35,051 nucleotides of DNA from a virus, in IMG/VR virus record IMGVR_UViG_3300026519_000038, positions 1-35,051 of that record; one strand, given 5' to 3'. Below the pieces are notes generated by a model that worked only from the letters and a program-made list of their open reading frames with translations, was not told where the DNA came from and ran no database searches. A program made the position numbers and the translations under genes. Below, piece by piece: positions 1 to 35,051 of this stretch. How positions within the stretch are numbered: the first letter of the stretch is position 1; each line of letters starts with the position of its first letter.

Positions 1-39
1 GTAAAACTTTTACACGGTCAGTTGAAAGGTAAAATCAGA

Positions 40-492
40 ATGGGGAACCCAAGAAAGCCGTCGCACCTAAAGGCGGTGCAAGGCACCACCAGAAAAGACC
101 GCGCGAACATCAATGAGCCTGTGGCATCATCTGGTATGCCGGTGGCGCCGTGTTATTTATCTGCGGCGGCTGTTAGGAAGTTCAACCAGATTGCTGGTAT
201 TCTTGATGGCATGGGTGTGGCCTCTGGCGATGATGTGGATGCCCTGTCTATGCTGGCAAATGTGCTGGTGCAGTTTGAACATGATGTCGTTTTGATAGAC
301 GAAATTGGGCCATATTACACCCCGTCGGAGGACAGCGGCATAGTCAGGGCGCACCCTGCCGTTAGGCGTATGGCAGAAAATTTGCAGCGTGGTCAGGCGT
401 TGCTTAACGAATTTGGGTTAACCCCAGCCGCACGGTCTAAGGTATCGGCGAAGATTGCTGTTGCTGATAATCCATTTTCGGCGATTGGGTGA
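40..492 (+). CDS. terS: terminase small subunit, P27 family
   Basis: This is the DNA-recognition subunit of the packaging motor, which binds phage DNA and hands it to the large subunit. The protein begins MGNPRKPSHLKAVQGT, the typical opening of P27-type small terminases, followed by a helical body ending near residue 150. I chose the ATG at 40 because the family opens with MGNPRKP; a TTG at 22 in the same frame would add six atypical residues. A GAAAGG stretch at 24-29 can serve as the ribosome binding site. The stop codon overlaps the GTG start of the large subunit, so the two are translationally coupled. Confidence 0.9.
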   Translation: MGNPRKPSHLKAVQGTTRKDRANINEPVASSGMPVAPCYLSAAAVRKFNQIAGILDGMGVASGDDVDALSMLANVLVQFEHDVVLIDEIGPYYTPSEDSGIVRAHPAVRRMAENLQRGQALLNEFGLTPAARSKVSAKIAVADNPFSAIG

Positions 493-2156
493 GAGATTAC
501 GTAGAGATAGCAAGGAAATATGCGGCTGACGTGGTCAGCGGCGACATACCTGCCGCCAAATATGTAAGGCTTGCATGCCAGCGCCATCTTGATGATATAG
601 ACTGGCAGGATGATAAGGACTTCAAGTTTATTCTTGACGCCACGGCTGCATCTAAAGCCTGTAAGTTCATCGAGCTGATGCCGCATACCCGCGGGGAATT
701 TGCGAAAAAAAAGCTTACTTTGATAATGGAGCCATGGCAGGTTTTTATGACTGTTTGTTTGTTTGGGTGGCTACGGAAAAAAACAGGCAAGCGACGGTTT
801 AGAAAGTTTCTGCTGCTGGTGCCAAGGAAGAATGGCAAGAGCGTGTGGGCTGCTGCTGTTGGCCTGTATATGCTGTGTGCTGATGGTGAGTTCGGCGCGG
901 AAGTGTATTCTGGGGCAAGAGTTGAGCGTCAGGCGTGGGAGGTGTTCAAGCCTGCTAGGTTCATGGCTAGCAAGCTTCCTGATTTGTGCAATTTTTATGG
1001 CGTTGAAGTCAACGCTTCCAACGTCTCAATCGCATCTAATGGATCAAAGTTCGAGCCAATAATAGGATCGCCGGGTGACGGGTCGTCGCCATCAATTGCG
1101 ATAGTTGATGAATATCATGAGCATAAAACAAACGCACTTTATGACACGATGGAAACCGGAATGGGCGCTAGATTGCAGCCCATCATGTTGGTTATAACAA
1201 CGGCTGGCGACAACATAGCAGGGCCTTGTTATGATATGCAGCAAGACGCCCAGAAAATGCTTGAGGGTTCAAGGCATGATGATGAATTTTTCGCACTGAT
1301 ATACGGCATAGATGATGGTGACGATTGGACCGACCCAGAAATACTTCGGAAAGCAAACCCGAATATTGGTGTATCTGTAAGCGAGGAATTCCTATTGGCT
1401 CGGCTTCGCGATGGCATGGCGTCACCGCGCAAAGCTGGCGTGTTTAAGACTAAGCATCTTAATATGTGGGTGCAATCTAGGGCGTCTTATTTCAATGTAT
1501 TAAAATACAACGCTGCTGGAGATGCCAGCCTATCCTTAGAAAAGTTTGAGGGTGAAGATTGCATTATCGGCGTTGACCTTGCGGAAAAGCTTGATCTAAC
1601 TGCTGTGGAATTTGTGTTTAAGTATAAAGATGGGTATGCTTGTTTCGGGAAATATTACGCCCCAGAGGATACCATAAACAAGCCTAACAATGAGCATTTC
1701 AGGGTGTGGCGTGATGCTGGTCTGCTCACTCAAATAGATGGGGCGGTGACAGATCAGAGGGTAGTTCTTGACGATATAAAGGATGCGCTGGAATCGTTCA
1801 ATGTCATTGAGGTAAGTTTTGACCCGTGGAGGTCTCGGCAAATGAGTGTTGAGCTTACAGAGCTAGGCGTTCCGTGCATCGAGTTTAGGGGGAGTCCGTC
1901 AAACATGAATGAACCGATGCGGGAAATGGATGCGCTAATCGCGAGTGGTAGAATGTATCACGATGGCAATCAGGCGTTTTCTTGGATGCTTTCAAATGTG
2001 GTTAATGGGACAAGGGTAGGGGAGCTGCATAGGCCAGCCAAGGAACATGTTGATAAAAAGATAGACGGGCCGGTCGCAAGAATGCTATCATTGGGCCGTT
2101 GGATGCTTGACAATAACAGCGAGGCACAAATAGATGATTACTTCGCCTCCCTTTAG
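489..2156 (+). CDS. terL: terminase large subunit (ATPase/nuclease)
   Basis: This is the packaging motor ATPase and DNA-cutting nuclease, acting at the portal vertex. A Walker A-like motif is visible near residues 112-120 (PRKNGKSVW), and a Walker B with its acidic pair near residues 200-206 (IVDEYHE). The C-terminal half carries acidic positions expected of the RNase H-like nuclease, for example IIGVDLAEKLDLTAV. At 555 residues it has the normal length of the Terminase_1/HK97 type. Translation starts at GTG 489, which overlaps the terS stop. The gene ends in TAG, showing that amber is a normal stop codon in this genome. Confidence 0.95.
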   Translation: MRDYVEIARKYAADVVSGDIPAAKYVRLACQRHLDDIDWQDDKDFKFILDATAASKACKFIELMPHTRGEFAKKKLTLIMEPWQVFMTVCLFGWLRKKTGKRRFRKFLLLVPRKNGKSVWAAAVGLYMLCADGEFGAEVYSGARVERQAWEVFKPARFMASKLPDLCNFYGVEVNASNVSIASNGSKFEPIIGSPGDGSSPSIAIVDEYHEHKTNALYDTMETGMGARLQPIMLVITTAGDNIAGPCYDMQQDAQKMLEGSRHDDEFFALIYGIDDGDDWTDPEILRKANPNIGVSVSEEFLLARLRDGMASPRKAGVFKTKHLNMWVQSRASYFNVLKYNAAGDASLSLEKFEGEDCIIGVDLAEKLDLTAVEFVFKYKDGYACFGKYYAPEDTINKPNNEHFRVWRDAGLLTQIDGAVTDQRVVLDDIKDALESFNVIEVSFDPWRSRQMSVELTELGVPCIEFRGSPSNMNEPMREMDALIASGRMYHDGNQAFSWMLSNVVNGTRVGELHRPAKEHVDKKIDGPVARMLSLGRWMLDNNSEAQIDDYFASL

Positions 2157-2161
2157 GAAAT

Positions 2162-3379
2162 ATGATGAAGCTTACTGATCGTATAAAGGCAGCTACTGGT
2201 ATTATAATCAGGGGGCGCAACTTGCGCGAACCTATCGGCTTTAGCCCGAGGTTATCATCTGACATCGGCGAACGTGTTGGAGAAGCGGAAGTTCTTGGCA
2301 TGTCCGCTGTGTGGGCTTGCTGCAACCTGCTATCTGGGACAATATCATCATTGCCTTTGATGGTTTATAAAAATATTGACGGGCGTCGGCAGGTAGACGT
2401 AGACCACCCTCTTTACCGAATCTTGCACAACAGTCCTAACTTTGATCAAACGGCGTTGGATTTCTGGGACTTCACCGTTCGGAGCGTTGAGTTGTGGGGT
2501 AATAGTTACGCAGAAATTAGCAGAAATTCAGGTGTGGTTACCGGCCTGTCGCCGATCAACCCTGATACAATGAAGGTATCTAGGTCCGAAAGCGGGGCGC
2601 TGCAATATGAATGGAAGGTTGGTCAGGCCACATATAAAAAACCAGATACTGACATTCTTCATGTTCGGGGCTTTGGCGGGGCGCCGCTCGGTGGGTTGTC
2701 TGTTTTGCACTTCGCAAGAAATAGTTTCGGTGGTGCGCGGGCTGTTGAAAAATCATCGTCCGCAATGTTCGCCAATCGTATGAGTCCGGGCGGAGTTCTG
2801 ACATTTCAGAATTTCCTATCTGATGAAAATCGTAAAATTGCCGAGGATAGGCTCACACAAAAGTTTGTCGGCGCCCTGAATGACGGTCGGCCCATGATAC
2901 TTGAGGGCGGCACTAAGTGGGAACCGATTACTATCAACCCAGACGATGCGCAGATGCTGGAAACTAGAAGGTTTTCGGTCGAAGATATTTGCAGGTTTTT
3001 CAATGTGCCTCCGCAACTGATCGGCCATACAGAAAAAAGTTCGTCGATCGGGACTGGCATAGAACAGCAAACACTTGCTTTTCAAAAATTCACCCTTCGG
3101 CCGCGCATAAAGCGGATAGAGCAGGCACTTATGCAGCAGCTATTGACGCCTGACGATATTGCGGCTGGAGTTGTCGTTGAGTTTAACATAGATGGTTTAT
3201 TGCGTGGTGACAGTAAGTCACGGTCTGATTTTTACAACGCTGGCCTGCTTGGCGGTTGGCTAAATATCAATGAAATACGAAAGCGTGAGAATATGGAGCC
3301 TGTAGATGGCGGCGATGTCAACAGGACGCAAATGCAAAATGTTCCAATAGCGGAGATCCAAAATGGAAACGATGATTAA
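2162..3379 (+). CDS. portal protein, HK97 family
   Basis: This protein forms the dodecameric ring at one capsid vertex through which DNA enters and leaves and to which the neck is attached. At 405 residues it has the usual length for HK97-type portals. Family hallmarks include VWACCNLLSGTISSLPL near residue 50, GNSYAEI near residue 119, and the segment FFNVPPQLIGHTEKSS near residue 280, which precedes the long C-terminal helix region. It starts five bases after terL. Its 3' end overlaps the protease gene by 17 bases. Confidence 0.94.
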   Translation: MMKLTDRIKAATGIIIRGRNLREPIGFSPRLSSDIGERVGEAEVLGMSAVWACCNLLSGTISSLPLMVYKNIDGRRQVDVDHPLYRILHNSPNFDQTALDFWDFTVRSVELWGNSYAEISRNSGVVTGLSPINPDTMKVSRSESGALQYEWKVGQATYKKPDTDILHVRGFGGAPLGGLSVLHFARNSFGGARAVEKSSSAMFANRMSPGGVLTFQNFLSDENRKIAEDRLTQKFVGALNDGRPMILEGGTKWEPITINPDDAQMLETRRFSVEDICRFFNVPPQLIGHTEKSSSIGTGIEQQTLAFQKFTLRPRIKRIEQALMQQLLTPDDIAAGVVVEFNIDGLLRGDSKSRSDFYNAGLLGGWLNINEIRKRENMEPVDGGDVNRTQMQNVPIAEIQNGNDD

Positions 3380-4040
3380 AAAACACCAGCCATTCCTCGA
3401 TGTAAAATTAATTGACGTAGAGGGCGAGTTTGAGGGTTATGCATCCGTGTTTGGTGGAGAGCCAGACGCTTACGGTGATGTCATTGCGTCTGGAGCGTAT
3501 GCAGACAGCCTTGCGAAGCATGAGGCAATGGGGTCTATGCCAAAAATGCTTTGGCAGCATGATGCCGGATCACCAATCGGCAAGTGGAAAAGTATGCGCG
3601 AGGATGAAAAAGGTCTTTGGGTTCATGGGCGTCTTAACATGGGTGTCCAGCGCGGCAAAGAGGCTTACGCCCTGCTTAAGGCCGGTGATATTGACGGGCT
3701 TTCGATAGGCTATAAAATTAAAGAATATTCATCGGATGAGGAAACCGGCATTTGGACACTCGAAAAGATTGATTTACACGAGGTATCCGTGGTAACAATG
3801 CCAGCAAGTGATATGTCGCTGGTTAACAGCGTTAAAGCCGCACGAGCGGCACATGAATTAACAGAGCGCCTAAAGGCTGGGGACCAGCTTACTGGGCGCG
3901 AATTTGAATTGTTTCTCAAGGGCTTGGGGCTTTCAAATTCACAGGCGGAGCGGGCCGTTCGCATCCACCTGAACGGGCAGGGTGATCCTGCCAAAGCGGT
4001 GCCTACGGCGCTTGACTTGATCAAAGCGTTAAAAGAATAA
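3363..4040 (+). CDS. prohead protease, HK97 family
   Basis: This is the maturation serine protease that trims the capsid protein N-terminus inside the prohead. The expected catalytic histidine lies in MLWQHDAGSPIGKW (about residue 61), and the catalytic serine in DGLSIGYKI (about residue 117). A further family signature, EVSVVTMPA, follows near residue 140. At 225 residues it is a typical length. The gene overlaps the portal 3' end and lies 19 bases upstream of the capsid gene. A second ATG at 3372 is possible, but the first keeps the overlap and fits the family. Confidence 0.93.
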   Translation: METMIKKHQPFLDVKLIDVEGEFEGYASVFGGEPDAYGDVIASGAYADSLAKHEAMGSMPKMLWQHDAGSPIGKWKSMREDEKGLWVHGRLNMGVQRGKEAYALLKAGDIDGLSIGYKIKEYSSDEETGIWTLEKIDLHEVSVVTMPASDMSLVNSVKAARAAHELTERLKAGDQLTGREFELFLKGLGLSNSQAERAVRIHLNGQGDPAKAVPTALDLIKALKE

Positions 4041-4059
4041 TTTAATATGGAGTCTGAAA

Positions 4060-5265
4060 ATGGCACAAGATGATAATAAAACAGCCGCAGAATTGGCAAT
4101 CGATCTAAAAAAGTCTTTTGAGTCGGCAACCGATGAAGTCAAGGCAATCGCCGAAGATGCTCTCGGCAAGGTTAAGGCTGGTGAGGAAACCACCAGTAAA
4201 ATGAAAACAGACGCCGACGAGGCGCTGATGAAGCTTAACGGCCTGACCGAAGAGGTCAAGCAGATGGCCCAGAAAATGGACCGTGTCGCACAGCCAATCG
4301 TTGCAGGCCACATGACGCTTGGCGAAAAGTTTGTTGACCAAGATAATGTTAAAAAATGGCTTTCGAGCACCCCTAGTTCAGGCAGGGCTGATATGCGCGT
4401 TAAGGCAACACTAACCACGGTTACGACTGACACCCCGGGGTCTGTTGGTCAGGGTGTTGACCGCCAGCGTCTGCCCGGCATTATTGCCAGCCCAGAGCGC
4501 CGTATGACTGTGCGCGGGTTGCTTTCTCAAGGCCAGATGAGTCAAGCTGCAATTTCGTGGATACAGGAAACTGGCTTCACAAACAACGCTGGCACGGTCG
4601 CCGAGGGCGCCATAAAGCCGAGTTCTGACGTCCAGTTTACTGAAAAAACAAGTATCGCAGTAATTATTGCGCACTGGATGAAGGTATCACGACAGGCGCT
4701 TGATGATGTGGATCAGATTCGCGGGCATATTGATGGCCGTTTGGTTTATGATCTGGCGCTGAAAGAAGAAGCCCAGCTATTATTCGGTGACGGCGCTGGC
4801 TCTAACCTTAGTGGCATTGCGACGCAGGCAACAGCATATTCTGCGCCTTTCGCTACTACAACAGAAACACCAATCGATCAGTTGCGGCTTGCTATGTTGC
4901 AAGCTGTTATGGCCGATTATCCCGCAAACGGTCACATTATGAACCCGATTGATTGGGCACGCATTGAGTTGACCAAGGACGCCAATAATGCGTATATCAT
5001 CGGCAACCCACAGAGTTCAGCCACACCTACGCTCTGGGGCTTGCCTGTTGTCGCGACCCAGTCAATGCTGCAAGACAAGTTCCTAACTGGCGCGTTCTCG
5101 AGGGGTGCGCAGATATGGGATAGCTGGGATGCGCGTATCGAAGTCGGTTACGAGAATGACGATTTCACAAGAAACCTTGTGACGATCCGCGCGGAGGAGC
5201 GTTTGGCGTTGGCGGTTTACCGGCCGGAGGCGTTCATTTTTGGCGACTTTGGGTTTGTTGTCTAA
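4060..5265 (+). CDS. major capsid protein, HK97 fold
   Basis: This is the shell-forming protein. The first roughly 100 residues are charged and helical (ELAIDLKKSFESATDEVKAI), matching the scaffolding delta domain that the upstream protease removes. The HK97 fold follows, with family segments such as ISWIQETGFTNNAGTVAEGA and a near-C-terminal ARIEVGYENDDFTRNLVTIR. The 401-residue length is typical. A ribosome binding site (ATGGAG, 4047-4052) precedes ATG 4060. A strong hairpin lies just after the stop, as is common behind highly expressed capsid genes. Confidence 0.95.
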   Translation: MAQDDNKTAAELAIDLKKSFESATDEVKAIAEDALGKVKAGEETTSKMKTDADEALMKLNGLTEEVKQMAQKMDRVAQPIVAGHMTLGEKFVDQDNVKKWLSSTPSSGRADMRVKATLTTVTTDTPGSVGQGVDRQRLPGIIASPERRMTVRGLLSQGQMSQAAISWIQETGFTNNAGTVAEGAIKPSSDVQFTEKTSIAVIIAHWMKVSRQALDDVDQIRGHIDGRLVYDLALKEEAQLLFGDGAGSNLSGIATQATAYSAPFATTTETPIDQLRLAMLQAVMADYPANGHIMNPIDWARIELTKDANNAYIIGNPQSSATPTLWGLPVVATQSMLQDKFLTGAFSRGAQIWDSWDARIEVGYENDDFTRNLVTIRAEERLALAVYRPEAFIFGDFGFVV

Positions 5266-5281
5266 GCGTTAATTTCCAAAG

Positions 5282-5303
5282 TAGGCAGGGTTCGCCCTGC
5301 CTA
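5282..5303 (+). terminator. hairpin behind capsid gene, possible attenuating terminator
   Basis: A perfect 9-bp stem (TAGGCAGGG with CCCTGCCTA) closed by a TTCG tetraloop lies between the capsid stop and the next gene. Only a weak T-containing tail follows, so it may act as a partial terminator or as an mRNA-stabilising 3' structure rather than a full stop. The downstream head-tail genes need transcription from the same direction. Confidence 0.6.
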
Positions 5304-5328
5304 TCTGTAAATTAATGGAGTTGAGAAA

Positions 5329-5589
5329 ATGGAAAAATATTTAGTGATACGTTACCATGTTGGTGACAAAGATTATTATGAAGGAGACATACGCACTGCG
5401 CGCAAAATTGATGTTTCACATTTGATCGGCACATGCTTAGAGCCTATAAGCAACAAAAAAGCGGCAAAGCCTGTCAAAAATAAAGCGGCAAAGCCTGTCA
5501 AAAATAAAGCGGCAAAGCCTGTCAAAAATAAAGCGGCAAAGCCTGTCAAAAATAAAGCGGCAAAGCCTGTCAAAAATAAGGCTATGTAA
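5329..5589 (+). CDS. small capsid-linked protein with lysine-rich octapeptide repeats
   Basis: This 86-residue protein has an N-terminal part of about 43 residues (MEKYLVIRYHVGDKDYYEGD) that resembles short proteins often found directly after the capsid gene in alphaproteobacterial phages. The C-terminal half is five copies of the octapeptide AAKPVKNK, a strongly basic, proline/alanine/lysine tail like that of histone H1-type linkers. It could touch DNA or the acidic capsid lining; that is inference. A GGAG ribosome binding site at 5316-5319 precedes ATG 5329. The stop codon overlaps the ATG of the next gene (TAATG). Confidence 0.75.
   Translation: MEKYLVIRYHVGDKDYYEGDIRTARKIDVSHLIGTCLEPISNKKAAKPVKNKAAKPVKNKAAKPVKNKAAKPVKNKAAKPVKNKAM
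5461..5580 (+). repeat. five 24-bp tandem repeats encoding AAKPVKNK
   Basis: Five head-to-tail copies of a 24-bp unit beginning GCGGCAAAGCCTGTC occupy this stretch; only the final base of the last unit differs. Because the unit is a multiple of three, copy-number change by slippage or recombination would lengthen or shorten the protein tail without breaking the frame. Confidence 0.95.
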
Positions 5590-6116
5590 TGCCATTGGTT
5601 GGCAGCATACAGCCGGTTATGACGCTGGTTGAAGCGCAGGCACACCTGCGCGTAGATAGTGCTGATGATCAGGATTATATCTTGATGCTTATGGGCGCGG
5701 TAACAGAATTTCTTGACGGCCCGATGGGGACGTTAGGGCGTTATTTTGCACGGCAGTCGTGGGCGGAAACATATCAAACTATTGGCCAAGGCTTTGACTT
5801 ACCTGTAGGGCCTGTTATTTCCGTTGATAGCATAACCTATGCTGGGGGAGTAATCACAAACTTTGATCTTGTTAGTTCTGGTGGGGTTTGGTCTGTGGTG
5901 CCTGTAGGCGCATGGCCTGATGCAATAGGTGATGTTGAGGTTAACTTTACCATCGGTATGTCTCCTATGCCGCTGGCTGTTAAAATGGCGGCGCTGCTGC
6001 ATTTGGGAACCCTATACGAAAACCGTGAAAGCGTGGTGGTTGGCACAATCTCAAGCGCCTTGCCAGATGGCTATGCCGCATTACTTGCTCCATATCGGTT
6101 ATGGGGTAGCCAATGA
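5589..6116 (+). CDS. head-tail connector, gp6-like / phiE125 gp8 family
   Basis: This is an adaptor ring protein between portal and tail, in the expected place after the capsid gene. The N-terminal helix LVEAQAHLRVDSADDQDYIL is the family signature (a typical connector opens LxxAKxHLRVD, then D.DYI). The middle has the usual PVGPVISVDSITY segment. At 175 residues it fits the family. It starts in a TAATG overlap with the preceding gene and ends in an ATGA overlap with the next. Confidence 0.9.
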   Translation: MPLVGSIQPVMTLVEAQAHLRVDSADDQDYILMLMGAVTEFLDGPMGTLGRYFARQSWAETYQTIGQGFDLPVGPVISVDSITYAGGVITNFDLVSSGGVWSVVPVGAWPDAIGDVEVNFTIGMSPMPLAVKMAALLHLGTLYENRESVVVGTISSALPDGYAALLAPYRLWGSQ

Positions 6117-6445
6117 CATCTGGTAAGTTAGATCGCAAGATACAGTTCCAGCGGTTTTTGCCGGTTGATGACGGTTATAGCATTGTTGAGGCGTGGGCTG
6201 ACCATGGCGGAGTTGTCAGGGCGCAGAAAAAGGACTTGAGTGATGGCGAGAGGTGGAGGGCTGACGAGGTTTCTGCGGGTGTAACCACAAGATTTTTGAT
6301 TAGATCGTCAACATTCACCCGCGACATTACGCCAAAAGACAGGCTGGTTTGCGCCGGTGTCACTTTTGAAATATCAGGCATTAAAGAGGGCAAGGGCCGC
6401 AATCAGTGGCTGGAGCTAACTTGTGGATCGAGGTCTGATCTATGA
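6113..6445 (+). CDS. head-tail adaptor / head closure protein
   Basis: This 110-residue protein has the signature of the phage head-tail joining family (SPP1 gp16-like). It opens SGKLDRKIQFQRF, then has an EAWADHGGVVRAQKKDLSDGE-type beta segment, RFLIRSS, and a C-terminal FEISGIKEGKGR. It would seal the connector and provide the interface for the tail. It overlaps both neighbours by four bases (ATGA). Confidence 0.88.
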   Translation: MTSGKLDRKIQFQRFLPVDDGYSIVEAWADHGGVVRAQKKDLSDGERWRADEVSAGVTTRFLIRSSTFTRDITPKDRLVCAGVTFEISGIKEGKGRNQWLELTCGSRSDL

Positions 6446-6924
6446 CTGTTGAAATGGTTATTGGCGGATTTGATGAAATGGAGGAGGCTTTAGAGGAGTT
6501 GGCAGAATCCACACGCAAGGCGGCGATGCGCAGAGCCTTGGTTAAATCTGCAAAGCCTATGGCTGATCTGGCTGCATCACTGGCACCTGTTAGATCAGGT
6601 GCGCTTGCTGCATCCGTGGCGGTAAGCACAAAGCTTGACAAGCGTGCAGCCGCAAAACATCGCCGTATGTTCAATGATGATCGTGCTGCTGTGGAAGTAT
6701 TCGTTGGGCCTGCATATAATATAGGTAGCGGCGGACGTCACGGCCATCTTCTTGAATTTGGAACCGTGCATTCAGCCGCGCAGCCGTTTATGCGGCCGGC
6801 ATGGGATCAGGATAGCAAGGCTCTTTTGGAGCGGCTTAAGGTGGAAATCTGGTCAGAGATAAAGAAATCTCTTGCTAGAGCCGAGCGCAAGGCGCTGCGC
6901 ATGGCATCTAACGGGGGGTCTTAA
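6442..6924 (+). CDS. HK97 gp10-like tail-completion / neck protein
   Basis: This 160-residue protein belongs to the HK97 gp10 family by its opening (VIGGFDEMEEALEELAEST), the RSGALAASV motif near residue 55, and the HLLEFGTVHSAAQPFMRPAW segment near residues 104-123, which is nearly invariant in the family. Its role is at the head-tail junction. It is coupled to both neighbours by start/stop overlaps. Confidence 0.9.
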   Translation: MTVEMVIGGFDEMEEALEELAESTRKAAMRRALVKSAKPMADLAASLAPVRSGALAASVAVSTKLDKRAAAKHRRMFNDDRAAVEVFVGPAYNIGSGGRHGHLLEFGTVHSAAQPFMRPAWDQDSKALLERLKVEIWSEIKKSLARAERKALRMASNGGS

Positions 6925-7310
6925 TGCAAGTTGAATTGCGTGATTTAATGTTGTCTGACCCGGCTATTTCATCTATTGTAGGCGGTAGAATTGACTGGGG
7001 CGTAAGCCCTCAAGGCTCGGCCATGCCGCGCGTTGTTATGCAGATTATAGGTAACAATGGACAAGTTTTTTTATTCAGTGGCGGCAGCGGGTTTTATACC
7101 GCGCGTGTGCAGATTAATTGTTATGGTGAGACCTACGGCGCTGCCGCTGGGCTTGCTGGTGCTGTAAAAGATTTGCTTGATGTTTATCAGGCTGGTATAT
7201 TTCTGGGCGTGTTCTGCGTGTCTGAAAGAGATGAATATGCGGGCGGGGTTACAGATGCGCCGCGCATATTTGGAAAGCAACTTGATTTTATAATCAACTG
7301 GAGTAAATAA
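6924..7310 (+). CDS. tail terminator-like protein, DUF3168 family
   Basis: This 128-residue protein matches the DUF3168 pattern: an N-terminal LRDLMLSDPAISSIVGGRI, then PRVVMQIIG, and a central YTARVQINCYGETYG beta segment. Related proteins cap the tail tube once it has reached its length and join it to the neck. The position, one gene before the tail tube, agrees. The start codon overlaps the previous stop (TAATG). Confidence 0.87.
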   Translation: MQVELRDLMLSDPAISSIVGGRIDWGVSPQGSAMPRVVMQIIGNNGQVFLFSGGSGFYTARVQINCYGETYGAAAGLAGAVKDLLDVYQAGIFLGVFCVSERDEYAGGVTDAPRIFGKQLDFIINWSK

Positions 7311-7311
7311 A

Positions 7312-8025
7312 ATGACGTTAAGTAAAGTAAAACTTGGGATCGGAACCGAAATTTGGATTGGCCGTGGGTCTGGTCCGACGTGGGAGATGGTCATGGGTGG
7401 CTCAACAATCACCATGCCAAGCCAACCTGCGGATGAAATTGATGTTACGACATTTCAAGCGCCTAACTTCACCCGTCAAACTATGCCGGGCCTTAAGTCT
7501 GTTTCCGACTGGTCGTTGGATTTGCAATATTTGCCGGGTGAGTCTACGGATTTGCTTCTTTCAGAGCTTTCCAGCCTGACCGGATCTGGCGCGCATGAGG
7601 TCGTTTTATTGAGGATAATCCCTAATGGTGGCGCGGCTGTTACGTTCCAGTGCTATGTAAATGAATATACCATTTCAACATCTGTTGCAGAGGCCCAGAT
7701 GGTGGCGGTTACATTTAAGGTAATGGCGCGGGTTCTGACCCCTAACGCGCCCGCTAACACTCTGTTGCCAGCCATTTCAGGCCTGCCGCAGGTTGGGCAG
7801 ACGCTAACCGCAATGGTTGGGGCGTGGTCAAATATTCCAACTTTTGCCTATCAGTGGCAAGAGGATGATGGCGTCGGATATGCTGATATTGCCGGTGAGG
7901 TTGCTGATACTATGGTTGTCTCCGCTGGCTCTGTCGGATTTCCAATTCAGGTTGTTGTTACCGGCACCAACGAAGCGGGTTCGGCTGTGGCTACATCTGC
8001 GCCAACTGCTTTAGTGGTGGCATAA
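7312..8025 (+). CDS. major tail tube protein with C-terminal Ig-like domain
   Basis: This is probably the tube-forming protein of the long tail. Residues 1-145 carry the tube fold, with the typical TMPSQPADEIDVTTFQA segment (a motif for new-generation tail tubes). Residues about 150-237 form an added Ig-like domain with LPQVGQTLTAMVGAWS and FAYQWQEDDG, a module repeatedly seen on alphaproteobacterial phage tail proteins and likely displayed on the tail surface. It lies immediately upstream of the tail chaperone pair, as in lambda. Confidence 0.88.
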   Translation: MTLSKVKLGIGTEIWIGRGSGPTWEMVMGGSTITMPSQPADEIDVTTFQAPNFTRQTMPGLKSVSDWSLDLQYLPGESTDLLLSELSSLTGSGAHEVVLLRIIPNGGAAVTFQCYVNEYTISTSVAEAQMVAVTFKVMARVLTPNAPANTLLPAISGLPQVGQTLTAMVGAWSNIPTFAYQWQEDDGVGYADIAGEVADTMVVSAGSVGFPIQVVVTGTNEAGSAVATSAPTALVVA

Positions 8026-8026
8026 A

Positions 8027-8368
8027 ATGGCTAAACAAATGGGCGAATTGCTGGTCAAGCATGACGGTGTGGAATACAGGCTGTGCCTGACAAACAGGTC
8101 TATCGGTGTCTTGCAGGACGAATACGGCAGAGACATGGCCGCTATAATGCCATCTGATGGTGGGGTCCCTAACTTTGGGGCCATTGTGAGGGCGGTTGAG
8201 CTGTCTTTATCGCGTTACCATTCTGATGTTGCCTCTGCTGATTTGGCGGACGATATTGTCGGTGTTGATCGGAGTGTTTTTGGCGATCTGTTGGCGGTTA
8301 CGTTTCCAGATGTAGATGGTGGTGGCGCAGTAAAAAAGCCGAAGGCGCGGGTGAAGAAAACGATCTAA
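8027..8368 (+). CDS. tail assembly chaperone, short form (lambda G-like)
   Basis: This 113-residue product lies between tail tube and tape measure, where long-tailed phages keep the tail assembly chaperone. Its N-terminus (MGELLVKHDGVEYRLCLTN, then IGVLQDEYGRDM) resembles the GTA gp10/tail chaperone family. It would coat the tape measure during tail assembly. Its last codons contain a slippery heptamer; most ribosomes would terminate at TAA 8366-8368, while some shift into the -1 frame and make a longer G-T type fusion. Confidence 0.82.
   Translation: MAKQMGELLVKHDGVEYRLCLTNRSIGVLQDEYGRDMAAIMPSDGGVPNFGAIVRAVELSLSRYHSDVASADLADDIVGVDRSVFGDLLAVTFPDVDGGGAVKKPKARVKKTI
8332..8338 (+). promoter_or_regulatory. 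programmed -1 ribosomal frameshift site A AAA AAG
   Basis: In the zero frame the codons read GTA AAA AAG, so the heptamer A_AAA_AAG has exactly the phase needed for tandem -1 slippage. The -1 frame is open from just after a stop at 8266-8268 to 8676, and the slip site lies inside this overlap. The second reading frame has no ATG and no clear ribosome binding site of its own, so slippage is the simplest way to express it. Confidence 0.85.
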
Positions 8369-8676
8369 GAACCGCGCATGTTGCTTATGTATCATCTGGA
8401 CTGCCGCCTGATAGATTTTGGGATATAACGCCACGTTTGGCGTTTTCAGAGCTTGTTGCGGTTGGCAATATGTTTGAGCGTGAGGCGCGTGATCGGGCGT
8501 GGCTGGCATGGCATACAGCATATTTGCCAAGGTCTGACAAGCCAGTCCCGTTTGATAGTTTGTATACCGGCGGGGGTGAAGCGGAGCCGGAGGAGTTACT
8601 TTCATTGCGCATCGGTGCGGCGGCTGGGCAACTGTCAAAAATAACAGCAGAGTCCCACATGAAAAAGGTAGGTTAA
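8338..8676 (+). CDS. tail assembly chaperone, frameshifted extension (lambda T-like)
   Basis: This is the downstream part of a -1 frameshift product; the whole fusion is about 216 residues (104 from the short form, 112 from here). The extension contains RFWDITPRLAFSELVAV, resembling the second tail chaperone domain of rhodobacterial phages (a FWxxTPxE-like motif), then a helical body ending in MKKVG. A TTG at 8437 could be mistaken for the start, but it would remove the conserved segment and lacks a ribosome binding site. The extended form would bind tail tube subunits; the short form binds the tape measure (lambda G/GT model). Confidence 0.82.
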   Translation, partial: AEGAGEENDLRTAHVAYVSSGLPPDRFWDITPRLAFSELVAVGNMFEREARDRAWLAWHTAYLPRSDKPVPFDSLYTGGGEAEPEELLSLRIGAAAGQLSKITAESHMKKVG

Positions 8677-8677
8677 T

Positions 8678-10918
8678 ATGTCAAAAGCACTTATTGGAGA
8701 CCTTAGAGCAAATCTAGGGCTTGATAGCTCCAAGTTTCGCAAGGGTGCGCGTGGCGTAAATAACCCTCTTAGAGACATGAGGCGGCAATTTATGGTTGTT
8801 GGTGCCGCCGCCGCCGCGTTCGGCGGGGCCGTAACTGCTGCTGCGCTAAAGGGTGCAAAGCAAATTGATAACTTGGCCAAATCGTCACGTCGCCTTGATG
8901 CTTCAATCGGCGGATTCCGTGCCTTGCAACTTGCTGCTGATGATGCCGGTATAAATCTTTCGAGCCTTACCAATGATGTGCAGACAATGAATCGCGAGTT
9001 GTCACGGGCTGGCGAAGGCGGTCCGATAGACGACGCACTGGCACGGCTTGGCATGTCTGGCCGAGAGTTGCTATCGCTGGATGTGGATAGCAGGATTGCA
9101 GCAATATCTGACCGGATAAAAGAGCTTGGTATAAACTCTGGCACGGCCACAGCTATTTTGCAGGACATGGGAGTAAGAAATCGCGAAATGGCGCTGCTTA
9201 TGATCGGCGGTGGTGACGCTATCAGGTCTGCCCGTGATGATATTGATGCTTACGGTTTGGCACTAAATGATGTCGATGCCAGCAGGATCGAGACCGCGAA
9301 CGACCAAATATCGCGGCTATCAATTATAACGGAACGATTTGGACAGCAGCTTGCCTTGGAAATAGTACCGACACTTGGGCGCATGGCGGAGGCGTTCACC
9401 GAATCCATGCGCGAAGGTGGGTTATTGCGTGGCGTGATTGACGGTCTGGCTGGAAACATACAAAGGATAGGAACCTATGTAACGACGGCTGTTGCGCTGT
9501 TTGGCGGCAGGTATGTCGTGGCGTTGGTTGCCGCTGCTGTGTCCACCGCGAAACTATCAGGCGCGCTTGTTTTTTTGCGTGGGGCATTGATCCGCACAGG
9601 GTTCGGGGCGCTGATAGTGGGTGCCGGTGAATTGGTATATCAATTTGGCAAACTTATTTCTAGGGTTGGTGGCTTTGGGGAATCCATGCGGCTAATGAAA
9701 GACGTTTCTGTCGAGGTGTGGGAGCGAATAAAGCTTGGCGGTCAGTCAATGGGGTCTGCTCTTGGCTCTATTTTTGCCCGTGTCAGGGCTGGCTGGCTGT
9801 CAGTGCTGGCTAACATGCAAAAATCATGGTCAGGCTTTTTGCGGACGGTATCAAATGGCCTCGCTAATGTTCCGGGCATGGACGGTGCTATGCTTGCGAC
9901 TGGCAACGCTGCAATCATGGCTGGCGCGGCGTGGGTCGAAATGAGCGCAGAAGCAGACGCTGCTAAAGCTGCGGCTGATGGTATGGTTGCTGCATCCGGT
10001 GAAATGGCGGCGGCTGCTGTGGCTCCACTGAAGGCCATGGAGGCGTTGCGTGATGCCATGACAATCGGTCGCAATAAAGAGGCTGGCGGCGATGGCGACG
10101 ATTACGGCGGTGCCATTGAGATTGCGGCACCTGTTGCAATAGATACCAGCGCTGCCCTTGCTAACATGCAGGCGCTGGCGATTAGCCTTGATCCAGCACA
10201 TGCCGCGCTGGAAAAGTATGATGCAACGGTGCGGACCCTAAACGAAAGCCTGAAAGCTGGAGTGATTGATCAGGTCCAGTATAATAATTACTTGGCGCTT
10301 GCCGAGGAAGCCCTTAACGATGTTGAGTCGGCAAGCGGTGGTGCTGGTGCTGCAACATCAAAAATGAGTGACGCTATGCGCGAGGCTGCTGATGCTGCGG
10401 CGACGCAGGTCGCAGCCACTGAAAAAACAGCGGCAGCGGCTGATAATCTTGGCAATACTTTTGCGTCTGCATTTGCTGATATATTGACCGGCACCGATAC
10501 AGTTATCGGCGGGCTGGCAAAGTTGGCTGGTCAACTAGGCAAGATGGCTTTGATGGAGGGCCTCAAAGGGCTGTTTGGTAAGCTGTTGGGCGGCTTAAGC
10601 GGCGGCGGTAACTGGCTGGCAGATTTGTTTGGTATGGGCGCAAACGCGAACGGCACGGAAAACTGGCGCGGTGGGATGTCATTGGTGGGAGAGCGTGGGC
10701 CTGAAATTGTGGACATGCCGAGAGGGTCAAAAGTTTACAACGCGCAGGCCACTGACAATATGCTTAAAGCCAAACCTCAAGGTCCGGCGAATGTCAGCGT
10801 TGAACCGAAAATAATCAACCTTTTTGATATGTCTGTTGTCGGTGATTGGCTGTCTGGTCCTGACGGCGAACAAATAATATTGAACCATATGACGAGAAAC
10901 GGGGTGGTAAGTGCCTGA
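8678..10918 (+). CDS. tail tape measure protein
   Basis: This is the 746-residue protein that sets tail length and probably helps DNA cross the envelope. It opens with GDLRANLGLDSSKFRKG, a typical tape-measure N-terminus. Long alanine-rich helical stretches follow, with hydrophobic segments around residues 265-320 that may insert in membranes. Near the C-terminus is the recurrent module SLVGERGPEIVDMPRGSKVY. By the lambda rule of thumb (about 0.15 nm per residue) the tail would be near 110 nm; that is an estimate. The ribosome binding site is AAAAAGGTAGG upstream of ATG 8678. Confidence 0.92.
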   Translation: MSKALIGDLRANLGLDSSKFRKGARGVNNPLRDMRRQFMVVGAAAAAFGGAVTAAALKGAKQIDNLAKSSRRLDASIGGFRALQLAADDAGINLSSLTNDVQTMNRELSRAGEGGPIDDALARLGMSGRELLSLDVDSRIAAISDRIKELGINSGTATAILQDMGVRNREMALLMIGGGDAIRSARDDIDAYGLALNDVDASRIETANDQISRLSIITERFGQQLALEIVPTLGRMAEAFTESMREGGLLRGVIDGLAGNIQRIGTYVTTAVALFGGRYVVALVAAAVSTAKLSGALVFLRGALIRTGFGALIVGAGELVYQFGKLISRVGGFGESMRLMKDVSVEVWERIKLGGQSMGSALGSIFARVRAGWLSVLANMQKSWSGFLRTVSNGLANVPGMDGAMLATGNAAIMAGAAWVEMSAEADAAKAAADGMVAASGEMAAAAVAPLKAMEALRDAMTIGRNKEAGGDGDDYGGAIEIAAPVAIDTSAALANMQALAISLDPAHAALEKYDATVRTLNESLKAGVIDQVQYNNYLALAEEALNDVESASGGAGAATSKMSDAMREAADAAATQVAATEKTAAAADNLGNTFASAFADILTGTDTVIGGLAKLAGQLGKMALMEGLKGLFGKLLGGLSGGGNWLADLFGMGANANGTENWRGGMSLVGERGPEIVDMPRGSKVYNAQATDNMLKAKPQGPANVSVEPKIINLFDMSVVGDWLSGPDGEQIILNHMTRNGVVSA

Positions 10919-12029
10919 TCTATGGCCTTTTGTACCAAGGATTGATGTAAAGGATGTGCTGTCGTTTAAGACAGACATCCGCCGAACACGCGTTGGTGAG
11001 GTCAGGGACGGGATGCGGGACGCAAGACGCATTATCAGCATGGAGTTCTTTCTGGACGATTCGAAAAACGCATTGGCAGAAAGCATATTCAGGGCTAACG
11101 TTGCGGGCGATTTGTTGGTGCCGCTCTGGCCGGAAATGACAAAATATACTGTGGCAAAGCCGATAGGGGAAACGGTGTTCGCCGTAGATAATCCTAGCGA
11201 CTATTTGTTAGGTGGGTATGCCGCAATTGCGTTTGCCAGCGAGTCAATAGAGGCAGTCCAGATTACAGATATTGGGCAACATAGTATAACGGTTGCGTCT
11301 CCAAGCACCTTTGCGGTTGACGCGGTGATTCCTGTCGGGGCCGCTTATTTTGTTGGCGGTCTTGGCGGGTCTAGAATATTTACTGGTATGTCTGCCCGCA
11401 CCGCTGAATTTGCGTTCAGGAATGATTTGCACATAGGGGAAACGCCGTTTGATCAATACCTAGGGGCTGATTTAGTTACTGACCCAAGTGTGATTGCCGC
11501 ACCTGTAGAATCCAATATATCAATGGCGCGGGTCTTTGTTGATAACGAATCTGGGCCGGTTGTAATAGAGCCGATGCGGGATATAATAGACGGGACCAGC
11601 AAGATAGTTTATATTGACCATGGCATGGCCGCAATGATCAGGCGCAGGATGTGGCTGCGTTATATGCGCGGGCGTGATAAATCTTTTTGGATTCCAACGT
11701 GGGGTAATGATTTAACGATGACTGCACCGGCCAATAATACGCAATCTTATATTGACGTTTCGCCGCTACAAGGCAGTCATTTAGCAATGGTTGGTCGGCA
11801 TATAGTAATTTATGATGGTGCCGGATTTATGCCGAGAAAGATAACCGCGTCATTTGTGGTTGGTCAATCGTGGCGGCTTGGCATTGACCCGCTTGATAGG
11901 CAGGTTGAAGCCGATGTCGGAGTTATGTTTTTAAGCAGGATGAGGCTTGACGCCGATAAAGTCGAGATGGCCACCACAGGTATATATTACATGGAAACCA
12001 CGCTTCCCGTTGTCGAGGTGCCGGAATGA
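10911..12029 (+). CDS. tail-tip protein following the tape measure, possibly distal tail protein
   Basis: This 372-residue protein starts at a GTG overlapping the tape measure stop and ends overlapping the hub gene (ATGA). It opens PDLWPFVPRIDVKDVLSFKT and ends with a beta-rich MRLDADKVEM and PVVEVPE. An aromatic segment near residue 258 (FWIPTWGNDL) recurs in proteins at this position in related phages. The position between tape measure and hub is that of the distal tail protein, but it is longer than the DUF2460 type and I do not recognise the family with certainty. Confidence 0.65.
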   Translation: MPDLWPFVPRIDVKDVLSFKTDIRRTRVGEVRDGMRDARRIISMEFFLDDSKNALAESIFRANVAGDLLVPLWPEMTKYTVAKPIGETVFAVDNPSDYLLGGYAAIAFASESIEAVQITDIGQHSITVASPSTFAVDAVIPVGAAYFVGGLGGSRIFTGMSARTAEFAFRNDLHIGETPFDQYLGADLVTDPSVIAAPVESNISMARVFVDNESGPVVIEPMRDIIDGTSKIVYIDHGMAAMIRRRMWLRYMRGRDKSFWIPTWGNDLTMTAPANNTQSYIDVSPLQGSHLAMVGRHIVIYDGAGFMPRKITASFVVGQSWRLGIDPLDRQVEADVGVMFLSRMRLDADKVEMATTGIYYMETTLPVVEVPE

Positions 12030-12898
12030 GTTTTGCGGCCATAGCATCCCTTGTATATGGGAAAAAACCGTTCTTCCTTTACGAGTTTTTGCGGGGTAAT
12101 GATTTGTGGCTTTTTACATCGCTAAGCCGCCAATGGGTTACCGTGCCAGATGTTTTTGATTTGCCGAATGTTTTTGCCGAACCTGATATGTTCAGCAGGA
12201 CGTGGGAGCCATCACCGATCAAGCACGGCAAGATCACACATAGCCAAAGAACAGCGCAGACCGAATTGCCGATCACATTTCCTCAATCAGATCAGTTTGC
12301 AAGATTGTTTTTGTCACCGCTTGGGATGGACGCAACGCGCGTTCGGATATTTAGGAGCTACGAAAATGATCCAGACGCTGAACTTGTTACTATTTACAGG
12401 GGCAGGGTGCTGCAAGCAACACCGAAATATAAGGCGGGGACTATAGACCTGATTTGCGGCGGAGGCCTCGGTGACTTAGACCGCAAGGGCTTATCTGCTG
12501 TCATGCAAGGACCATGCAGGCACGTTGTCTATTACGGCAGTTGCGGTCTCAATCTATCTGACTGGACAGTTAATGGCACTGCCACAGGGATTTCTGGTGT
12601 GACGGTAACCGTCCCAGAGGCTGCGGCCTCGGCGGACGGGTTTTATACATCTGGGCTTTTTGAGTTTGCTGGTGCGATGGAAATGATTGACGCCCACGTA
12701 GGCGACCAGTTGACGTTGGCGGCGCCTGTTATCGGGTTGGCAGATGAAATTGCTGCCAGTGGATCGGCAGCGGTTGGAATTATGCGCGGGTGTGACAAAT
12801 CTTTCGCGACTTGCAGGGATGCGTTTGCAAACGATGATAATCATGGTGGTTTCCCCCATATGACAATTAGCCCGTTTGATGGCAGGAGTATCAGATAA
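12026..12898 (+). CDS. tail hub protein, DUF2163/BR0599-like, lambda gpL-like
   Basis: This 290-residue protein has the N-terminal beta domain of DUF2163 proteins (TAQTELPITFPQSDQFARLF) and the C-terminal BR0599 signature DAFANDDNHGGFPHM. Four cysteines lie at 164, 173, 256 and 263, giving CX8C and CX6C pairs. As I recall, lambda tail-tip protein gpL binds an iron-sulfur cluster through four C-terminal cysteines with these spacings, and the RcGTA hub is related. An iron-sulfur cluster here is therefore likely (inference). It would form the ring below the distal tail protein. Confidence 0.82.
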   Translation: MSFAAIASLVYGKKPFFLYEFLRGNDLWLFTSLSRQWVTVPDVFDLPNVFAEPDMFSRTWEPSPIKHGKITHSQRTAQTELPITFPQSDQFARLFLSPLGMDATRVRIFRSYENDPDAELVTIYRGRVLQATPKYKAGTIDLICGGGLGDLDRKGLSAVMQGPCRHVVYYGSCGLNLSDWTVNGTATGISGVTVTVPEAAASADGFYTSGLFEFAGAMEMIDAHVGDQLTLAAPVIGLADEIAASGSAAVGIMRGCDKSFATCRDAFANDDNHGGFPHMTISPFDGRSIR

Positions 12899-13137
12899 TG
12901 GCTACATTTCTTTTACGCATAGTTATCGGTCTTGCCCTGTCATTTGTTTCTAGTTTGTTCGCAAAAAAACCGCCGCCTCCAGAGGCGTCAACTCTTGAGG
13001 ATTACGACATAGCGGTCGCCAAGGAAGGCGACGAGATAGTCAAGGTTTTTGGAACTGTGTTGATATTGTCCCCACAGGTGCATGGATATGGTGATTTCAA
13101 AACCGTCGCGATCAAAGATGATTCTGGTAAAAAATAA
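12898..13137 (+). CDS. small tail-tip protein with N-terminal membrane segment
   Basis: This 79-residue protein has a hydrophobic start (residues 2-20, LLRIVIGLALSFVSSLF), a KKPPPPEAS linker and then VFGTVLILSPQVHGYGDFKT. The second half matches what is normally the N-terminus of J-like tail-tip proteins, where VFGT and a (W/G)YGD(L/F)KT motif precede the segment found at the start of the gene at 13324. It is thus probably a detached N-terminal domain of the tail tip. It overlaps both neighbours by TAATG. Confidence 0.7.
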   Translation: MATFLLRIVIGLALSFVSSLFAKKPPPPEASTLEDYDIAVAKEGDEIVKVFGTVLILSPQVHGYGDFKTVAIKDDSGKK

Positions 13138-13340
13138 TGGACCATGATGATAAGGTAAGACTGGGAGATTTACGCGCCGCTGGCATATGCTGGCGTAGGG
13201 GTGCTAAGTTATTTTTGATACATCACGAAATAAACCCTGATGAATTTCTTAAATCTGGCATAGATGCCGATATATTGCTGGCTACAGGTAATGCAATAGC
13301 AAAGAGAGCCGTGGAGGTTAGCCGTGGGCGGAAAAAATGA
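13137..13340 (+). CDS. small conserved tail-region protein of unknown function
   Basis: This 67-residue protein reads VRLGDLRAAGICWRRGAKLF followed by EFLKSGIDADILLATGNA. Short proteins with this layout (an AAGxCxxGA-type start and GIDAxxLLATGDA) occur directly upstream of J-like tail proteins in several phage groups, to my recollection, without known function. It starts in a TAATG overlap and its end overlaps the tail-tip gene by 17 bases, so it is expressed with them. A role as a tail-tip assembly factor is inference only. Confidence 0.7.
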   Translation: MDHDDKVRLGDLRAAGICWRRGAKLFLIHHEINPDEFLKSGIDADILLATGNAIAKRAVEVSRGRKK

Positions 13341-16300
13341 AAAGCCAACAATAGGCCACAAGCACTACCTTGGGGCGCAATTTATTTTGTGCTTGTCCAG
13401 TATTGATAAGCTTTTGCGTATAGACGTTGACAAAAACGTCCTATGGCGTGGCGCAAGCAGTGGTGGGCGCATCAAAGTTGATAAGCCAGACCTGTTTGAT
13501 AGTTCCATACCGGAGGGCGGAGTTTCTGGAAATATCGACGTAATGCTTGGCGACCAAGATCAGCCTAAAAATGATTATCTTGTCAGTCTTTTTAAGGGTG
13601 TTGCGTCTGCATTTCGTGGGGTCACGTCTGTTGTTTTGCGGCAGGTTTATCTAGGCAACAGCCCGTATCTGCGAAGCTGGGCGTTTAAGGTGCAGCGTAT
13701 ATATAAAATTGATGGAGGGCCGCAATGGTATCCAGAGCGCGCAGGTATATCTGTTTCGGGGATGGAGGTTGGTGACGCCGGTATTTACATAGCAATGGAT
13801 GCGTCAATTTCAATGAATGGGGGCAGGATGCAGCGGCAAAAAGATGCCGTAGTGGGGCTGTTAGAGTCAATAAGAGATGATAGTAGCGCGCCGAATGATA
13901 TTCATATTGTAACTTGGGATGATAGCCCGATCGCCTCTATCGAGCGCAGGGACTGCACGGATGATGATTATACTGATTTAATCGATTGGGTATCTAACTT
14001 AAGCAATGCAACGACCGGTAGCACAAACTTTGCAGCCGCATTTGATGGGCTGTATGAATTTTATACTGGCAGTCCTTACGACCCAAGTTTTGTAGGCGAC
14101 ATTATGTCTAGCTTGGTTGCTGGCAGGTTTGGTGATTTGTTAGACATAGACAGTTCCGGCGGCGGGACAGAGCTAAAGCGTCGGATAGTTATATTTTCGA
14201 CAGATGGCTTCCCATCAACAGATACCGATTTTGACGATGCGCTAACACTTACCGGCCAACTTGAAAACCTTGAAATATTTTGTGTAAACATCGACAACCC
14301 CGATACTCAATACACCGAAATACTTGATAACACGCAAGGCGACGGTGTGCCGGTTGTCGACAGCTCAAATCCTGATGCGCTTGTCGATGCGTTCAGGGGG
14401 GCGCTGTCATCTGGGCGTGATATGAACCCATCCCACATTCTGCGCGAGGCTATAATAGCAAAGGATACCGGCGGGTATGGTGATGATTATATTATTGGTG
14501 ATAGTTTCCGTGCTGCGGCTGATTTGTTTTACTCCGAGGGTTTCGGGTTGTCATTTATCTGGAAAAGCGACTTAAGCCGCAGCGATTTCATGCGGTCGGT
14601 AGAGGCGCATATTGACGCCGTTACATATGAGCACCGGAAAACAGGTAAGTGGGAGATCAAGCCGATAAGGGCCGATTATGACAAGGCGTTACTACCTGTT
14701 TTTGATCGCAGCAATATTATGGACTGGACTAACTTATCGCTCCCGACCGATAAATCCTCGCTGCCGAACCAAATAACCATCGAATACATGGACCGCATCA
14801 AGGATGAAATAGCCGCGCTTACGGTTTCTAATCCGGTCAGAGTTGCACAAGCCGGGGCGATAATAAGCAAAACTATAAAATATCACGGCATCCATGGCGT
14901 GGCTCTTGCGTCAAGGGTTGCGGCGCGTGATTTACTTGTTGCATCATCCTTGATTAGGTCTGGGACAATCCGCGTAACTGACCTGCCAGTCTACCTAAAT
15001 CGTGGTGACCCGATATTGCTAAATGAGCACGATCTAGGCATTGTTGATATGGTCGCTAGGATAACAAAAATTGTTGATGGTGACGGTCGTGACAATAGCG
15101 TCCTTGTCGATTGGGTTGAGGATAAGTTCGATTTGCCGTCGCAAGCGTATGTGGTTGTTGATCCACCTGTTATAGGTGATGTGACAAATTACCCGCAGCC
15201 AGCAAAATATCGAATGGTGGAGGAGTCACCATATTACGAAATGGTCAAGCGGGTCGGGCAGGTAGAGACTGATTTGCTTTTGGATGATGACCAGACTATA
15301 GGATTCCTAAATGTAAGTTGTGAAAGCCCAACGCCAGACGCGATAAGCGCTTTGATAAGTGTGCATGATGGCACTGATTTCGCCACTACTGGCGCGGCGG
15401 ACTTTATGGTTGTGTCAGAGGTGCTTTCCAGCTTGACACGGCGCGCCGATCAAACAAAAGTTGCAATCCGCAGCACCCCTGACCTCGCGTTTGTTCGGGT
15501 CGGGTCTATCGCGTCTATCGGGTCCGAGATTGTCCGTGTGGACGCCATAGATAACGGCTTGGATATGTTTGCTCTTGATGATGTGTTTTCGGTATCGGAT
15601 GTATTTGCTGACGGAGCGATACTTACAATCGGGCGTGGGTGCTTAGACACAGTGCCGCAGCCGCACCCTGCCGGTTCGCAAGTGATGTTTTGGGGCGATG
15701 TGGCATCTTCGGACCGTGTCGAGCGGTTCCAGTTCGAGAGTGTTCAGGTTAAGCTGTTGACCAAGACAATGCGCGGTACGCTTAAGGTTGGAGCAGCGCC
15801 AACTGATATTGTGATATTCGACAGCCGAGCAATACGCCCGTTTCCTGTTGGTGATTTGCGAATAAATGGCGAATACCGTGATACAATTGCAGCGGGTCCG
15901 TTGTCTATAACGTGGACTGGCAGGGACAGGACATTGCAAACAACCAGCATTGTAGAGGATCACACGTTTGGCAACATTGGTCCAGAGGCCGGGACAACTT
16001 ATGTCGTCCATATTGCAGCGGTTGATGATGCTGGTGGCGAGGTGCTTGTGCTTGACGATGTGGACAAAGGTGCCGCTATGTCACATACGTTTGACCTCGA
16101 CGATTACCAGTATGATATATTTCTTTCTCCTGATGTGTTTGCGATGCCTGACGCATTCGGGACTATATTGCCAGTTGAGACAGCGGCGATTAAAATAGAG
16201 GTCAGATCGTTCCGCGACGGAATGCAGTGTTGGCAGTCGCCATCTGTTTATGCTATATTATTCAGGCCACCCGAAATACTGGCATTAGGATCACCGGACG

Positions 16301-16347
16301 AAATTGAATTTTTGGCACCAACAAACGTAACTTTGACAGAGGTTTAA
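13324..16347 (+). CDS. J-like tail-tip protein with an inserted von Willebrand A domain
   Basis: This 1007-residue central tail-tip protein starts at GTG 13324, with GTGGAGG just upstream. Residues 1-140 carry the family N-terminus (GHKHYLGAQFILC, EGGVSGNIDVMLG, VVLRQVYLGNSPYL). Residues about 366-640 carry the J-like/phage-tail_3 part (MNPSHILREAI, FYSEGFGLSFIWKSD, RSNIMDWTNL). Between them, residues about 150-362 form a VWA domain with a complete MIDAS: D159-x-S161-x-S163, T234 and D294 (FSTDGFPS). VWA domains bind ligands through the bound metal, so this domain could contact a host surface protein (inference). The C-terminal third is beta-rich and unassigned. Confidence 0.88.
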   Translation: MGGKNEKPTIGHKHYLGAQFILCLSSIDKLLRIDVDKNVLWRGASSGGRIKVDKPDLFDSSIPEGGVSGNIDVMLGDQDQPKNDYLVSLFKGVASAFRGVTSVVLRQVYLGNSPYLRSWAFKVQRIYKIDGGPQWYPERAGISVSGMEVGDAGIYIAMDASISMNGGRMQRQKDAVVGLLESIRDDSSAPNDIHIVTWDDSPIASIERRDCTDDDYTDLIDWVSNLSNATTGSTNFAAAFDGLYEFYTGSPYDPSFVGDIMSSLVAGRFGDLLDIDSSGGGTELKRRIVIFSTDGFPSTDTDFDDALTLTGQLENLEIFCVNIDNPDTQYTEILDNTQGDGVPVVDSSNPDALVDAFRGALSSGRDMNPSHILREAIIAKDTGGYGDDYIIGDSFRAAADLFYSEGFGLSFIWKSDLSRSDFMRSVEAHIDAVTYEHRKTGKWEIKPIRADYDKALLPVFDRSNIMDWTNLSLPTDKSSLPNQITIEYMDRIKDEIAALTVSNPVRVAQAGAIISKTIKYHGIHGVALASRVAARDLLVASSLIRSGTIRVTDLPVYLNRGDPILLNEHDLGIVDMVARITKIVDGDGRDNSVLVDWVEDKFDLPSQAYVVVDPPVIGDVTNYPQPAKYRMVEESPYYEMVKRVGQVETDLLLDDDQTIGFLNVSCESPTPDAISALISVHDGTDFATTGAADFMVVSEVLSSLTRRADQTKVAIRSTPDLAFVRVGSIASIGSEIVRVDAIDNGLDMFALDDVFSVSDVFADGAILTIGRGCLDTVPQPHPAGSQVMFWGDVASSDRVERFQFESVQVKLLTKTMRGTLKVGAAPTDIVIFDSRAIRPFPVGDLRINGEYRDTIAAGPLSITWTGRDRTLQTTSIVEDHTFGNIGPEAGTTYVVHIAAVDDAGGEVLVLDDVDKGAAMSHTFDLDDYQYDIFLSPDVFAMPDAFGTILPVETAAIKIEVRSFRDGMQCWQSPSVYAILFRPPEILALGSPDEIEFLAPTNVTLTEV

Positions 16348-16350
16348 GAA

Positions 16351-16713
16351 ATGGCACAAGCAATATCTACGAGCGTTATTCGTGAGGTTGATTCACCTAC
16401 AAAAATGGAACCGGTTAAGATCAGAGATCAAAGTATATTTGACGCTCTGTTTTCCAATCACAGCGGCGATGCAGATGCACCGTATGGGCAGGCTGGTATG
16501 ATTCAGCATTATCCTGCTGATGGGATTTTAAAATTACATGATGGCACTAATCTGCTGGATATGTTGACACCAGCAGCGGCGGGGCCTGCTAGCGACACTG
16601 CGGTTGGGGCAAAAGGGCAATTCTGGCTGCATTCTGGCGGCATAGATATATGCGTTGCAACAAATACTTGGATGCGGTTCGCTGGTGCTGCATTTTCAAC
16701 TGTTGGTGTGTAA
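16351..16713 (+). CDS. tail-associated protein, DUF2793-like
   Basis: This 120-residue protein lies between the tail tip and the lectin-like protein. Its second half (LHDGTNLLDMLTP, then AKGQFWLHSGGIDICVAT, WMRFAG) resembles the short beta motif that DUF2793-type phage proteins use next to tail fibres. No membrane segment or catalytic motif is visible. Structural role at the tip or as fibre-attachment protein is inferred from position. Confidence 0.55.
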   Translation: MAQAISTSVIREVDSPTKMEPVKIRDQSIFDALFSNHSGDADAPYGQAGMIQHYPADGILKLHDGTNLLDMLTPAAAGPASDTAVGAKGQFWLHSGGIDICVATNTWMRFAGAAFSTVGV

Positions 16714-17688
16714 ATGGCAACGGTCAACATAACATGGACCGACCCAAATTCTGGCGCGGCAGAAGAGGATGGCGTTAGGGTGTATCGGTCGCAGATGCCT
16801 ATGGACACAGCGTCTATGCCGTTGCCTATTGTTGACCTGCCGTCTGGCAGCGTGTCATTTGACGACACAGGCGCAATTATTGGTGACAATCACTATATCA
16901 TAAGCGCATACAGGGCTGGCGCGGAGCGGTTTTCGGCTGGTGTGGTTATTACCATTGGCGGGGCAGCACCATGGGACCCGCTTGATTTGTTTGCATCTGG
17001 TGAAACTGGCGGTCTTTACGACATAAGCGACCTTTCTACGCTGTGGCAAGACGACGCTGGCACAATACCAGTCACCGCAGACGGTGATATTGTTGCGCTT
17101 GTGCTTGATAAGTCTGGCAACGGGAATGATTTATGGCAAACTAACGCTTCGCGCCGCCCGATATACCGCACGGATGGCGCTTCGCATTGGCTCGAATTCG
17201 ACGGGGCAGGAGATTGGCTTGAAAAGGCGTATTCGCCCGGCAGCTATCCGGTTACATTGGCGGTCGCCACGCAAAAAATAACATCCGCAGACGCTGGTGT
17301 AGCGTCCCTGTATCGTGACAACTCAAGATACAATGCTATCATGGGCAACGCCGCAGCGTTCGGTGGGCTCGGCGTGAACAGTTGGGCGGCAATGGACCGC
17401 AATGCATCTATACTTTTAAATACCGAGAGCGCGCCTGATTTTACGCCGCAATCTCTAATTGCGTCATTCGATGCGGCCGAGCTTAACCTTGAGGTTGACC
17501 TTGTGTCAGCCACGGCCCCGACTGCTAATTCTAATTCTTTTTCTGCACCAGTTAAGATTTATCTTGGGACATTGCGTCCTACCAGCTTTTATTTTGCTGG
17601 CAAGGTCCATGCATTTGTTGTGCTTAATCGGGCGCTTACGGCGGCAGAAAAGTCTGACCTGAACACTTATCTATTAGGCAAACTGTAA
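16714..17688 (+). CDS. lectin-like tail fibre / receptor-binding protein candidate
   Basis: This 324-residue protein has an N-terminal fibronectin III-like part (VNITWTDPNSGAAEEDGVRV) and a C-terminal LamG/concanavalin-like part: DISDLSTLWQDDAGTIPVTA, LVLDKSGNGNDLWQ, RPIYRTDGASHWLEFDG and a final KVHAFVVLNRALTAAEKSDL. This arrangement recurs in phage tail proteins that bind sugars. As the last structural gene before lysis it is the best candidate for the variable receptor-binding protein. Confidence 0.75.
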   Translation: MATVNITWTDPNSGAAEEDGVRVYRSQMPMDTASMPLPIVDLPSGSVSFDDTGAIIGDNHYIISAYRAGAERFSAGVVITIGGAAPWDPLDLFASGETGGLYDISDLSTLWQDDAGTIPVTADGDIVALVLDKSGNGNDLWQTNASRRPIYRTDGASHWLEFDGAGDWLEKAYSPGSYPVTLAVATQKITSADAGVASLYRDNSRYNAIMGNAAAFGGLGVNSWAAMDRNASILLNTESAPDFTPQSLIASFDAAELNLEVDLVSATAPTANSNSFSAPVKIYLGTLRPTSFYFAGKVHAFVVLNRALTAAEKSDLNTYLLGKL

Positions 17689-17714
17689 AGCGCTGGCGGC
17701 GCGGAAGGAAAGTA

Positions 17715-17933
17715 ATGACTGAATTAGTTGATAAGGATGGCAAGGCCGTTAAGCCATTAACCGGAGAGGAGATCGCCGCGTGGCGTGATGGCCATGAATA
17801 TCGTGCTGCGATGGGATTAATATCAAGTCGGTGGCGCAAGGCGGTAATTCTGTTTGCGTCACTGCTGGCAGCAGGTGCTGTTATTTATAGCGTCGCAATC
17901 GAGCCGATACTAAAGAAAGTTGGATGGAGTTGA
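17715..17933 (+). CDS. small single-pass membrane protein, lysis region
   Basis: This 72-residue protein has a charged N-terminal half (LVDKDGKAVKPLTGEEIAAW) and one hydrophobic segment (residues about 43-60, AVILFASLLAAGAVIYSVAI) near the C-terminus. It opens the lysis cassette. A GGAAGGAAAG ribosome binding site precedes ATG 17715. It overlaps the next gene by ten bases. It could be a holin regulator or an accessory lysis protein; no family was recognised. Confidence 0.65.
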   Translation: MTELVDKDGKAVKPLTGEEIAAWRDGHEYRAAMGLISSRWRKAVILFASLLAAGAVIYSVAIEPILKKVGWS

Positions 17934-18130
17934 AGGCGTTCTGGGTCAAATATTGGGAGTGGTTAGCTGGCGCTTTTGTCGCGGGGTCTTTTATTTATTG
18001 GCTTGGTGTGTTATTAGGCGGATATGTAGCGCCTGACAGATACACCGCCACAGATGCAGCCAATGACAGGACTGCAATTGAACGCGAGATTGAACAGTTG
18101 CGCAATGAGATTTTGGAGGCTTTGAAATGA
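17924..18130 (+). CDS. small membrane protein with C-terminal coiled coil, lysis region
   Basis: This 68-residue protein has one membrane segment (residues about 13-34, LAGAFVAGSFIYWLGVLLGG) followed by a charged helix (AIEREIEQLRNEILEALK) with heptad spacing. The layout is like an inner-membrane spanin or holin accessory protein, but a separate spanin pair lies further downstream. The stop overlaps the amidase start (ATGA), so the two are coupled. Confidence 0.65.
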   Translation: MELKAFWVKYWEWLAGAFVAGSFIYWLGVLLGGYVAPDRYTATDAANDRTAIEREIEQLRNEILEALK

Positions 18131-18735
18131 CAAAAACAATGATTGTTATTCACGCGCTGGACGTGCCGAGTGGCTGGATGATTAGCCAGCCGGTTGATCG
18201 GCAGGTTGATCGGGTCACGGTATGGCACAAGCAAAACAACGGCTGGGCCGGATTTGGTTATGCGCTGCTTATCCACCAAAACGGCAGCATCGGCAAAGGC
18301 CGTGACCTCAACAAGGACGGTGATGTTTACGACGATACTGGCGCGCATGTCAGGGGCTACAATCGCGAGAGCATCGGCATTGCCCTGACCGGCGGCAAGG
18401 GCGGGCGTCGCGCTGATAAGTTTGACAAGAACTTTACCGAGGCGCAGCGGCTGGCCCTGTGGGATACGATTTATGAAATCCGTGAGCGGTTCGGCGATGG
18501 TATTAAAATTGTCGGCCATAACGAGTTGGCAAATAGAGAATGTCCGTGCTTTGACGTGCAGGAGTTTTTGCGCGATGGAGATCCACGCAAGCGTAATGGC
18601 GGCAAGATTGCGGCTGGGCTAGCGTTAACCGCCCCAGTGGCAGCAATTGGCATAGATGCCGCTTACCTGCCACACGCGGCTATTGTTGCAGCTATTGGTT
18701 TGGTGGCGTTTTTAATCTGGAGGATAAAGCGATGA
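18127..18735 (+). CDS. endolysin: amidase with C-terminal membrane segments
   Basis: This is an N-acetylmuramoyl-L-alanine amidase (Amidase_2, T7 lysozyme type) that cuts the stem peptide from muramic acid. Aligned by eye to T7 lysozyme, the zinc ligands are H9 (VIHA), H131 and C139 (the H to C spacing of eight equals H122-C130 of T7). Y45 matches Y46 (GYALLI versus GYHFII). R137 stands where T7 has the catalytic K128. WHKQNNGW matches WHKEQGW. Residues about 157-200 form two hydrophobic stretches ending in FLIWRIKR, so the enzyme is probably membrane-tethered by its C-terminus. ATGA overlaps link it to both neighbours. Confidence 0.88.
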   Translation: MTKTMIVIHALDVPSGWMISQPVDRQVDRVTVWHKQNNGWAGFGYALLIHQNGSIGKGRDLNKDGDVYDDTGAHVRGYNRESIGIALTGGKGGRRADKFDKNFTEAQRLALWDTIYEIRERFGDGIKIVGHNELANRECPCFDVQEFLRDGDPRKRNGGKIAAGLALTAPVAAIGIDAAYLPHAAIVAAIGLVAFLIWRIKR

Positions 18736-18920
18736 AAGATTTCCTTGATAAGCTGTCCAGCCCAAAGATGCGCGGAGCATTGCGGCACTTTTTGACAAGC
18801 GCAGGTGGCGTTCTTGTGGCGAAGGGGTATGCTGATTCTGCCATGGTGGAGGTTTCTGCTGGTGCCATTATGGCTATCGTTGGCTTTTACTGGTCGTGGA
18901 CTGCTGGGGAAAAGCAATGA
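18732..18920 (+). CDS. holin, Pam3 gp28-like
   Basis: This 62-residue protein reads ALRHFLTSAGGVLVAKGYAD followed by a second hydrophobic helix (AGAIMAIVGFYWSW). This is the pattern of Pam3 gp28/r1t-type holins (a LTxxGGxLVAKGxAD motif, then a short second helix). It would form the membrane lesion that triggers lysis. It starts in an ATGA overlap with the amidase and ends in one with the next small gene. Confidence 0.78.
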   Translation: MKDFLDKLSSPKMRGALRHFLTSAGGVLVAKGYADSAMVEVSAGAIMAIVGFYWSWTAGEKQ

Positions 18921-19048
18921 AACTAATCATCAAACTGCTTGGCGTCGCATGGGGATATGTGGCCGCTGGCGGCGCGGTGTTGCTGTTGGCGATTGTGAAT
19001 ACGGTCTTGCGCATTATCACGAATACCGTCGTTGGAAAAAGCGAATGA
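18917..19048 (+). CDS. 43-residue single-pass membrane peptide, lysis region
   Basis: This short gene has ATGA overlaps at both ends, which strongly supports translation. The peptide (start MKLIIKLLGVAWGYVAAGG) is almost entirely hydrophobic up to residue 35 and ends in GKSE. It may be an antiholin, a second holin component or a signal-anchor peptide. No family was recognised. Confidence 0.65.
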   Translation: MKLIIKLLGVAWGYVAAGGAVLLLAIVNTVLRIITNTVVGKSE

Positions 19049-19287
19049 GCGACGTTTTCCCAATTCATGGTGGGGTAACCCATAGAAAAGCAAACGCCCT
19101 GACTGTAGAGGCCCTAGAAAGGTTACTGGAAAAGGCAAAGTCAGGTGAAATTATCGGCGTTGCAGCGGCGTTCGTTTACGGTGATTTTTCTGCGTCATTT
19201 ATGAGTGGCGGCGTAATGAATAACGCCTTAATCGGCTCAATAACACGATTGAATGCGGCAATGATTGAGGGCTTGGACAATGCTTAA
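19045..19287 (+). CDS. conserved small protein of lysis region
   Basis: This 80-residue protein starts MSDVFPIHGGVTHRKANALT and continues with a helix LERLLEKAKSGEIIGVAAAF and a C-terminal LIGSITRLNAAMIEG. Similar short soluble proteins (a LLexAxSGEIxG motif and a GxxxRLxxxxxEG end) occur in many phages and prophages without known function. I chose ATG 19045 because of the ATGA overlap; the open frame extends upstream but lies inside the holin gene. Confidence 0.65.
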   Translation: MSDVFPIHGGVTHRKANALTVEALERLLEKAKSGEIIGVAAAFVYGDFSASFMSGGVMNNALIGSITRLNAAMIEGLDNA

Positions 19288-19522
19288 GCTGCTACTGAAA
19301 GCACTTGGCGGTGTGTGGAAGTATATCGCACTGGGCGGCACGGTGGTGCTGGCAATCATGACATTCGGAGCCAGCCAAAAACGTAAGGGCCGGAAGGCTG
19401 AAAAAGCATTACAGGAGCGATTGGACAATGAGCAAGCTAGCAATATTCGTAAGCGCGTTGATGGCGTTAAGCCAGTGCGCCCAGACCAGCTTAAATACAG
19501 AGACAGTGAAGGCGATCTGTGA
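19280..19522 (+). CDS. inner-membrane spanin-like protein (Rz type)
   Basis: This 80-residue protein starts at ATG 19280 (MLKLLLKALGGVWKY), has one N-terminal membrane helix (YIALGGTVVLAIMTFG) and then a charged helix (KRKGRKAEKALQERLDNEQA). This is the topology of an i-spanin. A second frame overlaps its 3' end and encodes a lipoprotein-like peptide, the classical Rz/Rz1 layout. The complex would fuse inner and outer membranes at the end of lysis. Confidence 0.72.
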   Translation: MLKLLLKALGGVWKYIALGGTVVLAIMTFGASQKRKGRKAEKALQERLDNEQASNIRKRVDGVKPVRPDQLKYRDSEGDL

Positions 19523-19634
19523 CGAATGGGAAAGCACCCTATTCCTGCCCTCGGTCAATGACACGCAGGAAACTGCACAGGGGTTGAATGATCAATTTCC
19601 CGTTCAGGAAGCGGCTTGCTTGGGTGTGGGGTGA
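19428..19634 (+). CDS. outer-membrane spanin-like lipoprotein (Rz1 type)
   Basis: This 68-residue product overlaps the Rz-like gene by 95 bases in another frame. It begins with a signal-like segment MSKLAIFVSALMALSQC, in which the cysteine at 17 could be lipidated. The box LSQC is not ideal because glutamine replaces the usual small residue before cysteine. The rest (AICDEWESTLFLPSVND) resembles small proteins at this place in alphaproteobacterial phages that end in a conserved cysteine. It ends two bases before the 3' end of the convergent tRNA-Ser gene. Confidence 0.65.
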   Translation: MSKLAIFVSALMALSQCAQTSLNTETVKAICDEWESTLFLPSVNDTQETAQGLNDQFPVQEAACLGVG

Positions 19635-19635
19635 T

Positions 19636-19724
19636 TGGAGGAATGTTGAGGTGTCGATCCCCAATCCATTTCTGGATCAATCTGTTTTCAAAACAGTTGC
19701 CGAGGCCGCTCGGCTTAACATTCC
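19636..19724 (-). tRNA. tRNA-Ser(UGA)
   Basis: Read on the minus strand, this folds as a type II tRNA: 7-bp acceptor stem GGAATGT/ACATTCC; D-arm GCC...GGC with a serine-like GAGCGG loop; anticodon loop TTTGAAA with anticodon TGA; long variable arm ATCCA-GAAA-TGGAT; T-arm TGGGG/CCTCA (one G-T pair) with loop ATCGACA; discriminator T and encoded CCA. Deviations are A at position 54 of the T-loop and a T discriminator where bacterial tRNA-Ser normally has G. It reads UCA and neighbouring serine codons. It lies directly beside the spanin stop on the opposite strand. Confidence 0.82.
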
Positions 19725-19726
19725 TG

Positions 19727-19836
19727 TTGTGTAGGCAGGACGCTACCTCTGCTACCGCGTTTACGGACTTGTTGCCCCCCAAAGGGCGCTTTACGTCAAT
19801 ATCCAATGCGGGTCTACTTTCCCCGCCGCTACACAA
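19727..19836 (-). other. structured segment between two tRNA genes, possible degenerate tRNA
   Basis: The 110-bp stretch between the tRNA genes is bounded by a perfect 8-bp inverted repeat, TTGTGTAG and CTACACAA. Near its 5' side (minus strand) it holds GCGGG...CCCGC with an inner GTAGAC, resembling the D-arm of tRNA-Leu. Further in are a GCCC...GGGC stem and a GCAG...CTGC stem. I could not place a canonical anticodon arm or a TTCGA T-loop, and no CCA follows. It may be a decayed or unusual type II tRNA, or another small RNA. Confidence 0.4.
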
Positions 19837-19881
19837 CGCCAATATATCAAATACATTTAAGATTGCAAATACAAAAAAGTT

Positions 19882-19958
19882 TGGACCGCCCCGCCGGATT
19901 CGAACCGGCAACCTGTGAACTAGAAAATCACGGCTCTTTCCAGTTGGTCTAGGGGCGG
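19882..19958 (-). tRNA. tRNA-Arg(UCU)
   Basis: On the minus strand this has a 7-bp acceptor stem CCGCCCC/GGGGCGG, a T-arm GCCGG-TTCGAAT-CCGGC, variable loop AGGTT, discriminator T and encoded CCA. Counting standard positions places anticodon TCT at 34-36 with A37, flanked by GTGA/TCAC (the pair 31-39 is T-T). The D-stem (GACC against GAGC) has two mismatches, so function is not certain. It would read AGA and AGG, which the phage genes use often (for example in the first codons of terS). The first ten tRNA bases overlap the 3' end of the nuclease gene; that gene's TAG stop is tRNA positions 8-10. Confidence 0.7.
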
Positions 19959-20611
19959 GTGATTGGTTTATCTGCCTCGTGACAATTACGCATTCGCAAG
20001 GCGCTACAGATACCCTTGGTAATCTGTGATCCGGTTGCATTCCAACGCAAAGCCGTAACCATGGTAGGCATTCTGGCACGTTTGGGCAGCGGGAGTTTTA
20101 AGTTGCAGCAAAGATTATAAAGTTCATCACGCCAAAGCAAGTGAACCGCATCATCTGGTAGTGGTTGTTGAATGCATTGGTCAAAATCTAACCATTTCGA
20201 CATACGGTCATATTTGGGGTTCGCACTTCTTTGTTTTATCGGATAAACCCAAGGCGTCGCCCCCCTGCATTCGCTCGGAACGCTGCGTAAGAAAAATGAC
20301 CCGTCCAGTTCATAGTGGGCTGCGTGTTGGTTGGTTTTTTTCTCAACTAGGAACTTTTCGTGAAATGCGATTGCAACGTGGTGTGAACAATTCAACATAG
20401 ATTTAATTTGAGCCGGTGCGCGCTCAAGTTTATCTTTTTTGCTTTTGATTTCAACTGATATTATTTCAGCTATATCTACGGCCATTACATCAACCCTATT
20501 AATCCCGCCACCAACATTGATTTCGTGAATGATTCGGGCGTTTGGGCGCATTTTACGCAACCTATCAACAACGCAACTCCTGATTTCCTGCTCGGCTTCA
20601 CTTCGTCGCAT
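19949..20611 (-). CDS. PD-(D/E)XK nuclease-like protein
   Basis: This 220-residue protein carries the restriction-endonuclease fold signature in its N-terminal third: E30, then GGGINRVDVMAV with D41, then SVEIKSKKDK with E54 and K56, and Q68. This suits a VRR-NUC/MmcB-like DNA nuclease that could act in recombination or host DNA breakdown. The C-terminal half has scattered cysteines and no recognised domain. It is the last gene of the minus-strand operon and runs into the tRNA-Arg gene. Its ribosome binding site (AAAGGAGAA) is formed by the last codons of the gene upstream. Confidence 0.7.
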   Translation of the reverse strand: MRRSEAEQEIRSCVVDRLRKMRPNARIIHEINVGGGINRVDVMAVDIAEIISVEIKSKKDKLERAPAQIKSMLNCSHHVAIAFHEKFLVEKKTNQHAAHYELDGSFFLRSVPSECRGATPWVYPIKQRSANPKYDRMSKWLDFDQCIQQPLPDDAVHLLWRDELYNLCCNLKLPLPKRARMPTMVTALRWNATGSQITKGICSALRMRNCHEADKPITRP

Positions 20612-20613
20612 CG

Positions 20614-21042
20614 TTATTCTCCTTTTGGTGGGGTTGGCGTTAGTTTGAAATCAGGATTGCGCAGTGGACCAGACGTAAAATCACCATGTGTTTTTATGCC
20701 GTGTATCTCAAGTCTTGCACATAGGCAGCTTGGGCATAGCAACCCGCCTTCGTCGCCTGTCGGACTGATTGCGGCCCAATGCTCATGTGGGATTATAAGG
20801 TCAGGAAAGCCTGCCTTGCCGTATGGACGTTTGCAGTCATAACAGCGTGGGTTTTGGTACATATCTTCGATGGGGGTCGTGGGATTGGTGCGGAAATTCC
20901 CCGAATCTAGATACTCGCGTAAAGCGTCGATAGAAATATATTCGGTTCCGCCGCCGGTGTTGGTGTCCCGAAACCTGCCAGATTTGAAATTGGCTATTGC
21001 ATCGGTGAACAAACACCATATCCGTTCAGGTGCATCAGTCAT
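20614..21042 (-). CDS. small zinc-binding phage protein
   Basis: I chose ATG 21042 (MTDAPERIWCLF), seven bases after GGAG; an upstream ATG at 21048 is too close to it. The 142-residue protein has an N-terminal APERIWC region common in phage early proteins, then two CxxC pairs (RCYDCKRPYG and LLCPSCLCARLEIHG) about 40 residues apart with FPDLIIPHEHWAAISP between, suggesting a treble-clef zinc site. It ends in PTPPKGE, whose codons carry the ribosome binding site of the next gene. Function unknown. Confidence 0.7.
   Translation of the reverse strand: MTDAPERIWCLFTDAIANFKSGRFRDTNTGGGTEYISIDALREYLDSGNFRTNPTTPIEDMYQNPRCYDCKRPYGKAGFPDLIIPHEHWAAISPTGDEGGLLCPSCLCARLEIHGIKTHGDFTSGPLRNPDFKLTPTPPKGE
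20616..20637. repeat. 22-bp repeat, copy 1 (codes PTPPKGE and the next ribosome binding site)
   Basis: The same 22 bases occur at 21047-21068 (plus strand ATTCTCCTTTTGGTGGGG then TTGG). On the minus strand each copy encodes the last residues TPPKGE of a gene and at the same time supplies AAAGGAGAA to the next start. The two host genes are otherwise unrelated, so the segment looks like a movable gene-end module. Confidence 0.9.
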
Positions 21043-21044
21043 TG

Positions 21045-21398
21045 TCATTCTCCTTTTGGTGGGGTTGGAATGGCCATCCAATGGGACGGGCCTTTAATGT
21101 ATTCATCCGACCACCCATCTTGGTCATAATCTATACGACCAAAGAATTCATATCGTTCGATTTCTTGATCAAATCTTACTTTAGGTTCAAATTCACCTTC
21201 CCACCACGCCATGAATTCAGTGCCATCTTTCGGCGCGGTTTCAATCGGCTGCCACTGTGGTTCGGCGCGGGTGGCGGCGAGATATGTTAAAACCTCGTCA
21301 AGGGCTTGCCGAGACACACCGACCATAAGCCCTTCTTGGTCTAACTGATCTTGGCGGATTCTGAGGTGTTTAATCGTATCTTGAATTACATCAGTCAT
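21045..21398 (-). CDS. DUF551-like phage protein
   Basis: This 117-residue protein contains QWQPIETAPKDGTEFMAWW in the middle and HWMAIPTPPKGE at the end, the two marks of DUF551 proteins. The N-terminal 50 residues are helical (IQDTIKHLRIRQDQLDQEGL). The function of this widespread early-region family is unknown. The 3' end supplies the ribosome binding site for the downstream gene. It overlaps the 3' end of the upstream gene by eight bases. Confidence 0.78.
   Translation of the reverse strand: MTDVIQDTIKHLRIRQDQLDQEGLMVGVSRQALDEVLTYLAATRAEPQWQPIETAPKDGTEFMAWWEGEFEPKVRFDQEIERYEFFGRIDYDQDGWSDEYIKGPSHWMAIPTPPKGE
21047..21068. repeat. 22-bp repeat, copy 2
   Basis: Identical to 20616-20637. 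Here it forms the 3' end of the DUF551-like gene and the ribosome binding site of the zinc-binding gene that starts at 21042. Confidence 0.9.
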
Positions 21399-21615
21399 TG
21401 TTCTGTCCTTTCATTGCGCGGATATCCTTGGCTATTGCGCTCATGGTTGATCTATGCTGCATCATCTCCTTAAGCACGTCATTCCTAATTACTTCGATTG
21501 CCACATCGAGGGCGGCCTCCATAGCGGCCTCTTTATCATCTACGTGGTCACCTAAATGGAGGAAATAACCGCGCTGCATGTCCATTACGATTTTTCTTTT
21601 TTGTTCGTGTGTCAC
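21391..21615 (-). CDS. small helical hypothetical protein
   Basis: This 74-residue protein is rich in charged helices (DDKEAAMEAALDVAIEVIRN) and has no recognised motif. It starts at a GTG that overlaps the TGA of the upstream gene (GTGA), and ends within the next gene, so it is part of the same coupled operon. Confidence 0.65.
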   Translation of the reverse strand: MTHEQKRKIVMDMQRGYFLHLGDHVDDKEAAMEAALDVAIEVIRNDVLKEMMQHRSTMSAIAKDIRAMKGQNND

Positions 21616-21788
21616 AATTCAAATTCCTCTGGTTTGATCTGGTCTTTGCAAACCCCGTCACGGGGGATGAACATTGTCATCACTTGCTGGCCATCCGGTC
21701 GCCACGGTGCGGTTGACCGCAGGCAGTTATCCCGCATGGCGCATAGTTTGTTCGTGCAGCGTGAAAAGTCGAAAGGGAGATTGGTCAT
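21612..21788 (-). CDS. 58-residue cysteine-containing early protein
   Basis: This short gene fills the gap between two longer ones and overlaps both (ATGA upstream, GTGA downstream). The peptide opens MTNLPFDFSRCTNKLCAMRD and has CTNKLC then RDNCLR, and a final cysteine in DGVCKDQI: four cysteines, suggesting a small zinc finger. Similar short C..C..RD.C proteins occur in phage early regions. Function unknown. Confidence 0.68.
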   Translation of the reverse strand: MTNLPFDFSRCTNKLCAMRDNCLRSTAPWRPDGQQVMTMFIPRDGVCKDQIKPEEFEL

Positions 21789-22369
21789 TTTGCGTTCCTC
21801 GCTTGTTCAATGGCGGCATTTAGCTCAACAGAGCCGCCTCCGTTATTTCGCACCAGCGCCTTCCATGCGGTCTCACAAACAGCGATTGGCGTATCTTGAT
21901 TCACATTTAGAATCTCCCACCATTGTTTTGCGACAGGTGTTGTGATCACCGACATTTGATCGGGTGGCGGCAAGGCCGTGAAGCCAGAAAATGCTTGATT
22001 GGTGATCTCAGCGCATCCCCGCTTTTCAGGGCCGCGCATATCTTTAATAGAAAGCCCTATTGCGCGGATATTTTTCCAAACTTTGTCATACGTATCGCAG
22101 GGAATGCATATCTGTTGGCCCTTCCTCGTGAAATAAACAGCGACCCCGCAATCGTCGGGCTGTATCCCGCTTATGTAAGGAAGGCCATTTTTGCGCGCCC
22201 CCATATTTGTTGAAATAACGGGGTTTATACCACCACTACGTTCGATTTCGTTCAATAAATCTATGATTGCCGTTGAAGGTGAGACCTGAAATGCTCCCCA
22301 TTTCTGATCAAAATGGTTTGTGCGTTGTATATGTGGCGGCCATTGTAGTGGATATGCAAGCGTCATCAC
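21785..22369 (-). CDS. J-domain-like phage protein without HPD motif
   Basis: This 194-residue protein matches a conserved alphaproteobacterial phage family: YPLQWPPHIQRT at the start, then VISTNMGARKNGLPY, DDCGVAVYFTRKGQ, and KNIRAIGLSIKDMRGPEKRG. In that family the C-terminus is a DnaJ-type J domain. Here the end (WWEILNVNQDTPIAVCETAW, then KALVRNNGGG and ELNAAIEQARN) aligns with a J domain, but the HPD tripeptide needed to stimulate DnaK is replaced by RNN. It may start at GTG 22369 or ATG 22366. Confidence 0.75.
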   Translation of the reverse strand: MMTLAYPLQWPPHIQRTNHFDQKWGAFQVSPSTAIIDLLNEIERSGGINPVISTNMGARKNGLPYISGIQPDDCGVAVYFTRKGQQICIPCDTYDKVWKNIRAIGLSIKDMRGPEKRGCAEITNQAFSGFTALPPPDQMSVITTPVAKQWWEILNVNQDTPIAVCETAWKALVRNNGGGSVELNAAIEQARNAK

Positions 22370-22521
22370 CCACCTCCCGTAATATCAGCAATTAAACGCA
22401 CAACCACCGACTGCCAAGCCACCCATAAAAGATAGGTCACAAACCCAAGGCTTGCCGCAATCATCAGGCAGTTGCCAATGCGCGATATGCGGAGAATTTC
22501 TTCATCATGTTCATGTTTCAT
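22366..22521 (-). CDS. 51-residue membrane protein
   Basis: This short gene has an ATGA overlap with the HTH gene upstream and its stop overlaps the start of the next gene, so it is almost surely translated. The peptide (MKHEHDEEILRISRIGNC) has a charged start and one hydrophobic helix (LMIAASLGFVTYLLWVAW). No family was recognised; inner-membrane location is predicted. Confidence 0.65.
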   Translation of the reverse strand: MKHEHDEEILRISRIGNCLMIAASLGFVTYLLWVAWQSVVVRLIADITGGG

Positions 22522-22697
22522 TTTTTGGCCTCAATTTCGCACATTAAAGCTAAAAACGCCTTTTCGTGTTGAATTTTCTCTCCAGCCATCCAGTTGCGGA
22601 TTGCTGGTGGCGTTACACCCAACGCATCTGCGGCTTGCGGGGGCTTATACCCCATTCGATTCATCCACGCTGTCAGTTCTTCGGAAAATGGTTTCAT
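22518..22697 (-). CDS. small HTH DNA-binding regulator (Cro/XRE-like)
   Basis: This 59-residue protein is one helix-turn-helix domain: PPQAADALGVTPPAIRNWMA. I chose ATG 22697 (MKPFSEELTAW) because it follows the predicted promoter; the longer frame would start inside it. Directly upstream lie a promoter and two direct repeats that could be its own operator, so autoregulation is likely (inference). Confidence 0.8.
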   Translation of the reverse strand: MKPFSEELTAWMNRMGYKPPQAADALGVTPPAIRNWMAGEKIQHEKAFLALMCEIEAKK

Positions 22698-22725
22698 TGT
22701 TTTACTCGGTTTGGTTGGTTGGTTT

Positions 22726-22754
22726 AGCATACCGGAAGGAAAGCGGCTTTGCAA
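22726..22754 (-). promoter_or_regulatory. internal early promoter before the HTH gene
   Basis: On the minus strand TTGCAA (22754-22749) and TATGCT (22731-22726) are separated by exactly 17 bases, each matching four of six sigma-70 consensus bases. It lies about 30 bases before the HTH start and would drive 22697 down to the nuclease gene. Confidence 0.55.
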
Positions 22755-22774
22755 TAGAAAAGAAAGCGGCTTGC
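22739..22774. promoter_or_regulatory. two direct repeats, possible operator
   Basis: GAAAGCGGCTTTGC (22739-22752) and GAAAGCGGCTTGC (22762-22774) are near-identical direct repeats about two helical turns apart. The first covers the -35 box of the promoter at 22726-22754. They are candidate binding sites for the HTH protein encoded just downstream or for GapR upstream. Confidence 0.5.
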
Positions 22775-22777
22775 GGA

Positions 22778-23035
22778 TTACATGCCCATCGCTTCGATAT
22801 ACATATCCAGCACGGCCTGTTCCTCGCTGATTTCCTGCGGGTCTTTTTTGCGGAGTGCTACGATTTTACGCAAGATTTTGGTGTCATATCCACGGATTTT
22901 CGCCTCGGCCATTACTTCTTTCTGTTGGTCCGCAATGTCTTTTTTCTCGATTTCCAGCCGCTCGAACCTCTCCACAAAGCTGCGCAGCTCTTCGGATGTA
23001 ACGCGGTATGTTGTTTCGTTTATTTCGGTTGTCAT
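22778..23035 (-). CDS. GapR-like DNA-binding protein (DUF2312)
   Basis: This 85-residue protein is a clear DUF2312/GapR match: [20 protein letters not shown], then [20 protein letters not shown], and the closing [12 protein letters not shown]. In Caulobacter, GapR encircles overtwisted DNA ahead of forks and polymerases and aids topoisomerases. A phage copy could serve replication or late transcription of phage DNA. The family is nearly confined to alphaproteobacteria and their phages, the best host clue in the window. Confidence 0.9.
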
Positions 23036-23056
23036 TTTAGCATTCCCTTAATTTTT

Positions 23057-24115
23057 TTAATTAAATTTTATCGGCATCAACGCGCATGTTGTGTCTTGAT
23101 CCGTGCCGGTTATTAAAAATGGGTCAGTCGCTCCATTTCCTGAAATATTCACTGGGCCAAGTTCCGCCACAAGCGGCTTTAATAAGGCGTTATTTAGACC
23201 AAAAGACGCGCCAACACCGACCTTTACACCTGCGGTAACCTGCGACCCGTCAAAATCAATGCTTTGTGTGATAGTCCCTGATTCTGGGTTGATTTTGATT
23301 GTCTTGGCGTCAAATTTCCGCAAGCAAGATATATCCAGATCAACCGATATTTTATTGCTTGGCTTTGGGATTAACTTTTGCACATCTGGAAATTTACAGT
23401 CAATCGTCTTGGATCGTAAAATGCCGTGTTTTGTTTTGAATGTCACTTTGTTATCTTTGTGCAATGCAATATCCACAGACCCGTTGCCTTTTTTGTCTAA
23501 CATAGCCAGCAAAATTTTGACAGTTGAAGCTGGCAGAATGAAGCCGTCACCAGTCCACGCAAAACCTGTTTTCACCCGCATTAGTCGGTGCCCATCCGTT
23601 GCAGCCAACGCCAGCTTTCCGTCAATCGAATGGAAGTAAACGCTGTTCAGGTAAAAACGGGTCATTACGGCTGAAATGCAAGTTCTAACCCGCCGCAATA
23701 GCCGGTGCAATTCGGCCTCTGGAATTGATACCCGTTCGACAGGCGGGCCAACTTTCAATTCCGGTTGATCGCTGGCATCAATGCCAAGATATACGGTCAG
23801 AACGTCACGCCCAACCTTTAAGGTCAAATAATCAGCCTTAACTGAAATGCTAACTTCACCAGACAAACAATTCAAAAACCGAAGCATATTATTCGGCTGA
23901 AACATAATATCAAAATCGCCCTTACCGCTTCCGGCAATATGGGTTGTGATATGCTGATCAAGGTTTGTTCCTTGCAGCCGTAAATCGCCTCTAAAAACAG
24001 TCATTCGCATCAGGCACAGAATCGGCACTGCTGCGCGACGCTCAATAGACAGTTTTGTCATTTTAACTGCATCGTGCAGTTCTTTTGTGTCTACAGTTAT
24101 TTTTGCGTTTGTCAT
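23057..24115 (-). CDS. dnaN: DNA polymerase III beta subunit (sliding clamp) homologue
   Basis: This 352-residue protein has the three-domain clamp layout. Recognisable parts are RFYLNSVYFHSIDGKL and ALAATDGHRLMRVK (domain 2, like the E. coli RYYLNGMLF and VATDGHRLA segments), FPDVQKLIPK (domain 3 start, like FPDYRRVLP), and the end CALMPIKFN (like VVMPMRL). The length is close to the bacterial protein (366). It would hold the host replicative polymerase on phage DNA, as no polymerase is encoded here. Its ribosome binding site is CGGAGAA just before ATG 24115. Confidence 0.9.
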   Translation of the reverse strand: MTNAKITVDTKELHDAVKMTKLSIERRAAVPILCLMRMTVFRGDLRLQGTNLDQHITTHIAGSGKGDFDIMFQPNNMLRFLNCLSGEVSISVKADYLTLKVGRDVLTVYLGIDASDQPELKVGPPVERVSIPEAELHRLLRRVRTCISAVMTRFYLNSVYFHSIDGKLALAATDGHRLMRVKTGFAWTGDGFILPASTVKILLAMLDKKGNGSVDIALHKDNKVTFKTKHGILRSKTIDCKFPDVQKLIPKPSNKISVDLDISCLRKFDAKTIKINPESGTITQSIDFDGSQVTAGVKVGVGASFGLNNALLKPLVAELGPVNISGNGATDPFLITGTDQDTTCALMPIKFN

Positions 24116-24133
24116 TTTAATTCTCCGTTTTGG

Positions 24134-24463
24134 TTAATCTGATATGGCGTCAATCTGCGCCCTTGTTTGCTCAATATAGTTTGTGTCGAATCCCCATTCA
24201 TCAATCCAGCTTTCCTTGCCGTTGTGGATTGCGTCAGGCCCCCATTGATGGTGAATTTTGCATAGCGGTATGCAATCCCGTGCGGGTGTCTTTCTTGACC
24301 CAAACCTACCACATATGGTATGGTGGCAATCACTTGGCGGTGGTGCGTTGCATACGGCGCACGGCAAGCCTTTTACTGCCAGCATATAATCCAGATCGGC
24401 TTGTGAAGCTGGTTCCTTGCCGCGCTTCTTCGGCTCTGGCTTTGGTGCAGGTGTGAATGTCAT
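24134..24463 (-). CDS. Ref-like RecA-dependent nuclease / HNH protein
   Basis: This 109-residue protein has a zinc-rich HNH core: LPCAVCNAPPPSDCHHTICG (C35, C38, H47, H48), IPLCKIHHQWG (C68, H71, H72), and a closing HNGKESWIDEWG (H80). This is the pattern of the P1 Ref/DUF968 family, nucleases that cut at RecA-made D-loops. It sits beside recombination and replication genes. The N-terminal 20 residues are basic (KPEPKKRGKE) and may bind DNA. It overlaps the DUF1367 gene by four bases. Confidence 0.75.
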   Translation of the reverse strand: MTFTPAPKPEPKKRGKEPASQADLDYMLAVKGLPCAVCNAPPPSDCHHTICGRFGSRKTPARDCIPLCKIHHQWGPDAIHNGKESWIDEWGFDTNYIEQTRAQIDAISD

Positions 24464-24897
24464 AAAAACCCCATTATCTCATTTAACGATTTATCAATAT
24501 CAGATTCGGAATGTGACGTAAGTATTTTGGCCAGAATTATATCAACTGTTTTGGAATACAGCTCTTGAAACTCGGCTTCATCCATACTGGCAAAGCTGAT
24601 TGATTTAGCCACCAGCCGCAATTCCCCGCTGATTGTCCAAACCTTATCAAAAAACCCCGCCATGATAGATAATTCATCACGGAATCTATCGTAATTCTTG
24701 CCGGTTCCGTCTGGCGTTTCCCACTGCGAGAATGCGTAGGTGACCAACGCAAAATATTTCTTGTGGAATGCATAATTGCGCGGGCGCGTTACATCAATGT
24801 TCACAAGCTGTCCTAGCTTAGTTCCAGTCAGCCATTCCTCGGCGTTTGGGTCTGCGGGGATTAACCCGCCTTGTGATTTTAGCCAGTTGGTTTTCAT
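24460..24897 (-). CDS. DUF1367-family phage protein
   Basis: This 145-residue protein contains VTRPRNYAFHKKYFALVTYA, the mark of DUF1367 (a xRPRNxxFHrKfFALL motif), followed by a helical C-terminal half. The family is common in phage recombination modules next to Ref/NinB-like genes, but its role is unknown. It is coupled to both neighbours by ATGA overlaps. Confidence 0.75.
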   Translation of the reverse strand: MKTNWLKSQGGLIPADPNAEEWLTGTKLGQLVNIDVTRPRNYAFHKKYFALVTYAFSQWETPDGTGKNYDRFRDELSIMAGFFDKVWTISGELRLVAKSISFASMDEAEFQELYSKTVDIILAKILTSHSESDIDKSLNEIMGFL

Positions 24898-25091
24898 TTT
24901 AATCGTCTACCTAATACCTCGCCGATAATGACGACCGCCAATACTATTATAGCAAAAATCGTGTTCCCAAACATAATCCAAAGATAGGTTAAAAGGTTGC
25001 CCCAGTCAGTATCCATCATATTAAGTTGCACTTTGTCGGTAAGTGGGGCCGCAAATAAATACCCGGTTGTAAGTTGGAATAAATATTTCAT
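24894..25091 (-). CDS. small membrane protein
   Basis: This 65-residue protein has a weakly hydrophobic start (MKYLFQLTTGYLF) and one strong membrane helix near the end (IFAIIVLAVVIIGEVLG) closed by RRLK. No family was recognised. It overlaps the ClpX-finger gene upstream and the DUF1367 gene downstream. Confidence 0.62.
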   Translation of the reverse strand: MKYLFQLTTGYLFAAPLTDKVQLNMMDTDWGNLLTYLWIMFGNTIFAIIVLAVVIIGEVLGRRLK

Positions 25092-25312
25092 TGTCGTTCT
25101 CCTGTTGGTTTAAGAGATTCGTGTTTTTCGAGATGGCGTTCAATTCCTCCTTCGTCGATAATAACACTACAATCTGCAACGCAATTTTGGCAAATGTGAG
25201 TGCCGTTCGGACTTGCAATAAGGACAACGTCTTTTTCGAAACCACCAATAGCACAAAAATCGCAGCACATGGCAAAACTATTGCTGCCCTCAAATCTTAC
25301 AATGGTATGCAT
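25088..25312 (-). CDS. free-standing ClpX-type zinc finger protein
   Basis: This 74-residue protein is essentially the zinc-binding domain of ClpX without the ATPase. C17 and C20 (CCDFCAIGG) and C41 and C44 (HICQNCVADC) reproduce the ClpX CxxC...CxxC pattern, and the segment VVLIASPNGTHICQNCV parallels the ClpX LIAGPxxxICDECV. In ClpX this domain dimerises and receives substrates and adaptors such as SspB. A phage copy could compete for adaptors or redirect host ClpXP (inference). The GGAG ribosome binding site lies within a recurring leader. Confidence 0.78.
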   Translation of the reverse strand: MHTIVRFEGSNSFAMCCDFCAIGGFEKDVVLIASPNGTHICQNCVADCSVIIDEGGIERHLEKHESLKPTGERQ

Positions 25313-25432
25313 GTCGTTCTCCTTCGTTGGTTGAAATATTAGCTACACTGCGCAATCGTTAGTCAGTTACAAATGCAGTGTTTGGCAATTAGCCCATGGC
25401 TTTGCGAGCAGAGGCGTCAGGGGCATTAAGTA

Positions 25433-25470
25433 GGGATAGGCCGTTCGTGTCGCGGTTTCGAGCCTATCCC
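25433..25470. repeat. 9-bp inverted repeat with 20-base loop
   Basis: GGGATAGGC (25433-25441) and GCCTATCCC (25462-25470) form a perfect stem in the longest minus-operon stretch without a normal gene (25313-25526). A second small hairpin, GCCAAC-TGGGG-GTTGGC, lies at 25478-25494. Neither has a T-run. They could stabilise or process the operon mRNA. The stretch otherwise holds only a 14-codon frame starting at 25508 behind a good AAAGGAG site, and nothing else I recognise. Confidence 0.6.
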
Positions 25471-25526
25471 ATCACAAGCCAACTGGGGGTTGGCCTGTGT
25501 GTTCTCATTGTCATTCTCCTTTTTGT

Positions 25527-25628
25527 TTAGTTGTTGGTAAACTCTGCTAGATGTGAGTGAATATCGTGGTGGCACTTAGGGCAGCGCCAAGAAATAGCGC
25601 CTAAATGGTATATGCCAAGATATATCAT
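25527..25628 (-). CDS. 33-residue mini-protein with a cysteine/histidine knuckle
   Basis: This short frame starts directly after the ssb stop codon (TAA then ATG) and ends in TAA. The peptide begins MIYLGIYHLGAISW and contains WRCPKCHHDIHSHL, a compact CxxC-HH cluster that could bind zinc. Reinitiation after ssb would express it. The ribosome binding site is not obvious, so confidence is moderate. Confidence 0.5.
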   Translation of the reverse strand: MIYLGIYHLGAISWRCPKCHHDIHSHLAEFTNN

Positions 25629-26099
25629 TTAGAATGGAATTAAATCGTCCAGATTGCTGGCACCACCTTGATCACCACCATACCCGCCAGCCTGATCACC
25701 ACCACTGCTTTCTGTTCCAGTGCTGTTGTGATCGCGCTGACCATCAGACTTGCCGCCCAGCATAACCAGTTTGCTGTCAAACCCTTGCAGGACAACCTCG
25801 GTTGAATAACGGTCATTGCCGGATTGGTCTTGATATTTTCTGGTCTGCAATTTGCCCTCGATATATATGGTTGAACCTTTTTTAAGGTATTTTTCGCATA
25901 CGGTCACAAGGCCATCCGAGAAAATCGCGACAGAATGCCATTCTGTCTTTTCCTTGTTCTCGCCTGAATTTTTATCCCGCCAGCGTTCAGAAGTCGCAAC
26001 ACGCAGGTTGCAAACCCGCCCGCCGTTTCCGAATGTCCTGATTTCAGGGTCAGCCCCCAGATTGCCAATAAGAATGGCTTTGTTAACTGAACCGCTCAT
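25629..26099 (-). CDS. ssb: single-stranded DNA-binding protein
   Basis: This 156-residue SSB has the OB fold ([15 protein letters not shown], then [20 protein letters not shown] and [18 protein letters not shown]), a glycine-rich linker and the acidic tail LDDLIPF that recruits replication and repair proteins. It would coat single-stranded phage DNA during replication and recombination. Its start overlaps the exonuclease stop. A truncated copy of its first 22 codons lies at 26815-26886. Confidence 0.95.
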
Positions 26100-26764
26100 A
26101 TCCCAACTCCTTCAAATATCTTGTTAATCTGGCGCACCTTTTCCACATCAGAATTGCAATATTCCGATATTTCATCATGTTTGCCAGCCAGCCAATAATC
26201 ATAAACATCCTTGCCGGTCATTCCGGTTTTGCCTTCAAGGCCAAGAATGCCGCATAATTCATCAAGCCCGATCGTATCACGAGCGCCAGCCCATAAAATT
26301 GTGGTGTCACGAATCCCAACATCCCAAGGCTTTGCATGTGGCCGCATCCATGTTGGAACCAGAATGCCATGAATAATGCAGCGGTGCATGATAAACTTTA
26401 GGTCAAAGCCGCTGATATAATGGCCGCATAGGACTGGGTTTGGGTTGCCAACATCAGATAATATCAACGATATTTGAGATATAGCCATTTCTAGGCCTTC
26501 TTTTTCATCAGCCCTAGTTTGTATTTTATACCCAAAAACTTGGCCATCATCCACCGCAAAAGAAAGGCTGCAAATTTGACCATAGCCGCCATTAAACGAT
26601 TGCTTGCGGTAAATATCATCCTTTGCCTTTTCGCCTTTTTCAACAAACCACTTATCAATGGTTTCCTGTTTTGTCATGTTCCCGGGCGGCTTTACCGTGA
26701 TTGCGTCTTTGCCTGATTCTGGTCCGGGGATTGTCTCGATGTCGATATACAGGGTCGATTTCAT
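26096..26764 (-). CDS. DEDDy 3'-5' exonuclease
   Basis: This 222-residue protein has all three exonuclease motifs: ExoI YIDIET (D8, E10), Exo[13 protein letters not shown] (D121) and Exo[13 protein letters not shown] (Y202, D206), which is the DEDDy arrangement of PolB-type proofreading exonucleases. It stands alone rather than fused to a polymerase and may serve recombination or proofreading in trans. It is coupled to ssb by an ATGA overlap; GGAGTTGG near its own 3' end serves as the ssb ribosome binding site. Confidence 0.87.
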
Positions 26765-26765
26765 T

Positions 26766-26834
26766 TTACTTGCCTTTCAATAGCGGCTCATTGTCTTTCA
26801 GAGATTCCGGCGTTTCATCCGGCGCGAATTTCAG
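26766..26834 (-). pseudogene. orphan 3' end related to the gene at 27603-28001
   Basis: In the frame ending at TAA 26766-26768, the text reads LKFAPDETPESLKDNEPLLK. Its first eight or nine residues and 30 identical bases (26806-26835 against 27646-27675) match the end of the 132-residue gene upstream; after that it diverges. It looks like the remaining 3' end of a lost paralogue or longer allele of that gene. Confidence 0.55.
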
Positions 26835-26886
26835 GGTCAGCCCCCAGATTGCCAATAAGAATTACTTTGTTAACTGATCCGCTCAT
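26815..26886 (-). pseudogene. truncated ssb copy (first 22 codons)
   Basis: This frame starts [20 protein letters not shown], differing from the intact SSB only at position 8 within the shared part, then runs into RAG and a stop. It is part of a 96-bp duplicate and is joined to an unrelated gene end at a short shared CCTGAAAT. It cannot make a functional SSB, although it keeps a good ribosome binding site and may be translated as a 23-residue peptide. Confidence 0.7.
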
Positions 26887-26923
26887 ATCCCAACTCCTTC
26901 AAATATCTTGTTAATCTGGCGCA
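26828..26923. repeat. 96-bp direct repeat of the exonuclease/ssb junction (26041-26136)
   Basis: The two stretches match at 93 of 96 positions by my count. The copy carries the last codons of the exonuclease, its stop, the GGAGTTGG site and the first codons of ssb. In the copy, TAATG after the 225-residue gene opens a 13-codon frame with the exonuclease C-terminus ([13 protein letters not shown]). Confidence 0.9.
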
Positions 26924-27601
26924 TTAATAAGCTTCCTTTTCGATTGATTGTTCGACGCCGTTTATATCAACGGTCTTGTGGTTTATGCGCACCCATTCCT
27001 CGATAAATGCGGTCATGTCACCCCGAAAATTAACGGCAATGAAATTTATCACCGCCTTGTGATCGACAATATCGTATTTGTGAACCTTGCGCATACCTTT
27101 TACCGTATCCTTGGCCTGCGACCTTGCGGCGTTGTCAGCATCTATGGCTGCTTGCTGTGCCGCCTGTGCCTCGCGCTGCGCCTCAATATCGCTGGCATTC
27201 GCCTCGCGCACCTTGCGTTCAGCTTCCAGCCTTGCGGCGTTGGCTTTTTCCCAAGCCGCGTTTCTATCGGCAGCTTTTTGATCGGCCAGATGTTGCTTGA
27301 ACTTCGCAACACAAGCAACAAGCCCGGTGCTAAGCAATTTCAGATCATCAATCGTTGGCTTCCACCGTGCAATAGCGGCCTTGTGAGCATCAAAATGCGG
27401 TGCGCTTTCGGATTTCTGCCCGGCGGTCACGTCCTTGATTGCCGCCTTGATTTGCTTTGTTAAAGCATCAACGGCCTTCATTTGGCTTTCGTCTTGGACC
27501 GGCTCACCATCAAGCCAATTCTGGGCCTCTTGGATTGCATCGCCATACGGCGCAGTTGCCTCGTCAATTGGATTCGGGGGGTTATTATGGCCTTTTGTCA
27601 T
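26924..27601 (-). CDS. coiled-coil early protein, conserved in alphaproteobacterial phages
   Basis: This 225-residue protein starts MTKGHNNPPNPIDEATAPYG and has AQNWLDGEPVQDESQMKAVD, which I recall as a recurring opening of phage recombination-region proteins. Residues about 105-165 form a long alanine- and charge-rich coiled coil (EAERKVREANASDIEAQREA). The last 55 residues are globular (VHKYDIVDHKAVINFIA). A nucleic-acid or recombination accessory role is plausible from position but unproven. GGAGAT precedes the start. Confidence 0.7.
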   Translation of the reverse strand: MTKGHNNPPNPIDEATAPYGDAIQEAQNWLDGEPVQDESQMKAVDALTKQIKAAIKDVTAGQKSESAPHFDAHKAAIARWKPTIDDLKLLSTGLVACVAKFKQHLADQKAADRNAAWEKANAARLEAERKVREANASDIEAQREAQAAQQAAIDADNAARSQAKDTVKGMRKVHKYDIVDHKAVINFIAVNFRGDMTAFIEEWVRINHKTVDINGVEQSIEKEAY

Positions 27602-27602
27602 T

Positions 27603-28001
27603 TTATATCTCCGTCGTTTTTATATGGTATGTCGTCCGCCAGTTGTCCGGCGTTTCATCCGGCGCGAATTTCAGGCGCATTTTTTCAAGTGCGTCGATCA
27701 CGTTTTTATTAGCCGCAATTTCTGGGAGGTTTTTTGCCAGCCCTTCGCGAATTTCCTGCACGGCCTTAGCATTTTTTGTATCCCAAATGTCTTTTAACAC
27801 TTGCGCCGTGTTAAATTTTGGCTTTGCCTCCGCTATGTATTCTTTTAAGGTTGCAATCGCCTTATCCCAAGCGTTCATTGCGCCAGTATGATAAGCGTGG
27901 CCTGCGTCCGTGACTTTGACGTTCTCAATTCTCGCCTTTGCGTCATCACGCCGACATTCAAATTCATCAATTAACTTTTGCTGTAGATCAATTCTACTCA
28001 T
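27603..28001 (-). CDS. helical hypothetical protein
   Basis: This 132-residue protein is mainly helical and charged (LIDEFECRRDDAKARIENVK, then AMNAWDKAIATLKEYIAEA). No motif is recognised. It starts behind the recurring leader CCGGAGAAACAAA and ends one base before the next start. Its last codons share 30 identical bases with the orphan fragment at 26806-26835. Confidence 0.65.
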   Translation of the reverse strand: MSRIDLQQKLIDEFECRRDDAKARIENVKVTDAGHAYHTGAMNAWDKAIATLKEYIAEAKPKFNTAQVLKDIWDTKNAKAVQEIREGLAKNLPEIAANKNVIDALEKMRLKFAPDETPDNWRTTYHIKTTEI

Positions 28002-28058
28002 TTTGTTTCTCCGGTTTGTTTTATTAGCACATTCAGCCTACAATATTAGCGCCGAATG

Positions 28059-28286
28059 TCAAGCGACTTTCTTTTTGGCCTTGCTGATTAGCGTATAAAC
28101 ACCAACTCTTTTACCAGCTGTATTCGTGGTCAATGCCATGTGAATATCATGCCCAGCTTCGCGCAGATCAAACACCCTCGCGGCGAGGCGAAAGCATTCA
28201 TACTCACGCAAAGCCTCAAGGGGCGTTAGCGACCAGCCTTGTGACAGGTGACGCAGAATAAGGGCGGATTGGGTGTCTGTATTCAC
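28059..28286 (-). CDS. helix-turn-helix domain protein (HTH_39-like)
   Basis: This 75-residue protein has ALILRHLSQGWSLTPLEALR and FRLAARVFDLREAGHDI, the layout of small winged-helix phage proteins (a LxxGxxxTPxEAL turn followed by RLAaRIxdLRxxGH). It ends in a basic KAKKKVA tail. It probably binds DNA as a local regulator. It overlaps the upstream gene by four bases. Confidence 0.72.
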   Translation of the reverse strand: MNTDTQSALILRHLSQGWSLTPLEALREYECFRLAARVFDLREAGHDIHMALTTNTAGKRVGVYTLISKAKKKVA

Positions 28287-28492
28287 TGGTCAAGCGCCTT
28301 TATGCGGTATATTGGACTAACTGCCTGTGCGCTGGCTTGCTTAATTATCTGCGCCCAAGTTGTGAACGCACGACCATCAAACATCCGGCCAATCATTTCG
28401 GTGTTGTCGTTTGGGTTATCGCAATAAATTGCAAACCGCTCGCATTGAGCCGGTCGCCCGATGCATTCGATGCCATTGACTGATACGCTCAT
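28283..28492 (-). CDS. small hypothetical protein
   Basis: I prefer ATG 28492 (MSVSVNGIECIGRPAQC), because it overlaps the stop of a short coupled peptide gene upstream; a longer frame from 28522 is possible. The 69-residue protein has CIGRPAQCERFAIYCDNP, with three cysteines, and IYRIKALDQ at the end. No family was recognised. Confidence 0.6.
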   Translation of the reverse strand: MSVSVNGIECIGRPAQCERFAIYCDNPNDNTEMIGRMFDGRAFTTWAQIIKQASAQAVSPIYRIKALDQ

Positions 28493-28569
28493 ATCGAAAA
28501 TACCGCCGTTGTTCCTGCCCATATAATAGCCAGCATAAAAGCGGCTTGGAATATTACCCTGATTTTCAT
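28489..28569 (-). CDS. 26-residue membrane peptide
   Basis: This short gene has ATGA overlaps at both ends, with the acidic protein upstream and the next gene downstream. The peptide starts MKIRVIFQAAFMLAIIWAG and is one membrane-spanning or signal-type helix. The overlaps are the main support; function is unknown. Confidence 0.5.
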   Translation of the reverse strand: MKIRVIFQAAFMLAIIWAGTTAVFSI

Positions 28570-28829
28570 AGTAAATCTACCTTTCCAAGAACATGTTCGG
28601 CGTTATGATCAACATCCGCCCAATCTGCATTGATCGCGGCGTAAAAATCACCGTGCAATTCGTCTACCGCTGATTCGAAATCAACAGCCGCGCTTTCCGC
28701 ATCCCCTGCATCATTGGCATTATGCAACCGCAACAGCGCGTCAATTACCGTTGGTATTGCATCATCTGGATCATGAAATGCGGCTATTAAAAGCTTTGCC
28801 ATTTTTTCTTGCTGGTCGTTCATTTGCAT
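28566..28829 (-). CDS. acidic hypothetical protein
   Basis: This 87-residue protein is acidic and helical (LIAAFHDPDDAIPTVIDALL, then AGDAESAAVDFESAVDEL). It starts in a TAATG overlap with the heptad repeat gene, with MNDQQEK six bases further as an alternative start. No family was recognised. Acidic small early proteins sometimes mimic DNA, but nothing here proves that. Confidence 0.62.
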   Translation of the reverse strand: MQMNDQQEKMAKLLIAAFHDPDDAIPTVIDALLRLHNANDAGDAESAAVDFESAVDELHGDFYAAINADWADVDHNAEHVLGKVDLL

Positions 28830-29323
28830 TACGAATCCTCACTGATGTGATCGACCAGATTGCTAGGCCGGTTTGTTATTTTATCTAGGTTGCCAGACAG
28901 GCCGGTGCAGTCGCCCCACAGGCCGGTACATTTGCCCGACAGGTTTGAGCATTTGCCAGACAGGCCGGTGCAGTCGCCACGCAGGTCGGTGCAGTCGCCA
29001 AACAGGTCGGTGCATTTGCCAGACAGGTCGGTGCAGTCGCCGCGCAGGTTTGAGCATTTGCCAGACAGGTTTGTGCAGTCACCGCGCAGGTCGGTGCAGT
29101 TGCCAGACAGGTTGGTGCAGTCGCCACGCAGGTTGGAGCATTTGCCAAACAGGTTGGTGCAGTCGCCACGCAGGCTGGAGCAGTTGCCAAACAGGCCGGT
29201 GCAGTCACCAGACAGGTTTGAGCAGTCGCCATACATATTCTCATTCGGGCCGGTTATTTTTTTGCCATCAATAAAGTGGTACAGGTTTGAGGTCGAGCGA
29301 GTTAGTGGTTTTTCATCTGTCAT
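28829..29323 (-). CDS. cysteine-heptad repeat protein A (16 repeats)
   Basis: This 164-residue protein has three parts: a 31-residue head (MTDEKPLTRSTSNLYHFIDG, ending NENMY), 16 perfect seven-residue repeats with consensus G-[DNK]-C-[TS]-x-L-[SRFW], and a 21-residue tail (GNLDKITNRPSNLVDHI). Every repeat carries one cysteine and one leucine, which suggests a right-handed beta solenoid with a cysteine ladder, reminiscent of pentapeptide-repeat folds but with period seven. I chose ATG 29323 behind CCGGAGAAATAAA. It is the first gene of the minus operon, directly after a strong promoter, so it is probably made early. Function unknown. A paralogue lies at 32124. Confidence 0.85.
   Translation of the reverse strand: MTDEKPLTRSTSNLYHFIDGKKITGPNENMYGDCSNLSGDCTGLFGNCSSLRGDCTNLFGKCSNLRGDCTNLSGNCTDLRGDCTNLSGKCSNLRGDCTDLSGKCTDLFGDCTDLRGDCTGLSGKCSNLSGKCTGLWGDCTGLSGNLDKITNRPSNLVDHISEDS
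28895..29230 (-). repeat. 16 tandem 21-bp units (cysteine heptads)
   Basis: The units vary around GGCGACTGCACCAACCTG plus a final codon for S, R, F or W. The whole array lacks stop codons in several frames on both strands, which creates long false reading frames opposite the real gene. Confidence 0.93.
29228..29323 (-). repeat. 96-bp inverted repeat arm, copy A
   Basis: This stretch is identical by my reading to 32124-32219 on the opposite strand. Together they form perfect inverted arms flanking about 2.8 kb that holds the divergent promoters, the RHH gene, the MazF-like gene and the replication genes. Confidence 0.9.
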
Positions 29324-29351
29324 TTTATTTCTCCGGTTTGATGTTTCCACA

Positions 29352-29380
29352 TTAATAGCAAATGACTTTCTTGCTGTCAA
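29352..29380 (-). promoter_or_regulatory. early leftward promoter
   Basis: On the minus strand a perfect TTGACA (29380-29375) and TATTAA (29357-29352) are separated by 17 bases. This is the strongest sigma-70 type promoter seen in the window. It lies about 30 bases before the heptad repeat gene and would drive the whole minus-strand operon. Confidence 0.8.
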
Positions 29381-29399
29381 CAAATAAATGCGGTTGACA
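29375..29399. promoter_or_regulatory. palindromic operator between divergent promoters
   Basis: TGTCAAC and GTTGACA form a perfect 7-bp inverted repeat with an 11-base spacer. Each arm contains the -35 box of one of the two divergent promoters. A dimeric repressor bound here would shut both. The RHH protein encoded next to it (29451) is the nearest candidate; the HTH protein at 33787 is another. Confidence 0.65.
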
Positions 29400-29422
29400 T
29401 TTAATAACATTGGATTTATCAG
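29394..29422 (+). promoter_or_regulatory. early rightward promoter
   Basis: TTGACA (29394-29399) and TATCAG (29417-29422) are separated by 17 bases, pointing toward the RHH gene. The -10 box is weaker than that of its leftward partner. Confidence 0.65.
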
Positions 29423-29450
29423 TATTGATGAAGAGCCGAAAGGAAAGATA

Positions 29451-29624
29451 ATGGCAAAAATAGCAAAATCAATTCATTTAGAGGCCGTGGAAATCGCGCA
29501 GATAGACGCTATGGCTGATAAAATCGGACATGGTGCGACATTCTCAAGTATGGCTCGGCAACTGATCATTGAGGGAATCGCAGCACGTTCTATGCCTGAA
29601 AAAGTAAAGGCCGCACCAGATTAA
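29451..29624 (+). CDS. ribbon-helix-helix regulator
   Basis: This 57-residue protein (MAKIAKSIHLEAVEIAQIDA, then SSMARQLIIEGI) has the beta-strand plus two-helix layout of Arc/CopG-type repressors. I chose ATG 29451 behind AGGAAAG; the longer frame would begin inside the promoter. Its place next to the divergent promoters and their palindromic operator suggests that it controls the early switch. Confidence 0.7.
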   Translation: MAKIAKSIHLEAVEIAQIDAMADKIGHGATFSSMARQLIIEGIAARSMPEKVKAAPD

Positions 29625-29636
29625 CGATGCGGCCTT
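29607..29636 (+). terminator. hairpin after the RHH gene
   Basis: AAGGCCGCA (29607-29615) and TGCGGCCTT (29628-29636) form a perfect 9-bp stem that starts inside the end of the RHH gene. No T-run follows, so it may be an attenuator or an mRNA-stabilising structure rather than a true terminator. Confidence 0.5.
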
Positions 29637-29724
29637 GCGCTTGACCAACAGGCCCGGAGAAGAGCCACAACAAGCACAAAGACGATTACACACGACAATT
29701 TAACATGTCAAATGGAAAAATCAC

Positions 29725-29928
29725 ATGAGCATTAAATTAGACGCGGCAGAAGCAGTTACAAACGCCGCAATCGGATTTCTGGTGTCAGTTGCCGCAACGT
29801 ATTGGCTGTTGCCGTTATGGGGGCTTGTTGCCAGCGTTGGGCAGAGTTTTGGGATAACGGCCATGTTTTTTGCAATATCAACCACGCGGTCGTTCATTCT
29901 GCGCCGGTTATTCAGGGGAATGAAATAA
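29725..29928 (+). CDS. small two-helix membrane protein, DUF7220-like
   Basis: This 67-residue protein has two hydrophobic stretches (AAIGFLVSVAATYWLLPLWG and ITAMFFAISTTRSFILR) and a basic end RRLFRGMK. The SxxRSFxLRRLF end is typical of a family of small phage and prophage membrane proteins that I recall as DUF7220. A very short frame (ATG 29706, seven codons) overlaps its start by ATGA and may couple translation. Function unknown. Confidence 0.68.
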   Translation: MSIKLDAAEAVTNAAIGFLVSVAATYWLLPLWGLVASVGQSFGITAMFFAISTTRSFILRRLFRGMK

Positions 29929-30005
29929 CAAGAATATCAATTCCAGATCATTATTACCTTTATTTATGAAAGGGTCATATTGTTGGAAGTCTGGAGTTGA
30001 TTGCC

Positions 30006-30046
30006 GCTGGCACGGGCTGAACCCTAGACCCGAAACCCGTGCCAGC
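30006..30046 (+). promoter_or_regulatory. long-stem hairpin in the leader of the MazF-like gene
   Basis: GCTGGCACGGG and CCCGTGCCAGC form a perfect 11-bp stem with a 19-base loop, 22 bases before the start at 30069 and just before its CGGAGG site. It could regulate translation, protect the mRNA, or be a protein binding site. The rest of the gap 29929-30068 shows nothing else I recognise. Confidence 0.6.
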
Positions 30047-30068
30047 AACCATATAACCGGAGGTTAAA

Positions 30069-30518
30069 ATGACATATAAAACACCCCAAGAGCAGGTCCG
30101 CGCATTGATGCATGATGTTTCCGAGGCCAAAAAGGAAACTTACACCAAGGGCGAGGTCAAAAACATTCTAAATTCTGTGGCGTCATTATCCGACCTTGGC
30201 AATCACACGCAGGAAATAGCCGGAATACGGAGAGGTGATGTATTCATCGCAAAAATGGTTGGCGGAAAAGTCAGGCCGTGGGTTGTGTTGTCTGTCCGCA
30301 GCGAGATTGTCTGTGCCGTTTGTATGTCTGGTGGCGACCGCGCCCCGCATATGACTAAATCAGAATGCCGCCTATGGCCCGGATCATGGATTGGCAGCAC
30401 CGTCAGCTTATTTGCTGAATCATTGGCCGCAAAAGCTGTTACCCGCCCATATACGAATGCGGCCCACCTTCGCGATATTGAACGTAAGGTTTCCGGGCTA
30501 TTTGATTTGCGAAAGTAG
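30069..30518 (+). CDS. MazF/PemK-like protein
   Basis: This 149-residue protein has a helical N-terminal extension of about 50 residues (TYTKGEVKNILNSVASLSDL), then the start of a PemK/MazF-type fold: IRRGDVFIAKMVGGKVRPWV (residues 53-72) followed by VLSVRSEIVCAVCMS. That RGDVF...RPxVVL pattern is typical of MazF toxins, which cut mRNA, but the rest of the domain is divergent. No obvious antitoxin gene is adjacent. It may be a toxin-derived host-takeover nuclease or an inactive fold. Confidence 0.55.
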   Translation: MTYKTPQEQVRALMHDVSEAKKETYTKGEVKNILNSVASLSDLGNHTQEIAGIRRGDVFIAKMVGGKVRPWVVLSVRSEIVCAVCMSGGDRAPHMTKSECRLWPGSWIGSTVSLFAESLAAKAVTRPYTNAAHLRDIERKVSGLFDLRK

Positions 30519-30524
30519 CTTTGC

Positions 30525-30562
30525 AAAAAAACGGCGGGGATTACCGATGTAATCAGCCCGCC
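30525..30562 (-). terminator. Rho-independent terminator, minus strand
   Basis: A strong hairpin (GGCGGG-GATTAC against GTAATC-CCCGCC, loop CGAT, two-base bulge) at 30533-30562 is followed on the minus strand by seven T (30531-30525). It is oriented to stop leftward transcription, although no leftward gene is recognised to its right. Confidence 0.7.
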
Positions 30563-30632
30563 AAGTTAGAGGCAACAGGGGAGAAAGGTGTTGCTGATAT
30601 TCAGATACACCAATAAATTGCGCAAGTCAAGC

Positions 30633-30672
30633 AAAAAGCCCCCGCCTGAATAAACTGACGGGGGCTTGTTTT
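30633..30672 (+). terminator. bidirectional terminator
   Basis: AAGCCCCCG (30636-30644) and CGGGGGCTT (30659-30667) form a 9-bp GC-rich stem with a 14-base loop. On the plus strand GTTTT follows; on the minus strand a run of T follows. It probably ends the transcript that starts at the rightward early promoter. Confidence 0.78.
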
Positions 30673-30724
30673 CCCAGTTGGTGACTGGTAACGTGAGTGC
30701 AATACCAATGCAGGTTCTTGATAG

Positions 30725-30740
30725 CACAATGTGGATTGTG
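30725..30740. promoter_or_regulatory. inverted repeat, possible operator
   Basis: CACAAT-GTGG-ATTGTG is a perfect 6-bp inverted repeat between the terminator and the replication genes. It could be the operator of the promoter expected in this gap. I could not find a convincing -35/-10 pair around it. Confidence 0.4.
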
Positions 30741-30790
30741 TTTGCAAGCCCTGCCCAATAAAGGGGGCAAAATATGTCACAGAAAACTAA

Positions 30791-30880
30791 ATGAGTATCG
30801 GCGCAAACTGGTATCCACGTGATCCGCGTAAGTTCATTGCTGGTGTCAAGGGCATGACCTTCAAGGAGTGTAACGCATGA
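30791..30880 (+). CDS. 29-residue remnant resembling a DUF1376 N-terminus
   Basis: The peptide starts MSIGANWYPRDPRKFIAGVK and continues GMTFKECNA before stopping. A WYPRDPxxFxxGxxGMTxxE opening is, to my recollection, that of DUF1376 replication-region proteins, which normally run on for more than 100 residues. Here the frame ends in an ATGA overlap with the replication initiator, so it probably survives as a coupling leader peptide. Confidence 0.5.
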   Translation: MSIGANWYPRDPRKFIAGVKGMTFKECNA

Positions 30881-31611
30881 GTCATAAAGCAACAGGATGG
30901 CTAGCGGACGTTGAAAACGTAACACCTTCAGAGTTCCGCATCCTATTTATTCTATGCGATTGCCACAACCCAAGCAAGGGTTGCTTCCCGTCGCAGGGGT
31001 ATCTTAAAACAAAAAGCGGTATGTCAAATGGGTCTATCAACAACCAGTTAAAATCCTTAGAAGGTAAGGGGCTTATTACCCGCAAGAAACGCACAAACCC
31101 ACAGACAAAACAAATCATGTCTACCATGTATATTTTAGGGTTTGATCTGCTAAAGCCTACTCCAAATTCTGGAGAGGTGGCCTTCTCCAATCTAGACCCA
31201 AAGCCTTCTCCAAAAAACGGGCAAAGCCTTCTCCAGAATTTGGAGACTAACCTTGTAAAGGAACCTTGTAATGAACCTGTAACTATAAAGATTGATTTCA
31301 AAGTATTTTGGACCGAATGGCCAAATAAGGTAGCCAAGCCAAAAGCTAAGATCGCTTGGGAAAAATTAAAGGCAAAAGACCAACATGCAATTATGGCATT
31401 GCCGAGCGCAGGCTTTGAATCGTGGCAAGCATCCGCACCGCAAGGGGCAAACCCCGTTCATCCGGCGTCTTTTTTAAATCAGAGGCGATGGGAAGATGAA
31501 CCAATTTTAACAAACGGAGGCCACAATGGGCACGGAAATTACAGCAACGGGCAAGCGCGCGGCGATGCTCAACTCGATGCGGCCAAGGAAAGAGCAATTA
31601 GGCTCGCATGA
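30877..31611 (+). CDS. O-like replication initiator with winged helix
   Basis: This 244-residue protein has an N-terminal winged-helix domain of the phage replisome-organiser type: VTPSEFRILFILCDCHNPSK, then CFPSQGYLKTKSGMSNGSIN and LKSLEGKGLITRKKR. A linker follows, then FWTEWPNKVAKPKAKIAW, a segment common in the C-terminal part of phage O-like proteins. It would bind the phage origin, which in lambda lies inside the O gene; repeats that would mark an origin are not obvious here. Its 3' end overlaps the next gene by 86 bases. Confidence 0.75.
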   Translation: MSHKATGWLADVENVTPSEFRILFILCDCHNPSKGCFPSQGYLKTKSGMSNGSINNQLKSLEGKGLITRKKRTNPQTKQIMSTMYILGFDLLKPTPNSGEVAFSNLDPKPSPKNGQSLLQNLETNLVKEPCNEPVTIKIDFKVFWTEWPNKVAKPKAKIAWEKLKAKDQHAIMALPSAGFESWQASAPQGANPVHPASFLNQRRWEDEPILTNGGHNGHGNYSNGQARGDAQLDAAKERAIRLA

Positions 31612-32038
31612 TTTCAAGATGCACAGGGCTATGGTCGCATTTGAATTGGAAGTTGTATCAACAAAGATTGATCGTTTTGGGTGGGGTCAAATGTCGGAGG
31701 CAATGAAAGACCGGTTGACTTTGGACTGGATGGACGCGCTTGATCCGTATGGGCTTGATGAAATCAAGACGGCGTGTTCTGTGCTAATGGGCAGCAAGCC
31801 AAAGGACGCGACAAACGAACATCGGGTCAAGGCGGCTATTGTGGCAGGTCGGGCAAAAGCATTAGCAGCCCTTCCCAAGCCGTTACCATTGCCAGAGCCG
31901 GAAAGGCCAGAGCCTAGCGCTGCATCAAAAGAGCGTGTCAACGCGATGGTCGAAGACCTTTCGTCCGGGCTTAAAATGTCGAAGCCGCCTGTTATTTATA
32001 AATCACTACGCGGTGCAGCAATTGGTAAAATTACATGA
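31526..32038 (+). CDS. possible helicase loader (P-like position)
   Basis: This 170-residue protein starts at ATG 31526 behind ACGGAGG, inside the 3' end of the initiator gene. It is mostly helical (FGWGQMSEAMKDRLTLDWMD, then LDEIKTACSVLMGSKPKDAT and EHRVKAAIVAGRAKAL) with a proline-rich linker (KPLPLPEPERPEP). Its place after an O-like gene suggests a helicase loader or adaptor, but no sequence motif proves it. Confidence 0.55.
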   Translation: MGTEITATGKRAAMLNSMRPRKEQLGSHDFKMHRAMVAFELEVVSTKIDRFGWGQMSEAMKDRLTLDWMDALDPYGLDEIKTACSVLMGSKPKDATNEHRVKAAIVAGRAKALAALPKPLPLPEPERPEPSAASKERVNAMVEDLSSGLKMSKPPVIYKSLRGAAIGKIT

Positions 32039-32123
32039 TAAGCCCAATGGTGCGACAGAATGACACATATGCAACTATGTGGTTTCCCTGCATAGTGATT
32101 TTAAAGCAAACCGGAGAAGCAAA

Positions 32124-32219
32124 ATGACAGATGAAAAACCACTAACTCGCTCGACCTCAAACCTGTACCACTTTATTGATGGCAAAAAAATAACCGGCCC
32201 GAATGAGAATATGTATGGC
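32124..32219 (+). repeat. 96-bp inverted repeat arm, copy B
   Basis: Partner of 29228-29323. Homologous recombination between the arms would invert the segment between them while leaving both repeat genes intact. Confidence 0.9.
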
Positions 32220-32702
32220 AAATGCTCCAACCTGCGTGGCGACTGCACCAACCTGTCTGGCAACTGCACATACCTGAGCGGTGACTGCACCGGCCTGTTT
32301 GGCGACTGCACTGGCCTGCGCGGCAACTGCACTGGCTTGCGCGGCAAATGCTCCAACCTGCGCGGCGAATGCTCCAGCCTGTCTGGCAACTGCACTGGCC
32401 TGCGCGGCGACTGCACTGGCTTGCGCGGCGACTGCACCGACCTGTCTGGCAAATGCACCGACCTGTTTGGCGACTGCACATACCTGTGGGGTGACTGCAC
32501 CGATCTGACTGGTGACTGCACCAACCTGTTTGGCAAATGTACCGGCCTGCGCGGCGACTGCACCGACCTGTCTGGCAAATGCACCGGCCTGTTTGGCAAC
32601 TGCTCAAACCTGTTTGGCAACTGCACATACCTGTCTGGCAATCTTGACGAAATAACAAACCGGCCTAGCAATCTGGTCGATCACATCAAACCGGAGAAAT
32701 AA
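32124..32702 (+). CDS. cysteine-heptad repeat protein B (20 repeats)
   Basis: This 192-residue paralogue of the protein at 28829-29323 is encoded on the opposite strand. Its first 32 residues are identical, and the first 96 bases are identical too. Twenty cysteine heptads follow (for example GDCTNLS, GNCTYLS, GKCTDLF), four more than in A, then the tail GNLDEITNRPSNLVDHIKPEK ends it. The last codons (ATCAAACCGGAGAAATAA) are the same leader that stands before protein A, and here supply the ribosome binding site for the next gene. ATG 32124 is chosen to match A. Confidence 0.85.
   Translation: MTDEKPLTRSTSNLYHFIDGKKITGPNENMYGKCSNLRGDCTNLSGNCTYLSGDCTGLFGDCTGLRGNCTGLRGKCSNLRGECSSLSGNCTGLRGDCTGLRGDCTDLSGKCTDLFGDCTYLWGDCTDLTGDCTNLFGKCTGLRGDCTDLSGKCTGLFGNCSNLFGNCTYLSGNLDEITNRPSNLVDHIKPEK
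32217..32636 (+). repeat. 20 tandem 21-bp units (cysteine heptads)
   Basis: The units vary around GGCGACTGCACCGACCTG plus a final codon. Variation is concentrated in the D/N/K, T/S and last positions, while G, C and L stay fixed. This shows selection on the protein repeat rather than simple recent amplification. Confidence 0.93.
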
Positions 32703-32703
32703 A

Positions 32704-33042
32704 ATGACTGATCATTACAAAAAAATGGCAGACGATCTAAAAGGCGTCAAGGTCGGAGCCAAAAAGGAATCGGCTCTTGCAAAGCGGGTAAGAGCGGCAG
32801 AGGCTACCGGCGCTGCGGAGCGTCAGGCCCATATCCTCGATAATCCAGAGGTTTATGGGTTGATGCGTGGACCCGTTGCGCTTGGCGATACCGGAAATGA
32901 ACTGGCATCTACTGCTTACAAGGATGGTTGGGAAGCTGCTAAAAAACGTGCTGCTGAAGATGTTTCCGAGTTGTTTAGTGATTTTTCTACAATAGCTAAA
33001 ACTGTGATCCTGTCTATCAATGCCATAAGGCCAAATTCGTAA
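32704..33042 (+). CDS. hypothetical early protein
   Basis: This 112-residue protein starts directly behind the repeat gene, with its GGAG site in the last codons of that gene. It is charged and helical (KKESALAKRVRAAEATGAAE) with NPEVYGLMRGPVALGDTGNE in the middle and a hydrophobic end (IAKTVILSINAI). No family was recognised. Confidence 0.65.
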   Translation: MTDHYKKMADDLKGVKVGAKKESALAKRVRAAEATGAAERQAHILDNPEVYGLMRGPVALGDTGNELASTAYKDGWEAAKKRAAEDVSELFSDFSTIAKTVILSINAIRPNS

Positions 33043-33088
33043 TTCTGGAATCAGGATTGCGCCAACACAAATAAATTGGAGAAGCAAA

Positions 33089-33343
33089 GTGAATATTTTT
33101 GAACGCCCAGAGCGAGAATCTGAATTACATCAAGACTTGGTTGATGCAGTTTTGCGTTGCGAGGTTGGCGGGATGATAGTTTATCATACCGGCGTGTCGT
33201 TTCATAGCGCTGGCAAGGCTATGTGTAGCGCGGTTTTGGCGGTCCAAGCCAGTGGCATTGCGGCGCCGGTCCAAAAGGTTACTGGCGGAACAACCAGCTA
33301 TGGCCATCGAACCTTTCATTATATGTTGTGGAGGGTAAAGTGA
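33089..33343 (+). CDS. hypothetical small protein
   Basis: This 84-residue protein starts at a GTG behind TTGGAGAAGCAAA, a variant of the recurring early leader. It reads LHQDLVDAVLRCEVGGMIVY and ends HRTFHYMLWRVK. No motif was recognised. It overlaps the nuclease gene start by GTGA. Confidence 0.62.
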   Translation: MNIFERPERESELHQDLVDAVLRCEVGGMIVYHTGVSFHSAGKAMCSAVLAVQASGIAAPVQKVTGGTTSYGHRTFHYMLWRVK

Positions 33344-33723
33344 CCGAGGATCAAATCCATATATCAATTTTGCAACTGCTTTAGTGGGTATTGCCAAAAG
33401 ACGCAACACCAGCATGGCACACGCCAAACGGCGGCAATCGACATATCGCCACGGCTCGGAAAATGAAGGCGTTAGGCACAAGGGCGGGGTTTCCTGATTT
33501 GGCTTTTCTATGGCATGGAAAGTTCTATGCGTTTGAGGTCAAAACACAAAAAGGCAGACAATCACCGGCGCAAAAAGACTGGCAGGGAGCAATCACAAAT
33601 GCAGGTGGGTTCTATGCGGTTGTTAGATCGGTTGATGATGCAAAGCTGCAATTGAATGCGTGGGGCGTGGCGCCGAATGGCTTTGGTCCAGCCGCAAAAA
33701 AAATCAAATTAAATGCACATTAG
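33340..33723 (+). pseudogene. VRR-NUC nuclease interrupted by one in-frame amber codon
   Basis: The frame starts at GTG 33340, coupled to the gene upstream, and reads VTEDQIHISILQLL, then TAG at 33382-33384, then WVLPKDATPAWHTPNGG. The downstream part is a clear VRR-NUC domain: RHIATARKMKALGTRAGFPD, FYAFEVKTQKGRQSPAQ (E and K of the ExK pair) and GGFYAVVRSVDDA. No other stop or frameshift is present. CAG to TAG is one change and glutamine would fit before the tryptophan. The gene may be inactive, read through, or restarted at TTG 33391. VRR-NUC proteins are structure-specific nucleases, often near phage replication genes. Confidence 0.75.
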
Positions 33724-33786
33724 GGCTTGCGTATCTGGAAATGGTTGCATATTGATGATATAGAAACAAGCAAACGGAGAATGACA

Positions 33787-33996
33787 ATGGATAATAACAA
33801 AATGACCGGCCCAGAATTTAAAGATGCCCGCAAGTCTCTTGGTCTTACACAGCCAGTCCTTGCCGAAAATCTGGATGTAACAGTCCGAACCATTTACAAC
33901 TGGGAGAATGATGGCCCTACGGTAATGGCGGTGCTATCAATTCTATTTTTGATGATGTGCAGTAACAGGGCATCATTTGCTACCAAAGGTGCTTGA
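33787..33996 (+). CDS. XRE-type HTH regulator
   Basis: This 69-residue protein starts at ATG 33787 behind CGGAGA and carries EFKDARKSLGLTQPVLAENL and DVTVRTIYNWENDGPT, a typical Cro/XRE helix-turn-helix. The last 25 residues are hydrophobic then polar (LSILFLMMCSNRASFATKG), unusual for a Cro-like protein. It may be the lytic repressor of the early promoters or a replication-timing regulator. Confidence 0.78.
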   Translation: MDNNKMTGPEFKDARKSLGLTQPVLAENLDVTVRTIYNWENDGPTVMAVLSILFLMMCSNRASFATKGA

Positions 33997-34061
33997 TCGG
34001 ATATTTTTACCGATAACTTACTGCGCATCTTCTTAAATTGAAACTAAACTGGAGAAAAGAA

Positions 34062-34535
34062 ATGAACATGTCAAAAGCAAATATCGTCATGGGCCTAAAG
34101 GCAACAATGGGTGCCATCAAAGGTTATGATGATTACATCAAAGCCGCGATCAAATTGATCGGGTCCATGCAGGAACCAGATGCCCCTGAATTTGGAGTCG
34201 GCTGGAAGGGTAAAACCATCAGTGGCATCAATGTTGAAATAGTTGCCAAGGTAGGTAATACTTTGATCGGGGCGATGGGAGTGTCACCAGTTGCATGGTC
34301 GCTAGACGGGAAGTCATTTAGAGGATTAAATCCTAACGACGCGTTTATTGGGGATAACAATCTCACCCCAGACGAGCCAAAGACCGTTACAGGAACATGG
34401 TGGATGGTTGATGCAGGAAGCAAAGAAATGTTCGAGGAAAAATCTGACGCGGTAATGGTTGGGAACGATTTTCGTGCCGAAAAGGGCGGTAAATTTGAAA
34501 TCCATAAATGCACCATAACCTATGAGGTGCAATAA
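34062..34535 (+). CDS. hypothetical early protein
   Basis: This 157-residue protein starts at ATG 34062 behind ACTGGAGAAAAGAA. It opens with a helix (IVMGLKATMGAIKGYDDYIK) and has a beta-rich middle with glycines (VGWKGKTISGINVEIVAKVG, then TGTWWMVDAGSKEMF). No family or catalytic motif was recognised. The stop overlaps the next start (TAATG). Confidence 0.65.
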   Translation: MNMSKANIVMGLKATMGAIKGYDDYIKAAIKLIGSMQEPDAPEFGVGWKGKTISGINVEIVAKVGNTLIGAMGVSPVAWSLDGKSFRGLNPNDAFIGDNNLTPDEPKTVTGTWWMVDAGSKEMFEEKSDAVMVGNDFRAEKGGKFEIHKCTITYEVQ

Positions 34536-34810
34536 TGAATTATCCATGGGACCTAGATTTATATCAGGCAGAAAAGCAGAAAGCCTATATGTCAACGCCT
34601 TTGGCAAAAAAACAGCAGGCCGAAAACGAAGCTTATTGGGAAGAACAGCGCGCCAAGCTGGCGGCTGGGCAGCCAGTTAAAGACATTCATAATTATGATG
34701 ATGGCATCAAAGAGGCGATCGCAAACCACCGTTATCACGCTGCAAAGTATATCGAAGCAGCAGCCGCCCACTCCAGAGCCGTTATAGAATTATGCGAGGT
34801 AGATGCATGA
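34535..34810 (+). CDS. hypothetical helical protein
   Basis: This 91-residue protein is charged and helical (LYQAEKQKAYMSTPLAKKQQ, then AYWEEQRAKLAAGQPVKD). No motif was recognised. It is coupled to both neighbours by start/stop overlaps. Confidence 0.62.
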   Translation: MNYPWDLDLYQAEKQKAYMSTPLAKKQQAENEAYWEEQRAKLAAGQPVKDIHNYDDGIKEAIANHRYHAAKYIEAAAAHSRAVIELCEVDA

Positions 34811-35051
34811 CATCCAGCAACCAAGATCCACAAGCAACACCAGACTGGCGCGGCAGAGATCTCATAAGGACTAAAAGGGTGATAAAGCCTGCAATAAAGC
34901 CACGCCCAAAAGGATCAGTCGCAGTAAGGGAGATGGCCAGTGTTGAGTGCAAGCATCCTGATTGTGACAACTTAACAATGCGTGGATCACGGTCAAAGGT
35001 GTGCAAGGCTCATACTCACAACAAGCCGTGGTGCCAGTGTGTAAGTTGCAC
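34807..35051 (+). CDS. small cysteine/histidine-rich protein, cut by the window edge
   Basis: This partial frame starts in an ATGA overlap and has a basic N-terminal part (RTKRVIKPAIKPRPKGSVAV), then a dense zinc-type cluster: VECKHPDCDNLTMRGS, KVCKAHTHNKPW and CQCVSC. It could be a small DNA-binding zinc protein placed before the packaging genes. If the window ends are joined, the frame continues as ACG and then TAA, giving a complete 82-residue protein about 35 bases upstream of terS. Confidence 0.65.
   Translation, partial: MTSSNQDPQATPDWRGRDLIRTKRVIKPAIKPRPKGSVAVREMASVECKHPDCDNLTMRGSRSKVCKAHTHNKPWCQCVSC

What the first reader, a model, noticed from the sequence alone, without database searches (positions are those of the whole stretch)
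28829..32702. A pair of cysteine-heptad solenoid proteins of unknown function
Two genes encode proteins made almost wholly of seven-residue repeats, G-[DNK]-C-[TS]-x-L-x, with 16 and 20 copies. One cysteine recurs at the same place in every unit, so a solenoid fold would line up a ladder of 16 or 20 thiols, with a parallel leucine ladder inside. I recall valine or aspartate-rich heptads of a similar kind in uncharacterised phage proteins, but not a run with cysteine in every unit. One copy is the first gene behind the strongest early promoter, so it is probably made in quantity early. Possible roles: metal binding, redox buffering, or mimicry of a nucleic acid in the manner of pentapeptide-repeat proteins.
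Basis: partly seen in the sequence, partly recalled or inferred. Interest (0 to 1): 0.82.

Follow-up and report, generated by a model that had tools for sequence, protein, structure and literature searches.

The report
Phage cysteine-heptad repeat proteins, hypervariable arrays
Two genes of a bacterial virus encode repeat proteins with a cysteine in every seven-residue unit. They belong to an unnamed family found in about a hundred uncultured phages, whose repeats reshuffle and diversify much faster than their ends, which suggests a changeable binding surface used early in infection.

Summary
Gene A (28829-29323, -) and gene B (32124-32702, +) encode 16 and 20 units of G-[DNKE]-C-[ST]-x-L-x between conserved caps. 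They belong to a large phage family that no library names; GenBank phages hold one relative (MW202691). IMG/VR scans gave about 75 Cys-type and about 40 Val-type proteins with the same caps, neighbours and surface residues. Position 3 is Cys in 97.7% of interior units of Cys-type arrays. Arrays are nearly all-Cys or all-Val; Ala, Thr or Ile types are rare. Positions 5 and 7 vary more than synonymous sites (1.8 and 2.3 times in Cys-type), while positions 1, 3 and 6 are frozen. A and B have identical N-cap DNA (96/96 nt), but their unit order is unrelated. The genes lie in early recombination/replication modules. Best reading: an early cytoplasmic solenoid with Cys+Leu facing in and hypervariable residues facing out, binding an unknown target, probably host or defence machinery. 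Metal binding or redox buffering as the family's job is disfavoured, because Val-type relatives do without thiols. The beta-solenoid fold is only moderately supported (pLDDT 67; AF2 over-predicts it). The target is unknown.

The parts
28829..29323 (-). Gene A, 164 aa Cys-heptad protein (P0001), first gene of the leftward early operon
   Evidence: 16 contiguous heptads; GGAG 7 nt before ATG; stop overlaps the ATG of the next gene (TAATG)
29231..29323 (-). N-cap of A: MTDEKPLTRSTSNLYHFIDGKKITGPNENMY
   Evidence: DNA identical to the N-cap of B over the first 96 nt; family motif LYHF..G..I.GPN..M
28895..29230 (-). Array A, 16 heptads G-x-C-[ST]-x-L-x; 15 of 16 21-mers distinct
28829..28894 (-). 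C-cap of A: GNLDKITNRPSNLVDHISEDS (second of two C-cap types)
32124..32702 (+). Gene B, 192 aa Cys-heptad protein (P0002), downstream of replication-initiator gene 30877-31611
   Evidence: 20 contiguous heptads; GGAG at 32113-32116
32124..32216 (+). N-cap of B, same sequence as in A
32217..32636 (+). Array B, 20 heptads; 19 of 20 21-mers distinct; unit order unrelated to array A
32637..32702 (+). C-cap of B: GNLDEITNRPSNLVDHIKPEK
29352..29380 (-). Candidate promoter of A: TTGACA - 17 bp - TATTAA with TGn before it
   Evidence: sequence read; not listed by the stricter scan; activity untested
29451..29624 (+). Divergent gene for a small Arc-like (ribbon-helix-helix) protein, possible regulator
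   Evidence: phrog_3431, E 0.0019
28566..28829 (-). Next gene of A's operon, no family
32704..33042 (+). Next gene after B; its start region (acatcaaaccggagaaataaaATGAC) equals the leader of A, a trace of a former tandem copy

Best explanation
A and B are members of an unnamed phage protein family: N-cap, a tandem array of 3 to 40 heptads, C-cap. Shown: the family, its two main core forms (Cys or Val at position 3), purifying selection on positions 1, 3 and 6, excess amino-acid variation at 5 and 7, fast array turnover against stable caps, and placement in early recombination/replication operons. Inferred: the array folds as a narrow beta-solenoid, perhaps two heptads per coil, with Cys (or Val) and Leu stacked inside and positions 2, 4, 5 and 7 outside. 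The residues at 5 and 7 form a changeable recognition face. The protein is made early, stays in the cytoplasm and binds and blocks or redirects a host or rival-phage target, most likely DNA-processing or defence machinery, much as pentapeptide-repeat proteins bind gyrase. Tandem repeats and the phage's own annealing recombinases could drive the reshuffling of units. Cysteine is mainly a core-packing residue.
For: Family and caps. Core strictness: Cys in 859 of 879 interior units (97.7%) and Val in 1.0% for 66 Cys-type arrays; Val 87.9% and Ala 8.3% for 35 Val-type arrays. Pattern scans: Cys 68 and Val 49 stretches, against 6 for Ala/Thr and 7 for Ile/Leu/Met/Phe, most of the last not family members. 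All other positions have the same composition in both forms, r 0.96-1.0. Diversification, Cys-type: pos 5 0.359 and pos 7 0.457 against synonymous 0.201, sign test p 5e-6 and 8e-8; inward nonsynonymous 0.039; Val-type alike. Turnover: A/B N-cap 96/96 nt identical with unit orders no better than shuffled; same for L024/L049, L022/L043, L027 copies, L044/L057 and L099 copies. Context: window operons; neighbours are Erf annealing proteins, RecE/YqaJ exonucleases, Gam-like and helicase families, 118 of 144 immediate neighbours on the same strand; pentapeptide-repeat genes directly behind the heptad gene in L062 and L072. Fold: strands spaced 14 residues apart, AF2.
Against: No target is known and no experiment exists. 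AF2 confidence is moderate or low, and AF2 over-predicts beta-solenoids for repeats (PMC11795689). No periodicity at a lag of two units and no parity of unit number supports a 14-residue coil. Excess variation at 5 and 7 could come partly from codon-level homogenisation of the rest rather than positive selection. No anti-defence gene was identified next to it, and the PADLOC scan is empty.
Confidence: 0.42

Rival explanations
1. Thiol device: the cysteine ladder binds metal ions or buffers redox state, or forms cross-core disulphides.
For: Cysteine is almost invariant in Cys-type arrays (97.7%) and arrays are all-or-none. A second repeat type with Cys every third residue sits beside Cys-heptad genes in L015 and L018.
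Against: Val-type relatives with the same caps, surface and neighbours have no thiols. Spacing of 7 gives no CxC or CxxC cluster. Unit number shows no parity (25 even, 21 odd). All-or-none arrays are also expected from amplification of one founder unit (codon uniformity).
Confidence: 0.1
2. DNA mimic that binds gyrase or another DNA-binding protein, as MfpA and Qnr are thought to do.
For: Repeat solenoid placed among recombination genes; D/N at position 2 in 89% of units; mild net negative charge; pentapeptide-repeat genes directly behind heptad genes in L062 and L072.
Against: Charge is weak (-3 and -5 for the window proteins; mean -0.34 per heptad, some arrays positive) and position 7 is most often Arg (37%).
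Confidence: 0.12
3. Virion component, such as a head decoration or minor head protein.
For: 24 of 42 members hit phrog_19577 'minor head protein', best E 2.5e-15. The best structure matches are right-handed beta-helices, including tailspikes.
Against: The window proteins match it poorly (E 0.0038 and 0.13). tblastn finds no such annotated gene in 50,697 phage records except cap-less coiled-coil look-alikes. None of the listed neighbour families is a head or tail family.
Confidence: 0.06
4. Low-complexity, mostly unfolded scaffold or condensate former; the unit pattern is kept but order does not matter.
For: High Gly, Asp and Ser content, length 6-34 units without preference, moderate or low AF2 confidence, unit order freely reshuffled.
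Against: Strict conservation of the inward pattern and of both caps; Cys/Val alternatives look like core packing; excess variation at only two positions.
Confidence: 0.12

Closest known systems
UOF80481.1 of phage MW202691 (Caudoviricetes sp. ctkAd229, Manatee Spring), 'hypothetical protein'
   Same: Same family: N-cap LWHFAAGGARVGGPNPAM, 12 Cys heptads, C-cap GNLNDCDI; near SSB and HNH genes
   Different: 133 aa, other C-cap type, no function assigned
Pentapeptide-repeat proteins (PF00805; MfpA, Qnr)
   Same: Small cytoplasmic repeat proteins with two inward residues per unit and variable outward ones (PMC10886550); such genes lie directly behind heptad genes in L062 and L072
   Different: 5-residue unit A(D/N)LXX, four-sided coil; none of the heptad proteins hits the Pfam models
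Beta-solenoids with short units: grass ice-binding left-handed beta-roll (PF21300), ice-nucleation protein
   Same: About two heptads per predicted coil; weak hit to PF21300 for protein B (E 0.054) and 5 Val-type members (best E 0.00063)
   Different: Below the curated cut-off (14 of 30 bits for B); different inward spacing; no caps in common
Antigen 43 and other right-handed parallel beta-helices
   Same: Best structural alignments of the AF2 model, Z 13.4 over 149 residues
   Different: Larger coils, secreted proteins, 13% identity, no Foldseek E below 1e-3
TAL-effector repeats (by analogy only, from memory)
   Same: Near-identical DNA units with two variable codons per unit, number of units variable
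   Different: 34-residue helical units; no homology claimed; no nucleic-acid binding shown here

Membership tests
Pentapeptide-repeat proteins (PF00805) | Tandem five-residue A(D/N)LXX units recognised by Pfam models | tested here: not met
   No pentapeptide hit for P0001, P0002, L009, L118 or the Val-type set; the neighbours L062:7273-7680 and L072:2748-3248 do hit
Major surface glycoprotein (PF02349) | Match to the whole domain of a fungal surface glycoprotein | tested here: not met
   Score is above cut-off (44 and 41 bits, cut-off 22) but the best stretch covers only positions 4-39 of 76, by C..L spacing
Grass antifreeze beta-roll (PF21300) | Score above the curated cut-off | tested here: not met
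   14 bits, cut-off 30
Parallel beta-helix / beta-solenoid fold | Confident structure with stacked parallel coils | tested here: inconclusive
   AF2 mean pLDDT 67 (B) and 50 (Val-type L122); VIA Z 13.4 to Ag43b; no Foldseek match at E<=1e-3
Metallothionein-like metal binders | Clustered CxC/CxxC ligands | tested here: not met
   Array cysteines are exactly 7 residues apart
Metallothionein-like metal binders | Bound metal | not testable with these tools
   Needs protein
Acidic DNA-mimic proteins | Strong net negative charge | tested here: not met
   -3 and -5; mean -0.34 per heptad
Phage minor head proteins (phrog_19577) | Significant full-profile match and place in head module | tested here: not met
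   P0001 E 0.0038 over positions 93-187 of 378, P0002 E 0.13; genes lie in early modules
Known anti-phage defence proteins (PADLOC) | Profile match | tested here: not met
   0 of 41 members

The most novel reading that the evidence does not exclude
A phage-borne modular recognition solenoid: each 21-bp unit is a near-identical DNA cassette with two hypervariable residues, arrays are rebuilt by recombination between fixed caps, and the resulting surface is selected to match a changing host or defence target. The core can be built from stacked cysteines or stacked valines.
Probability: 0.25. Interest if true: 0.88.

Novelty: new variant of a known kind. Interest (0 to 1): 0.66.

Why it matters
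Tandem-repeat proteins with a fixed frame and variable surface residues have given programmable binders (TAL effectors, ankyrins). A compact seven-residue version that phages reshuffle, with an all-cysteine or all-valine core, would be a new scaffold. It would also point to an early phage-host conflict that no annotation library sees. The Cys/Val pair is a natural experiment on what a buried thiol ladder is for.

Tried and rejected
The search for related loci with P0002 found no relatives; DNA patterns for three consecutive heptads worked instead. The Pfam MSG hit is a spacing coincidence. The Aeromonas plasmid hit is a low-complexity repeat in another context (SGGCETL). The Streptomyces hit lies in a giant coding sequence and was not pursued. 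The S-RIM2 and other GenBank phage hits are structural or coil-containing proteins without caps. Most genome contigs matches are chance; only L078, L083 and L084 carry caps. I rejected six hits in Desulfovibrio relatives because they lie in open frames of 750-1053 aa. Coiled coil: Cys and Leu would sit at a and d, but Gly at position 1 and often 5 and Ser/Thr at 4 speak against helix, and both AF2 models give strands. Tests for a coil length from lagged similarity or parity of unit number gave nothing. Literature search for the motif found no paper on it. The Val-type AF2 model was too poor to search with.
Full report
Observation. Gene A is 28829-29323 on the - strand (164 aa) and gene B is 32124-32702 on the + strand (192 aa). 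Exact units G-x-C-[ST]-x-L-x number 16 and 20, contiguous. Both starts follow a GGAG. A's stop overlaps the next start, and B's stop is one base from the next ATG. In front of A stands TTGACA-17-TATTAA with a TGn before the -10; its strength is unknown.

The setting. The window is a 35,051-base IMG/VR virus record. It encodes an HK97-type head module (terminase, portal), an amidase, a leftward operon with exonuclease, 3'-5' exonuclease, SSB, NinB and a sliding clamp, and a rightward operon with an O-like replication initiator and a VRR-type nuclease. A is the first gene of the leftward operon. B lies in the rightward one, two genes behind the initiator.

The family. Pfam, NCBIfam, PHROGs and PADLOC hold no model of it; the only Pfam score above cut-off is a partial match to fungal MSG. 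Among 50,697 phage records only MW202691 has a full relative. A DNA pattern for three consecutive Cys heptads found 68 stretches in IMG/VR and 16 in bacterial genomes, three of the latter real. The Val version found 49 more. Most complete members have the same plan: an N-cap with LYHF..G..I.GPN..M (shorter in some), the array, and one of two C-caps (GDLDDCEITDEERxxGIDIxxLI or IPASARPCNLSDWV; the window has a form of the second). Both C-caps occur with Cys and with Val arrays.

The core. In 66 Cys-type arrays 859 of 879 interior units have Cys at position 3. In 35 Val-type arrays 88% have Val and 8% Ala. Mixed arrays are few. Scans for Ala/Thr or Ile/Leu/Met/Phe at this place found 6 and 7 stretches, one of the latter a true Ile-type relative (L144). 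At all other positions the two forms have the same residue use, r 0.96-1.0. So Cys and Val are alternatives at one buried place. I infer that the thiols are not what the family is for, though they may add something in the Cys form. Within an array, codons are nearly uniform but differ between phages (GGC/CTG here, GGT/TTG in L009, GGC/TTA/TGT in L008). Arrays therefore grow by amplification, which also makes all-or-none cores easy to reach.

The surface. Within arrays, first and second codon positions of residues 5 and 7 differ at 0.359 and 0.457 per site, against 0.201 at synonymous sites and 0.039 at residues 1, 3 and 6. Sign tests over 56 Cys-type arrays give p 5e-6 and 8e-8, and Val-type arrays agree. 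Residue 7 is R, S, W, I, T, Y and others. This is the pattern expected if 5 and 7 face outward and are selected to differ, although homogenisation of the rest cannot be fully excluded.

Turnover. A and B are identical over the first 96 nt, and the C-cap shares a 39-nt identical core. Yet unit orders match no better than shuffled ones, and 15 of 16 and 19 of 20 units are distinct. The same contrast occurs in other phages: L024/L049 have N-caps 69/69 and C-caps 44/45 with unrelated arrays. Closer pairs are collinear with block gains or losses, such as 28 against 34 units in L023/L052. Linkage between variable codons is strongest inside a unit and weak across units, as recombination at about unit scale would leave. 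The leader of A equals the junction behind B, so A probably descends from a tandem copy behind B. Tandem copies exist in L027, L044/L057, L073 and L100.

Context elsewhere. Of 144 immediate neighbours 118 are on the same strand. The most frequent neighbour families are Erf annealing proteins, RecE/YqaJ exonucleases, recombinase, Gam-like and helicase families. In the Desulfovibrio contig L083 the gene sits beside an annealing protein, a 3'-5' exonuclease and a CI-like repressor (read from the translations). Pentapeptide-repeat genes follow directly in L062 and L072, and Cys-every-third-residue repeat genes sit beside it in L015 and L018.

Fold. AF2 with 41 relatives gives a beta-solenoid for B with strands 14 residues apart, mean pLDDT 67 and pTM 0.51. 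The Val-type model has pLDDT 50. Structural matches are generic right-handed beta-helices, best Z 13.4, with no Foldseek match at E<=1e-3. AF2 is known to over-predict this fold for repeats (PMC11795689). I give the solenoid about 0.7, resting more on the conserved inward pattern than on the model.

Mechanism. Shown: family, core alternatives, selection pattern, turnover, early operons. Inferred: solenoid, outward recognition face, cytoplasmic binder of a host or defence target, recombination-driven reshuffling. Not known: the partner. Rivals are a thiol device, a DNA mimic, a virion part, or a low-complexity scaffold.

Noticed in passing
L015:1486-2349 (-), L018:9947-10306 (+), L035:5247-5813 (+): Second kind of phage repeat protein with cysteine at every third residue (e.g. 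CTNCTDCKDC), with its own N-cap (G.Y.D..GNKW); beside the Cys-heptad gene in L015 and L018. No Pfam or NCBIfam match.
   Followed up: partly
L062:7273-7683 (+), L072:2748-3251 (+): Pentapeptide-repeat genes start directly behind a heptad gene, suggesting that different repeat proteins are deployed together.
   Followed up: partly
L025:11107-11673, L042:1-369, L045:5287-5991: Cys-heptad arrays fused to a shared C-terminal domain of about 70 aa (IWKYPIIKI...VGCLRF...) instead of the usual C-cap.
   Followed up: no
window 5451-5579: Minisatellite of 24 bp, 5.4 copies, 98% matches, between structural genes.
   Followed up: no
window 23057-24115 (-): The phage carries its own DNA polymerase sliding-clamp homologue (phrog_947), as do several relatives with heptad genes (L019, L024, L049, L061).
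   Followed up: no
L102, L110 (238 kb contig), L135 (116 kb contig): Large-phage contigs with long, irregular Val/Cys heptad proteins, often several per contig.
   Followed up: no
window 19882-19958 (-): A single tRNA-Arg(TCT) overlapping the end of an ORF at 19949-20611, possibly an attachment-site remnant.
   Followed up: no
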